DNA of 54,450 nucleotides from an uncultured bacterium (lineage in GTDB: Bacteria; Vulcanimicrobiota; CADAWZ01): NCBI GenBank assembly GCA_902790465.1, contig CADASF010000020.1, positions 1 to 54,450 on the forward strand. Direction: 5' to 3'. Each line of letters begins with the position of its first letter. Positions within the stretch are counted from its first letter, which is position 1. The notes below the pieces were generated by a model. It saw only the letters and a list, made by a program, of their open reading frames with translations. It did no database searches and had not been told where the DNA came from. A program made the translations under genes and the position numbers. Shown in pieces: positions 1 to 54,450 of this stretch.

Positions 1-240
1 CAAGTTCTTCAGCCTTTGGCTCTGTAACAAGTTCTTCAGCTTTTGGCTCTGTAACAAGTTCTTCAGCTTTTGGCTCTGTAACAAGTTCTTCAGCTTTTGA
101 TTTTCTTTTTGACTTTTTAGATTTTTTCTTCGATTTTTCTTTAATTTTTTTTGTTTTTATTTTCTCAACAGGCTTTAATATCTTAACTTCTTCAATAGAT
201 TCTTCTTTCTTAGATTCTTCTTTCTCAATAACAAATTCAA

Positions 241-917
241 CCTGCTCAACTGGCGATTCAACAAATTCCACCTGTTCAACTGGTGATTCAACAAATTCCA
301 CCTGTTCAACTGGCGATTCAACAAATTCCACCTGCTCAACTGGCGATTCAACAAATTCCACCTGCTCAACTGGCGATTCAACAAATTCCACCTGTTCAAC
401 TGGTGATTCAACAAATTCCACCTGTTCAACTGGTGATCCAACAAATTCCACCTGTTCAACTGGTGATTCAACAAATTCCACTTGCTCAACTGGTGATCCA
501 ACAAATTCCACCTGTTCAACTGGTGATTCAACAAATTCCACCTGTTCAACTGGTGATTCAACAAATTCCACCTGTTCAACTGGTGATTCAACAAATTCCA
601 CCTGCTCAACTGGCGATTCAACAAATTCCACCTGCTCAACTGGTGATTCAACAAATTCCACCTGTTCAACTGGTGATTCAACAAATTCCACCTGCTCAAC
701 TGGTGATTCAACAAATTCCACCTGTTCAACTGGTGCTTCAACAAATTCCACCTGTTCAACTGGTGATTCAACAAATTCCACCTGCTCAACTGGTGATTCA
801 ACAAATTCCACCTGTTCAAATGGCGATTCAACAAATTCCACCTGTTCAACTGGTGATTCAACAAATTCCACCTGCTCAACTGGTGATTCAACAAATTCCA
901 CCTGCTCAACTGGCGAT
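241..917 (-). repeat. Tandem array of 30-bp units (22 full units plus a partial)
   Basis: Each 60 bases hold exactly two units, and the unit boundaries stay in register from 241 to 900. Read on the minus strand in the frame of the host gene, each unit encodes ten residues, EFVESPVEQV. Differences between units are few and mostly synonymous (gctcaactggc versus gttcaactggt), which points to recent homogenisation. Confidence 0.95.
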
Positions 918-1018
918 TCTAAAACTATATTTGATTTTCTTTTTGACTTTTTCGATTTTTTCTTCGATTTTTCTTTAGCTTTTTTGCTCTTAATATCCTC
1001 AACAGGTGATTCAACCTT
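916..1018 (-). repeat. Lys/Ser-rich box, copy A (near-identical to 1576-1678)
   Basis: About 103 bases starting at the ATTCTAAAACTATATTTG segment recur 660 bp further on with a single visible difference (caacaggtg versus caacatgtg). On the minus strand it encodes a basic segment of alternating Lys and Ser (KSKKKSKKSKRKS core). A more diverged third version is at about 100-180. The spacing suggests block duplication of the array. Confidence 0.85.
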
Positions 1019-2830
1019 GACTTCTTCAACAGATTCTTCAACCTTAGCTTCTTCAACTGGTTCTTCAATCTTGGCTTCTTCAACAGGTTCTTCAGCCTTG
1101 GCTTCTTCAACAGGTTCTTCAATCTTGACTTCTGCAACAGGTTCTTCAAGCTTAGCTTCTTCAACAGATTCTTCAATCTTGGCTTCTTCAACTGGTTCTT
1201 CAGCCTTGACTTCTTCAACTGGTTCTTCAGCCTTGACTTCTTCAACAGGTTCTTCAGCCTTGACTTCTGCAACAGGTTCTTCAACCTTGACTTCTTCAAC
1301 AGGTAATTCAGCCTTGGCTTCTGCAACAGGTAATTCAACCTTGGCTTCTGCAACAGGTAATTCAACCTTAGCTTCTTCAACAGGTTCTTCAGCCTTAGCT
1401 TCTTCAACAGGTTCTTCAGCCTTGGCTTCTTCAACAGGTTCTTCAATCTTGGCTTCTTCAACAGGTTCTTCAATCTTGGCTTCTTCAACAGGTTCTTCAA
1501 TCTTGGCTTCTTCAACAGGTTCTTCAGCCTTAGCTTCTTCAACAGGTTCTTCAGCCTTAGCTTCTGCAAGAAGTGATTCTAAAACTATATTTGATTTTCT
1601 TTTTGACTTTTTCGATTTTTTCTTCGATTTTTCTTTAGCTTTTTTGCTCTTAATATCCTCAACATGTGATTCAACCTTAGCTTCTTCAACATGTGATTCA
1701 ATCTTAGCTTCTTCAACAGATGATTCAGCCTTAACTTCCTCAACTAGTGATTCAACCTTAGCTTCCTCAACAGGTTCTTCAACCTTGACTTCTGCAACAG
1801 GTTCTTCAACCTTAGCTTCTTCAACAGGTTCTTCAATCTTAGCTTCTTCAACATGTGATTCAATCTTAGCTTCTTCAACATGTGATTCAATCTTAGCTTC
1901 TTCAACAGGTTCTTCAACCTTGACATCTTCAACAGGTTCTTCAACCTTGACATCTTCAACAGGTTCTTCAACCTTGACATCTTCAACAGGTAATTCAACC
2001 TTAGCTTCCTCAACAGGTTCCTCAACCTTAGCTTCCTCAACAGGTTCCTCAACCTTAGCTTCCTCAACAGGTTCCTCAACCTTAGCTTCTTCAACAGATG
2101 ATTCAACCTTGACTTCTTCAACAGGTTCTTCAACCTTGACTTCTGCAACAGGTAATTCAACCTTGACTTCTTCAACAGGTAATTCAATCTTGGCTTCTTC
2201 AACTAGTGATTCAACCTTAGCTTCTTCAACAGGTAATTCAATCTTAGCTTCTTCAACTGGTAATTCAATCTTAGCTTCTTCAACAGATTCTTCAACCTTA
2301 GCTTCTTCAACAGGTTCTTCAACCTTGACTTCTTCAACAGGTTCCTCAACCTTGACTTCTTCAACAGGTTCCTCAACCTTGACTTCTTCAACAGATGATT
2401 CAACCTTGACTTCTTCAACAGGTTCTTCAACCTTGACTTCTTCTCAACAGGTTCTTCAACCTTGACTTCTTCAACAGGTTCTTCAACCTTGGCTTCTTCA
2501 ACAGGTTCTTCAACCTTAGCTTCTTTAACAAATGATTCAGCCTTGACTTCTTCAACAGGTAATTCAATCTTAGCTTCTGCAACAGGTTCTTCAGCCTTGA
2601 CTTCTTCAACAGCTTCTTCAACCTTGGCTTCTTCAACAGGTGATTCAATCTTAGCTTCTTCAACAGGTGATTCAATCTTAGCTTCTTCAATCTTAGCTTC
2701 TTCAACAGGTGATTCAATCTTAGCTTTCAATCTTAGCTTCTTCAACAGGTGATTCAGCCTTGAGTTCTGCAACAGGTGATTCAGCCTTGACTTCTGCAAC
2801 AGATTCTTCTATCTTTGTCTCTTCAATAGG
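1011..2830 (-). repeat. Tandem array of degenerate 27-bp units with one Lys/Ser box inside
   Basis: Units of 27 bp encode nine residues of the form KIEEPVEEA, varying as KVEEPVEEV, KIELPVEEA or KAESPVEEA. The register is kept from 1011 to about 2446, shifts by 2 nt there, and shifts by 13 nt near 2730. The box at 1576-1672 interrupts the array and is a copy of the one at 916-1012. Confidence 0.9.
1576..1678 (-). repeat. Lys/Ser-rich box, copy B
   Basis: Second copy of the basic box described at 916-1018. It separates two arrays of 9-residue units and stays in the coding frame. Confidence 0.85.
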
Positions 2831-3511
2831 TTCTAATTTCAACAAAGAACCAACAAGCAAATCTGTTCTAACTTTTCCATTTTCAATAGAAAGAGTAATC
2901 TTTTTTCCAGTAATAAAATTACTTTTTAATGGAGAATTCAAACTTTTATCAAGAAAAGAAAAACCATCTTTATCACTTTTAATTTCTTTCCTCTTTTTTA
3001 TTTCCTCATCAAGAGCAAGTTTTAATAAATCACCCTGAATTTTACGTTTTCTTTCTGCATTCTCGTTATTTTTAAGGATTTGTTTTTGTTTTAATTCATA
3101 TAACCTTAATTCATTTGCTCTTTTTATTTTCTTATTTTCATCTTCTATTCGTTTCTTTTCTTCTGTTTCTTTTATGACAAGTTCCAGTCTCTTAAAAGAT
3201 TCATGATCGATATCATCTTTTTTTCTCGACTCAACTAAATCTTCTTTACTATTCTTTTCAATTTCATCTGATGTTTCTTCATCAGTCTTTAAATTGTTTT
3301 CTGAATCATCAATTTCTTCAGCTAATTTATCTAAAGGTTTTGATTCTAAATTAGAATCTTCTACAGATTCAATTTCTTTATTATCTAATTCAGAATTGGA
3401 AGAAATATCATCATCAATTTTCTTCTTATTCTGATTACTAAACAAATTAATAATACCTGTAAAAATATTTTTCTTCTTATTTTTTTTATCACTTTTATCA
3501 TTATTAGACAT
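2720..3511 (-). CDS. N-terminal part of a giant repeat-rich charged protein (ORF ends at an indel)
   Basis: Not recognised as a known family. This is the uninterrupted 263-residue N-terminal ORF. It starts Lys/Asn-rich (MSNNDKSDKK), continues with an acidic stretch and a highly charged region likely to form a coiled coil (about residues 95-180), and then enters Pro/Val/Glu repeats. No signal peptide or membrane segment is visible. I chose the ATG at 3511 because GAGGG lies about 10 nt upstream; an in-frame ATG at 3529 lacks a ribosome site. A sigma70-like promoter precedes it at 3546-3574. The frame ends at a TAA created by a 13-bp tandem duplication near 2720-2745. The same repeat protein continues in another frame below that point, so this is probably only the first part of a gene of about 1170 or more codons. 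Confidence 0.6.
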   Translation of the reverse strand: MSNNDKSDKKNKKKNIFTGIINLFSNQNKKKIDDDISSNSELDNKEIESVEDSNLESKPLDKLAEEIDDSENNLKTDEETSDEIEKNSKEDLVESRKKDDIDHESFKRLELVIKETEEKKRIEDENKKIKRANELRLYELKQKQILKNNENAERKRKIQGDLLKLALDEEIKKRKEIKSDKDGFSFLDKSLNSPLKSNFITGKKITLSIENGKVRTDLLVGSLLKLEPIEETKIEESVAEVKAESPVAELKAESPVEEAKIES

Positions 3512-3545
3512 GGGTAATTTTTCCCTCATTCACATAATAAATAAT

Positions 3546-3574
3546 ATTATAGCAAATAATAAAAAATTTAACAA
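3546..3574 (-). promoter_or_regulatory. Sigma70-type promoter of the repeat-rich gene
   Basis: On the minus strand, TTGTTA (3574-3569) and TATAAT (3551-3546) are separated by 17 nt. The -10 box lies about 35 nt upstream of the ATG at 3511. Confidence 0.6.
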
Positions 3575-3679
3575 TAGAAAATAATTAAAGGAAATAAAAT
3601 AGTTTAAAAGAATTTTTTTTACAGCAATTAAATAGGTAGTTTATCAACAAAACCTAATTAGAAAGGAGAAATTATTGAC

Positions 3680-4609
3680 ATGAACCCTACAGCACTCATA
3701 TATTCATCTCACAATCGCTGTGAATATATTCACAGGACTTGGATAGTAGAGCGGGCTCTCCAAAGCATAGACAATAAAACAATTTTTCACATACCATTTT
3801 CACAGCCTTCACTTCATGAACAAGAATATGATTTCAACAATTTTAAATGGTATTATGACAGATTCACCCAATGGGGATTAAGTTACTCTGTATTCTATTG
3901 GACAGATAGTCTAAAAAAAGAAGACATTGACCTATTTTTCCACAATCTATGGCACAGTCAAGTTGTCGTACTTGGTGGTGGAATGTCTATACTTGGTATG
4001 GCAAGATTTAAAAGAATAGGCGAAATATACTGCGGTGATAGCGATCTATTCAGAAAGATAATACAAGAAAGACAAAAAAGAGGATTATTAACTGTTGGAT
4101 TTTCAGCAGGAGCTGACCAACTATGTGAATATCTCTGTGAGACATGTACAGGAAGATTGAGAGACCCAAGAGGCTTGGGAATAGCAAGAAATATAACTTG
4201 TACTCTTCATCATGAAATGGGAAGAATTGGAGAAGTATATGAATTGGCTCATGCCCTCCCACAATGTATGATTTTTGGACTTCCAAATGATTCAGGAATA
4301 GCAGTAGCCCAAGAAACTCTATGGTCTGGTAACACATTCCAAGCAATAGACTTTATAACAGATAACTCATGGGATATTCCAGAAGACCAATATCATATAA
4401 AAACAAGAATGGGAACAAAGATAGACCACATATACAATGATGGAAGACACTGGGCTTTTAATGGTGGAGATAGGCTTTTAAGAGCAATTTCTCCTGATGG
4501 ACACTGGCAAAATGCAGTTATAATAACAAACAGAGGAAATATGATAGACTATTGGAGTCAAAATCAATCACAATATACATCAGAGCGTGATTTTATAGAC
4601 CATAACTAA
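3680..4609 (+). CDS. Peptidase S51 family protein (cyanophycinase / dipeptidase E type)
   Basis: A 309-residue cytoplasmic protein with the hallmarks of family S51 serine peptidases. A glycine-rich turn (VVVLGGGMS, about residues 96-103) leads to the nucleophile motif GFSAGAD with Ser142, then a His-containing segment (TLHHEMGR) and LPNDSGIAV. Members cleave cyanophycin to beta-Asp-Arg dipeptides, or Asp-X dipeptides. The length fits the cyanophycinase side better than dipeptidase E (about 230 residues), but no cyanophycin synthetase is in the window, so the substrate is open. The start is supported by AGAAAGGAG about 10 nt upstream. The gene is monocistronic and ends at a bidirectional hairpin terminator. 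Confidence 0.75.
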   Translation: MNPTALIYSSHNRCEYIHRTWIVERALQSIDNKTIFHIPFSQPSLHEQEYDFNNFKWYYDRFTQWGLSYSVFYWTDSLKKEDIDLFFHNLWHSQVVVLGGGMSILGMARFKRIGEIYCGDSDLFRKIIQERQKRGLLTVGFSAGADQLCEYLCETCTGRLRDPRGLGIARNITCTLHHEMGRIGEVYELAHALPQCMIFGLPNDSGIAVAQETLWSGNTFQAIDFITDNSWDIPEDQYHIKTRMGTKIDHIYNDGRHWAFNGGDRLLRAISPDGHWQNAVIITNRGNMIDYWSQNQSQYTSERDFIDHN

Positions 4610-4613
4610 GTAA

Positions 4614-4654
4614 TAAAAAAACAGAGATGTAAAATTTTACATCTCTGTTTTTTT
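4614..4654. terminator. Bidirectional rho-independent terminator
   Basis: AACAGAGATGTAAAA pairs with TTTTACATCTCTGTT, with an A-run before and a T-run after. It lies between convergent genes ending at 4609 and 4669. Confidence 0.9.
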
Positions 4655-4668
4655 ATTACTTATTCAAG

Positions 4669-5127
4669 TTATTTTTTCAATTTCTTAAAATTGACATTTC
4701 TTGTACAATACCAACCAACAACTCCACCAACTATCAACAAAAACATTATTATTGTTATCAAGTTGGTAGTCTTACGAGCCTTTAATCTTTTTTCTCTTTC
4801 AATTTGATCATTGTCAACTGTAGGCTCAGGAGTTGGTGTTTCAGAAGGTCTTACAAAATCGCCTGAACCTGAATCAGAAGCCCCTCCATTATTATTGTTA
4901 TTCTCTTCATGAACAAATGTAGGTTCAGGAGTTGGTTCAGTAAATTCTTCCCTTTGTTCTTGTTCCTCTCTTTGACGAGCCTTTCTCTGAGCTCTTGTCA
5001 TTGGAGGTTTTCCTCCCATATCTTTTAATTGTTCAGGTCTTATAGCAGTAAATGCCTCTGCTGTCAATGTCATAATAAACATAAAAATTAACAACAATGA
5101 AAAATATTTTCCTACTTTAGAAAACAT
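4669..5127 (-). CDS. Small exported membrane protein with Pro/Thr-rich middle
   Basis: Not recognised. From the chosen ATG (5127, with GAGAGG about 10 nt upstream) the protein has 152 residues. An upstream in-frame ATG at 5193 lies inside the terminator of the preceding pilus cluster and has no ribosome site. Residues 5-25 form a signal peptide with a plausible AEA cleavage site. A basic/acidic low-complexity stretch (RAQRKARQREEQEQREE) and PTPEPT, Asn and Gly/Ser runs follow. A C-terminal transmembrane helix (about residues 122-140) ends in a short basic tail. The layout suggests a protein anchored in the inner membrane with an extended periplasmic linker. It follows the pilus-like cluster on the same strand but after a terminator. 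Confidence 0.65.
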   Translation of the reverse strand: MFSKVGKYFSLLLIFMFIMTLTAEAFTAIRPEQLKDMGGKPPMTRAQRKARQREEQEQREEFTEPTPEPTFVHEENNNNNGGASDSGSGDFVRPSETPTPEPTVDNDQIEREKRLKARKTTNLITIIMFLLIVGGVVGWYCTRNVNFKKLKK

Positions 5128-5191
5128 AAAAACAAAACCTCTCAAATAGCTTTTTATTTTATATTTTAATCCAAAAAACAAATAATCCTTC

Positions 5192-5228
5192 AAAAAAAAA
5201 GCCGAGAATACAAATTCTCGACTTTTTT
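5192..5228 (-). terminator. Terminator of the pilus-like cluster
   Basis: GCCGAGAAT and ATTCTCG(A)C arms with a short loop are flanked by A and T runs. It lies 18 nt after the stop of the 988-residue protein, in minus-strand sense, and also just in front of the small membrane protein. Confidence 0.85.
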
Positions 5229-5245
5229 ACTAAATTTAACTTAAA

Positions 5246-8212
5246 CTAATTATTTCCATTAAATGAGCCTTTGTCAACATAAGATATGATATTCCATTTT
5301 ATAATAGAATTATAAGAATTAAAATTTTGATTTGTCATTGAAAACCAAGGTGGACAATTGTCAAGTGTATTACTATCAAAAGTTATAAACTGGTTTACAT
5401 ATCCAAGTTGATTTAGACGAACATCAGTACCAGGCTCACCTGCATCTGCATTTATATCACCAAATCTTGAAATAATCATACCATTAAAATCAAGAGCTCC
5501 ATTTGTATATATTTGTCTATTACTTAACGGTACTCCATCTGGTCTTATGGCTCCCATATATGTATCAGACCATATAGATTTTTTAGCAGGATCTGACATA
5601 TATGTATATTTGTAGAAGAAAAATCTTCCACCATTGTTTTTACCATCATCAGCAATCAATGCTGCATTCTTATCCCACTTAGTGCCACTAGAATTCTTAG
5701 AATCTGTCAATTTTGCAGCCAAATTTTCATCAACAATCATTCCATAATTTGTCTTACAATCCTGAAATGAAGCTGGTGTTGCTGCAGTAGGATTACTTGC
5801 TGTACCTGTATAATCACCAGGTGCTCCCTTTGTGTAATTAGTATCCACATAAGACTTGCCCTTAGTGCCATTTCTATTTATATCATTTGTATAATTCAAA
5901 TTTTTACTTATATTGTTGAAATCAAAACACATATTGTGAGTTTCTGATGCAACAGTAGCTTTTACAGTAAGAACATTAGCAACATTAGAATTATAAGTAT
6001 CTTCTTTACCAGGTACATTTCGATTGGTTGTATTACTATAATGTGTAGGTTTTTCTGATTGAGATATAGCATCTTGTGGCTTATGAGACATGTCATTTAA
6101 CATAACTCTATTTTTAGCAATAAGACCAATAGCTGGATTTGTTCCCTCTGCATTTTTTAAATCACCTACAATAGTTATGTTTCCACTTGGCTGTTGGTCT
6201 TCACCATAAGTAGGAAATCTAAAATCAGCATTAGAAGCAAAACTATTTTTCTCTCCAGAAATAAGTGTCTTTGCTGTTGCATTGCTTGTTACACTATTTA
6301 AACTCCAAATACCAGTAGAATTATTATACTTTGCATCAGGATACTTATATTTATTTCCATCCATAACATTTGGAGATGTCAATCTATCATCAAATTTACC
6401 TGAAGTACTTTTATTTGCAATTGCCTGAGCATTTGCCTTCTCAATATCAGGATTTACATCAGAAACAATAGATATTGATTTAGAAGCAGTTCCACTAACC
6501 TGAACATTTGCTCCACCAACATAAATCATTCCTTCTACACCCTTTGTTTTAAGATCACTATAACTACAAGAACCTATATCTGCATAACTCTCAGACCACC
6601 CAGAAGGTTTAGAGGAATCTGCAACATATCTAACACGTTGAATAGTATAATAATCATCACCATTTTTCTGACTTATAGTAATTCTAACTGTTGGTGCTTC
6701 AATTGTATCATTTGCATACATAGGGTCAGGTTGATAATCATTTATTGTAAAGTTAAAACATCCTTTTGTCTTTCCTGCTCCTACTGTCATATTTCTATAA
6801 AGTCCACTTTTTCCACTTGTATCTTTTGCTGAAAGCAAAGGTTTATCTCCAAAATTCCATATACTATCAATGTTTGTAGATTCTAATCCAGATTCAAATT
6901 TGGAATTATTGCCTGAAGCAATTTCATTAATCCAACCACTATCATTCGAATTTACAACTTTAGTTCCATCAGATAAATTATAATAAACAGCTTTTTGATT
7001 GACACTTGCAGCTTTATTTATTTCTGCTAAATATCTTGTTTTATTACTATCAGTCGAAGTTTTGTATTTATAAGTATTAAGACCTGATTTATTAAACTTT
7101 TTATTTAAAGTTGAAAATTTCAATATACCAGCAGTATCAGCCTCTTCATATCCAGCTTGAAATTTACCACTAGAATTATATACAGACTTTAAATAATCAG
7201 TTAAACCACTATCTTTTGTTGTTCTTGGATTACCGTTTGAATTTGAATGGTAATTACTTTTAGAAAAACCATTATTATTAAATGTCGCAGTTTTTTGAGG
7301 AGCTCCCCAACGTTCATTAGAAGAAGTTGATGCACCATCAACTCTTATACCACCATCAAAAACAGTATTTTCATCGAGAAAAGCAGCATCTGCAGTCAAA
7401 TCCTCCCAATTTGGATATCCAAAATCAGGAACATCAGCATGACCACTATTTGGATAATCTGCTGCAACTACATTTTGATATGCATTACCTGGATAAGCAT
7501 TTGATACTCTCATTTTCAAAGTTCTTGAAGCAATGATATTTGGAAGCAAATCTACAAAATTAGTAGCATCCCCAATATTTCCATTTGATGGCATATTTTC
7601 TCTAATAATAGAAGTTACACCAATTACATAATTTACATTTCCTTTGTGAATCCCTGTTGTAGATATATTTTCTGGTACAACTGCTACAATCAAATTTGCT
7701 ATTTTATCTTCATTTCCATATCTAACATTAAAATTATTTGTTGAATATACATTTCCTATTGTAGGAATAAGATTATTAGGATTATTAACTAAAAAATTAT
7801 TTCCCAAAGTAGGAGCAAATAAATTCACATTAGTTCTACTTGTTAATAAAAGCCCATTAGTTGATGGTGTAGTACCCTCAGTTCCTGTCGCAGTATTAGA
7901 AACAATACTAGTTACCCCACTAGTTGTATTTGAACGTATATTTAATCGAATACTATTATTGAATCTATTACAGCTATATGAATTATTCCATGTCCAATTA
8001 CTATGATTTCCCATTGCATTTAAAACAGCATCAAGCCCCATCTGAGCTACAGAAAGTGCAACAGCTTCTTTAGAATAAGCTCTTGCAGCTTTGGCAGAAC
8101 TCGCTGTCATACCAATATAGGAAGAAGCAATAGCGACAGCAAGAACTGAAACCATAAGCGTAAATATAAGAGCCATACCAAGTTTTTTACGCTTAATAAA
8201 TCGTTTCTTCAT
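5246..8212 (-). CDS. PilX-like pilus-associated protein, 988 residues
   Basis: The N-terminus is a basic patch followed by one hydrophobic helix and an Ala/Ser-rich amphipathic stretch (about residues 11-60: KKLGMALIFTLMVSVLAVAI). This is the arrangement of PilX/GspK-type minor pilins, without a clear Glu5 prepilin site. The remaining 900 residues are Asn/Ser/Thr/Gly-rich and read like an extracellular beta-rich domain, including a GNITIVGDLK segment. AGGAGG lies 6 nt before the ATG. It is the last gene of the gspF cluster but has its own candidate promoter (8244-8272) behind a hairpin. Compared with ordinary PilX (about 200 residues) it is very large, so it may be a surface-exposed tip or adhesin-like subunit; that role is inferred. 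Confidence 0.6.
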   Translation of the reverse strand: MKKRFIKRKKLGMALIFTLMVSVLAVAIASSYIGMTASSAKAARAYSKEAVALSVAQMGLDAVLNAMGNHSNWTWNNSYSCNRFNNSIRLNIRSNTTSGVTSIVSNTATGTEGTTPSTNGLLLTSRTNVNLFAPTLGNNFLVNNPNNLIPTIGNVYSTNNFNVRYGNEDKIANLIVAVVPENISTTGIHKGNVNYVIGVTSIIRENMPSNGNIGDATNFVDLLPNIIASRTLKMRVSNAYPGNAYQNVVAADYPNSGHADVPDFGYPNWEDLTADAAFLDENTVFDGGIRVDGASTSSNERWGAPQKTATFNNNGFSKSNYHSNSNGNPRTTKDSGLTDYLKSVYNSSGKFQAGYEEADTAGILKFSTLNKKFNKSGLNTYKYKTSTDSNKTRYLAEINKAASVNQKAVYYNLSDGTKVVNSNDSGWINEIASGNNSKFESGLESTNIDSIWNFGDKPLLSAKDTSGKSGLYRNMTVGAGKTKGCFNFTINDYQPDPMYANDTIEAPTVRITISQKNGDDYYTIQRVRYVADSSKPSGWSESYADIGSCSYSDLKTKGVEGMIYVGGANVQVSGTASKSISIVSDVNPDIEKANAQAIANKSTSGKFDDRLTSPNVMDGNKYKYPDAKYNNSTGIWSLNSVTSNATAKTLISGEKNSFASNADFRFPTYGEDQQPSGNITIVGDLKNAEGTNPAIGLIAKNRVMLNDMSHKPQDAISQSEKPTHYSNTTNRNVPGKEDTYNSNVANVLTVKATVASETHNMCFDFNNISKNLNYTNDINRNGTKGKSYVDTNYTKGAPGDYTGTASNPTAATPASFQDCKTNYGMIVDENLAAKLTDSKNSSGTKWDKNAALIADDGKNNGGRFFFYKYTYMSDPAKKSIWSDTYMGAIRPDGVPLSNRQIYTNGALDFNGMIISRFGDINADAGEPGTDVRLNQLGYVNQFITFDSNTLDNCPPWFSMTNQNFNSYNSIIKWNIISYVDKGSFNGNN

Positions 8213-8243
8213 AAACTACCTCCTAAAAAAAATATTTTATACA

Positions 8244-8272
8244 ATTATAACAAAAAAAATTATTTTTTTCAA
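8244..8272 (-). promoter_or_regulatory. Sigma70-type promoter before the PilX-like gene
   Basis: On the minus strand, TTGAAA (8272-8267) and TATAAT (8249-8244) are separated by 17 nt, 32 nt from the ATG at 8212. A related arrangement with a degraded -10 occurs before gspF. Confidence 0.6.
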
Positions 8273-8287
8273 ATATTTATAATATTA

Positions 8288-8326
8288 TTTCAAGCTCCAA
8301 AACAAATTTATTTTGGAGCTTGAAAA
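8288..8326 (-). terminator. Hairpin between the two prepilin-type genes (repeat-family copy 1)
   Basis: TTTCAAGCTCCAAAA pairs with TTTTGGAGCTTGAAA over a CAAATTTA loop, 28 nt after the stop at 8354. The 18-bp flank at 8277-8294 is identical to one at 11443-11460, where a second hairpin with the same loop but a different stem is found. Confidence 0.6.
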
Positions 8327-8353
8327 TTAAATTTAAATTTTGAAAAATAATTG

Positions 8354-9394
8354 TTATTTAAGACTTGATGTTCTAACAGTTACAATAGAATTCAATTCAC
8401 AATACCTATAATTCTTTCTGCGAGACTTATCTGGATGATTATTAGCTTTAAGGTCTTTTGTAAATAATTTAAAAAAGTTACCTTGTATTTTCAAAATATT
8501 TTCATTTTGATTTGAGCTATTTTTACCATGTCCAGTAGAAGTTACAGAATATAATGTATCAAATTTTTTAACAGTTTGGAAAACAATAACTTTAACATTA
8601 TATTGATTTGCTGCTAATACTCTTGGACTAGATGTATCATCAAATGCTCTCGATGTATATAATAATATACAATCACCTGTATTAGGTAAAGAACAAACTG
8701 TTGTAGATGTATAAGGTAATTTATTTCCAAAATCAGTATCAACAAAACCGATTTTAAATCTATCAGTAGACCAACCACCACTTTGAGCTTCACAAGTTAA
8801 TCCAAGCCAAGTACCAACTTTTCCAACAGCTCCTATTGATGTAAAACCATTATTATCCCAAACCCAAGTTCTTCTTTCAAGACTGCAAGTATTACCAGTT
8901 GTATTTAATTTTACAAAATATTCAACAAGTTCAGTGATAAGATTTCTTGTTGTACCAACAGTTTCATATCGTTGTGAATAAAATAAAATCTTATTATTCT
9001 CTCCCACATGGTCATCTTCATATTTAGTATTTCCTATATCCAACAATCCAAGACCAGCTTTATTATCTGTAGTTGTAAGACTTTCAGTATCAGCAGATGA
9101 AAAGTGAGATGATGTAGGAAAAATAACAGATGAAGGATATTGATAACCATTAGATCCATTACTGTAATTAGCTAAATTAAGTTTTGAATTTATAACAGAA
9201 GATGATTTCAAATCAGCAGTTATAGCAGACATGATATTTTTAGCATTATCATTTGCATTCTGTTGTGTTTTTTGTCTCACTGTTGAATCCAAAGCATTTT
9301 TCAAAACACTATAAACAGCTATGCTTAAACTTGCAAATAGAACACAAGCAATCAACAATTCCATAAGAGTAAAACCAAATCTCGATTTTCTCAT
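8354..9394 (-). CDS. Type IV pilin-like prepilin (PilW/GspJ-like)
   Basis: A 346-residue protein with a textbook class III prepilin N-terminus: a short basic leader (MRKSRF), then G-FTLMELLIA, in which cleavage after Gly leaves an N-terminal Phe and Glu5, followed by a hydrophobic helix to about residue 30. The C-terminal part is a Ser/Thr/Asn-rich globular domain with several Cys. By length and gene order it resembles the minor pseudopilins PilW or GspJ. AAGGAG lies 9 nt before the ATG. It starts 13 nt after the preceding prepilin gene, so the two are co-transcribed. Confidence 0.8.
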   Translation of the reverse strand: MRKSRFGFTLMELLIACVLFASLSIAVYSVLKNALDSTVRQKTQQNANDNAKNIMSAITADLKSSSVINSKLNLANYSNGSNGYQYPSSVIFPTSSHFSSADTESLTTTDNKAGLGLLDIGNTKYEDDHVGENNKILFYSQRYETVGTTRNLITELVEYFVKLNTTGNTCSLERRTWVWDNNGFTSIGAVGKVGTWLGLTCEAQSGGWSTDRFKIGFVDTDFGNKLPYTSTTVCSLPNTGDCILLYTSRAFDDTSSPRVLAANQYNVKVIVFQTVKKFDTLYSVTSTGHGKNSSNQNENILKIQGNFFKLFTKDLKANNHPDKSRRKNYRYCELNSIVTVRTSSLK

Positions 9395-9407
9395 TTTTTT
9401 TTACTCC

Positions 9408-10067
9408 TTAATAAATATTTTCAGTTCTTGTATTTACAAGACTTATATAGCTAAAATGCCAACGACCATTCACATTATTTCCCCAAGCTACATTTACAGT
9501 TATAGTAGCAATAATTGGATTTACCTGATTAATCCTAGCAGTACCTAAATTACCATTCGGTGTTACAGCAATCCCAATTGGCACTGTTCCATTATCAGTA
9601 CAAATGAAAAAAGGTCTTGAAGGATTGGCAACACAATCTTTTTGTGCATTAGTATTAGTAGTAATAAAAAAAGGACAAACAGGATTTGTAGCCTTAGGAG
9701 TCGTAGCATCCCATCCTGCGGATAATTGATGATATGGCCAGTTCAAGGTAGCCATCCAACCAGAATTGGCAATAAGTTGATTTAATGTATTTTCACCATT
9801 TATTCTAACCAACGAAAAATCAGACAGAGTGGCATTTGAAGTATTACCTACCGCATGTGGAAATAATGGAATCAACTGTATTTCTTCCATTATAGATTTT
9901 GCAATTTCTGTAGCTTTTGTTCTTTTATCTGTTGACTCTGTAACTTTTCTGCCATTTGGATATACAAAAGCCAAAACAAGCATGACAAGCATTATCAAAA
10001 CCATAGAGACAACTATTTCGATAATACTGACACCACGATCGTTCTTTCTGTTCTTTGGATACTTCAT
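9408..10067 (-). CDS. Type IV pilin-like prepilin (PilV/GspI-like)
   Basis: A 219-residue protein with leader MKYPKNRKNDRG and mature start VSIIEIVVSMV, which has the required Gly-1 and Glu5, then a hydrophobic helix to about residue 33. The downstream domain holds paired Cys residues (CPFF, DCVAN, ICTD). PilV and GspI proteins have this size and position before PilW/GspJ. TAAGGAGG lies 7 nt upstream of the start. It follows gspF by 42 nt. Confidence 0.8.
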   Translation of the reverse strand: MKYPKNRKNDRGVSIIEIVVSMVLIMLVMLVLAFVYPNGRKVTESTDKRTKATEIAKSIMEEIQLIPLFPHAVGNTSNATLSDFSLVRINGENTLNQLIANSGWMATLNWPYHQLSAGWDATTPKATNPVCPFFITTNTNAQKDCVANPSRPFFICTDNGTVPIGIAVTPNGNLGTARINQVNPIIATITVNVAWGNNVNGRWHFSYISLVNTRTENIY

Positions 10068-10109
10068 ATAAAAGCCTCCTTAAAAAATCGAATATTTTTG
10101 CGAAAAATT

Positions 10110-11330
10110 TTAGAAATTTGAAACAAGAGAGTATATAGGCATGAAAACTGCCAAAAGTATGAAACCTATTATACCTCCAAGTCCTAAAATCATGATAGGC
10201 TCAATGACTGAAGCGAAACTTGAAAGTGCATATTCAACTTCCTGATCAAAGTAATTTGCAAGTTTTTCCATAAGCATGGCAAGACTTCCAGTTTCTTCAC
10301 CAATAGCGACCATGTTACTGACGATAGGAGGGAATAAATTGCTTTCCATCATAGGCTGTGAAAGACGGAGACCAGCTTTAAGTCCTTCTTTTACATCTCC
10401 AAGCATATCAGAAACTCTCTCATTTCCGACAGCTCTTCCCACAATTTCAAGAGAGTGGACAACAGGAACACCTGAGGAAATAAGTGTTCCCAATGTTCTA
10501 CAGAATCTTGCTATGACAGTCTTTTTATTGATAGGTCCAATAATTGGAAGTTCCAAAATAACTGTGTCTCTAAATTTTCTACCTCTTGGAGTTTTAAGAA
10601 AATAACTAGATGAAATCCAAAGAACACTTATCAAAAGAACAAATACAACTATAAATGCAGGGTTCAATGCGGTATTGACTAACCACATAAGAATTTTAGT
10701 GTAAATTGGAAGTTCCGTACCAAGACCTTCAAAAACAGTCATAAATTGTGGCAAGATATACAAAACAAGTCCAAAAACAACAATTACAGCAAAAAACAAG
10801 ACAAATATAGGATAAGTCATTGCAGAAGAAACTTTTTTCCTAAGTGCATTATCCCTTTCCATCAAGGCAGCCAATCTGTCTAAAACCTCGCCTAAAGCAC
10901 CAGCCATTTCTCCTGCTTTTACAAGACTTATATATACGGGAGAAAAAACATCTGGATGTTTTGACAAAGCTCTCGAAAGTGAAAAACCAGCCTTGATGTC
11001 CTTTGTCATCTGCTCAATAGTTCTTGTCAGCTTATCATTTTCTCCTCCAACCATCAAAGCTTCGAGACTTCTAAGCATTGACATTCCAGAATTAAAAAGA
11101 ACTGCAAATTGTCTTGTAAAAATAGCAAGTGAAAAAACACTTACATGTTGAAAACGAGAAGATATATTTCCAGCATCTTCTAATGCTCCACCGCCTTGTT
11201 CTTTTATGGACCTAACATTGTATTTCTGAGAACGTAAATCTCTTAAAACTTGCTCTTTACTTTGAGCGTTTACAATACCAGAAACTGTTTTTCCCCTCGA
11301 GTCAGTGGCTTCATACACAAACTTTGGCAT
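10110..11330 (-). CDS. gspF: Type II secretion / type IV pilus inner-membrane platform protein GspF/PilC
   Basis: 406 residues, the normal length of this family. The N-terminus (PKFVYEATDSRGKTVSGIV) is the conserved start of GspF. It is followed by two repeats of the T2SSF domain (about 70-195 and 270-400) and three transmembrane helices (near 170-190, 220-245 and 375-400). The protein forms the membrane platform that links the assembly ATPase to the pilus. GGGAGG lies 9 nt before the ATG. It is the first gene of a cluster with two prepilins and a PilX-like protein. The GspE/PilB ATPase, the PilT/PilD functions and the secretin are not in the window and must lie elsewhere. Confidence 0.92.
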   Translation of the reverse strand: MPKFVYEATDSRGKTVSGIVNAQSKEQVLRDLRSQKYNVRSIKEQGGGALEDAGNISSRFQHVSVFSLAIFTRQFAVLFNSGMSMLRSLEALMVGGENDKLTRTIEQMTKDIKAGFSLSRALSKHPDVFSPVYISLVKAGEMAGALGEVLDRLAALMERDNALRKKVSSAMTYPIFVLFFAVIVVFGLVLYILPQFMTVFEGLGTELPIYTKILMWLVNTALNPAFIVVFVLLISVLWISSSYFLKTPRGRKFRDTVILELPIIGPINKKTVIARFCRTLGTLISSGVPVVHSLEIVGRAVGNERVSDMLGDVKEGLKAGLRLSQPMMESNLFPPIVSNMVAIGEETGSLAMLMEKLANYFDQEVEYALSSFASVIEPIMILGLGGIIGFILLAVFMPIYSLVSNF

Positions 11331-11376
11331 TTACCCAAGCCTCCCGGTATATATGTTTTTTAAATTTTAAAACAAA

Positions 11377-11408
11377 TTACTGGCAGTAAATTTATATACT
11401 GCCTGTAA
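11377..11408 (-). promoter_or_regulatory. Large dyad in the gspF leader
   Basis: TTACTGGCAGTA and TACTGCCTGTAA are 12-nt arms matching at 11 of 12 positions around an 8-nt AT loop, 47 nt before the gspF start. It could be an operator or a leader hairpin. The AT run on either side is not a typical terminator tail. Confidence 0.5.
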
Positions 11409-11463
11409 ATGTAACACAAAAAATATTTTTTTTCAAAAAAAATTTATAATATTATTTCAAATA

Positions 11464-11490
11464 TTCAAAACAAATTTATTTTGTTTTGAA
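11464..11490 (-). terminator. Hairpin after the radical SAM gene (repeat-family copy 2)
   Basis: TTCAAAACAAA pairs with TTTGTTTTGAA, beginning 9 nt after the stop at 11499. The loop and the flank TTTATAATATTATTTCAA are shared with the hairpin at 8288-8326. Confidence 0.55.
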
Positions 11491-11498
11491 TTTGCAAA

Positions 11499-12791
11499 TT
11501 AATTTTCTTTTCCTGTAACAGATGTCCAAACTGCACATTGTGTTCTCTTTTTTTGGAGAATACAATCATATTCAGCAGGAATTTCAATATTATTATTAGT
11601 TAGCCATGCATCAGCATGACAACCACCACTACAATAATATCTCACCCAACAAGATTTACATGCTGACTTAGCAAAAAGAGTTGTTTTTTCAAATTTTTCT
11701 CTTATTTTATCAAAATTTTCACTTTTTTCAAAAACAGTTCCCATTGAAAATTCTTTTACATGAAGTCTATGGCATGGAAATATATTTCCATTTGGATCTA
11801 TTGAAATATATTCAACCCCAGCACCACATCCTGATAGCCTTCTTGGAGAACAGAGCGGAGAATCTAGATATATGTTAAAGTGAAAGTAATCTATAGGCAA
11901 GCCTTCACTTCTTTTTTCAACAATAAATTTAGCAAGTTCCTCATATTTATTACAAAGTTCTTGCAAATGTTCATGCTTAACTGCCCATGAGTCTGTAGAT
12001 TTGCCTTTTGCTGGTTCTAAAGAAAATCGATAAATACCATTATCAACAAAAAAACGACATGTTTTTACAATATCCATGGTATTTGGCGTAATTGTTCCTC
12101 TTACATAATATGAATCGCCATTTCTTGATTTAATAGCTCTTTTTATATTTGTAAAAGCACTATTCCAAACCGACTCACCAGTAGAAGATGGCCTATTTAA
12201 ATCATTATATATTTTATCACCATCAAGACTTAATATAAGGGAAACATTTTCTGAATTTAAAAATTCGAGTACAGTCTCAGTCAAAAGAACAGCATTTGTC
12301 GTCAATGTAAATTTTACTCTATCTGTTTTTTTCTTTGCCTCTAAAATAAATTTTTTAATCATATCAAAATTTAAAAGAGGTTCGCCACCAAAAAAGTCTA
12401 TCTGAAGTGTTGCCTCAGGATTGCTCTTTTCAAGTAAAAAATCCAATGATTTCAAAGCTGTTTCCAAGGTCATGTGCCCTGATAATTTGCCCTCACCATG
12501 TGCAAAACAATATATGCATGATAAATTACATGCAGAAGTAACATTAAGACATAAAGCTCTCAATGTTCTACTGGGCATGGGTGGAATATCATCAGCAGAT
12601 ATTTCTAATTTTTCTATTTTTTCCAACTCTGATTTCATCTTTTCTGCTAAATTCACATCTTCAATCTTTCCATTATTTATAAAATTAGCAAAATCTGAAT
12701 TTAGGTTATATATCCCTCCACAATAGCCAATAAGGAGGTTTTTATTTTCAAATGAAAACAAAGAAAACTTAGAACTATCAATAAGACTCAA
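11499..12791 (-). CDS. Radical SAM/SPASM peptide maturase, SCIFF maturase-like
   Basis: 430 residues. An N-terminal segment without Cys (about 1-80, in the position of a precursor-binding region) precedes the radical SAM core, which has the CNLSCIYC cluster motif, FFGGEPLLNF and TLTTNAVLL. The C-terminal SPASM domain has the RLSGCGAGVEYISIDPNG and CKSCWVRYYCSGGCHADAW Cys sets. Order and wording match the family that forms thioether bridges in SCIFF peptides (six Cys in forty-five residues), known mostly from Clostridia. The start is TTG, with GGGGAG 6 nt upstream. No Cys-rich small ORF is visible within the 260 nt upstream or elsewhere nearby, so the substrate is unknown. Confidence 0.8.
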   Translation of the reverse strand: MSLIDSSKFSLFSFENKNLLIGYCGGIYNLNSDFANFINNGKIEDVNLAEKMKSELEKIEKLEISADDIPPMPSRTLRALCLNVTSACNLSCIYCFAHGEGKLSGHMTLETALKSLDFLLEKSNPEATLQIDFFGGEPLLNFDMIKKFILEAKKKTDRVKFTLTTNAVLLTETVLEFLNSENVSLILSLDGDKIYNDLNRPSSTGESVWNSAFTNIKRAIKSRNGDSYYVRGTITPNTMDIVKTCRFFVDNGIYRFSLEPAKGKSTDSWAVKHEHLQELCNKYEELAKFIVEKRSEGLPIDYFHFNIYLDSPLCSPRRLSGCGAGVEYISIDPNGNIFPCHRLHVKEFSMGTVFEKSENFDKIREKFEKTTLFAKSACKSCWVRYYCSGGCHADAWLTNNNIEIPAEYDCILQKKRTQCAVWTSVTGKEN

Positions 12792-12926
12792 TTTCTTCTC
12801 CCCAAAATTACAAAAAAAATATTACACAAATATAATAATAATATATTTTATACAAATTATACAAATTCTTTGTTATTTCCTTTCAATCCTTCAGTAAAGA
12901 ATTAGGAGAAAATAATTATTAAAAAC

Positions 12927-12955
12927 TTGCATAAAAAAAAAAGACATGATATAAT
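12927..12955 (+). promoter_or_regulatory. Promoter of rpsT
   Basis: TTGCAT and TATAAT are separated by 17 nt (12927-12932 and 12950-12955), about 100 nt before the GTG start of rpsT. The same TTGCAT box occurs before ppdK and before the YtxH-like gene. Confidence 0.75.
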
Positions 12956-13053
12956 ATGTAAGATCTTTAGGCAATTAATACTCGTGATAATGAATATAAT
13001 AATTGCGACAGTAAATTATATAAATTTATTTTATTAAATGGAGGATATCTATA

Positions 13054-13350
13054 GTGGCTGAGAATACAAAAAAGAAAACACCTATAGAGGAAAAAAGACT
13101 AAAACAAGCAAAAAAACGCAACAGAATCAATAATGCAGCTAAAAGTGCTATAAAAACAGCAGTAAAAAAAGCTGTTGCTGCTATTGAAACATCAAATGAG
13201 CAAGCAAAAGACCTTATAAGCAAAGCATACAAAGTAATAGACACAGCTAAAGCAAAAGGTATCATAAAGAAAAATACAGCTTCTCGTAAGAAATCAAGAC
13301 TTATGCGTAAACTTAATAAAGCAACTGTTACAGAAGAAGTAAAAGCATAA
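13054..13350 (+). CDS. rpsT: 30S ribosomal protein S20
   Basis: 98 residues, highly basic, with the S20 pattern: a Lys-rich start, KQAKKRNRINNAAKSAIKT, then AYKVIDTAKAKGIIKKNTASRKKSRLMRKLN. It binds the 5' domain of 16S rRNA. The start is GTG, with GGAGG 10 nt upstream; GTG is one source of the poor initiation known for S20 in other bacteria. Monocistronic, with its own promoter and a terminator shared with ppdK. Confidence 0.95.
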   Translation: MAENTKKKTPIEEKRLKQAKKRNRINNAAKSAIKTAVKKAVAAIETSNEQAKDLISKAYKVIDTAKAKGIIKKNTASRKKSRLMRKLNKATVTEEVKA

Positions 13351-13361
13351 TAAAGTCAAAC

Positions 13362-13406
13362 AAAAAAAAACTGCCACTCAAAAATTTGAATGGCAGTTTT
13401 GTTATT
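13362..13406. terminator. Bidirectional terminator between rpsT and ppdK
   Basis: AAAACTGCCA and TGGCAGTTTT form the outer stem, with TCAAA/TTTGA continuing it. It is A-rich before and T-rich after, and lies between convergent stops at 13350 and 13412. Confidence 0.85.
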
Positions 13407-13411
13407 TTATA

Positions 13412-16249
13412 CTATTTTTTGTTATTTACTTTTGCTTGTGCAGCAGCAAGTCTTGCGATTGGAACTCTATATGGTGAGCAACTTACATAGTTCAAATTGA
13501 GTAAATGACAGAATTCAACAGATGTTGGTTCTCCGCCATGTTCTCCACAGATTCCAACTTCGAGGTCTGGATTTGCTTCTCTTCCGATTTTTACAGCGTT
13601 CTTCATAAGTCCGCCAACGCCTTCTCTGTCGAGCTGGTGGAAAGGATCTACCTTCAAGAGACCTTTTTCAATATATACAGGAACGAATGTCTTTGCGACA
13701 TCATCTCTACTGTATCCGAATGTTGTCTGTGTCAAATCATTTGTACCAAATGAGAAGAACTGTGCATATTCAGCAAGTTTGTCAGCAACTACAGTTGCTC
13801 TTGGAAGTTCGACCATTGTTCCTACTTTGTATTCAACAGTTATGCCCTGTTCTTCCATAACTTTCTTAGCTACTGAATCGACCATTTCTCTGTTGAGTTT
13901 CATTTCGCCAACTATTCCAACACCAGGGATCATGACTTCAGGTTTTACATCTACGCCTTTTTTCTTTAGACCACAAGCTGCTTCAAATATTGCTCTGACT
14001 TGCATTTTGTAGATCTCTGGGAATACGATTCCAAGACGACAAACTCTGAGACCAAGCATTGGGTTTGCTTCGTGCATTGAGCGTAGTTTCTCAAGAAGAG
14101 CTTCTTTGTCAGCAAGTTCTGTAACTTCTTCTTTTGAAAGCTCTTTGAACTGTCTCTTTGTCTTTAGTTCTACAACCTTTGTCAAAGTTTCTTCCATGTC
14201 TGGAAGGAATTCATGAAGAGGTGGATCGAGAAGTCTTATGATTACCCAGTAACCTTGCATTGCTTCGAGGATTCCTTCGAAATCGCCTCTCTGTACAGGA
14301 AGAAGTTTTCCAAGTGTTTCCATATATACATTCCATGAGGATTCCATTTTCTTCTTCTGTGCTTCGATTTTTTCTTTTACTTCATCTGCCTTACTCTCTT
14401 CTGTTTCGGCAAGTTGTTTTTCAAGACGATCGAGTGCTCTCTTTCCTGCTTCTGCCTCACCAGCAACCATGATCATTTTCTGAACGATTGGAAGGCGGTC
14501 TGTTTCCATGAACATATGTTCTGTTCTGCAAAGACCAATACCCTGAGCTCCCAAAGCTCTTGCTCTTCTTGCATCCTTTGGATTGTCAGCATTTGCTCTT
14601 ACGCCAAGTTCTTTTACTTCATCAGCCCATTCAAGAATCTGTTTTGCAGCTGGAATCAATTCATCTGGATAAACTCTTGAAATTTTTCCTTCAAATACTT
14701 CACCAGTTGCTCCATCTATTGAGATGTAATCTCCCTCTTTGAAGACTTTGTCTGTATCTCCAACTTTGACATGGAATGTCTTTGAAGACAAATCTACTTT
14801 TATGGCTTCACAACCGACGACGCATGGAATACCCCAACCTCTTGCTACGAGTGCAGCGTGTGATGTTGGTCCACCTGTGCTTGTCAAAATACCTTCTGCA
14901 ACAGCCATACCTGAAGCGTCATCTGGAGATGTCTCAGGTCTTACGAGAACGATTTCTTTGCCCTCTTTTTTCATTGCGACTGCATCTTCAGCCTCAAATA
15001 CAACTATTCCACAGCCAGCACCTGGTGATGCAGCAGTTCCCTTAGCAATCATTGCACCGTCATTTACGGCTTTTTTCTTTGCTTCAGGTGTGAAATATGG
15101 ATGGAGAAGCATATCAATCTGTGCAGGTGTAACTCTACATACAGCTTCTTCTTTTGTAATAAGACCTTCATTGCAGAGATCAACAGCAATATTTACAGCA
15201 GCAAGAGCAGTTCTCTTTGCATTTCTTGTTTGAAGCATGAAAAGTCTGTTCTGCTGAACAGTGAATTCCATATCCTGTACATCTCTGTAGTGTTTTTCAA
15301 GTTTTACAGCAATGTCTTTGAACTGTTCAAATGCTTCTGGGTCTCTGTCTTTTAATGCTTCGAGTGGAAGAGGAGTTCTTACACCAGCAACAACATCTTC
15401 ACCTTGTGCGTTGAAGAGAACATCACCTGTCAAAACTTTTTCACCTGTGCTTGCATTTCTTGTGAAAGCAACACCTGTTGCACTGTCTTCTCCCATATTT
15501 CCAAAGACCATACACTGTACATTTACAGCTGTTCCTAAATCGTGAGAGATTTTTTCTTTGTTTCTATATACAACAGCTCTTGGTGTATTCCAAGAACGAA
15601 AAACTGCTTCAATAGCAAGTCTTAATTGTTCCATTACATCTTCTGGGAAATCTTTGCCAGTTTCTTTCAGAACATAAGCCTTATAGTCTTTTACGACTTC
15701 TTGAAGTTGTTCTGCTGAAAGTTTTGAATCTTCCTTTACTCCAGCTTTTTCTTTGTGTTCTGCAAGTATGTTTTCAAAATTTCTCTTAGGAAGTTCGAGA
15801 ACGACATCACTGAACATATGGATAAATCTGCGGTATGCATCATAAGCAAATCTCTCATTATTTGTGAGTTTTGCAAGACCTTTTACTGTTTCAGCATTTA
15901 AACCGAGATTTAATATTGTATCCATCATACCTGGCATAGAAATCTTTGCACCAGAACGAACAGATACGAGGAGAGGATTTTCAGCACATCCAAAGCCCTT
16001 ATCCATCTTTTTCTCAAGAGCTTCCATATGTTTCTTTACTTCGTCCATCAAACCATCACGCATTTTTTTGCCAAGTTTGTAATACTCAACACACATTGTT
16101 GTTGGAATTGTAAAACCTGGAGGAACTGGGAAACCGAGTTTTGTCATCTCAGCGAGGTTTGCACCTTTACCGCCAAGGATATCTCTCATAGAAGCATCTC
16201 CCTCTTCAAATGCATAGACGATTTTGTCACAACAATTACAGTTTGTCAT
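13412..16249 (-). CDS. ppdK: Pyruvate, phosphate dikinase
   Basis: Interconverts pyruvate, ATP and Pi with PEP, AMP and PPi. 945 residues from ATG 16249, which has GGAAGGTG 6 nt upstream (an in-frame TTG at 16264 overlaps that ribosome site). The N-terminal ATP-grasp domain starts GGKGANLAEM, the phosphohistidine domain has GGPTSHAALVARGWGIPCVVG with His about 464, and the C-terminal TIM barrel carries GICGEHGG and ends SPYRVPIARLAAAQA. Bacterial enzymes are usually about 875 residues; the excess includes a charged, coiled-coil-like insertion near residues 595-640 in the barrel. The N-terminus has an unusual CNCC. It uses better-expressed codons than its neighbours. A promoter and a 7-bp dyad precede it. 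Confidence 0.95.
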   Translation of the reverse strand: MTNCNCCDKIVYAFEEGDASMRDILGGKGANLAEMTKLGFPVPPGFTIPTTMCVEYYKLGKKMRDGLMDEVKKHMEALEKKMDKGFGCAENPLLVSVRSGAKISMPGMMDTILNLGLNAETVKGLAKLTNNERFAYDAYRRFIHMFSDVVLELPKRNFENILAEHKEKAGVKEDSKLSAEQLQEVVKDYKAYVLKETGKDFPEDVMEQLRLAIEAVFRSWNTPRAVVYRNKEKISHDLGTAVNVQCMVFGNMGEDSATGVAFTRNASTGEKVLTGDVLFNAQGEDVVAGVRTPLPLEALKDRDPEAFEQFKDIAVKLEKHYRDVQDMEFTVQQNRLFMLQTRNAKRTALAAVNIAVDLCNEGLITKEEAVCRVTPAQIDMLLHPYFTPEAKKKAVNDGAMIAKGTAASPGAGCGIVVFEAEDAVAMKKEGKEIVLVRPETSPDDASGMAVAEGILTSTGGPTSHAALVARGWGIPCVVGCEAIKVDLSSKTFHVKVGDTDKVFKEGDYISIDGATGEVFEGKISRVYPDELIPAAKQILEWADEVKELGVRANADNPKDARRARALGAQGIGLCRTEHMFMETDRLPIVQKMIMVAGEAEAGKRALDRLEKQLAETEESKADEVKEKIEAQKKKMESSWNVYMETLGKLLPVQRGDFEGILEAMQGYWVIIRLLDPPLHEFLPDMEETLTKVVELKTKRQFKELSKEEVTELADKEALLEKLRSMHEANPMLGLRVCRLGIVFPEIYKMQVRAIFEAACGLKKKGVDVKPEVMIPGVGIVGEMKLNREMVDSVAKKVMEEQGITVEYKVGTMVELPRATVVADKLAEYAQFFSFGTNDLTQTTFGYSRDDVAKTFVPVYIEKGLLKVDPFHQLDREGVGGLMKNAVKIGREANPDLEVGICGEHGGEPTSVEFCHLLNLNYVSCSPYRVPIARLAAAQAKVNNKK

Positions 16250-16278
16250 CGAATCACCTTCCAAAAAATATATAAAAT

Positions 16279-16295
16279 TTTAACCATAGGTTAAA
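16279..16295 (-). promoter_or_regulatory. Perfect dyad in the ppdK leader
   Basis: TTTAACC-ATA-GGTTAAA is a perfect 7-bp inverted repeat between the ppdK promoter and its ribosome site, about 20 nt after the expected transcription start. It is a candidate operator. Confidence 0.5.
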
Positions 16296-16313
16296 TTAAG
16301 CCACAGCTTTTCT

Positions 16314-16343
16314 ATTATATATTAATAATAGCATTTAATGCAA
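16314..16343 (-). promoter_or_regulatory. Promoter of ppdK
   Basis: On the minus strand, TTGCAT (16343-16338) and TATAAT (16319-16314) are separated by 18 nt. Confidence 0.65.
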
Positions 16344-16490
16344 TAGCAAAATATAACATTCAAAAAATTATATTTTTATAGAAAAAATCCTTTGAAAAAT
16401 CTTTTTATAAGAAAAAAACAGGAAAAATAAATAATTATAAAATAATATTTAATATCATAAACAAAAATTATGAAGGATTTTATTTAAAAA

Positions 16491-19400
16491 ATGAATTTTC
16501 AAAATGTACTCGCTCCAATAAGAGTTCTGAATATTACTTCAAATGATTTTTTTCTTTCTATAACAGATGACTACAAAACCATCAATGTAAAATGGGAAGA
16601 TGTAACTCATGTAATATGTGGAAAAATAAAAAGAAGAAATCCTCCTTACAATCTCATTTTCTTTATAAAAGAGTACAAAGAATCTTTTTTGATAGATTCT
16701 TCATCTTTTAATTTCAAAAGTTTTTTAGATAACCAATCAATAATTAAAAATGAACTAAAATTTTTGAAAGTCGTAAATACATTTGTATCACAAGCTAAAA
16801 AGGCATTTATAGATTGGCCTACCGACAATATGGTACAAAATAAAAATGTAGAATATCTCCCTGAATTCGACAATCAACACTTGTTTATAAATTATTCTTT
16901 TAAGATAAGAAGTACAGAAAAATTTGAAGAAAAGAAAAAAATAACAACAGTTAATGATGAAAAATTAACAATAATTTTTGAAAGACAACTCGAAACATTA
17001 AGAAAAAAAAGAGAGAATGTTACAATAAAATTAAATAAAGCAAGAGATTTATATTTATCTTATTCACAAAATAAAGATGATAATTTTGCTCTTTCAAAAG
17101 CCTATAAAGAAGTCGAAGATGCAATTTCAGTCGATCCTGGATATATAGATTTATATATATTCAAAGCCGATATATGTAGAGTTATGAATCGCAATGAAAA
17201 TGCCTTAGATTCACTTCTCGAGATAACTAAAAGGATTTCTGAAAATAAAATAGATGAAGTTGTATCTTTAAACATATATTTATATATAGCAGATCTATAT
17301 TTTGAGTTGGGAAATAATGATAAAGCCTGTGAAATGCTTCAAAATTATTGTGGAATAACCCCAATAAAAGAGATAAACAAAGAAATAACAGAAAAAATAG
17401 GTAATCATTTAGGAACACTTGATTTAAATTGGTATGATTCATTTGAATATGGTTATCAGCTATTTACAGAAGGCAACTATTTTAAAGCTATTGATTATTT
17501 CACTCAAACAATAGAAGCAATTCCAAATTTCCGTTGGTCGTATCATTGGCTTGCCATGTGTTACTTGGGAATGAGTAACCTTTTATTAACTATTGATATA
17601 ATGAATAAAGCAAATTCAATATATCCAACATATACGACATACACAGAACTTGGCATGATCTATGAAAAGTTAGAAGAATTTTCAGAAGCAAGCAATATAT
17701 ATCAACAAGCTATAGAATTTATGCCCAACTGTCCAGATGCTTATATTTATCTATCAAGACTCCTATTAGACCATGGCGGTGATGAAATATCAGCCCAAGA
17801 TATGTTATTTAAGACAATAGACTTAGATCCATATAATGAATTTATTGATGATGCTTATGAGCTTGTTCAAACAATAGAGAAGACAAAAGAATCTTATAAA
17901 GACTTATCTGCAAAAAGAAACAAAAAAATAGGTGATGTATTTAATGATCAATATAAGATAGAAAACATATTTGAAGGGGGCATGGGAATTGTCTATATCG
18001 TAAATGATATGGAAGCAAATCATATCTATGCCATGAAAAGTTTTCAAGATAAATTCATGTGGAATGACTCAGTTGTAAAAATGTTTTACCATGAAGCTGA
18101 AATATGGGTAAGACTTGGAGAAAACCAAAATATTGTACAAGCAATAAAAGTAGAACCATTTGATGGAAAGCCATATATATTTCTTGAATATATAAAAGGT
18201 ACAGACCTTGAAGCAATTTTAAAACATGAAAAACTAAATCTTGAAGAAATACTAGACTTTTCATTACAATTTTGTCAAGGCATGTCTTATGCCTACAAAA
18301 CTTTAGGAGTAGTACACCAAGACATAAAACCTTCTAACTGTATGATAACAGAAGATGGTATTTTAAAAATAACTGACTTTGGTCTTTGTAAAATATATTC
18401 TGAAGCAAAAGATGAAGATGAAAAACACTCAATAACAAAATTTCAAAAAGCTAATATACCAAATAATTTAGACAATCAAGAATCAATAGCAGGAATGTCT
18501 TCAAATGTTATAGACTTAGGAATTAAAAATAATAAAAGTACAGCTGGAGACACAACTCCTGATGGAAAAGGTTCAAGAATCGGTGGTACAATACCGTACA
18601 TGGCCCCAGAATTGTTCACTGGAGACAATGAAGCAAACACACTAACTGATATATATTCATTTGGCTGTATGTTATATGAAATGATAACAAACAAAACACC
18701 TTTTGGAGACACTGATTTTGAAGCATGTATTGTTGGTCATATAAGCGAAATTCCAGAAAATCCATGTAATGAAAGAGAAGATCTCCCTGACATATTAGGT
18801 GAAATAGCTCTAAAATGTCTTGAAAAAGATCCTGAAAACAGATTTAGCGATTTCAGTGAAATACTCATGACATTTACAAAACTCTGTACAGCCCTTGGAT
18901 TTGAACCATATAATTTAGGTTCTTCAAAAGCATCTGGAGAAACGCTCGAAAAAATGAAATATAGAGGCGAATCCCTAATGGTTTTGGAAAAATATTCAGA
19001 AGCATCAGAAATATTTACAAAAGCATTGAGTTTGTATCCAAAAAATTTAGAGCTTATTACAGAACGTGCCGAATGCTACAGAGTTATAGGAAAATATAAT
19101 GAGTCATATAAAGATTTAACAACTGTATTAAAAGCAGACCCAAATAATTCAAAAGCATACTACTATTTGGGATTATTGTACATGTCAAACAAAAAATATA
19201 AAGAAGCACATGGTTATTTATACAAAGCTTCAAAATTAAATCCAAACAATGCAGATATATGGCTAAAATTGGGTTCTCTATATGACTTAGTTGGAGATTC
19301 AAACACTGCTTTAAAGCACTATGATACGGCATTAAAAATAAATTCAAAAAATGCAGTAGCTTGGAATAACAAGGGCAACATAATGATGAAAGAAAACAAA

Positions 19401-22289
19401 TATTTTGATGCTCTAACTTGTTATACAAAAGCTATTGAATCAAATCCAAGATATCAAATTGCTTGGTTTAATCAAGGTAATGTAAAACAAAAAATGAACC
19501 TCCACATGGATGCAATAAAATCATTTAAAAAATGCCTTGAATTAAATCCTAAATCACTTCAATCTATGATAAGTCTTGCCATGTCTATGTCTAAGATGAA
19601 ATTATATAGGACAGCATTCACATATTTTGATGAAATAATGGCATTAGATGACCAAAATAGTTATGTATATCTACTAAAAGCAATATGTTATTATGAAAGC
19701 GGAAATACAGAAGAAGGATTTAGAGCTATCAAAAAATCAGTAAAACTTGCTCCAAATTCAATACAATCTATTGAATATATGTTTTACATGGCAATTACAA
19801 TACATTCATACAATGAAGCACTAAATTTCTTTATCAAACTTCCTGAAAATTTACAAAACGATCCAATAATCACAAAATTTAGAGATATAATAAACGAAAG
19901 AGGAATTCTGCTAAAAATATTTACAGAACAGACGGCGATATGGTTTTCAAACCCAGAAATAAGAAATACAAATAAAAATGTATTTGAAGATTTCGAATTG
20001 ACAATTCAAAAATACAAACAAAATCTAAATATAAATAACTTCATAATAAAAAGAAGATTATACATACTGAGTAAAATTTCAGGCGACAAAACACTGACTG
20101 AAGAAAATAAAAAAAGTTGCATACAATTACTTGATGAATACAATATTTCTGATTTCGAGACAGAATCTGCCATTTATTCAGATTTAATAAAAAAATTTAA
20201 AAAGAGCAAAGGCAAAATAGAAACTGTCAAATCAAATAAAAATACAGCTGAAACATATTCAAAAGCATTACAGTTAATGGAAAAACAAGATTACACAAAA
20301 TCACTTCAAGAATTCCAAAAAATAATAAAAAGAGTATGGGCTGATGTTGATATTTGGTTCTCAATAATACTTTGCAAAATAAAAATGAAAGATTATAAAG
20401 GAGCTTTATCATTAATTCCACAAGCAATAGCGAGAACTGGAATAGATGTAAAATATTGGTTATTAAAAGCATTTATCGAAGACAAAATAGACTATAAATA
20501 TGAAGCATTGAACACATTCATTACAATAGTGTCAATATGCCCACACTCAACAAAAGCTGTTTTAAAAATTATTTCAATTTTAAGAGAAATAGGGTGTGAT
20601 AGAAAAGCAGGAATGTTTGCTTCTACTCTATTGCCTTTTTTTGACAGAATATCACTTGAAAAAAATGAAGAAATATTGACAGTAAGCCTTTTAAATTTAG
20701 TAACAGGAAGAACAGACTTTGCAAAAAAAGCACTAAATTCATTTATTGAATTTAATAACTCCTCAAAAGATGCTGAACTGCTATCAATTTATATCGACAT
20801 GGCCGAAAAAAATTATGATTCAGCTCTTACAAAAATAGATTCATTTAAACCTGAATCAGAAGATCCTGATGATCTTTCATTAAATCTGTCATATTTGCTC
20901 AAAGGCTTAATATTAGCAAAAATGAAAAAAGCAGAACAGGCTATTGAATATTTCAACAAAATAACTACAAGATTTGAATATTTTACAATAGCAATATATT
21001 ATAAAATAATAACTTTACTGCAAATAAAAGACCAAGATACAGATATAAATGCAATCATATCCAACTATGTATCAGAAAATCCAAATAGTTATTCATTGTG
21101 GGAAGCAAGAGCTTATGTTTTAAGCAAAGAAAAAAAATCTTACAAAGAAGCTATATGGGCTTATTCAAAAGCTCTTGAAATCATACCAATAGCAATAATT
21201 CCAAACCTAAATTCTGGTATGATAATGAACAAAATTGGAAACTACGAAGAAGCTATACAATATTTTGATAGAGTTCTTGAAATAGAACCTGATAACAGTT
21301 ATGCTTTGCTATATAAATCAATATCACTTTTATATATTGAAAAATATGATGAAGCTATTATATGTTCTGAAAAATTAAAATGCACCAATTTAAGAAATGA
21401 ATATATATATATCATAAGAGCTATAATATTTAAACAACAAAATAAAATAGATGAATGTATAAATGAAATAGACAAAGCCTTTGCTATAAACCCATCAAAT
21501 CCTGAAATATGGAATTTAAGGGGTTTAATGATGAGAATAACAAATAAACTAAATGACGAAATGTTCAGCTATAACAAAGCAATCGAACTTCAAAATAATT
21601 GCGTCTCTGCATGTACAAATAAAGGTATATGTTTTATCGAAATGAAAAAATATGAAGAAGCAAAAATACTATTTGATAAAGCTCTTAGTGTCATGCCCGA
21701 AAATCCAATCTTATGGCGTGAAAGTGGAAGATGTCAACAATATTTGGGAAAATACAGAGATGCATTAAGATGTTATGATTTAAGTATTCAACAAAATCAG
21801 AATGACTATGAATCTTATAATGGAAAAGCTGAATCTTTAGTTTCTCTTGAAAAATATTCAGATGCATTGACAGCTATAAAAAGGTCTTTAGAAAAAAATG
21901 AAAATCAACCACAAATTCTAAACAATTTGGGATTTATTTTATATAAACTATCAAGACCAGAAGAAGCATATAACGCATTTGTAAAGGCATCAAATCAAAA
22001 TGAAATATACCAAGAAACAATATACAACCTACTTTTGATGTCAATGGAAAAAAATAAAACTGAAGAAATAGAAATATATAAGAAAAAATATATAGAATTA
22101 TTCGGTTCAGAAAATTTGCCAGAAGTTGGAAAATCACAATATAGAGAGTTGCCATACACAAAAAATATAGCTCCTTTCGTATATGTTGACTTAGCAACAC
22201 ATTTTAATTTTAAAATAAAAAGTTTTCCATATTTATTTATAAATATAGGAAATTATCTATCTTCATTAAAAATTTCAAATAATATATAA
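16491..22289 (+). CDS. Giant TPR protein with an embedded Ser/Thr protein kinase domain
   Basis: 1932 residues. An unrecognised N-terminal part (1-170) is followed by TPR units (about 200-470), a protein kinase domain (about 485-800) and a long array of TPR units (about 820-1890). Kinase motifs are the Gly loop FEGGMGIVY (G496, G497, G499, with the usual first Gly replaced by Phe), the ATP-binding Lys516 in YAMKSF, the catalytic loop HQDIKPSN (H609, D611, N616), DFG at 629-631 and APE in YMAPEL. The HRD Arg is Gln, so this is a non-RD kinase and may not need activation-loop phosphorylation. No membrane segment is seen. The start is preceded by a weak GAAGGA. It is followed by a small TPR gene 71 nt on, probably in the same transcript. 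Confidence 0.85.
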   Translation: MNFQNVLAPIRVLNITSNDFFLSITDDYKTINVKWEDVTHVICGKIKRRNPPYNLIFFIKEYKESFLIDSSSFNFKSFLDNQSIIKNELKFLKVVNTFVSQAKKAFIDWPTDNMVQNKNVEYLPEFDNQHLFINYSFKIRSTEKFEEKKKITTVNDEKLTIIFERQLETLRKKRENVTIKLNKARDLYLSYSQNKDDNFALSKAYKEVEDAISVDPGYIDLYIFKADICRVMNRNENALDSLLEITKRISENKIDEVVSLNIYLYIADLYFELGNNDKACEMLQNYCGITPIKEINKEITEKIGNHLGTLDLNWYDSFEYGYQLFTEGNYFKAIDYFTQTIEAIPNFRWSYHWLAMCYLGMSNLLLTIDIMNKANSIYPTYTTYTELGMIYEKLEEFSEASNIYQQAIEFMPNCPDAYIYLSRLLLDHGGDEISAQDMLFKTIDLDPYNEFIDDAYELVQTIEKTKESYKDLSAKRNKKIGDVFNDQYKIENIFEGGMGIVYIVNDMEANHIYAMKSFQDKFMWNDSVVKMFYHEAEIWVRLGENQNIVQAIKVEPFDGKPYIFLEYIKGTDLEAILKHEKLNLEEILDFSLQFCQGMSYAYKTLGVVHQDIKPSNCMITEDGILKITDFGLCKIYSEAKDEDEKHSITKFQKANIPNNLDNQESIAGMSSNVIDLGIKNNKSTAGDTTPDGKGSRIGGTIPYMAPELFTGDNEANTLTDIYSFGCMLYEMITNKTPFGDTDFEACIVGHISEIPENPCNEREDLPDILGEIALKCLEKDPENRFSDFSEILMTFTKLCTALGFEPYNLGSSKASGETLEKMKYRGESLMVLEKYSEASEIFTKALSLYPKNLELITERAECYRVIGKYNESYKDLTTVLKADPNNSKAYYYLGLLYMSNKKYKEAHGYLYKASKLNPNNADIWLKLGSLYDLVGDSNTALKHYDTALKINSKNAVAWNNKGNIMMKENKYFDALTCYTKAIESNPRYQIAWFNQGNVKQKMNLHMDAIKSFKKCLELNPKSLQSMISLAMSMSKMKLYRTAFTYFDEIMALDDQNSYVYLLKAICYYESGNTEEGFRAIKKSVKLAPNSIQSIEYMFYMAITIHSYNEALNFFIKLPENLQNDPIITKFRDIINERGILLKIFTEQTAIWFSNPEIRNTNKNVFEDFELTIQKYKQNLNINNFIIKRRLYILSKISGDKTLTEENKKSCIQLLDEYNISDFETESAIYSDLIKKFKKSKGKIETVKSNKNTAETYSKALQLMEKQDYTKSLQEFQKIIKRVWADVDIWFSIILCKIKMKDYKGALSLIPQAIARTGIDVKYWLLKAFIEDKIDYKYEALNTFITIVSICPHSTKAVLKIISILREIGCDRKAGMFASTLLPFFDRISLEKNEEILTVSLLNLVTGRTDFAKKALNSFIEFNNSSKDAELLSIYIDMAEKNYDSALTKIDSFKPESEDPDDLSLNLSYLLKGLILAKMKKAEQAIEYFNKITTRFEYFTIAIYYKIITLLQIKDQDTDINAIISNYVSENPNSYSLWEARAYVLSKEKKSYKEAIWAYSKALEIIPIAIIPNLNSGMIMNKIGNYEEAIQYFDRVLEIEPDNSYALLYKSISLLYIEKYDEAIICSEKLKCTNLRNEYIYIIRAIIFKQQNKIDECINEIDKAFAINPSNPEIWNLRGLMMRITNKLNDEMFSYNKAIELQNNCVSACTNKGICFIEMKKYEEAKILFDKALSVMPENPILWRESGRCQQYLGKYRDALRCYDLSIQQNQNDYESYNGKAESLVSLEKYSDALTAIKRSLEKNENQPQILNNLGFILYKLSRPEEAYNAFVKASNQNEIYQETIYNLLLMSMEKNKTEEIEIYKKKYIELFGSENLPEVGKSQYRELPYTKNIAPFVYVDLATHFNFKIKSFPYLFINIGNYLSSLKISNNI

Positions 22290-22360
22290 TAAAGGGAATT
22301 GAAAAACTTTATCAAATATAATACCTAAAATATATTTAGGGCTTAATTTGGGGGTTACAA

Positions 22361-22852
22361 ATGAATATAACAACTGATTCTGAAGCTATTGCAGCCTTAA
22401 AAAGAAGAGCAGTAAATCTTGTAAAAGAGAAAAAATTAGATGATGCAGTAGAAGCATTAAATGAAATAGTAAGACTTGACCCAAGAAATTTTCAGTCTCT
22501 ATTCCAGTTAGCACAGATATTCTTTGTTCAAAAAAAATACTCAGGTAGTGAACAAATGTGCCAACAAGCATTAATTGCAAAACCTAATGATTTGAGGCCA
22601 TGGCTAATACTTGGAAATATATTTGTAGCAACAGGAAATTTTGACAAGGTAGTAAATCAGCTTCCAACAGCAATATCAATGCATCCAGACAATTTCCAAT
22701 TAAATTATATTGTAGGATACGGATTTGCAAAAAAAGGTGAGCTATTCAAAGCTAAAAAGTATCTCGATGCTGCAGCAAAAATACAACCTAATAACCCAAA
22801 GGTTAAACAGGCAATGGCAATTGTCGATAAAGCAATGTCAGCAAGAAGATAA
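22361..22852 (+). CDS. Small TPR protein
   Basis: 163 residues made of about four TPR-like helix pairs, for example the units around AVEALNEIVRLDPRNFQSLFQLAQIF and QLPTAISMHPDNFQLNYIVG. No signal peptide. GGGGG lies 7 nt before the ATG. It probably serves as a protein-binding partner or shares clients with the kinase-TPR protein upstream. The last codons and stop are part of a 13-bp tandem duplication. Confidence 0.8.
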   Translation: MNITTDSEAIAALKRRAVNLVKEKKLDDAVEALNEIVRLDPRNFQSLFQLAQIFFVQKKYSGSEQMCQQALIAKPNDLRPWLILGNIFVATGNFDKVVNQLPTAISMHPDNFQLNYIVGYGFAKKGELFKAKKYLDAAAKIQPNNPKVKQAMAIVDKAMSARR

Positions 22853-22870
22853 TATAAGAAGATAATATAA
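22845..22870. repeat. Perfect 13-bp tandem duplication across a stop codon
   Basis: GAAGATAATATAA occurs twice in a row. The first copy contains the stop of the TPR gene, so the duplication has no coding effect. Confidence 0.9.
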
Positions 22871-22873
22871 GAC

Positions 22874-22913
22874 TAAAAAAATTAGGTGTAAAAGTTTTTT
22901 TTACACCTAATTT
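22874..22913. terminator. Bidirectional terminator
   Basis: AAATTAGGTGTAAAA and TTTTACACCTAATTT arms, between the TPR gene and convergent rfbC. Confidence 0.9.
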
Positions 22914-22924
22914 AAATTTAATAG

Positions 22925-23470
22925 TTAAAATCCTATATCTAAATCTTTAATAAACTTTGAATTTAAATCTTTTTGGGATAAAACAGGGGAATCTACTTTC
23001 CAATCAACCCCAATATCTGGGTCATTCCAACGAATACCTGAATCGCATTCAGGAGCATAATATTCATCTGTTTTATACATGACTTCACAATTTTCTTCAA
23101 GGGTCAAAAATCCATGAGCAAAACCTTTTGGTATAAAAAGTTGTTTTTTATTTTCCTCAGTTAACTCAACTCCAATCCATTTCAAATAATTTGGAGAAGA
23201 TTTTCTAATATCAACAGCTACATCAAAAATTTTGCCTCTGACACATCTAATCAATTTAGCCTGTGCTTTAGGATTTTTTTGAAAATGAAGTCCCCTAAGG
23301 GTATGAATATGTTCTGATTTTGAATGATTATCCTGAACAAAATCACAAATCAATCCCAATTTTTCAAGTTTTATTTTTGAATAACTTTCAAAAAACCAAC
23401 CTCTTGAATCACCAAAAACCTGTGGAGTGATTATCAAGACACCTTCTAATTTTGTCTTTTCGATAAACAT
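22925..23470 (-). CDS. rfbC: dTDP-4-dehydrorhamnose 3,5-epimerase
   Basis: 181 residues, the usual RmlC length, a cupin. Epimerises dTDP-4-keto-6-deoxyglucose at C3 and C5 on the way to dTDP-L-rhamnose. Family motifs are all present: DSRGWFFESY, QDNHSKS, TLRGLHFQ with catalytic His62, RGKIFDVAVDIR, FIPKGFAHGFLTL, and the YKTDEYYAPECDSGIRWNDP segment. It is alone; rfbA, rfbB and rfbD are not in the window. Rhamnose is a common component of surface polysaccharide, which fits the polymer-modification cluster at 41462-47309, but that link is inference. The ribosome site is weak. Confidence 0.95.
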   Translation of the reverse strand: MFIEKTKLEGVLIITPQVFGDSRGWFFESYSKIKLEKLGLICDFVQDNHSKSEHIHTLRGLHFQKNPKAQAKLIRCVRGKIFDVAVDIRKSSPNYLKWIGVELTEENKKQLFIPKGFAHGFLTLEENCEVMYKTDEYYAPECDSGIRWNDPDIGVDWKVDSPVLSQKDLNSKFIKDLDIGF

Positions 23471-23565
23471 AAAAACACCATCCGCTATAATATTCTAATT
23501 GAGTGAAATTATAAACAAATTCTTTTTATTTTGCTCAAAACCTCTAAAGAAAGGATAAAATAAAA

Positions 23566-24030
23566 TTGAATAAATTAAATAAAAATATTCTTACAATTCT
23601 CTTGTTATTTTTATGTATTATAAATATTGGTTGCAACAATAATAAACAAGAGGAACACAAACTAAAAATAGAGGAAATAATAATAACAATTCCTCAAGAT
23701 TTTACAAAAAATGAAAACATTTTTATATCAAATGATAACTTAAACAAAATAGAAATAGAAAAAATAAATGACGAAAATACAAAAATAGAAGATACAAAGC
23801 AAAAAATAAAAGATGAATATAAAAATAAAAATATAGAATTGACAGAAATTATAATAAAAAAAGATATTCCAAAAATATCAGGTTTGGTTGGAGTTGAGAA
23901 AGATAACACAATTCACATATATTTTATTGAAAATGGAAACAACAAAATAAAAATGACCTGTAATGGTAGTAATGATAATTCAGCCCTTTTATTCAGAAAT
24001 ATAGCCAAAACAGTAATAATTGAAAAATAA
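23566..24030 (+). CDS. Small lipoprotein of unknown function
   Basis: 154 residues starting at TTG (AAAGGA 9 nt upstream). A short Lys/Asn leader and hydrophobic helix end in the lipobox INIGC (Cys about 23), so it is a predicted lipoprotein. The mature part is Lys/Glu/Ile/Asn-rich, with an alternating pattern that suggests an alpha/beta domain with a central charged helix. Family not recognised. Divergent from rfbC and convergent to the LolA-like gene, from which it is separated by a strong terminator. Confidence 0.7.
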   Translation: MNKLNKNILTILLLFLCIINIGCNNNKQEEHKLKIEEIIITIPQDFTKNENIFISNDNLNKIEIEKINDENTKIEDTKQKIKDEYKNKNIELTEIIIKKDIPKISGLVGVEKDNTIHIYFIENGNNKIKMTCNGSNDNSALLFRNIAKTVIIEK

Positions 24031-24032
24031 AT

Positions 24033-24083
24033 AAAAAAAGTTGTGTATTTTAAATGGAATCTGAAATACACAACTTTTTTTTA
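24033..24083. terminator. Bidirectional terminator
   Basis: AAGTTGTGTATTT and AAATACACAACTT arms around a 13-nt loop, with A and T tails, between convergent genes. Confidence 0.9.
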
Positions 24084-24094
24084 TTTATACTCTT

Positions 24095-25246
24095 TTATTT
24101 CTTCTTATCAATAAATATTTCATCAGGAAGGTCTGTATTTATTTTATAATATCCATACGAAGCATTTCCAGTTGCTTTAATTCCCATCTTCGGGAAATTA
24201 GCTTCAACTTCCATACTTCCAAACAATTTAAATCCCTTAACATCTCTGTAAGAACATCTTATGTCAACTTCTCCGCCATTTTGATATGTATAAATTTGGC
24301 GTGGAAATAGCCAAGTCGTTTTATTTATATACATATCTATTTTTTGAAGGTCTCCCCTACCTTCTATAGGTATCATTCTTAAAATAAAACAATCAGTAAA
24401 ATCACCATCTCCATCAAAAATTTTCATAGTATATTTATTCGGATCAGGCAAACTCCAACCAAATGCACTTGGATATTTAGAAAGAAAATCAGGAGCTTTT
24501 TTAAATTCAACTTTATAGTGATCAGGCTCTTTAAAATAATAATCACCTTCTAAATTAAAAGGAATTGCAAGAAAAGAATATTTTGTCTTTACAGTTGCAT
24601 TGATAGGACAAGTATAATCTTTAAGTCCTTTGTTTACATTTTTCATTTTTTCAACAATTTTAAAAGCCTGAGCTCTTCTCAATGAAGTTCCTGAAGGTGG
24701 CAAAACAAAATCATCACTTGTTGAATCAATCTTTTTATCTCCGTCTTTTACCTCGGTATCTTTTTTATCACCGTCTTTTACCTCGGTATCTTTTTTATCT
24801 CCGTCTTTTACCTCGGCATCTTTATTATCTCCGTCTTTTACATCAGCATCTTTCTTATCTCCGTCTTTTACCTCGGTATCTTTTTTATCACCGTCTTTTG
24901 CCTCGGTATCTTTCTTATCACCGTCTTTTACCTCGGTATCTTTATTATCTCCGTCTTTTACCTCGGTATCTTTTTTATCTCCGTCTTTTACCTCGGTATC
25001 TTTTTTATCTCCGTCTTTTACCTCGGCATCTTTCTTATCTCCGTCTTTTACCTCGGCATCTTTCTTATCACTGTCTTTTACCTCGGCATCTTTCTTATCA
25101 CTGTCTTTTACATCAGTCTTCAAAGATGGAATTTTAATAACAACTGGATTTTTTGTATCCACATTTACTGTTGTCTGTCCATTATCTGCAAAAACTGGAG
25201 CAGATACTGCAACCAACAAACTAAAAATCAAAAATATTTTTTTCAT
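24095..25246 (-). CDS. Exported LolA-like protein with a repetitive Lys/Asp linker
   Basis: 383 residues. A signal peptide (1-20, cleavage at VFA-D) is followed by a linker of about thirteen 10-residue units of the type KKDTEVKDGD (about residues 42-170) and then a C-terminal domain of about 210 residues. That domain has the look of LolA/LolB-type lipid-binding proteins: an early helix with KIVEKMKN, then a run of beta strands such as KYTMKIFDGDGDF and WLFPRQIYTYQNGGEVDI. It may carry or sense lipoproteins or lipids in the periplasm; that is an inference. RBS AAAGGATGATG. The linker DNA is an almost perfect 30-bp tandem repeat and so liable to length change. A second LolA-like gene is at 31529-32281. 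Confidence 0.65.
   Translation of the reverse strand: MKKIFLIFSLLVAVSAPVFADNGQTTVNVDTKNPVVIKIPSLKTDVKDSDKKDAEVKDSDKKDAEVKDGDKKDAEVKDGDKKDTEVKDGDKKDTEVKDGDNKDTEVKDGDKKDTEAKDGDKKDTEVKDGDKKDADVKDGDNKDAEVKDGDKKDTEVKDGDKKDTEVKDGDKKIDSTSDDFVLPPSGTSLRRAQAFKIVEKMKNVNKGLKDYTCPINATVKTKYSFLAIPFNLEGDYYFKEPDHYKVEFKKAPDFLSKYPSAFGWSLPDPNKYTMKIFDGDGDFTDCFILRMIPIEGRGDLQKIDMYINKTTWLFPRQIYTYQNGGEVDIRCSYRDVKGFKLFGSMEVEANFPKMGIKATGNASYGYYKINTDLPDEIFIDKKK
24741..25120 (-). repeat. 30-bp tandem repeat encoding KKDTEVKDGD units
   Basis: Two units per 60 bases throughout, differing mainly at the Thr/Ala codon and at tct/tca or aag/aat synonyms. In frame and free of stops. Confidence 0.95.
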
Positions 25247-25299
25247 ATTTTCATCATCCTTTTTTTAAATAAAGTGTCATAGCAAACTTTAAAAAGCCA

Positions 25300-25427
25300 C
25301 TTTTGTGCACGGAAATCAATTTTTGTTATTAATTTTGCAATTAAATAATTTTCAAAAATACGATACAATGTTAATATTTTTGAAAATTATTATGAACTAA
25401 AAAAATTGATTTCTGTGACTTTTGTAA
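25300..25427. repeat. Palindromic element (short copy)
   Basis: Arms CACTTTTGTGCACGGAAATC / GATTTCTGTGACTTTTGT and, further in, AATAATTTTCAAAAATA / TATTTTTGAAAATTATTAT make an imperfect inverted repeat of about 128 bp. It fills the space between two genes. The same sequence, with a 132-bp insertion, is at 52232-52514. Confidence 0.8.
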
Positions 25428-25432
25428 TGTTT

Positions 25433-27457
25433 TTATTCTATATCACTTTCATCTGAATCTTCGCTATCTTTACTGTCGTCTTTTTTATCATCTTTATTCT
25501 TATCAACATTATCTTCTTTATTATCAATATTCTCGTTATCTTTATTTTCTTTATCTAAATTATCATCTTTATTCTCAATTTTATTATCGCCATTCTTATC
25601 ATCTTTATTTTCTCCATTTTCAGAATCAACAGGTTTAATCTCAATAGGCTTTACTTCCAATGGTTTTACAAGAAGGCATGTTGCAACAACTTCACCTGAT
25701 TCATTTAAAGCAGATACTGTTTTACCTGCAAATTCTTTATCAACATAAAAAGACATCGATCCAGTAGCTGGAAGATTTAATTCATTAGAATACAACTCAG
25801 AAGTATTATCTTCATCATATATTACAAATTTAAATTTTCCTTCTGTAATTCTATTTCCATATTCATCTTCACTTGTAAAATCAACTTTATAATTATCTGC
25901 ATTAGCCATTTTTTTATAAGATGAAGTCATTTCAAAATATGAAGGCTTACTTGCAACAAATCTGCCATTAAAAATTTTTTCTGCAGAAAGCCCACAAACA
26001 GCAAATACATAAAAATTACCGCACTTTTTTGTATTTCCTATTTTAAAATCAGCTTTTCCAGAAGATGTCTTTACAAAAAATGGAAATTCTCCAAAAGAAG
26101 GAATAATTTTGACACAAGTCCCATCTTCAACTGGCGTTCCATCGGCATAGGATACAGAAATCGAAATAGAAGCCGAATCAGCACCATCTGCTTTTATATC
26201 CTTTTTATCACTATTTAACAATTTAATGACATAAGGAGCAAGCATTTTCTCTTTGGAATAGAGACATAAGAAATTTCCAACAGGTCTTTCATATCGAGAA
26301 ACTCCAACTGGTTTTGAAACATCCATACCCAAAATATCCATTGCTGAAGAACCACCGCCATCAAAATTCATGGCATTAACTATTCCATTTGAAGATAATT
26401 TTGAAGCAAAATCTATTAACTTCATTCCTTCACTATGACTGTCATTAAATCCTGTTGCAGTAAATAAATGGATATTTCCAGAATAGTCAGTACCAACAGC
26501 AGTTCTTCCTGCTCTATGTGTTATATCATTTCCACCTTTACCTAAACCTTCTTCATCTGCTGTCATTTTTGTACAACCATTTGAAACAAGATTTGGACCT
26601 CCTCCAAGAACAAAAGCAACATTATTTAAAGTATTTCCATCAGATTTAAATACATTTCCTGATTTTGCAGTAATTTTATCAATTACAGGAGTTCCATCCA
26701 TAAGAATACCAAAACAAGTGCGAGGTGGTCTTCTTGAAACATGTGGAGCAATCAATTTTCCATACCTATAGACAAGACCTAAAGGAGTTCCACCTTCCCA
26801 AGCAAAAAATCCACCATTAATGGCAGCAATACAGGCATTTCTTTTTCTGGCATCAGTAACTTTTTCTCTTCCCTTAGCTCCTGAAGCCATAGAAATATCA
26901 AAATATGCCTGTCCCTTTGGAAAAGCCTTTACAGATAGATCATTAAAAATCAAATATCCATTCGAATTTGCAGATTCTTCTGTATTCAATGTAATGTCAT
27001 TTGAAATTTTTGTTTTGTATTTAATAGAAAAATCTCTATATAAATCAAAAACTATTCTATTTTTTCCAGAATCATTCAAAGATATTAATTTTACCTTATC
27101 TTTTGAAATTGGATAATTCAAATCTATATCTACAGAAATAGACCTACAACCTCTTTTAGATAGTGAAAGCCCTAAAAAGAGATTATCAGAAGATTCTTTT
27201 ATTTTAGATTTAACAGAAGGTGAAATCTGGGCTCCTGTTATAACAGCATTTATAGCTGGTTCTGGAAAAGATATCGAAGAAAAATGACAATCTACTTTAT
27301 CAGAAAATTCAAATACAATCCTAACTTTTTCTGCCGTCTTACTATATCTAACACCTGTTAAAGAAGATAGATTTTCAGAAAAAGATACTGAATAAAATAG
27401 AACAAAAAATAAAACAAAAAATATTGTATATAATTTAAAATTATTTTTAAAACACAT
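25433..27457 (-). CDS. Exported phosphodiester glycosidase-family protein with AMIN-like N-terminus
   Basis: 674 residues from ATG 27457; a longer TTG-started version adds eight residues before the signal peptide. The signal peptide covers about 1-28. An AMIN-like domain follows (about 30-135: TGVRYSKTAEKVRIVFEFS), a fold that targets proteins to cell wall or secretins. Next comes a phosphodiester glycosidase (NAGPA/DUF2233) domain, about 165-415, with NGGFFAWEGGTPLG, GGPNLV, HRAGRTAVG and the NFDGGGSSAM signature. A beta-rich Ig-like region comes next, then a highly acidic Asp/Lys/Asn tail of about 60 residues. Related enzymes uncap phosphodiester-linked sugars. Substrate unknown; a wall or surface glycan is likely. 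It lies downstream of the STAS and YtxH-like genes on the same strand. Confidence 0.8.
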   Translation of the reverse strand: MCFKNNFKLYTIFFVLFFVLFYSVSFSENLSSLTGVRYSKTAEKVRIVFEFSDKVDCHFSSISFPEPAINAVITGAQISPSVKSKIKESSDNLFLGLSLSKRGCRSISVDIDLNYPISKDKVKLISLNDSGKNRIVFDLYRDFSIKYKTKISNDITLNTEESANSNGYLIFNDLSVKAFPKGQAYFDISMASGAKGREKVTDARKRNACIAAINGGFFAWEGGTPLGLVYRYGKLIAPHVSRRPPRTCFGILMDGTPVIDKITAKSGNVFKSDGNTLNNVAFVLGGGPNLVSNGCTKMTADEEGLGKGGNDITHRAGRTAVGTDYSGNIHLFTATGFNDSHSEGMKLIDFASKLSSNGIVNAMNFDGGGSSAMDILGMDVSKPVGVSRYERPVGNFLCLYSKEKMLAPYVIKLLNSDKKDIKADGADSASISISVSYADGTPVEDGTCVKIIPSFGEFPFFVKTSSGKADFKIGNTKKCGNFYVFAVCGLSAEKIFNGRFVASKPSYFEMTSSYKKMANADNYKVDFTSEDEYGNRITEGKFKFVIYDEDNTSELYSNELNLPATGSMSFYVDKEFAGKTVSALNESGEVVATCLLVKPLEVKPIEIKPVDSENGENKDDKNGDNKIENKDDNLDKENKDNENIDNKEDNVDKNKDDKKDDSKDSEDSDESDIE

Positions 27458-27554
27458 AATCTTTCTTAAATAATAAAGCAAGCAGAAAAAGTAAAAAAAT
27501 AAAACTTTTCTGCCTGCCCTTTAAATTTCAAAAAAATAAATTTAATCTCACAGC

Positions 27555-27896
27555 TTATTTCAATGCTCCGATAGCATCTTCATTATTAGCAAAAATGCTA
27601 AATATTTTGACAAGTCCAGTTATTTGAAAAATCTTCTTTATCTGAGGATTTGTACATACAAGAACTATATTTCCATTGTGTTCTTTTACCCTCTTCAAAG
27701 CACCTATCAAAACACCTAATCCCGTACTGTCAACATATCTTACATCTTCAAGATTTACTACTATATTATAAATCTCTTTTTCAATTAAAGCATTTATAGA
27801 TTCTTTAACTTTAGGAGATGTATAAACATCTACATCACCACATACATTAAGAATATTACAGCCTTCGCCCTCTTTTATATCTACCTTTATATCCAT
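27555..27896 (-). CDS. STAS-domain anti-sigma factor antagonist
   Basis: 113 residues, a single STAS domain like SpoIIAA or RsbV. The phosphorylation site is in VDSTGLGVLIGALK (Ser57). Members release a sigma factor by binding its anti-sigma kinase when not phosphorylated. GAGG lies 6 nt before the ATG. It sits between a YtxH-like gene (12 nt) and the glycosidase gene. The partner kinase and phosphatase are not in the window. Confidence 0.9.
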   Translation of the reverse strand: MDIKVDIKEGEGCNILNVCGDVDVYTSPKVKESINALIEKEIYNIVVNLEDVRYVDSTGLGVLIGALKRVKEHNGNIVLVCTNPQIKKIFQITGLVKIFSIFANNEDAIGALK

Positions 27897-27908
27897 AAAA
27901 ACCTCAAA

Positions 27909-28259
27909 CTAATTTTTTACATTATCAGATTTTTTGAACTCAGCAAAACGCTCTCTTGTCTTACTTATACCATCTTCAATATTCTTTTTACTATCTTCAA
28001 TAACTTTTTTGCCCTGTTCAACAGCATCATTTATTGCCTTTTTGCCTTGTTCAACAGCATCATTTATTGCTTTTGGAGCATTTTCAGCAAATTCTTTTAC
28101 TTTTACTTCTGCATCCTTATAAAACTTCTCGCCAGTTTCTTTAAGTTGTGCACGAGTTTCTTCTCCTGACTGAGGAGCAAAAAGAAGTGCCAAAACAGCA
28201 CCTACTGTAGCACCACAAAGCATGCCACACATAAAACTTAGACCTGATTTATTATCCAT
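27909..28259 (-). CDS. YtxH-like small membrane protein
   Basis: 116 residues from the ATG at 28259, which has AAGGAG 8 nt upstream; the upstream in-frame ATG at 28295 has no such site. An N-terminal hydrophobic Gly/Ala helix (about 5-25) ends in LLFAPQSGEETR, the signature of YtxH/general stress proteins. A long charged helix follows, containing a perfect internal repeat INDAVEQGKK twice (33-bp direct repeat). Role unknown, often stress-related; the neighbouring STAS gene supports a stress-regulon setting. Confidence 0.8.
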   Translation of the reverse strand: MDNKSGLSFMCGMLCGATVGAVLALLFAPQSGEETRAQLKETGEKFYKDAEVKVKEFAENAPKAINDAVEQGKKAINDAVEQGKKVIEDSKKNIEDGISKTRERFAEFKKSDNVKN

Positions 28260-28322
28260 GACCAAATCTCCTTTTAAAAAATATTGGTTATTCATTACTT
28301 ACAAAAAAATAGCATTTATATA

Positions 28323-28351
28323 AAAATAGCACAAATTTACAAATTATGCAA
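28323..28351 (-). promoter_or_regulatory. Promoter before the YtxH-STAS-glycosidase genes
   Basis: On the minus strand, TTGCAT (28351-28346) and TATTTT (28328-28323) are separated by 17 nt. Confidence 0.5.
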
Positions 28352-28374
28352 TAGTTTTTATAAAAAACATACCA

Positions 28375-29241
28375 TTATAATCCAAATACATTTGTATCTT
28401 CTTCTTCAATAGCTCCTTCAACAGCTGATTCAACAACTTTAGGATCATTTACAGGAATTAAAATAGAAGAAAGCCAACTTGTAGAATTGACAGCCCATCT
28501 AATAAGAGCTGAATCAAGAGATAATTTCTTTCTACCAGCAATTCTACGAGCAAGTTCCTCATTTTTTAAACTATCTTCTAATGTGCCAACAACTATAACA
28601 CCTTTTCCAAGCTGTCCACATAAGTCAATATAATTTTTTATCTCATTAAAATTACTTGTATTATAATCAAAAACTATAAAATCATAATCACATCTTTTAA
28701 TGACATATTTCAAAAGTTTTGAAATAGACTCTTTTTCAGTCTTTTTAACATGTGCACCTATATATTTGACTTTACCTTGTTTTCTAAGTTTATAAAAAGC
28801 ATTAAAAATATCATTTTTTTGTAAATATCTAGTCTCTTTTATATCATCGACAATAACACAATCAATAAAATCAACACTCAAATTTTTTAAACTTGAAGAA
28901 AATTGTCTAATATAAGAATCTTCAGAAGCATTTAAATCCAATTTCCAATGTGTTGTTAAAAGACATCTCTCTCTATATGCTGGAGTTAAATTTTCAGCTA
29001 CAAACTTTTCACTTCCATCAACAAATGGAGAAGAATTTATAAAAGTTGCTCCCTCTCTAAGGGCTTTTTTAAATGCGGACTTATCATTTAATTCATAAGT
29101 TCCTATATTAATTCCTAATATACCAACTTTTTTGCCTGTATTTCCCAATCTCCGCATAATCATCTCATCTGCAGACAAAATGCCATTTGAAATAATAATC
29201 ATCAATAAAGACAAAAATAAAACTTTTGTTAAAGATTTCAC
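28375..29241 (-). CDS. Exported aldo/keto reductase-fold protein with degenerate active site
   Basis: 288 residues with a clear signal peptide (1-23), which is unusual for this cytoplasmic enzyme family. After it comes a typical AKR barrel start (RRLGNTGKKVGILGINIGTYE). The catalytic tetrad seems to be missing: the usual D-x-x-x-x-Y segment reads FINSSPFVDGSE, and the usual His strand reads DCVIVDD. The C-terminal region keeps the AKR pattern (ALIRWAVNS, ILIPV). It is probably a non-enzymatic periplasmic derivative. The start is GTG with GGAG 11 nt upstream. Last gene of a long operon, 23 nt after the GerMN lipoprotein. Confidence 0.7.
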   Translation of the reverse strand: MKSLTKVLFLSLLMIIISNGILSADEMIMRRLGNTGKKVGILGINIGTYELNDKSAFKKALREGATFINSSPFVDGSEKFVAENLTPAYRERCLLTTHWKLDLNASEDSYIRQFSSSLKNLSVDFIDCVIVDDIKETRYLQKNDIFNAFYKLRKQGKVKYIGAHVKKTEKESISKLLKYVIKRCDYDFIVFDYNTSNFNEIKNYIDLCGQLGKGVIVVGTLEDSLKNEELARRIAGRKKLSLDSALIRWAVNSTSWLSSILIPVNDPKVVESAVEGAIEEEDTNVFGL

Positions 29242-29264
29242 TTTTCCAATTCTCCAAATTATAT

Positions 29265-29900
29265 TTAAGGCTGAAGTGCCTGTTCTTCCGAACCATCAAC
29301 AGATATAGCAATTTCAATATCTTTATTAGGATATATACTTCTCAAAGTATTCTCAATTTGTGATCTTCTCTGAGTCATATCAAAACTTCCACCACCAGAA
29401 TTGAGGTTTTTAGAAAAGTCTGCTATAACTTTATTATCTTTAAATTTCACATAATTAACAGAAGTATTTGACGGAATAGATGTATAAAAACCTTTTTCTT
29501 TTTCATTATCTTTAGGTCCTGAAATTAACATTTCAAGTGCTTTTTTAGCAACATCTTCTCTATTGTCTGCAGAAATTTTAACTTCTGAAGGATATGTATT
29601 TTCTGGATTTACTCCATCTGGGTCTTCTTTAGTGCTTGCATAATAAACAGAAACTACTAATTCTTTTGAAAGACTTACATTTTTTACAGGAGTTGTTTCC
29701 TTAGTATCTGCTTTTGGAGTAGTTGTATTAATATTAGTTGCAACTTCTTTTGTATCTTCAACCTTTATTTCTGTTGTTTTTTTAGGTTCAACTTGTTTTT
29801 TATCTTTATCTGCTGTCCCCAAACAACCTGTTAAAAAAATTGTTACGCAAATCAATAAAAGAAGAGAAAGAATATTTATATTAAAAATTTTTTTATTCAT
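29265..29900 (-). CDS. GerMN-domain lipoprotein
   Basis: 211 residues. The lipoprotein signal ends in FLTGC (Cys about 26). A Lys/Thr-rich linker (about 30-75) precedes a GerMN domain (about 80-205: VSVYYAS, then a helix with KALEMLISGP, then VKFKDNKVIADFSKNL and IENTLRSIYP). GerMN domains are found in spore germination protein GerM and in many non-spore envelope lipoproteins, so this says envelope-associated, not spore-forming. Two nt after the upstream membrane-protein gene, hence coupled. Confidence 0.85.
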   Translation of the reverse strand: MNKKIFNINILSLLLLICVTIFLTGCLGTADKDKKQVEPKKTTEIKVEDTKEVATNINTTTPKADTKETTPVKNVSLSKELVVSVYYASTKEDPDGVNPENTYPSEVKISADNREDVAKKALEMLISGPKDNEKEKGFYTSIPSNTSVNYVKFKDNKVIADFSKNLNSGGGSFDMTQRRSQIENTLRSIYPNKDIEIAISVDGSEEQALQP

Positions 29901-29902
29901 AA

Positions 29903-30427
29903 TTATTTAGTCCATTTTATTTCATTTTGGCTATCAATAACAGCCTTCATATTTTTTCTTATGAAATTTTCAAGAAATTTTACATTTTCAAGATTGTCGT
30001 AAAAGAAAAATACTCCACTTTTATATTTTAAAGTATATTTAGTCAAATTCCACAAAATACAAAATTTAATAGTAGAAGATGACAAATTCTCCATATCTTC
30101 CCATTTTATATTTGATTTTAATCCTTCAGTTTCAGTTTCAAGTCCCCAGCTATGTGCAACAACTGGTTCACTGTCAAAAATAGATTTCATTTTTTTGTAT
30201 TCAGTCCAAACATAAAAAGCTAAACCACCAAAAACTAAAAAGGAGGATAAAGCAATAATCATAGGAATTGTTGTTCCCAATGATGTAATAACAAATATAA
30301 AACTAACTAAAGCAATAAGAGAAAACAACCAAGCTCCCCAGTTTATATATTTAATCATCTTCTTATTATCATCAAGTTCATAAGAATAATAAGTTTTTAC
30401 ATCTTGCTTACCATCTGGTTTGTTCAT
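29903..30427 (-). CDS. Two-helix membrane protein, possibly PH-like
   Basis: 174 residues with two adjacent transmembrane helices (about 29-50 and 52-75). A soluble C-terminal domain of about 95 residues has strand-rich, aromatic segments (SNIKWEDMENLSSSTIKF, YTLKYKSGVFFFYDNLENV) and resembles YcxB-like or bacterial PH domains. The family assignment is tentative. GAGAGG lies 10 nt before the ATG. Part of the 28375-37172 operon. Confidence 0.65.
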   Translation of the reverse strand: MNKPDGKQDVKTYYSYELDDNKKMIKYINWGAWLFSLIALVSFIFVITSLGTTIPMIIALSSFLVFGGLAFYVWTEYKKMKSIFDSEPVVAHSWGLETETEGLKSNIKWEDMENLSSSTIKFCILWNLTKYTLKYKSGVFFFYDNLENVKFLENFIRKNMKAVIDSQNEIKWTK

Positions 30428-30449
30428 ATTTTTTTAACCTCTCAACAAA

Positions 30450-31523
30450 TTATTTTGAAAAATTATTATATATAATCTTTGAAATATCAGCAATAGTTTT
30501 TGTAGCTTCTGAAGAATTCCCTTGTTTTATTCTTCTTATAAAAACGACCAATACTCCATGAGAATTATCTGAAAATTTTACAATACCTGCATCATTTACA
30601 CAACCTGCAATAGTTCCAGTTTTATGCCAAACTTTAGTACCATTTGGAAGTTTACCAGGTATTCTTGAATTGTATTTACAAGACCCCATATACGCAAGAG
30701 CTTTATTTGTCATAGATTTACTCAAAAGCTCACCTTTATATAGCTTTGCAAGAAGTAAGGAAAACTCCTTCGGTGTAGATAAATTGTCAAGAGCTTCAGC
30801 AACAACGACATCTGTTTCATAACTACCTGTATTTTCTGAGTTGTCTTCTATTTTTTGGAACTCTGCCAATGTCAAATCACTATTTTCTTCAATAACATCT
30901 TGTATTGCAGAAAATCTCTCAGATTTACTCATATTTTTCCAAACAGATGCAATCTTTAAAGAGTTATAATTTCTAAATTTGCTATATTCTCCCAAAGACA
31001 AAAGCCATGAAGGACGATTTGCTATATATATATCACTATCAGTCAGACCAATATTTCTCATTAAGTCATTACAAGCATCATATCCTATATAATTCCAAAG
31101 CATATCTGAGGCAGTATTATCACTCACAGAAATCATTTTATACATCAGATCTGAAACAGTAAATGACTGTCCCAATGAAGAAAATTGAATATCACCACTT
31201 CCAACACACTGATCATTTCTCTTTAAAATTAATTTATCAGATAATGACAATTTTCCTTTATCAATATTTTGAAGAACGCAAATCATAATAGGAACTTTAA
31301 ATACACTTGCAAGAGGAAAATTTTCATTTGGTTTTATATAAAAACTTTTTCCTGTCTCAATATGATAAAAACCAACTCCAACATCCATTTTATTTGATTT
31401 AGAAGAAACATAATTTTTGACTGATTTAAATGTATTGTCAGTCAATTCTTCATAATCTTTTGAAAAACATATAGATGTAAGCAGTAATGAAAATGAAAAT
31501 AAAATAAACAAAAATTTCTTCAT
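30450..31523 (-). CDS. Exported class A beta-lactamase-like serine hydrolase
   Basis: 357 residues with a signal peptide (1-21). Penicillin-recognising motifs are in order: Ser73-Val-Phe-Lys76 in LASVFKVPI, Ser134-Asp-Asn136 in ISVSDNTASD, and Lys301-Thr-Gly303 in WHKTGTIAGCVN. An omega-loop Glu-x-x-Leu-Asn motif is not obvious, and an extra stretch of about 60 residues (about 165-235) fills that region. It could be a D,D-peptidase-like or unusual beta-lactamase; resistance cannot be concluded. It sits in an envelope operon next to LolA-like and HtrA genes, not in a resistance or mobile context. Five nt after the LolA-like gene's stop, no clear RBS, so probably translationally coupled. Confidence 0.8.
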   Translation of the reverse strand: MKKFLFILFSFSLLLTSICFSKDYEELTDNTFKSVKNYVSSKSNKMDVGVGFYHIETGKSFYIKPNENFPLASVFKVPIMICVLQNIDKGKLSLSDKLILKRNDQCVGSGDIQFSSLGQSFTVSDLMYKMISVSDNTASDMLWNYIGYDACNDLMRNIGLTDSDIYIANRPSWLLSLGEYSKFRNYNSLKIASVWKNMSKSERFSAIQDVIEENSDLTLAEFQKIEDNSENTGSYETDVVVAEALDNLSTPKEFSLLLAKLYKGELLSKSMTNKALAYMGSCKYNSRIPGKLPNGTKVWHKTGTIAGCVNDAGIVKFSDNSHGVLVVFIRRIKQGNSSEATKTIADISKIIYNNFSK

Positions 31524-31528
31524 AATAA

Positions 31529-32281
31529 CTATTTCAAAAATTTCTCCATTGGAGTAAATAGATCATCATTTATATCTGTATTTATCACAAGGGCTTTATA
31601 AACTATTAATTCAGTGAGAGTACCATTTGTATATTTTTCCAACTTCATTGGAATATATCTTCCATCTTTTGTCATTCCAATTTCTTTATATACGACTGTT
31701 TTCTTTACCTTATCTTTTCCTTTTTGAGACTCCAATTCCAATTTTAAAGGAACTAATCGTTTTGGATCGACCCAAACAGTTTTTTCAGAACTTCCATTTT
31801 TTATACTAATCTTAGCTGTCTTTACTCCGTCAATAACCTCTGTTCCTACAATACTATATGTATTAGCAGCATCTTGAGGATATTGCATAACCCCAAACAA
31901 CATATTTAAAGGAGCACTTGGTATGTCCAATTTTTTCTTGACAGGATATTGACCTGTTGAAAGATAGTGAAAAGCATGTGTTCCATCTCTAATAATTGTC
32001 ATCTGTCGCCCATCAAGCTGACCACCTGGATCAGAAATAACAACATCTATTCTTATTCTGCAATTCTTTTTAAAATAAATTTTATCTTTACTTGAAAGAG
32101 ACATTTTTCCAGTAGAACCATCTGCAGACATCTCCTCAAGTTCGATGACAGCATCTTGTACAGGCATTTGACCAGAAGGACAGTAAAGTCTATCTAAAAT
32201 CTTCTTAGCATTATTTTGTGCTAAAACAGGAACAGTAAAAAGAAATACAAGAGATATAGCCAATAAAAATTTAATCTTCAC
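31529..32281 (-). CDS. Exported LolA-like outer-membrane lipoprotein-sorting protein
   Basis: 250 residues. A signal peptide (1-21, cleavage at VLA-Q) is followed by a fold-wide pattern of LolA/YdhA-like proteins: KILDRLYCPSG, strands around KIYFKKNCRIRIDVVI, GTHAFHYLSTGQ, VWVDPKRLVPLKLELE and a late YIPMKLEKYTNG. Such proteins bind lipid or lipoprotein acyl chains in the periplasm. The start is GTG, with AAGGAGG 7 nt upstream. Between htrA and the beta-lactamase-like gene. Confidence 0.75.
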   Translation of the reverse strand: MKIKFLLAISLVFLFTVPVLAQNNAKKILDRLYCPSGQMPVQDAVIELEEMSADGSTGKMSLSSKDKIYFKKNCRIRIDVVISDPGGQLDGRQMTIIRDGTHAFHYLSTGQYPVKKKLDIPSAPLNMLFGVMQYPQDAANTYSIVGTEVIDGVKTAKISIKNGSSEKTVWVDPKRLVPLKLELESQKGKDKVKKTVVYKEIGMTKDGRYIPMKLEKYTNGTLTELIVYKALVINTDINDDLFTPMEKFLK

Positions 32282-32309
32282 AATTTACCTCCTTCTAAAT
32301 ATCCAATGT

Positions 32310-33431
32310 CTAATTTCCTGCTGTTGTAACAGAAATATTTATTATTTCCCCATTTCTCCAAACATCAAGAGATATTACATCACCTGGTTTAGAATTCCTT
32401 ATTATTCTTCTCAAATCCTCACTTGATGATAGAGTTTTTCCATCTGCTTTTAATATTATATCATTAGGTCTTATATCCGCATCTTCTGCAGGACTCCCCT
32501 TAGATACTCCTATAACAACAACACCTTTTGGTTCGCCATCATATCTCAAATAATATGCAAGGTGTTTATTTAAATCTTGAATTGAAGTTCCTATATAAGG
32601 TCTTATAACTCTGCCACTTTCATTTAATTGATTTACAATATTTTTAACTGTATTTATAGGAATCGAAAAACCTATGCCTTGGGCATAAGGAATAATTGCT
32701 GTATTTATTCCTATGACTTCACCTTTTAAATTAACTAAAGGACCACCTGAATTTCCTGGATTAATTGCTGCATCTGTCTGAAGAAGGTCTTGAAAATCTT
32801 TACTTTGATCTGAAAGATTTCTTCCTCTTGCACTTATAACACCATAAGTTACACTTTGTTGAAAATGATAAGGACTTCCTACAGCAATTACAGGCTCACC
32901 TATTTTCAATTTATCAGAATCACCTAAAACTGCAGGTTTTATCTCAGAATCCGTTTTATCTGTTTTTATCTGTATTAAAGCAATATCAGAAACAGGATCA
33001 GAGCCTTTTATAACTGCGGGATATGATTCGTCATTTTGAAAAGTTACAGTTATCTCTGTTGCTCCATGTATAACATGTTCATTTGTCAAAATAAGCCCTG
33101 ATTTATCAATTACAACTCCTGAACCACTGCCTTTTTGTGGAACAACTTGACTTCTATAAGCAGGAATTCCAAATATATTTGCAACAGGACGATTAACCTT
33201 AGTAAAACTTTTAGTATCAATATAAACAACAGAAGGCATAATTTTTTCTGTTGCTTCTGGAATAGACGAAGAATTTATAACAATAGGTGTAATATCTTTT
33301 TTATTTTCTTTAACTTCAACATTATTATTTTTTGTAAAAACAGATGGATTTACAAAAAATAACACAATAGAAAAAATAATACAACCAACAACTGCACCAA
33401 TTACTGATGTATAAATATATTTAATATCCAT
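32310..33431 (-). CDS. htrA: Membrane-anchored HtrA/DegS-type serine protease
   Basis: 373 residues. One N-terminal transmembrane helix (about 7-28) and a linker lead to a trypsin-like domain with His in LTNEHVIHG (about 117), Asp in VSDIALIQIK (about 147) and Ser in NPGNSGGPLV (about 227). One PDZ domain (about 275-370) has the usual SPAEDADIRPNDIILKADG wording. Protein quality control or regulated proteolysis at the envelope. One PDZ plus an anchor matches the DegS/HtrA-2 layout. It is 18 nt downstream of the GGDEF-like gene. Confidence 0.92.
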   Translation of the reverse strand: MDIKYIYTSVIGAVVGCIIFSIVLFFVNPSVFTKNNNVEVKENKKDITPIVINSSSIPEATEKIMPSVVYIDTKSFTKVNRPVANIFGIPAYRSQVVPQKGSGSGVVIDKSGLILTNEHVIHGATEITVTFQNDESYPAVIKGSDPVSDIALIQIKTDKTDSEIKPAVLGDSDKLKIGEPVIAVGSPYHFQQSVTYGVISARGRNLSDQSKDFQDLLQTDAAINPGNSGGPLVNLKGEVIGINTAIIPYAQGIGFSIPINTVKNIVNQLNESGRVIRPYIGTSIQDLNKHLAYYLRYDGEPKGVVVIGVSKGSPAEDADIRPNDIILKADGKTLSSSEDLRRIIRNSKPGDVISLDVWRNGEIINISVTTAGN

Positions 33432-33449
33432 TTAATTAAAACTCAAAAA

Positions 33450-36080
33450 TTATTCCTTATTTTTTTTAGAATTTAATTGACGACTATATTTTAATTTTAA
33501 ATCTTTATAAGTTTCTTCATTTATTTCACCAAGTAAATAACGATCTTCTATAGATTCAAGCAATTTACTTATCTTCTTAATTTCTAAGTCGTCATTATTT
33601 ACTTTTTCTTCTACTTTTTCTTTTTTATCTTTTTTATCTTCAGTGTCCCTGAAAGTCTTATATACTTTTTGGCTTTCTTCATTTAACTTTTGAGGAACAG
33701 TTGAGAAATTATCTGCAACTGAATCAGACTCATGATGCATCATTTCTTTCAAAGTTATTACTTGATGTCCCCCACTATTCATTGCAAAAACAACTGCATT
33801 CTCAATGAGGTCTTGAAATTCCTTAACATCAGAAGAAAATGCTGGAAATGTACCAACAATAATTGAAGAACTGACCAATTCTGTTTGATATGTAAAACGA
33901 ATTTCTAATATTTTACCTTGAATCATAAAAGCCTTTGAATAAGCCTCATCAAAAGAAACACCATTCATAATAACAGAAAATTCACACTCAGAAAGAACAC
34001 AAATAAAGCAATCTGTTGGAAATACTCTATTAATCAATTCAATGATTTTGCTCTTCATTGTAATAACATATCTTTCACCAAAGTGACTTTCAAGATTTTG
34101 ATAATTATCTATAATAATTCTCAAAACAGAAAATTGAGTGTTATTCTTTTTACATTCTTCTGCTAATTCCAATATTTTTTTTCTACGGAACTCAATATTA
34201 TATAAACCTGTAACTGGATCTATATAAGGATTATTTACATTCTCATTATTTACAGATACTTGTTGGTAATTAATCTGCTCTGAATTCATTGGATTATTTT
34301 GATATCTTTGATCCTGATACTGTTGTGGATAAGGAGTTTGATTCAAACTCAAACGACCTGAATTCATTGGGTTATTTTGATATCCTTGATCCTGATACTG
34401 TTGTGGATAAGGAGTTTGATTCAAACTCAAACGACCTGAATTCATTGGATTATTTTGATACCCTTGGTCTTGATACTGTTGTGGATAAGGAGTTTGATTC
34501 AAACTCAAACGACCTGAATTCATTGGATTATTTTGATATCCTTGATCTTGATACTGTTGTGGATAAGGAGTTTGATTCAAACTCAAACGACCTGAATTCA
34601 TTGGATTATTTTGATATCCTTGGTCTTGATACTGTTGTGGATAAGGAGTTTGATTTCCCCCCAACTGTCCAAAATTCATAGAATTACCTTGATATCCGTC
34701 TCCCATATACTGCTGTTGATAAGAATTTTGTTGCAGACTGTTATCATAGCGATTCTGTGAAAAATCTAAAGATATAGCATTATTTGTTTTTGCATTATCA
34801 TTTTGATTGACACTCTTTTTAGGAATAGACAAATTAGAAAAATCTGAACTAACTTTCAAAACTTTTTGTTTTGGAGTTTCCTTCTTTGGAGTAAAAGAAT
34901 TCTGACGAGCAGATTGAACAAATTGATTTCTCTTAGGAGTTTCAACTTTAGGTTTTTCTACAATTTCAGGTTTCTTTTCAGTTTTCTTTTCTTCTACAGC
35001 ATCGTCAAGCCCTGGAAGATCATAATAATCCTCAAAATAACTTGTACCTGTATCATAAACTTTTGATTGTTTATCCGATTCTAAAATCATTTCAAAACGT
35101 CTTATCTCTGTTGTCAGAGTTAAAACATCTGCAGGATAGAAATAAAATTTATCCTTAAAATAATATACTATTGTTAAAAAATCTTTGTCATTAAATAAAA
35201 TTTCAAAATCTACATTTTGCTTTTTAAATACATCCATAGAATAAGTGGCAATAGTATCGCCCTTGAATCCCTTGACTTCAAAAATACGTTCGGACGAAGC
35301 TCCTACCTTTTCCAACACAACAAATCCTCTTGCAAGATAAAAAACAGAATCATTATTATCTAATGGAATATTAAATGTTTCAAGCTCTGGAGTTATTATC
35401 AATATACCTTTAGAACCATTTGAATCAAGTTTTATAAGGATTGTACCAGTTTTATACATCTCTGTATATGAAATAAAACAATCTGGAATAGATATTGGTT
35501 TGATTTGATTAGAAAGATTTCTCAAATCAAATCTTTTTATTTCAAGCTTCACAGAATTAGATGCATCTCTTGGTAAAATAATGAATGAATTTGCAAAATC
35601 TTTCGAAACATTCCAAAATACTTGACTTGAAAACTTATTTATAACAGTAAATTTATTTACAACAGTTTGTCTTTTAGAATCAAGTTCAAAAAGAATTAAC
35701 TCATATTCAAGTTGAGATTTATCATTTAAAGTCTGTTTAGCTCCAAATAATGAAAAGCCTTTCTTCAATTCATATTTTAAAAACATGCAACGAAGTCCAT
35801 CATCTGAGAACTTAACATATTTACCATTAGATTTAACCAAATTATCATAAGGAAAATCTGTTATTGGTTCCATTCTTGAATTACCAGATCTCACTATATA
35901 ACACAACTTATCAGAATGTATAACAACATTACCATTATTGAAAACATCAGCGGATGTTACATTAATATCATTAATATCGTTTTCCCATACAAGGATATCT
36001 TCTTTCATCAAAGACAATTTTGTATCTCTTCTGACCAAACAATATTTGGCATTATTGCTACCCCAAAAACAGTAACTCAT
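33450..36080 (-). CDS. Degenerate GGDEF protein with Gln/Asn/Tyr repeats and SHOCT-like C-terminus
   Basis: 876 residues, no membrane segment. Residues 1-340 are strand-rich and read like a WD/beta-propeller-type domain. A charged linker is followed by five near-identical 26-residue Gln/Asn/Pro/Tyr repeats (about 475-605). A GGDEF-like domain (about 625-790) begins with the canonical DPVTGLYN but has SECEF where GGDEF is expected, so cyclase activity is doubtful; it may bind nucleotide or c-di-GMP, or act as a scaffold. The last 45 residues (RYLLGEINEETYKDLK) match the SHOCT oligomerisation motif. GAGAGG precedes the ATG. Second gene of the eight-gene operon. Confidence 0.75.
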   Translation of the reverse strand: MSYCFWGSNNAKYCLVRRDTKLSLMKEDILVWENDINDINVTSADVFNNGNVVIHSDKLCYIVRSGNSRMEPITDFPYDNLVKSNGKYVKFSDDGLRCMFLKYELKKGFSLFGAKQTLNDKSQLEYELILFELDSKRQTVVNKFTVINKFSSQVFWNVSKDFANSFIILPRDASNSVKLEIKRFDLRNLSNQIKPISIPDCFISYTEMYKTGTILIKLDSNGSKGILIITPELETFNIPLDNNDSVFYLARGFVVLEKVGASSERIFEVKGFKGDTIATYSMDVFKKQNVDFEILFNDKDFLTIVYYFKDKFYFYPADVLTLTTEIRRFEMILESDKQSKVYDTGTSYFEDYYDLPGLDDAVEEKKTEKKPEIVEKPKVETPKRNQFVQSARQNSFTPKKETPKQKVLKVSSDFSNLSIPKKSVNQNDNAKTNNAISLDFSQNRYDNSLQQNSYQQQYMGDGYQGNSMNFGQLGGNQTPYPQQYQDQGYQNNPMNSGRLSLNQTPYPQQYQDQGYQNNPMNSGRLSLNQTPYPQQYQDQGYQNNPMNSGRLSLNQTPYPQQYQDQGYQNNPMNSGRLSLNQTPYPQQYQDQRYQNNPMNSEQINYQQVSVNNENVNNPYIDPVTGLYNIEFRRKKILELAEECKKNNTQFSVLRIIIDNYQNLESHFGERYVITMKSKIIELINRVFPTDCFICVLSECEFSVIMNGVSFDEAYSKAFMIQGKILEIRFTYQTELVSSSIIVGTFPAFSSDVKEFQDLIENAVVFAMNSGGHQVITLKEMMHHESDSVADNFSTVPQKLNEESQKVYKTFRDTEDKKDKKEKVEEKVNNDDLEIKKISKLLESIEDRYLLGEINEETYKDLKLKYSRQLNSKKNKE
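34275..34668 (-). repeat. Five 78-bp tandem repeats within the GGDEF-like gene
   Basis: Each 78-bp unit encodes 26 residues of the type NQTPYPQQYQDQGYQNNPMN plus a short GRLSL end. Units differ at few positions, including cct-tgatcc versus cct-tggtct. Upstream and downstream units are degenerate. Confidence 0.95.
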
Positions 36081-36110
36081 ATTTATCCTCTCAAAAACAA
36101 TAATAAATAA

Positions 36111-37172
36111 TTATCTTGATAAACTCTGCTCTGATATTTTACAAACTAAAACATCAGTAATTTCAGAACCACAAGTAAAATTTCTTATTTTATTAAAAAA
36201 GCTATTAGATAATTTCTTATCTGACATTGCCTGTGCCAATTTTCCTCTAAACATAAATTCAGTAATAGAAGAAAAATGAGCAATATCCTTTGATTTTATA
36301 GATTTTTCACATATCTTTTTCAAATCTTCATTATTTAAAGAATCTTTACAAAAATATATTGCAAATATATTAGATCTCAAATCATCTGTCCTTATTTTTA
36401 AAATATATTCTTGTAGAGGTTCTATAGCATAAGTTCTATACTTATTATATCCATTATCTATAATATCACTCAATGTAATCCATTCATCAAGATCAAAGCC
36501 ATATTTCAGAGAAGTTTTCAAGGCTTTTTGAGCCTGAACTGGACTACTTAAAAAAAACATACACTTTGCTTTTTCGACATAGAGATTAGCTTTATCAGAA
36601 ATCTGATTTTTTATCAATTCCTCTAAAATATCACTTGCTTTCTTAAAATCTTTTTTAGAATAAGCCTTACGATAATCTGCCCTCAAATCCATTATATTTT
36701 GCATATTGCCATTTTCATAATTATATTTTACTGGATATATATCAACATTATAATTATAATAAGATAGATTTGAAACATCTTGTGGCAAATTTTCTATGTC
36801 CCCATGATTAAGACCTGAACAATACAAATAAAATTCTCTTTTATCTTTGGACAATTTATAAGAATGAGAATATGTATCAGTCTTTGTTTCAGGACAAAGC
36901 ATTTTTTCTTTATAATATTTAGGAGAAAGTTCTTTTAAAGAATCAGGATAAATTCCTCCCCTATGTATAGCATATCTTGAAAGAGCATAATCTATTTTTG
37001 CTTGCTTACTATAACAGTCATTATATGTAGCTTCATCTTGTAAAACATCTATATAATTTTTTTGTCCAATATAAACTAAATATGAGACAAAAATTACAAA
37101 ACAAAAAGTTATAAACCAAACAAGACTTGAATATGTTAGAGATTTTATCTTTTTTAAAATATTCTTTATCAT
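36111..37172 (-). CDS. Membrane protein with pseudopilin-like and TPR-like parts
   Basis: 353 residues. One N-terminal transmembrane helix (about 15-35) lacks the prepilin leader and Glu5. Residues 55-125 resemble the globular part of GspG-type pseudopilins: YALSRYAIHRGGIYPDSLKEL, CPETK, then YKLSKDKREFYLYCSGLNHG. From about 165 onward the protein is helical with TPR-like pairs (KASDILEELI, AQKALKTSLKYG). No ribosome site is visible before the ATG. It is the first gene of the long minus-strand operon, downstream of the tRNA-Thr genes; no separate promoter is clear, so read-through from the tRNA promoter is possible. Confidence 0.6.
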   Translation of the reverse strand: MIKNILKKIKSLTYSSLVWFITFCFVIFVSYLVYIGQKNYIDVLQDEATYNDCYSKQAKIDYALSRYAIHRGGIYPDSLKELSPKYYKEKMLCPETKTDTYSHSYKLSKDKREFYLYCSGLNHGDIENLPQDVSNLSYYNYNVDIYPVKYNYENGNMQNIMDLRADYRKAYSKKDFKKASDILEELIKNQISDKANLYVEKAKCMFFLSSPVQAQKALKTSLKYGFDLDEWITLSDIIDNGYNKYRTYAIEPLQEYILKIRTDDLRSNIFAIYFCKDSLNNEDLKKICEKSIKSKDIAHFSSITEFMFRGKLAQAMSDKKLSNSFFNKIRNFTCGSEITDVLVCKISEQSLSR

Positions 37173-37273
37173 AAACTAATCAATTTAATATTTTACTGCT
37201 AAAATTAATTTAAACAAAAAATATCATATTCCTTTAAAAATATAATTTGGGATAAAAACAGAAATAAAAAAAA

Positions 37274-37344
37274 GCCGAAGAAGGGAATTGAACCCGCGAC
37301 CTGCTCATTACGAGTGAGCTGCTCTACCCCTGAGCTACTTCGGC
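37274..37344 (-). tRNA. tRNA-Thr(CGT)
   Basis: 71 nt. Acceptor GCCGAAG pairs with CTTCGGC, D arm GCTC/GAGC, anticodon stem GCTCA/TGAGC with loop CTCGTAA (anticodon CGT), T loop TTCAATT. The T stem has a C-T mismatch and a G-T pair at its base. CCA is not encoded. Second of two tRNA genes in one transcript. Confidence 0.9.
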
Positions 37345-37353
37345 ATGAAAAAA

Positions 37354-37368
37354 GCCGGAGAAGGGATT
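37354..37368 (-). repeat. 15-bp duplicate of the tRNA-Thr(TGT) 3' end
   Basis: GCCGGAGAAGGGATT here is an exact copy of 37369-37383, the 3' end of the neighbouring tRNA gene, placed directly after it. Confidence 0.9.
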
Positions 37369-37439
37369 GCCGGAGAAGGGATTTGAACCCCCGACCCGCT
37401 GATTACAAATCAGCTGCTCTACCACTGAGCTACTCCGGC
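37369..37439 (-). tRNA. tRNA-Thr(TGT)
   Basis: 71 nt. Acceptor GCCGGAG/CTCCGGC, D arm GCTC/GAGC, anticodon stem GCTGA/TCAGC with loop TTTGTAA (anticodon TGT), T loop TTCAAAT. CCA not encoded. First gene after the promoter. Confidence 0.95.
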
Positions 37440-37451
37440 GAATTTTTCTGT

Positions 37452-37480
37452 ATTATACACTGTGTTTTTTAAAATGTCAA
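37452..37480 (-). promoter_or_regulatory. Consensus sigma70 promoter of the tRNA-Thr genes
   Basis: On the minus strand, TTGACA (37480-37475) and TATAAT (37457-37452) are separated by 17 nt, both perfect consensus, 12 nt before the tRNA. Confidence 0.9.
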
Positions 37481-37508
37481 TAGTTTTTCAAAAAAAAATA
37501 TTTTTTTT

Positions 37509-37538
37509 TTGAAAATTTTCTAAAATTAATATTATAAA
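37509..37538 (+). promoter_or_regulatory. Promoter of the aldehyde dehydrogenase operon
   Basis: TTGAAA and TATAAA are separated by 18 nt (37509-37514 and 37533-37538), about 75 nt before the ATG at 37615. Confidence 0.5.
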
Positions 37539-37614
37539 GGAATTAATTATAAATTTAGAAAATTATTTGAATTAACAAAAAGAATAAAATTTAAGGTGAG
37601 ATTAAACAAAGAAA

Positions 37615-39000
37615 ATGGAACAAGAAATAAAAAAAATAATCGAAGAACAGAGAAAATTTTTTCTTGACAACAACACAAAATCTTATGAATTCAGAAAAAA
37701 GCAACTGAATATATTCAAAGATATAGTAAATAAACATGAGGATGAAATTTATTCTGCAATAGAAGAAGACTTGGGAAGATCACCTGCCAACAGTTTTATA
37801 GGAGAGATATTGACCCTAAAAGGTGAAATATCATATTCAATAAAAAACCTAAAAAAGCTAATGAGAGGTAAAACTGTTTGGACACCTTTTTCGAATATGC
37901 CAGGAAAAAGTGAAATCATACCAGAACCATATGGAAATACACTCGTAATTTCACCATGGAACTATCCATTTCAACTTGCATTCATTCCTGCTTTATCATC
38001 AATATCTGCTGGAAATACAGTTATAATAAAGCCTTCTGAATATTCAGTAAAAACATCTGAACTAATAAAAAAGCTCACAGATAAATATTTTGATCCAAAA
38101 ATTCTCTATACAGTAATAGGTGGTATAGAAGAATCACAAACTCTTTTAAAACAAAAATTCGATTATATTTTTTACACAGGTGGAACAGTTGGTGGCAAAG
38201 CTGTTGCGAAAGCTGCTGCAGAAAATTTAACCCCAATAACTCTTGAACTTGGCGGAAAAAGCCCTTGTATTGTCGGAGAATTAAAAAATTTGACATCAAC
38301 TGCAAAAAGAATAACATGGGGAAAATTTTACAATGCAGGTCAGACTTGTGTTGCCCCTGATTACCTTCTTGTACACAAAAATATTAAAGAAAAACTAATA
38401 GAAGAAATCAAACAACAGATCAAAAATTTTTACGGAGAAAATCCTAAAGAAAGTAAAGATTTTGCAAGAATAATAAACGAAAGACATTTTGACAGAATTG
38501 TAAATTTGATAGAAGGCGAAAAAATTATTGAAGGCGGAATTTTCGATAGAGAACAAAAATACATATCCCCTACCCTCCTTGATAAAATTTCTTGGAAAAG
38601 CAAAATTATGCAAGAAGAGATTTTCGGTCCTGTTCTTCCAATAATAGAATACGAGCATGAAGAAGAATTTTTTGATGAAATCAAAAAAAGAGATAAGCCA
38701 CTTGCTATGTACATATTTACAGAGGATAAGAAATTTAAAAACAGAATATTAACTTCATTATCTTCTGGTGGAGTATGTGTAAATGATACAATAATGCACA
38801 TAAGTTCAACATCACTTCCATTTGGAGGTGTTGGAGGAAGTGGAATCGGAAGTTATCATGGAAAAGCAGGTTTTGACACATTTTCACATAACAGAAGCAT
38901 AATGTCAAAGTGGTTGGGTTTTGACCTTTCTATGAAATTCCCACCTTATGGTAATTTTACAGACAATTTAAAAAAATTATTCGAAATTTTTAACAGCTAA
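37615..39000 (+). CDS. Class 3-type aldehyde dehydrogenase
   Basis: 461 residues, the short form without a long N-terminal arm typical of AldX/YwdH and class 3 enzymes. Cofactor and active-site motifs are VISPWNYPFQL, AGNTVIIKPSE, YTGGTVGGKAV, the general-base Glu211 in TLELGGKSP, the nucleophile Cys245 in NAGQTCVAPDY, and EEIFGPVLPI. It oxidises aldehydes to acids with NAD(P)+; medium or long-chain aldehydes are usual for this class. First gene of a three-gene plus-strand operon with the PFK fusion 28 nt downstream. Confidence 0.92.
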   Translation: MEQEIKKIIEEQRKFFLDNNTKSYEFRKKQLNIFKDIVNKHEDEIYSAIEEDLGRSPANSFIGEILTLKGEISYSIKNLKKLMRGKTVWTPFSNMPGKSEIIPEPYGNTLVISPWNYPFQLAFIPALSSISAGNTVIIKPSEYSVKTSELIKKLTDKYFDPKILYTVIGGIEESQTLLKQKFDYIFYTGGTVGGKAVAKAAAENLTPITLELGGKSPCIVGELKNLTSTAKRITWGKFYNAGQTCVAPDYLLVHKNIKEKLIEEIKQQIKNFYGENPKESKDFARIINERHFDRIVNLIEGEKIIEGGIFDREQKYISPTLLDKISWKSKIMQEEIFGPVLPIIEYEHEEEFFDEIKKRDKPLAMYIFTEDKKFKNRILTSLSSGGVCVNDTIMHISSTSLPFGGVGGSGIGSYHGKAGFDTFSHNRSIMSKWLGFDLSMKFPPYGNFTDNLKKLFEIFNS

Positions 39001-39028
39001 AAAAATATTTTCTTGGAGGCCTTAAAAA

Positions 39029-40519
39029 ATGATAATAAGGGAAACTGTAAAAGATTCCGAAACAATCGAATTTCTCGAAAAAATGAATTTTTTTGAGAAT
39101 ATGAATGAAGAAGAAAAAGAAAATCTTCTAAAAAACATAACTATAAGAGAATATGAAAAAGGCGAAACAGCAAATTCAGATGGAGATACTATTGATTTTG
39201 CAGGTCTTGTAATAAAGGGTGAATTTATACATGAATTCTACGAAAGAATAAGCCTTGTTTATGAAGAGGGAGAAATATTTGGATCATTTGGAATCTTTAC
39301 AAAGCAAATTCCTAAATCCTTAGTCAAAACATTTACAGGCGGAAAAATAGTATGCTTTAATTACGATCTATTCAAAAAGCCTGAAATATTAGGCAAAGCT
39401 CAAATGTTTAACCTTTTCATGAAATTCCAGCCATATCTTACTGATTTAAAGACAGAGCAGAAAGGATTTTTCAATTACATGGATGTCTTGATCATTCAAG
39501 ACGGTGGTTGTGCTCCTGGAAAAAATTCAGTAATAGCATTTCTGACAGAATATCTTGAAAAAGCAGGAAGAAAAGTATATATAGCTTCAGAAGGTTACCG
39601 TTCTGTTGTAAATGGAATGAAAAACGATTTCAAATGCCTTGTAGATGACAGAAAAATATATCATGAACTCGATTCAATCCCTGGTGTTGTAAATGCAAGA
39701 AGATTGAGAGATGCAAGAGGAGCAGATTTCCGCTCAGAAAGATTCCCTGAATTTAATGAAATAGAACTACAACAACAGGCAGCCAAAAATATTATTTCAA
39801 GAAATGTAAAAACACTTATAGGGGTAGGTGGAAATGGAACATTTGGAGGACTTTCACATCTCATAAGACATCTTCCAGAATCAATACAAGTTTTCTACAT
39901 TCCAGTAACAATAGACAGTGATGTACTTGGTTCAGATACAATAGGACAATATACAGGAGTAGAAGTCGGTGCTGAAAAAGTCAGATGTTATTTGGCAGAT
40001 GCTGCAACACATCATCGCTGTTATATAATCGAAATGATGGGAGCTATGGGAGGATATCATGCCCTCAATTCTGCAGTAGGAGCAGGAGCTCATTTAGCTG
40101 TACTTCCTGGACATACTTACAATTTACATGCAATAAATAAAGCACTTGAAAAAATGGACAATGCAGTAATAGTTGTTGCTGAAGGCTACAAAAAACAGGA
40201 AAGAAAAGCCTCACACTACGAAGGCAATGCTGCAACATATTTCAGAGATGAACTTATTCAAGCAGGATTAAAAACAAAAATGAAAATATTCTGTGAACCA
40301 TTTTCAAGAGATATTAGAGGAGCTACACCAAATAATATGGACATAGCTCTTGCACAGGCCATGGCAAAGAGAGTTGCTGAGATGTCATCTGAGGGAAAAT
40401 CTCGTTTAATGCCTTCCATAAAAGGAAGTGAACATGGAGCGGATATTCCATTTTCAGAAATACAGACAAACAATTCAGTTGATGCAAATCTTGTAAAATT
40501 GGCAAACAGATTGTATTAA
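39029..40519 (+). CDS. Fusion of a cyclic-nucleotide-binding fold and 6-phosphofructokinase
   Basis: 496 residues. The N-terminal part (about 15-140) has the beta-roll pattern of CAP-type effector domains (FFENMNEEEKENLLKNITIREYEKGE, then GLVIKGEF, then EEGEIFGSFGIF). The phosphate-cassette Arg is not evident (KQIPKSLV), so cAMP binding is not assured. From about 150 it is a PfkA-type phosphofructokinase: IQDGGCAPGKNSV (about 156-167), GVGGNGTF (N269 where the family has Asp), PVTIDSDV with the catalytic D296 and D298, and EMMGAMGGYHAL. Gly270 at the ATP/PPi selectivity position favours ATP. GGAGG lies 8 nt before the ATG. The fusion could place glycolytic flux under ligand control. Confidence 0.85.
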   Translation: MIIRETVKDSETIEFLEKMNFFENMNEEEKENLLKNITIREYEKGETANSDGDTIDFAGLVIKGEFIHEFYERISLVYEEGEIFGSFGIFTKQIPKSLVKTFTGGKIVCFNYDLFKKPEILGKAQMFNLFMKFQPYLTDLKTEQKGFFNYMDVLIIQDGGCAPGKNSVIAFLTEYLEKAGRKVYIASEGYRSVVNGMKNDFKCLVDDRKIYHELDSIPGVVNARRLRDARGADFRSERFPEFNEIELQQQAAKNIISRNVKTLIGVGGNGTFGGLSHLIRHLPESIQVFYIPVTIDSDVLGSDTIGQYTGVEVGAEKVRCYLADAATHHRCYIIEMMGAMGGYHALNSAVGAGAHLAVLPGHTYNLHAINKALEKMDNAVIVVAEGYKKQERKASHYEGNAATYFRDELIQAGLKTKMKIFCEPFSRDIRGATPNNMDIALAQAMAKRVAEMSSEGKSRLMPSIKGSEHGADIPFSEIQTNNSVDANLVKLANRLY

Positions 40520-40576
40520 TACAGATTGTATTTCTGAAAATGGATGGGAAAGAAGACTGGAGAGGGAGTGAAAAAA

Positions 40577-41419
40577 ATGGAATTGACAAAAATGTCAGAT
40601 GGAATCTATTTAATAGGGGTTTATGGTTCCTTTAAAGTGGGACTTTGGCTACTTGAATCAAATGGAGAATGTGCCTTATTTGAAATGCCTGAAGCAAATA
40701 AAGAGGGAGAATCTCCTGCCAAAACAGCTCGAAAAATAATAGACCAAAAAGGGTGGAAATGCAAATATCTATTTTTATCCCATTCTCATATTGATCACTC
40801 TGCTACAATAAGAGAATTTAAAGAAGTTTTTCCAGAAGCAAGTTTTCCTGCTCATTATTCCCTTCCCATGTATATGAGAGTTTCTGAACATTTTTGGTCA
40901 AAAAGTAAGAAAGAAGATAAGCCTGTTGAATTTGAAGAGGCTTGGAAAAATATAAAGGGAAATGATCCTCTTTGGTATCTGTCTTTTTTCGATTCAATAA
41001 CAGTTGATGACATAACATGTTATGAGCTTGGGTGTGAGAAAATATATATGATATATGGACCAAAACACTGTTTGGGTGATGTACATTATATATACAGAGG
41101 TTGTTGGTTCTCAGGTGATTGGTGGATATATGAGGGCGACCCTTCAGATGACAGAATCGCTTCCAGTAAGGCAATAATATCTCTAAACAGACTTGAAGAT
41201 TTTTCGATAGTCAAAGATTACAGAATCCACACCGTTTTTCCGTCCCATGCAAACAACATACTCAGAAACATAGATTTTCATGACATAATAACAAGAACAA
41301 GAAAATACCACGAAGAAATTGAAGAAAAAAGAAAAGACGGATATGACTGGACAAAATTTGGATTAAAAGAATTATATTACTGGGTATTTACCGTCATGGA
41401 AAAACAGAAATCTAATTAA
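40577..41419 (+). CDS. Metallo-beta-lactamase-fold hydrolase
   Basis: 280 residues from the ATG at 40577, which has GGGAG 8 nt upstream; an in-frame ATG at 40544 is weaker. The metal site is SHSHIDHS (His69, His71, Asp73, His74), followed by later ligands in GPKHCLGD, FSGDWW and FPSHAN. The HxHxDH set with a late Asp and His fits glyoxalase II/arylsulfatase-like hydrolases. The substrate is unknown. Its place after the dehydrogenase and PFK genes suggests a thioester or metabolite-repair role, which is inference. Confidence 0.8.
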   Translation: MELTKMSDGIYLIGVYGSFKVGLWLLESNGECALFEMPEANKEGESPAKTARKIIDQKGWKCKYLFLSHSHIDHSATIREFKEVFPEASFPAHYSLPMYMRVSEHFWSKSKKEDKPVEFEEAWKNIKGNDPLWYLSFFDSITVDDITCYELGCEKIYMIYGPKHCLGDVHYIYRGCWFSGDWWIYEGDPSDDRIASSKAIISLNRLEDFSIVKDYRIHTVFPSHANNILRNIDFHDIITRTRKYHEEIEEKRKDGYDWTKFGLKELYYWVFTVMEKQKSN

Positions 41420-41460
41420 AAAAATTGGGCTGTGAAAAATTTCACAGCCCAATTTTTTTA
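41418..41460. terminator. Strong bidirectional terminator
   Basis: AAATTGGGCTGTGAAA and TTTCACAGCCCAATTT arms with A and T tails between convergent operons. Confidence 0.95.
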
Positions 41461-41461
41461 C

Positions 41462-42556
41462 TCAATAATTATAAAATAACACTTCAGGGATTGTTCGTTC
41501 TACAGTTTCATAAATAACATAATCTGGTTTTTCTTTATCCAAAATATCGATCAAAAATGAATGTCGATGAACAAACAAAATATTTTTAAATTTAGTTGCC
41601 ATTATAGGCATAATCGCCCCTCTAAAAGAATCACCAATAAAAACAACTTTCTTATCAGATTCAGCAACAGGATTTGTAAATCTTGTAACCTCATCTGTGA
41701 TATCCTCTTTTTGGATAGGCATATTTTCCCATAAATTGACAGATATTGTCGGAGGATCTCCCAAAATTTGTTTTGGATTTATAAATCCTGCCATCTGTGC
41801 CAATCCATTATTTGCATTTAAAGTTTCTCTGCAAGAATATTTTGAAATATCTGGAAGTAAAATTCCCATTTGATTCAATAAAACAGTCGTTTCAGCATAA
41901 GCACCTGGGGCACTCCAATGTGTGTCTAATTTATCATAGACATGGTATTTAGATTTCATTGATAAAATTTCATCAAATGGAAAAATTACTTCAATTCCAT
42001 ATTTTATTTTTAAATATCGTGAAAATTGATAAGATCTCGGTGTGTAATCAGTTCTGATTATTCCGCTTGGCATATATTCTGGATAAATATTTTCTTTGTT
42101 TGGACATAGAAGATATATAAACTCTGCTCCTCTATCTTCTGTTTTCTTTTTTAGATCATTTATTTTTGAAGCTATTTTATCCATTTCATCATAAGAAAAT
42201 TGGTTTATTCTCTTATAATCTCCCATAGAATCACCATCATTTTCATCACTGTAAAAAAGCCAACCATCTTTTCCAAAAATTACCTTAGGAGAATTGACAA
42301 AACCAAATATTCTATACTGCATAACAGAGTCAAAATTTATTAACTCTGTCCTAAATGGAAAATGATCATCATAATATTTAGAAAAATTTTCAGGAAATTG
42401 CTTTAGAGTAATTATATTCAAAACAGGAAAATCATATAATTTTCTATTGTCGATTTTATTAAATGAGGAATCATCTGATACAAAGAACCAAAAAACTGAA
42501 GGAAGGTATAAAAGAGCTAAAAAACAATATATAAGAATCTTATCAGACTTTTTCAT
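41462..42556 (-). CDS. AlgX/AlgJ-like SGNH acetyltransferase, paralog 4
   Basis: 364 residues. An N-terminal transmembrane helix (about 6-26) is followed by an SGNH-like domain with GKDGWLFYSD (95-104), PNKENIYPEYMP (152-163), the Asp-x-His pair DTHW (D211, H213) and GDSF with Ser310. These correspond to the catalytic triad of AlgJ/AlgX, which acetylates exopolysaccharide in the periplasm. Last of four paralogs; its ATG overlaps the previous stop by 4 nt (ATGA). It alone keeps Gly before Asp-Ser (GDS); the other three have Arg. Confidence 0.85.
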   Translation of the reverse strand: MKKSDKILIYCFLALLYLPSVFWFFVSDDSSFNKIDNRKLYDFPVLNIITLKQFPENFSKYYDDHFPFRTELINFDSVMQYRIFGFVNSPKVIFGKDGWLFYSDENDGDSMGDYKRINQFSYDEMDKIASKINDLKKKTEDRGAEFIYLLCPNKENIYPEYMPSGIIRTDYTPRSYQFSRYLKIKYGIEVIFPFDEILSMKSKYHVYDKLDTHWSAPGAYAETTVLLNQMGILLPDISKYSCRETLNANNGLAQMAGFINPKQILGDPPTISVNLWENMPIQKEDITDEVTRFTNPVAESDKKVVFIGDSFRGAIMPIMATKFKNILFVHRHSFLIDILDKEKPDYVIYETVERTIPEVLFYNY

Positions 42557-43659
42557 TTCAAAAAATCATCCTCAAGAATTTTATGCAAATGGCGTTCTGC
42601 CGTTTCAAAAATAAATAAATCTGCATGCTCTTTTTCAATGCTATCATATTTAAAATATTTTCTAACAGCGACAAAAGTATCTTCAGCATTAACGGCAAGT
42701 GGCAACATCATTGCCTCACCAAAAGAATCTCTTGACATAACTATTTTTTTAAAAGGCAAATTCTTTTTATCACAATGATATCTATTTTCTTCTACACCTG
42801 CAGGACGAGGAACTGCATCAGAAAAATCAGAGACTTTAAAAGCATTAGACTCTTTAAAAAGAAATGGAGCTCCAGATAAATTTGCCAAATCAAATGAATC
42901 TTTTTCAAGAGGTGTTATCTTAAATTCATCTACATTTGGAGTTTTTACACCTAATGAAGAAAAAAGTTCTCTTGTGCCTATATATCCTCCAACATAAGTC
43001 CAATGTGTGTCTATTTCATAATAAATTGGATATTTATCTTTTACTTTTTGCAACTCTTCAAAAGGAAATACAACATTAATATTGGTGTTATATCTCAAAT
43101 ATTTTACAAGTTGATGAGTTCTTGAAATATTATTATCTCTCAAAATAGAAGGCATATTTTCTTCTAAACAAATATTCTCTTTATTTGGACAGATTATAAA
43201 AACAAATTTAGCACCATGATTTTTTGCATATTGTTCCAAAATAGAAAGTCTTTCTGCGATAATTTTTAACTCACTTGGCGAAAACTCATTTATCCTCTTA
43301 TAGTCAGCAATAGGATCGCCATCAGTCTTATCACTATAAAATAGCCATCCCTTTTTTCCAAAAAAGAGTTTAGATGATTCAAGACTTCCAGTCAATTTAT
43401 ATTGGAGAACAGAATAAAAAGAAATCAATTTACTTCTAAAAGGCAAATTGTCTGAATACCAATACTCAAATTCTTTTGGAAATTCCTTAACAGTTAGACC
43501 ATTTAAAACAGGAAATTTTTCAAGATTTCTATTATCTATATTTTCTGAATTTAAACTCGGTTCAAGAAAAAACCACAAAATCGAGGGACAAATAATAAAA
43601 AAAACAAAAGAATATATTAAATATTTATCTAATCTATTAATTTTTTTCTTCAAAGTCAT
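42553..43659 (-). CDS. AlgX/AlgJ-like SGNH acetyltransferase, paralog 3
   Basis: 368 residues from ATG 43659, or 371 from a TTG at 43668; neither has a good ribosome site, and the gene start lies inside the end of paralog 2 (overlap of 23-32 nt), so translation is probably coupled. An N-terminal transmembrane helix (about 13-32) is followed by the family motifs KKGWLFYSD, CPNKENICLEENMP, DTHW, and SRDSFGEAM holding the nucleophile Ser. Triad intact by inspection. Likely transfers acetyl groups supplied by the MBOAT protein upstream to a surface polymer. Confidence 0.85.
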   Translation of the reverse strand: MTLKKKINRLDKYLIYSFVFFIICPSILWFFLEPSLNSENIDNRNLEKFPVLNGLTVKEFPKEFEYWYSDNLPFRSKLISFYSVLQYKLTGSLESSKLFFGKKGWLFYSDKTDGDPIADYKRINEFSPSELKIIAERLSILEQYAKNHGAKFVFIICPNKENICLEENMPSILRDNNISRTHQLVKYLRYNTNINVVFPFEELQKVKDKYPIYYEIDTHWTYVGGYIGTRELFSSLGVKTPNVDEFKITPLEKDSFDLANLSGAPFLFKESNAFKVSDFSDAVPRPAGVEENRYHCDKKNLPFKKIVMSRDSFGEAMMLPLAVNAEDTFVAVRKYFKYDSIEKEHADLFIFETAERHLHKILEDDFLK

Positions 43660-44764
43660 AATTGTCAATCAATGTTGAGAAATACCTCTCAACAACTTCA
43701 AATACAAATACATTAGGTCTTTCTACATCTATCATTTCCTTTTGGAAACAATAGTAAATAACATAAACAGAATCTTGATAATAAGTTGAAACAACAGGTA
43801 TCATATATCCTGCAAAAGAATCTCTTATCATCATAATCTTTTCTTTTTTAGGTGCATCTTTACAATATTTTCTAATGCCACCTTCAAGAATTGCGGGTCT
43901 TTCTTCTACATTAAAATTATTATATCCTGATATCCTGATTTCATTTGTCTCATGCAAAAGATCTTTTACACCAGACATATTTGAAAGATCATATCCTGAA
44001 CGCCCCTCTTCACCTGTTTTTACATAATATTCTTTTTGTAATTCACTTATTTCAGGCAATTTCAATCCAAACTTTTCAAGTAATAATTTAGAAGCAATAT
44101 AACCGCCTAAATCATTCCAATGTGTGTCATTTTTATAATATACAAAATTATCTTTTTTAGCTTTAACCAATTCAGCAGTTGGATCGATTATTTTTATATC
44201 TGTATTTGCCTTTAAATAATTTATCAACTGTTTTGTTCTAGGTGTATAATTTGTTCTTATTATACAGTCAGGCATATATTCTGTATATATATTTTCCTTA
44301 TTTGGACCAATCAAAAATACAAAATCACAATTTCTTTTTTTGCAATATTTCTGAATGTCGGTTAGAGTTTTGCAAATTTTTTCAAGTTGTTCAATCGAAA
44401 ATTGATTCACTCTCTTATAATCCCCTACAGGATCGCCATCTATTTCGCTTTTATAGAATAACCAACCATTTTTTGCAAAAAGTATTTTAGCAGATTCAAC
44501 AGTACCAGTAAGTCTGTATAAAATATGTGAATAAAGAGTTATGCCATAAGCTCTAAAAGGCAAATTATCTGCATAATATTCCTCAAAACCTGCTGGAAAT
44601 TGTTTCATGGTAATAGAATTCAAAACAGGCATCTTTTTCAACTGTCTGTTGTCCATATTTTCGAATGGAAGATTTGGACTTATGAACCACCAAACAACAG
44701 AAGGCAGTATCAATAGAGCAAAAAATAAATATAATAAAATTTTATCTCTAAGTTTCATTTTCAT
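43637..44764 (-). CDS. AlgX/AlgJ-like SGNH acetyltransferase, paralog 2
   Basis: 375 residues with an N-terminal transmembrane helix (about 9-28). Motifs: AKNGWLFYK, GPNKENIYTEYMP, NDTHWN (D213, H215), MIRDSFAG (Ser316). The start overlaps the previous stop as ATGA. Same architecture as the other three; the membrane anchor places the domain in the periplasm. Confidence 0.85.
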   Translation of the reverse strand: MKMKLRDKILLYLFFALLILPSVVWWFISPNLPFENMDNRQLKKMPVLNSITMKQFPAGFEEYYADNLPFRAYGITLYSHILYRLTGTVESAKILFAKNGWLFYKSEIDGDPVGDYKRVNQFSIEQLEKICKTLTDIQKYCKKRNCDFVFLIGPNKENIYTEYMPDCIIRTNYTPRTKQLINYLKANTDIKIIDPTAELVKAKKDNFVYYKNDTHWNDLGGYIASKLLLEKFGLKLPEISELQKEYYVKTGEEGRSGYDLSNMSGVKDLLHETNEIRISGYNNFNVEERPAILEGGIRKYCKDAPKKEKIMMIRDSFAGYMIPVVSTYYQDSVYVIYYCFQKEMIDVERPNVFVFEVVERYFSTLIDNYDFEEKN

Positions 44765-45888
44765 TTCTTATCAAACTCATCTTTCGCAACACGAGGAAGA
44801 TACCGCTCGGCAACTTCATAAATAAAAATATCTGGTTTTTCGACATCTATAAAATTTTTGTCAAAATAGTAATACAACATAACAGACGAATTTCTAAATC
44901 CCACGGCTAATATAGGAGCCATTGATTCCCCAAAAGAATCTCTTATCATCAACAATTTGCCTGTTTTTACACCTTCACAACTATATCTTGAAATTTCATT
45001 TGCAGAAGCCATGCCTCCTAAAATAGGTGAACTTTCATATTTTGAAACTTCAAATTTAAATGGCTCTCTTAAAAAATCTTGCATTCCTACTAATTTTGCA
45101 AGATCATATCCCTTCCCTATTTCAGCTGTTTTTCCATTTGATTTATCATCATGAATAACGACAAAATCTTTATTAGGCAAAGGTCTATCTAATTTTTCTA
45201 AAAGAAAAGAAGATGCACAAAATCCTCCGTAAGAATTCCAATGTGTATCATATTTGTAATATGTAACATACTTGTCTTTTGCTTTTTTTAATAGATTGTC
45301 AGGGTAAATAGGATTTATATCTGTATTATTTTTTAAATACCAAATAAGTTGTTCAGTTCTCGACATTCCATGTGTTCTTTTTATGTAGTCAGGCATATAT
45401 TCTGAATATATATTTTCCTTATTTGGAGCAATGAAAAATAAAAATTTGCAATTTCTTTCTTCACAATATTTTTTTAGAGCTACCAAACTATTTGCAGAAG
45501 CAATCAATTCCTCATTCGAAAATGAATCAATCTTTTTATATGTCGGAATGGGATCGCCATCATTTACATTTTTATAAAACATCCAACCATCTTTTGCAAA
45601 AAGAACCCTTTCAGATTCAACTTCTTTAAAAATATTGTACTGCAAAAAAGAGTAAAATTTTATAAAATAATTTCTAAATGGCAGATGATCAGTATAAAAA
45701 CCGTCAAAATCTTTAGGAAATTGCTTAACTGTTATTCCATTTAATTTTGGAAAAGATCTCAAAACTCGGTTTTCAATATTCCTCTTATCTGCATTTGGTT
45801 CAAGGAAAAACCAAAGAACATTTGGTAAAATCAAAAAAGCAAAAAAGACGAAAAAAACAATTCTATCGCTAAATTTAATCTTATTCAT
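44761..45888 (-). CDS. AlgX/AlgJ-like SGNH acetyltransferase, paralog 1
   Basis: 375 residues with a transmembrane helix at about 9-28. Motifs: AKDGWMFYK, APNKENIYSEYMP, YDTHWN (D214, H216), MIRDSFGESM (Ser318). It begins 5 nt after the MBOAT stop, so the two are one transcript. First and therefore possibly best expressed of the four paralogs. Confidence 0.85.
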   Translation of the reverse strand: MNKIKFSDRIVFFVFFAFLILPNVLWFFLEPNADKRNIENRVLRSFPKLNGITVKQFPKDFDGFYTDHLPFRNYFIKFYSFLQYNIFKEVESERVLFAKDGWMFYKNVNDGDPIPTYKKIDSFSNEELIASANSLVALKKYCEERNCKFLFFIAPNKENIYSEYMPDYIKRTHGMSRTEQLIWYLKNNTDINPIYPDNLLKKAKDKYVTYYKYDTHWNSYGGFCASSFLLEKLDRPLPNKDFVVIHDDKSNGKTAEIGKGYDLAKLVGMQDFLREPFKFEVSKYESSPILGGMASANEISRYSCEGVKTGKLLMIRDSFGESMAPILAVGFRNSSVMLYYYFDKNFIDVEKPDIFIYEVAERYLPRVAKDEFDKK

Positions 45889-45893
45889 AAATT

Positions 45894-47309
45894 TTAAAAT
45901 CTAAAATAGATAAATGGATTATATGTTCCGCTTATGAGCTTTAATATACACCATGCCAAAATCAATGTATAAAAACTGACTACAGAAAAATCAACAACCC
46001 AAGAAGGCAATTTTTTAACGCAAAACTCTTCAAATTTATTCTTTATTGAATGGAAGAGACCACAGAACAAAAATGCGATTACAAATGCAATTATGACATG
46101 AATATTTATTACTTCGGCAAAACTCCATATTACATTTGAATTTCCAATAAACATAGCGTAAAAATAATTCATGGCATGTGGCAAATTATCAGATCTGAAT
46201 ATCACAAAACCAAGAACAACAACTGCCCACATATACATGACATTCAAAAACTTAAATTTATTCTTTTCAATAATGCTTCTAAACCAAAATCTTTCAAAGA
46301 CTATAAAAAAGCCATGCCACATACCCCAAACGATAAATGTGATACCTGCACCATGCCAAGTTCCTGTCAAGACAAAGACGATAAACAAATTTATTAAAGT
46401 CATTGCATCGCCATTTCTATTTCCTCCAAGAGGAATATAGACATAATTTTTAAACCAACTTGAAAGTGAAATATGCCATCTTCTCCAATGTTCACCTATT
46501 GATTGTGAAATATAAGGAAGGTTGAAGTTTTCAAGAAAATCAAAACCAAACATCTTTCCCAAACCTATTGCCATGTCTGAATAACCAGAAAAGTCATAAT
46601 AGATTTGAAGTGTATAACATAGAATGCCAGCCCAAGCAAGTGGTGAAGATATTTCACAAGGATTACAAGAAAAAATCTTATCAGAAGCAACAGCAAGAGT
46701 ATTTGATATTATAACTTTTTTTCCAAGTCCCAAAACAAATCTCTTTATACCTACAACAAATTTTTCAACACTTTCTTCTCTCTTTGTAAGTTGTTCTTCT
46801 ATGTCTTGATATTTGACGATAGGACCTGCAATCAATTGTGGGAAAAGTGATATATAAAGTGCCAAATTTAAAATATTTTTCTGTACACTTATTTTTTTTC
46901 TATATAAATCAATTACATAAGAAAGAGACTGGAATGTATAAAATGAAATACCTATTGGCAGTGCTACATGTTTAAAAATAAACTGCTGTTTGCCTGCAAT
47001 CATATTTAAAGATTCAATCAAAAAATTGAAATATTTAAAATATCCCAATAGACAGATATTTCCTATAATACATAATGTAATAGCAATTTTTCTTTTTTTA
47101 TCCTCAGATTTATCGATCCAAAGTCCCATAAAATAATTGAAAACAATGGAAGCTAAAAGAACAAGGATATAGCTTGGCTCTCCCCAAAAATAGAAAAATA
47201 AACTTGCACACAATAGAAAATTATTTCTATATCTCTTATCAAAAAGATAGTAAAAAATTAAAACTGTGGGTAAAAATATCCACAGAAAAACCATCGAACT
47301 AAAAACCAA
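45894..47309 (-). CDS. algI: MBOAT acyltransferase, AlgI type
   Basis: 471 residues, the usual AlgI length, with about ten transmembrane helices. It passes acetyl groups across the inner membrane to a periplasmic SGNH partner. Signature residues: EHWRRWHISLSSWFKNYVYIPLGGNR and the active His in LTGTWHGAGITFIVWG. The conserved family start MVFSSMVFLW is encoded from a TTG at 47309 with GAGG 9 nt upstream; the next ATG (47294) would cut off five conserved residues. First gene of a five-gene operon. Alginate biosynthesis genes are absent, so the acetylated polymer is some other glycan. Confidence 0.93.
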   Translation of the reverse strand: MVFSSMVFLWIFLPTVLIFYYLFDKRYRNNFLLCASLFFYFWGEPSYILVLLASIVFNYFMGLWIDKSEDKKRKIAITLCIIGNICLLGYFKYFNFLIESLNMIAGKQQFIFKHVALPIGISFYTFQSLSYVIDLYRKKISVQKNILNLALYISLFPQLIAGPIVKYQDIEEQLTKREESVEKFVVGIKRFVLGLGKKVIISNTLAVASDKIFSCNPCEISSPLAWAGILCYTLQIYYDFSGYSDMAIGLGKMFGFDFLENFNLPYISQSIGEHWRRWHISLSSWFKNYVYIPLGGNRNGDAMTLINLFIVFVLTGTWHGAGITFIVWGMWHGFFIVFERFWFRSIIEKNKFKFLNVMYMWAVVVLGFVIFRSDNLPHAMNYFYAMFIGNSNVIWSFAEVINIHVIIAFVIAFLFCGLFHSIKNKFEEFCVKKLPSWVVDFSVVSFYTLILAWCILKLISGTYNPFIYFRF

Positions 47310-47426
47310 TTAATTAAACCTCTGTGTTTATTATTTTATTTTTTGTATTATTTCAAATATTTGACTTTTGAATATTTACAACAATATTATAAAAAAATTT
47401 ATCATTTTAAAAAAATATCCTCTAAT

Positions 47427-47455
47427 TTCCCAAAACCATAAAAATATGATATAAT
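47427..47455 (+). promoter_or_regulatory. Promoter of the GT-C-like gene
   Basis: TTCCCA and TATAAT are separated by 17 nt (47427-47432 and 47450-47455), 26 nt before the ATG at 47481. The -10 context GATATAATATGTA is the same as at rpsT. Confidence 0.55.
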
Positions 47456-47480
47456 ATGTATTATTTTTTTAGGATAGATC

Positions 47481-49454
47481 ATGGACTTTATATTACCTTT
47501 ACTATTTTTGATATTTTCAAGCGGTATTTATTCAATAATTTTCAAAAAAAACATAAGTGAAACAATACCATTTACAATAATTATATCATCTCTAATACTA
47601 TACATATTTGGAATATTAAACATATTGCCAATAGGATTTTATATTTTATCTCTATCTTGTTTAATATTTCCAATATATATGATAATAAAACAAAAAGAGA
47701 TACTAAATATAAAACCTCTAATTTTAAATAATGGATTATATATATTTATTGTTTTATATACATTAATATATTTTCTAAATCTAAACAGAGGATTTTCTTC
47801 CTATGATGAGATTTCACATTGGGGACCTATGGTCAAAGAAATTCTGAGAACAGGAAAATTATATTGTTGTGAAAGTTCAAATCTTTTAGCCCACAGAGAC
47901 TATCCACCTATTTTTCAAATATGGGAATCTTTTTGGTGCTTTTTATGTTTAGGATTTAAAGAACCATGCCTATACAAAGCACTTCAAACAGCTTGTCTAT
48001 CATTCTTTTTGCCAATATTTACAAATAGTTCAAAAAGAAATATAATCTATTTCTTACTATGTCCAATCTGTTTAATTTCAATATGCAACACAATTCCATT
48101 AGAAGATGGAAATTTTTGTGATACAATATATTTAGATGCTCCGATAGCTTTATTAAGTGCATACTGTGTATATCTTTTGATAAAAGACAAAATAAATAAT
48201 GACGAATTGGATTTATTTTCTAAAATACAGATAACATCTTCACTATCTTTTTTAGTAATAACAAAACAAATAGGAATTTTCTTTTATTTAATATCAATAT
48301 GTATATTTATAATTTCCAAATTATTTAAATCTAAAAACAGAATAAAAGCAATATCAATTTTATTAATAACAATAATTCTTCCTACAGGATTCTTGTTTTC
48401 GTGGAAATTATTTTCTAAAAACTCAACATCTCAATTTAATGTTCAAAAAATACAATTAAACGAAATACCCACAATCATAAAAGGGCAAGATAAAAATTTT
48501 TCAACAAAACATCAAATTTATCTAAATTTTAAAAAGGCAATAGACAATCAAGATTTAGCACTAAAAACAGTAATACCAAATTTTAACTTTTTAGTAATAT
48601 CAATAATATTATTGATATCAATATTTATATATACGAATATTGAACAACAAAATGTTAAACTATCTAAAATTCTTATTATATTATCTTTTTTAATACTCTT
48701 ATTTCAAAAAATAACTTATTTTACAGGGTTAAACATAATATTTGGGTTATTTTTATTATTAATATCATCAAAAGAAGAAAAATTAAAATCAAATATTACT
48801 TATTCAATCTTATACTTAGGCGGTTACGCATATTATATTGCAATAATGATTTTATATTTTTTCTGTTTTGTACCTTATGAAAGTTTAAGACTTGCCTCTT
48901 TTATAAGATATATGAACACATATTTATTATTTTTACTGGCAATAACAGCTATGATATTTTTTCAAAAAATCACATATTCAAAAAAGACTGAATTAAATTT
49001 AGCAATATTTTTGGTTTTTATTGCGATATTTAATATTGTTAAAGGTGAAATTAATATAAGAATTCCTTATAAAAACACATCTATAACAAACAGATATTTA
49101 GAGGATTCAAAAATAATAGAATCAAATACAAAAGAAGACGACAAAATATATATAATTTCTCAAAAAAATGACGGTTCATCTTTTTTCACATTATCATATT
49201 TGACATCTCCGAGAAAATATAATATGGATAATTTCAGCATAGGCAAATCAGAAGGTGATATATTTACAAAAGATATATCAATAACAGAATTGTCAAAATT
49301 TTTAATAGAAGAAAATTATAAATATTTATATATACAAAAAATTGATGAAAATTTTATCACAAATTATGCGACTATGTTTAAAGATAAAAATCCAATAGAA
49401 AAGCATATATATAAAATAGAAAAACAAGAAAATAAAAATGTTATGTTTAAATAA
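47481..49454 (+). CDS. Polytopic membrane protein, probable GT-C-fold glycosyltransferase
   Basis: 657 residues with about twelve to thirteen hydrophobic helices up to about residue 515 and a soluble C-terminal tail of about 140 residues. After the third or fourth helix the first large outside loop carries SYDEISHWGPM (Asp109, Glu110, His113), the type of acidic motif that marks GT-C enzymes using lipid-linked sugars. A second loop has HRDYPPIFQIWE, again common in this class. The exact family is not recognised. It overlaps the next gene's upstream region and is divergent from the MBOAT operon, so it may act on the same surface polymer. Confidence 0.65.
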   Translation: MDFILPLLFLIFSSGIYSIIFKKNISETIPFTIIISSLILYIFGILNILPIGFYILSLSCLIFPIYMIIKQKEILNIKPLILNNGLYIFIVLYTLIYFLNLNRGFSSYDEISHWGPMVKEILRTGKLYCCESSNLLAHRDYPPIFQIWESFWCFLCLGFKEPCLYKALQTACLSFFLPIFTNSSKRNIIYFLLCPICLISICNTIPLEDGNFCDTIYLDAPIALLSAYCVYLLIKDKINNDELDLFSKIQITSSLSFLVITKQIGIFFYLISICIFIISKLFKSKNRIKAISILLITIILPTGFLFSWKLFSKNSTSQFNVQKIQLNEIPTIIKGQDKNFSTKHQIYLNFKKAIDNQDLALKTVIPNFNFLVISIILLISIFIYTNIEQQNVKLSKILIILSFLILLFQKITYFTGLNIIFGLFLLLISSKEEKLKSNITYSILYLGGYAYYIAIMILYFFCFVPYESLRLASFIRYMNTYLLFLLAITAMIFFQKITYSKKTELNLAIFLVFIAIFNIVKGEINIRIPYKNTSITNRYLEDSKIIESNTKEDDKIYIISQKNDGSSFFTLSYLTSPRKYNMDNFSIGKSEGDIFTKDISITELSKFLIEENYKYLYIQKIDENFITNYATMFKDKNPIEKHIYKIEKQENKNVMFK

Positions 49455-49473
49455 AAATGAGGAAGGACAAGAC

Positions 49474-50136
49474 ATGAAAAAAATAAAGACAATTTTTATA
49501 TTTTTACTTATATTTTTTGTCTCATATTTACAAGTAATGGCAAGTGAAGATATAAAAACAGGCGAGCCTCTTATAATAAGTGATCAAAATGTAAATACGA
49601 TAGAGAATGAATTAAAAAATTTAGAAGACTATCCATTTGCTGTTCTTCAAGTAACAAAAAAAGACCTGATTCCAAAATCATTAGTAAAATCTTTAAAAGA
49701 ATATATAAACAAAGGTGGAACTCTTTGGTTTTATGACAGTAGATTTGCAGATTTATTTGGAATGATAAACAGTCCAATGGAGATAACAAATGTTGAAATA
49801 AAAACAATAGAAGCAGAATATGGCTCAGGAAAAATGACAGGAACTGGAATAGGAGCAGCAGCTTTAAAAGGCAGTCCAGTAACAAAAGGAATAAGAAGGC
49901 TTGCTGTTTTTATTATAGCAACAGGCAAAAATAAATATAGTGCAGTAAAAGATGAAGGAGTAATTCCACTTTTAAGAGTTCCAACTCAAAAAAGTCTTGT
50001 TGGAGCTATAAAAGAAATTGGAAAAGGTAAAGTAGTGTTCAAACCCCTTCTTTGGGAGAAAGAATATGACGGAGCTTCATTTCAAAGAAAATTGATAAGA
50101 TATTCAAGAAATCCAAAATTCAAAGCAGATATTTAA
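49474..50136 (+). CDS. Exported protein with GATase-like/DUF4159-like fold
   Basis: 220 residues from ATG 49474 with GAGGAAGGA 9 nt upstream; a longer in-frame start at 49438 would precede the signal peptide. Signal peptide about 1-24 (VMA-S). The mature part looks like the class I amidotransferase-like fold of DUF4159/GldG-type proteins: AVLQVTKKDLIPKSLVKSLKEYINKGGTLWF, DSRFADLFG, then KGKVVFKPLLW. No catalytic Cys is visible, so it is probably a binding domain. Follows the GT-C-like gene at 19 nt. Confidence 0.6.
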   Translation: MKKIKTIFIFLLIFFVSYLQVMASEDIKTGEPLIISDQNVNTIENELKNLEDYPFAVLQVTKKDLIPKSLVKSLKEYINKGGTLWFYDSRFADLFGMINSPMEITNVEIKTIEAEYGSGKMTGTGIGAAALKGSPVTKGIRRLAVFIIATGKNKYSAVKDEGVIPLLRVPTQKSLVGAIKEIGKGKVVFKPLLWEKEYDGASFQRKLIRYSRNPKFKADI

Positions 50137-50147
50137 GGCGTGTTTAT

Positions 50148-50186
50148 AACAAAAACTCGAGATAAAAACATATCTCGAGTTTTTTG
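50148..50186. terminator. Bidirectional terminator
   Basis: AAAACTCGAGATA and TATCTCGAGTTTT arms with a short loop, between convergent genes ending at 50136 and 50206. Confidence 0.95.
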
Positions 50187-50205
50187 TTATCTTAATTATA
50201 TTTTT

Positions 50206-51852
50206 CTACACTGCCCCTAATATTGACGAACAGAATTGAATGAACCAAACTGAAGGCATAAATATAATCTGTGAAATAATTGTACCTATCACTGTACCCA
50301 AAGCAAGAAATACAGCCATTGAACAGACATCAGAGAATGGTCTCTTTCCTTCTATTGCATTATCTGTAATAACAGCAATAGTTGGATCGACAAGCAAACT
50401 CAAAAGAATTGTTGCAACACCATTTATGACAGAGGACAAAAGCGTAACACCTCTTGCATCAGGATATGCAAAACTTGCAAATGTAGCAGCCAAAACTCCG
50501 ACAGTGTGGAACGAAATAACAATTATATTTGCAATCAAAAAATTTCGAGGAATGGATTTCATATCAGAGAGCTTAACTCCCATAAATGAAGGCATTCTGA
50601 AACATTGAATAGCTTTTAACCAAATAGACGGCTTTATGCAAGTCATTAAAATTAGTTTATCCAACGAGCCATATTTAGTCATTCCTCTAATTGCTTTTAC
50701 ATAGATTTCCACAAATGTTGGAAGTAAAATAAATCCAAGCAAAGCTCCCAAAGTTGAGCCACCAATAAGCCACCTAAATTGACCTTCCAAAACACCTGCT
50801 GGTAAATTATTTTTTACAGCAGAATCAACCATTGTTCCAATAAATGGAGCGAAAATCTGTTGTGAAAGTCTTGTAAGTAAGAAGAAGAAATTATATATTG
50901 CAATAGCAGTTGCTACACTTCTTGTCTTTACTGCTGATATTCTTGATGAATAAGTTGTAGATGATTTCAACATTACAAGTGCATTGAAAATCGCCAAAAT
51001 TATATAATTTCCTGTCATTTCACTGTTGCCCATTGCTACTGCAGTGCTACTTATTAGATTTGCACCTGGCATGAAGAAAAACTGGGCGATAACGGCTCCG
51101 AGAACATTTCCAAGCATTAAATGGAGTGAAACTGCATATATCTGCTGTTCTTTTGTCTCACCTTTTACAATATTATCTGTAATTAAAGATGCTTTCGGAT
51201 CTACAATTACACTAAAGAAAATGGCAGCAAGAGCATTTACAAGACCTGACAATAAAACGGCTGTCCTTTTTACTTCTGGATGAACTCCACTTGCATATAA
51301 AGCACACAGTGCACCAACAGTCCATATTGCTGTTGCAAACATGTTAAATATCAGAAAGTTTGCAGGAGCTCCTTCGAGTTTAAAAAGTTTTGCCCCCATA
51401 AATGAAGGGGCTTTGAAGCATTTTATAGCTTTGACCCAATTTGCAGGCTTTGTTATAAAAAGTATAATAACTTTTACCATTGATTTATATTTGTCCAATG
51501 CTTCAATGGCTTTTTGATAAAATTCCACAAAAGAAGGCAACAAAAACCAACCAACAGCTGTTCCAAAAAGATTTCCATAAATCAAAAATCTTATCTGTTG
51601 TTCAAGACGAAAAAATTCTTGAGTCTCCTCCGCCCTATCTATATAAATTCCCAAATATGGAAGATAAAATAGATTTGCAAATCGAGTAACCAAGAAAAAT
51701 ATATTGTAAACAGCAAATGCCATTGCAACTTTTTTTGTATTGACAGCTGCAATTCTTGTTGCTATAGTCGTACAACTCAAAAGGCTTATCAGTGCCGATA
51801 CACCGAAAAGCAAAACAAGTCTAAAATCACTAAAAAATTCCAAATATTCCAT
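50206..51852 (-). CDS. Tandem-duplicated Amj-type lipid II flippase
   Basis: 548 residues from ATG 51852 (AAGGACGAG 3 nt upstream; an in-frame start at 51891 is unsupported). Two homologous halves (about 1-270 and 271-548) each match the Amj/YdaH (DUF2837) pattern. Half one has TRIAAVNTKKVAMAFAVYNI, KPANWVKAIKCF and VDPKASLITDN; half two has SRISAVKTRSVATAIAIYNF, KPSIWLKAIQCF and VDPTIAVITDN. Amj of Bacillus subtilis, about 270 residues, flips the peptidoglycan precursor lipid II in place of MurJ. Here one chain would carry both halves of a presumed dimer, or two specialised halves. About twelve hydrophobic helices in total. Transcribed alone. Confidence 0.8.
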   Translation of the reverse strand: MEYLEFFSDFRLVLLFGVSALISLLSCTTIATRIAAVNTKKVAMAFAVYNIFFLVTRFANLFYLPYLGIYIDRAEETQEFFRLEQQIRFLIYGNLFGTAVGWFLLPSFVEFYQKAIEALDKYKSMVKVIILFITKPANWVKAIKCFKAPSFMGAKLFKLEGAPANFLIFNMFATAIWTVGALCALYASGVHPEVKRTAVLLSGLVNALAAIFFSVIVDPKASLITDNIVKGETKEQQIYAVSLHLMLGNVLGAVIAQFFFMPGANLISSTAVAMGNSEMTGNYIILAIFNALVMLKSSTTYSSRISAVKTRSVATAIAIYNFFFLLTRLSQQIFAPFIGTMVDSAVKNNLPAGVLEGQFRWLIGGSTLGALLGFILLPTFVEIYVKAIRGMTKYGSLDKLILMTCIKPSIWLKAIQCFRMPSFMGVKLSDMKSIPRNFLIANIIVISFHTVGVLAATFASFAYPDARGVTLLSSVINGVATILLSLLVDPTIAVITDNAIEGKRPFSDVCSMAVFLALGTVIGTIISQIIFMPSVWFIQFCSSILGAV

Positions 51853-51964
51853 AGTCTCGTCCTTACACACTATAAAAATAACTTTAAGCAAAGTTATTAA
51901 TTAACTCGTTGTGATAGTTATTAATATTTTAAAATCTACCCAAACAGCCTCTGTTTAGAAGAGA

Positions 51965-52135
51965 TGTCATTGCGAGGGAGCTGTGCGACCGTGGCAATCT
52001 CAACCGCTTAATTTAAATTTAGTAATTTATTAAGTAGATCGGCTACATCATTCTAAATAAAGGCGATCGACTTAATTTTTAAGTAAATAATAATTTACAG
52101 GCTTAGATTGCCACGGCTAAAGCCTCGCAATGACA
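51965..52135. mobile_element. MITE-like palindrome with TGTCATTGCGAGG ends
   Basis: Both ends read TGTCATTGCGAGG inward, followed after a few bases by CCGTGGCAATCT. Repeats with this type of end are dispersed in many bacterial genomes. The interior (about 52015-52100) is itself palindromic: TTAAGTAGATCGGC against GCGATCGACTTAA. No ORF, no clear target duplication. Confidence 0.75.
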
Positions 52136-52231
52136 AAGTGGCAGTATACAGGCATATATTTTTATTTACTTATTTTTATTAAAATCAACTAACAAAAGTT
52201 ATTAATTAGGCAGTTACATAATTTGAATGAG

Positions 52232-52514
52232 CAACTTTTGTGCTGTGTCTTTTTTAGGAAATCAATTTTTGTTATTAATTTTGCAGTTAAATAATTTTCA
52301 AAAATACGCTACAATGTTAATATTTTTTATTTTGTAGCTGTAAGGCAATGAACTGAATCAGTTTTTTTCGTAGTAGATACAAAAATTTAGATGTTAATTA
52401 TCGAAAAAAACTGTCTGAAGTGAATGCCTTATTGCTAAAAATAAAAAAATAGTATTTTTGAAAATTATTATGAACTAAAAAATTGATTTATTCCTCTTTG
52501 CACCCAAAAAGTTG
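52232..52514. mobile_element. Palindromic element (long copy, interrupted by a second element)
   Basis: Matches the element at 25300-25427 along GGAAATCAATTTTTGTTATT, GTTAAATAATTTTCAAAAATACG, ACAATGTTAATATTTTT and GAAAATTATTATGAACTAA. Between TATTTTT at 52321-52327 and TATTTTT at 52453-52459 it carries an extra 132 bp that the short copy lacks. Outer ends are CAACTTTTGTGC and GCACCCAAAAAGTTG. Confidence 0.8.
52328..52459. mobile_element. Small palindromic insertion with an apparent 7-bp target duplication
   Basis: Arms TATTTTGTAGCTGTAAGGCA and the reverse complement of TGCCTTATTGCTAAAAATA face each other. Inside, CAGTTTTTTTCG is matched by CGAAAAAAACTG. Flanked by TATTTTT on both sides, present once in the uninterrupted copy. 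Non-coding and about 125 bp, so it would need a transposase in trans. Confidence 0.7.
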
Positions 52515-52629
52515 AGAAAGCAGATAACAAACTATTTAATTTTTTCACGCCCCATTTTTATTTATTTTATATAATCTTCGTAAAACAAATTTCAAAAAAA
52601 ATCAACTCAACAAAAGCCGAGAATAAAGA

Positions 52630-53361
52630 TTAAAGATTGATCCACAAAGCGGGGCGAGCAAGAATATAATCACAAATAACAACAGCGAAATGGTGGACAT
52701 CACCATCAAAATCGACAAGATAGACAAAACAAAGCTCACGAGAACGAAGCCACCAACAACTACAACCAACAGCTTTTTTAACATCTCCATCATATACCTT
52801 AGCACCATTTTTTACAGCATATTCAGTAGCTTTACATTGTCTCGCAGTATTATTAGCAAAATACTTTTCTGCCTCTTTCTTACTAAGCAAAAACACATTA
52901 TCAGTTATGTCAACATCTGAAAGATTAGAAAAAACTATACATTTCTTCTCATCTTCACTAAAGGCTTTGTTATAAAAATCACCATTCAACCACTTGCGAA
53001 TTTCACTATTTTTCCAAAGATTAGAATTAGGACCAAAACGCTTTGCATCAAGACCTGTAGGCATTATACCCTTCCTAAACCCAACATTTGAATAACTGTC
53101 AAAACACTTACAATCAAGACCATAACGAGAAATAACAAGCATCTTGTTATTTTCTATTGACAAAACTTGCCATTCAATAGGCTGATTCTGACTATTTGAA
53201 GTCTGCGGATAATTGCCAAATTTTACATAATCACCTACTTTTGCAGATTTAAAAGGATTAAAATATGATTGCGAACTTAAACGCTTTGAATCTTTAAATA
53301 TATCTTTTCCCCCCAATTTTATTATCTCAGCAACAGCTTCTCTTATGGTTCCCTTTACCAT
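52630..53361 (-). CDS. DUF6273 protein, paralog 2
   Basis: 243 residues. After a short helical N-terminus (1-35) comes a complete DUF6273 domain: VGDYVKFGNYPQ, PIEWQVLSIENNKMLVISRYGLD, NSEIRKWLNGDFYNKAFSEDEK, NVFLLSKKEAEKYFANNTARQCKATEYAVKNGA, and a C-terminal WW-RS...ARPALWINL segment. The domain resembles the formylglycine/C-type-lectin-like class of binding domains, but the ligand is unknown. No signal peptide. Compared with paralog 1 it has an extra 10-15 residues near residue 95 and a very different C-terminal 40 residues. It lies 115 nt after paralog 1, with a palindrome between. Confidence 0.8.
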   Translation of the reverse strand: MVKGTIREAVAEIIKLGGKDIFKDSKRLSSQSYFNPFKSAKVGDYVKFGNYPQTSNSQNQPIEWQVLSIENNKMLVISRYGLDCKCFDSYSNVGFRKGIMPTGLDAKRFGPNSNLWKNSEIRKWLNGDFYNKAFSEDEKKCIVFSNLSDVDITDNVFLLSKKEAEKYFANNTARQCKATEYAVKNGAKVYDGDVKKAVGCSCWWLRSRELCFVYLVDFDGDVHHFAVVICDYILARPALWINL

Positions 53362-53397
53362 ATTTAATTTCCCACTTATTTTATTTTGTCAAAAGTT

Positions 53398-53472
53398 TAT
53401 TAGTAATTTATTAAGTTGATCGGCTCTGTCTATTCAGTTTCTGCCTGATCTGTTTTATAAACTACTAAATAA
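53398..53472. repeat. Palindrome between the DUF6273 paralogs
   Basis: TTTATTAGTAATTTATTAAG and GATCGGC face GCCTGATC and TTTATAAACTACTAAATAAA. The stretch TTAGTAATTTATTAAG plus T(A/T)GATCGGCT recurs inside the element at 51965-52135. It may serve as the terminator of paralog 1. Confidence 0.6.
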
Positions 53473-53476
53473 AAGA

Positions 53477-54450
53477 TTAAAGATTGATCCACAAAGCAGG
53501 CCGAGCCACAACATAACGAATGTAAACAGAATAGTAACTACTGAGCTCACCACCAACATCAAAAAAATAGACATAATGAATACTATGAGGACGAAGAGAA
53601 CGAATCCACCAAACACTATAACCATTATTAGCTACTAAAGCACCATTTTTTACTGCATAATCAGTAGCCTTACATTGTCTCGCAGTATCATTAGCAAAAT
53701 ATTTTTTTGCCTCTTCTTTACTAAGCAAAAACACATTATCACCTGTGCCAACATCTGAAAGATTAGAAAGATTTATAAATTTCTTATCATCTTCACTAAA
53801 GGCTTTATTATAAAAATCACCATTCAACCACTTGCGAATCTCACTATTTTTCCAAACATTAAAAATACTGTCAAAACGCTTTGCATCAAGACCATAACGA
53901 GAAATAACAAGCATTTTACCATTTTCTATTGACAATACCTGCCATTCAATAGGCTGAACTTGACCATTTGATGTCTGCGGATAACTGCCAAATTTTATAT
54001 AATCACCAACTTTTGCATTTTTAAAAGGATTTCCCTGTTGCTGTGTTTGTTGCGTTGCCTTCTTTGTTATTGTTGATTGTTGAGTTTGTGTCTGTTTGGT
54101 TATTTGCTGTTTTGCCTGTTGTTGCTGTTGTGCTTCTTGCTGTCCTTTTGGTTTTCCACAGTTGCCACAAAATTTAGTCGTATTTACAGTACCACAAACG
54201 CAAGTCCAATCTAAAGATTTTGGATCAGGTTTAGCCGTTCCACAATTACCACAGAAATTGGTTGTATTTACACAACCACAAGAACAAGTCCATTCATTTT
54301 GACTTGAAGAAGTATTTTGTTTTTGTACTTTTTGAGTTTGTGGTTGAGTTATCGGCTTTGGTGTATAATTCCAACCCAAAGACAAAGCAAAAGATTCAAT
54401 AATAAAATTAATCCAATCCTGTGAAAGCCCCTTATTTTCAAGCTGTATCT
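53477..54450 (-). CDS. DUF6273 protein with two zinc ribbons, paralog 1 (N-terminus outside window)
   Basis: The frame is open to the right edge (about 324 codons here). The visible N-terminal end is DWINFIIESFALSLGW, which looks like the end of a helical domain, so the internal TTG at 54385 is not the start. Two Cys4 zinc ribbons follow (WTCSCGCVNTTNFCGNCG and WTCVCGTVNTTKFCGNCG), then a Gln-rich linker of about 50 residues, and a DUF6273 domain ending ARPALWINL. The two ribbons before a binding domain suggest a multi-domain receptor or effector; function unknown. Confidence 0.8.
   Translation of the reverse strand, partial: IQLENKGLSQDWINFIIESFALSLGWNYTPKPITQPQTQKVQKQNTSSSQNEWTCSCGCVNTTNFCGNCGTAKPDPKSLDWTCVCGTVNTTKFCGNCGKPKGQQEAQQQQQAKQQITKQTQTQQSTITKKATQQTQQQGNPFKNAKVGDYIKFGSYPQTSNGQVQPIEWQVLSIENGKMLVISRYGLDAKRFDSIFNVWKNSEIRKWLNGDFYNKAFSEDDKKFINLSNLSDVGTGDNVFLLSKEEAKKYFANDTARQCKATDYAVKNGALVANNGYSVWWIRSLRPHSIHYVYFFDVGGELSSYYSVYIRYVVARPALWINL

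Follow-up and report, generated by a model that had tools for sequence, protein, structure and literature searches.

Why would one MBOAT acyltransferase be followed by four SGNH proteins of the same layout? The need for more than one SGNH protein in polysaccharide acetylation is an open question that has been stated for alginate (PMC4148444), and it arises again at a locus in the window, by which we mean the whole stretch of 54,450 nucleotides of DNA analyzed here. On the minus strand, running from 47309 to 41462, one MBOAT gene is followed by four SGNH genes, referred to as S1 to S4. A sequence-only reading had described the locus as one AlgI-type acyltransferase with four tandem AlgX/AlgJ-like paralogs. 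We analyzed the operon, its proteins and its history to ask what the four copies may be doing.

The operon and its proteins

Five open reading frames were found as the sequence-only reading had placed them, and all exceeded the Pfam cut-offs of their families. The MBOAT gene (45894–47309, minus strand) starts at a TTG codon and encodes a 471-aa acyltransferase of the AlgI/PatA type. After a gap of 5 bases it is followed by S1 (44761–45888) and S2 (43637–44764), each encoding a predicted membrane-anchored AlgX/AlgJ/PatB1-like SGNH protein of 375 aa. S3 (42553–43668) encodes an SGNH protein of 371 aa if translated from the TTG at 43668 or 368 aa if translated from the ATG at 43659, and S4 (41462–42556) encodes one of 364 aa; S1 to S4 all lie on the same minus strand. 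The end-to-start packing noted earlier was borne out, with 4-base overlaps at the S1/S2 and S3/S4 junctions and an overlap of 23 or 32 bases between S2 and S3, depending on the start chosen for S3. Between S4 and a convergent metallo-beta-lactamase-fold gene (40544–41419) lies a bidirectional intrinsic terminator with a 20-pair stem (41417–41460). The MBOAT gene and S1 to S4 form one transcription unit, closed by this terminator.

The genome to which the window belongs (3.05 Mb, 121 contigs, 98% complete) contains one MBOAT gene and four ALGX genes, all of them in the operon, which leaves the cell no alternative donor of this type. An Omp85 protein is also encoded, which makes an outer membrane most likely. 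Next to the operon, no locus for the synthesis of a polysaccharide was seen.

The MBOAT protein scored 112.1 bits against Pfam PF03062 (cut-off 27). It contains the sequence WHGAG, in which the WHG histidine is His319, and its C-terminus, FIYFRF, matches the FxYxxF acyl-tyrosine shuttle motif. Among the MBOATs of the compared loci, WHG was present in 76 of 76 and FxYxxF near the C-terminus in 63 of 76. The homologue in G002, a genome of the same family, is 69% identical and has an ATG start at the same residue as the TTG of the window gene. In PatA, the tyrosine of FxYxxF is auto-acetylated and then serves as the acetyl donor for PatB (PMC12148441). Identification as DltB, which performs D-alanyl transfer, was not obtained, as the protein scored 147.8 bits against NCBIfam TIGR04091, whose equivalog cut-off is 375. 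Judging from these motifs, the acyl cargo is most likely acetyl. The MBOAT sequence is also compatible with a cargo other than acetyl.

All four SGNH proteins passed the Pfam ALGX cut-off of 26.5 (S1, 40.7; S2, 59.5; S3, 33.1; S4, 45.1 bits), and S3 also passed that of Pfam DHHW (34.9 bits, cut-off 25), for which S1, S2 and S4 scored 17.7, 24.0 and 21.9 bits. Their pairwise identity is 37–47%. The alignment agreed exactly with the earlier description of the motifs: Asp-x-His is DTHW in every copy, and the serine motif is RDS in S1, S2 and S3 and GDS in S4. Five residues (K157, D214, H216, D317 and S318 in S1 numbering) were invariant in 71 of 71 homologues and are present in S1 to S4, so that each copy has the equivalents of the S1 triad D214/H216/S318. 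The Asp-x-His motif precedes the serine motif in all four, a circularly permuted arrangement also seen in AlgJ, AlgX and PatB1 (PMC9487903). The RDS/GDS difference is ruled out as a mark of specificity: among 95 homologues, 38 have RDS and 35 have GDS, and the difference is ordinary variation.

AlphaFold models of S1 (pLDDT 90, pTM 0.87) and S4 (pLDDT 94, pTM 0.89) each show a single N-terminal helix followed by an SGNH-like domain, with no further binding module. The helix is predicted to be a membrane anchor, in line with the earlier description of anchored paralogs. In a fold comparison covering these two models, the best PDB matches of S1 were 4nzk, 5v8d (PatB1) and 4o8v (AlgJ), and that of S4 was 5v8d (E 1.7e-12). 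The AlgJ and AlgX structures 4o8v and 4knc were matched by both models with E values from 2e-11 to 1e-6, and the significant solved folds were only PatB1, a DHHW protein, AlgJ and AlgX. A profile of the 71 homologues likewise retrieved PatB1 (5v8d) first (E 1.4e-33) and AlgJ next.

Rarity and history of the array

We scanned 84,980 species genomes with an eight-sequence profile and kept the nearest relatives, which gave 80 loci; this count refers to those nearest relatives, and the more distant AlgX-type proteins outside it may hold arrays of their own. A single SGNH gene lies beside the MBOAT gene in about 70 of the 80 loci, which agrees with the earlier statement that an MBOAT normally has one or two SGNH partners. 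Two SGNH genes were found at five alphaproteobacterial loci (L052, L057, L062, L064 and L096) and three in one Chloroflexi bin (L069). The sole four-copy record among the 80 loci is L020, which belongs to G002 and has four SGNH genes behind two MBOATs. Among 149 genomes of the same phylum, more than one match was obtained only in the window's genome and G002. No described array of this kind was found in the open-access literature. An assembly duplication, considered earlier and set aside, is excluded by the 37–47% identity of the copies and by the four copies in G002, an independent genome.

The history of the copies was examined with a tree of 95 proteins and a smaller tree with AU topology tests. 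The eight SGNH copies of the window and G002 form one clade in the 95-protein tree (support 100/97), nested in a group that is mostly Bacillota, and the MBOATs of the two genomes are also grouped in the MBOAT tree (SH-aLRT 100). The multi-SGNH loci of Alphaproteobacteria and Chloroflexi fall on other branches of the 95-protein tree as separate duplications. S1 is paired with the first SGNH protein of G002 in both trees (99/91 and 99/98), and the two are orthologs. S2 groups with the second to fourth G002 copies (100/90 in the 95-protein tree; not resolved in the smaller one). In the trees, neither S3 nor S4 has an ortholog in G002, and S4 is the deepest branch of the array clade. The phylogeny, proposed earlier as a check on the copies, upheld a relationship across genera for S1 and S2, but the four are not equals.

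A single clade of the four G002 copies was rejected (AU p 0.006) and one of the four window copies was borderline (p 0.049), so a separate expansion of all four within each genome is ruled out for G002 and borderline for the window. Positional pairing between the two arrays was rejected for the third copies (p 0.018) and the fourth copies (p 0.001), which rules out one-to-one orthology by position for these copies. The tree topology and AU tests indicate that some duplications occurred before the genus split and others after it. The presence of four copies in both genomes may be a coincidence. Taken from the trees, the array appears to have arisen by tandem duplication within the family and to be still turning over.

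The G002 array adjoins the ftsQ-ftsA-ftsZ end of a division and cell wall cluster (gene names read from translations), a position that gives a weak hint of a role at the cell wall. In the congener G001, two contigs, C112 and C130, break off at or inside the array locus. A first search had given the impression that the operon is absent from G001; this is ruled out by the contig breaks and by a tail orthologous to S3. On C112, the conserved neighbour is followed by the final 24 codons of a gene resembling S3, with no S4 in between; 18 of the 24 residues are the same as in S3, and 80% of 87 bases are identical. Because the tail is S3-like and S4 does not intervene, the G001 array ends with S3. 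S4 was either lost or moved in G001, or gained in the window's genome.

Unequal copies and uneven divergence

The sequence-only reading had called the four copies intact. This holds for the catalytic residues, but not for a few near-invariant positions lost by S3 and S4. Of the residues that at least 85% of homologues share, almost all are retained in S1 and S2. Measured against the 71 homologues (S1 numbering), S3 carries the changes Y161C, P166M and N218T and S4 the changes N218S and D262G, at residues conserved in 85–99% of homologues. These losses could equally reflect relaxed constraint or a new function. Conservation across genera is seen for S1 and S2, and not for S3 and S4.

Divergence is also uneven along the proteins. 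The copies differ most at residues 236–310, between the histidine and the serine, where identity is 11–25%; this stretch is the most variable across the whole family as well. The anchor and juxtamembrane part is 49–50% identical among S1 to S4 and the catalytic part 37%, the boundary of residues 6–90 having been picked after regional identities had been inspected. The N-terminal excess was reached by no circular column shift when compared with the Lachnospiraceae outgroup and by 1.4% of shifts when compared with all outgroups. Neither two control clades, made up of loci with a single SGNH gene, nor the four G002 copies showed it. Such an excess is expected if every copy has to fit one MBOAT but varies in its catalytic half. 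A conserved anchor half and a diverging catalytic half would fit a common MBOAT dock with changing acceptor halves, as support and not proof, and the contrast favours divergence in the acetylated target over pure dosage.

A proposed donor with parallel partners

The chemistry of transfer from MBOAT tyrosine to SGNH serine to glycan is established for PatA/PatB (PMC12148441), and since the shuttle and catalytic motifs are conserved, similar chemistry is presumed for the operon. We consider it somewhat probable that the operon serves to O-acylate, most likely O-acetylate, a polysaccharide outside the cytoplasm and that the four SGNH proteins are parallel partners of one donor. The MBOAT would take acetyl from cytoplasmic acetyl-CoA and, by way of its WHG histidine, load it on the tyrosine of the C-terminal FIYFRF on the outward-facing side of the inner membrane. 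Each membrane-tethered SGNH protein would then dock on the same MBOAT, accept the acetyl group onto the serine of its Ser-His-Asp triad and hand it to a sugar hydroxyl of the polysaccharide. The four copies would most likely act in parallel and be interchangeable; S1 and S2 would make up the core pair, and S3 and S4 would be evolving towards different acceptor positions or polymers. The gene content, the relationships of the copies, the conservation of catalytic and shuttle residues and the predicted fold are shown by the data, whereas in this scheme we infer the acetyl cargo, the use of one MBOAT as a dock by all four proteins, their parallel action and their different acceptors.

The known systems resemble the operon in part. 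PatA1/PatB1 of Bacillus cereus, a secondary cell wall polysaccharide O-acetyltransferase of the DHHW family, likewise consists of an MBOAT and a circularly permuted SGNH protein, and PatB1 is the closest solved sequence relative as well as the top fold match of S4. However, it is a one-to-one pair, compared with four SGNH proteins for one MBOAT here, and its motifs are KDS at the serine and TDHHW (PMC9487903) where the window copies have R/GDS and DTHW. The Omp85 protein indicates an envelope unlike that of the B. cereus host, and the polymer is probably different. AlgI/AlgJ/AlgX of the Pseudomonas alginate system also has ALGX-family SGNH proteins and more than one per MBOAT, but these are two of different layout, AlgX having a CBM, plus AlgF, whereas the window has four of one layout without a CBM. 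Gram-negative PatA/PatB, which performs peptidoglycan O-acetylation, likewise has FxYxxF in the C-terminus of its MBOAT and a transferase that is a distinct SGNH protein (PMC12148441); its operon has one PatB and the esterase Ape1, in contrast to four SGNH genes and no recognised esterase in the window operon. The alphaproteobacterial (two SGNH) and Chloroflexi (three) loci also have extra copies beside one MBOAT, but by separate duplications and with a maximum of three.

Other explanations were weighed against parallel partners. Tandem duplication may simply have raised the amount of enzyme, with the extra copies redundant, decaying or lost and the number four meaningless. The near-invariant residues missing from S3 and S4, the absence of S4 after S3 in the congener and G002's own set of extra copies would all be consistent with such dosage and drift. 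Nevertheless, recent dosage copies would have diverged far less than four open frames that retain the triad at 37–47% identity, the anchor half has changed less than the catalytic half, and G002 also has four open copies, though its last three come from other duplications; we regard this explanation as rather unlikely. A serial relay is still less probable. In it, as proposed for AlgI-AlgJ-AlgX (PMC4148444), the MBOAT would pass acetyl to one SGNH protein, as AlgI to AlgJ, and this protein would give it to the others, which would modify the polymer, as AlgX does; the copies would act one after another on a single polymer. P. aeruginosa does need two SGNH proteins with distinct roles, AlgX binding and acetylating alginate and AlgJ being non-binding (PMC4148444), and S1, as a conserved first copy with a G002 ortholog, could be the first link. 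However, unlike AlgJ and AlgX, the four copies are alike, with similar length, an anchor and one SGNH domain, the same triad and no carbohydrate-binding module, and the coming and going of S3 and S4 between genomes is awkward for obligatory links of a chain.

It is very improbable that the MBOAT serves some copies only, the rest using a different donor or having become acetyl-removing esterases. SGNH proteins do include esterases, such as Ape1 of peptidoglycan O-acetylation operons (PMC12148441), and the GDS motif of S4 is like that of canonical esterases. Yet MBOAT partners have GDS as often as RDS, and the permuted order together with the anchor is a trait of AlgJ/PatB1-type transferases (PMC9487903).

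Returning to parallel partners of one donor, a more specific form of this reading is possible, and we put it forward tentatively: one MBOAT would supply at least four interchangeable SGNH proteins, each with its own hydroxyl or polymer, and tandem duplication and loss would adjust the set from one genus to another. The analogy is with plant RWA donors and TBL transferases, in which few membrane donors are thought to feed many single-anchor transferases of differing regiospecificity (PMC6110886); it is a functional one only, as the plant system involves another membrane protein family, the Golgi and dispersed genes.

In summary, the locus is genuine and unusual, a lineage-specific enlargement of an already known MBOAT-SGNH system and not a new machine. 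If the copies differ in dosage only, it is a plain case of gene amplification and turnover. With four similarly laid-out paralogs after a single MBOAT, and related arrays that form a natural series, the locus offers a setting in which swaps could separate donor docking from acceptor choice, and the border between the conserved anchor half and the divergent catalytic half suggests where to cut for such swaps.

Neighbourhood of the acyltransferase gene

In the same-family genome G002, the four SGNH genes are preceded by two MBOAT genes in tandem; the segments concerned are L010 8032-9024 and 6520-7935, and L011 1-483. The assembly of this genome is broken within 20 residues over which its two MBOATs have the same sequence.

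A multi-membrane protein of 657 aa (47481-49454, + strand) is encoded divergently from the MBOAT gene of the window, and searches of Pfam and NCBIfam gave no match for it. The protein is kept in the congener, where the contig ends at the same boundary, and G002 holds two relatives of it at other places in the genome.

Other proteins of the window

The phosphofructokinase-family protein (PF00365; 39029-40519, + strand) carries about 150 additional residues N-terminal to PF00365, which, when inspected by eye, appear to resemble a cyclic-nucleotide-binding type domain. In the middle of a protein with a GGDEF-type domain (33450-36080, - strand), a repeat of 26 residues, NPMNSGRLSLNQTPYPQQYQDQGYQN, occurs about five times in nearly identical form. 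Two adjacent paralogous ORFs (52630-53361 and 53477-54385, both - strand) have the domain VGDYxKFGxYPQTSN...ARPALWINL in common, and the second also contains two CxC motifs, which are zinc-ribbon-like.

Duplicated Amj domain

Two Amj stretches (PF10997, alternate lipid II flippase) were detected inside a single ORF of 561 aa (50206-51891, - strand), that is, a domain duplication fused head-to-tail.
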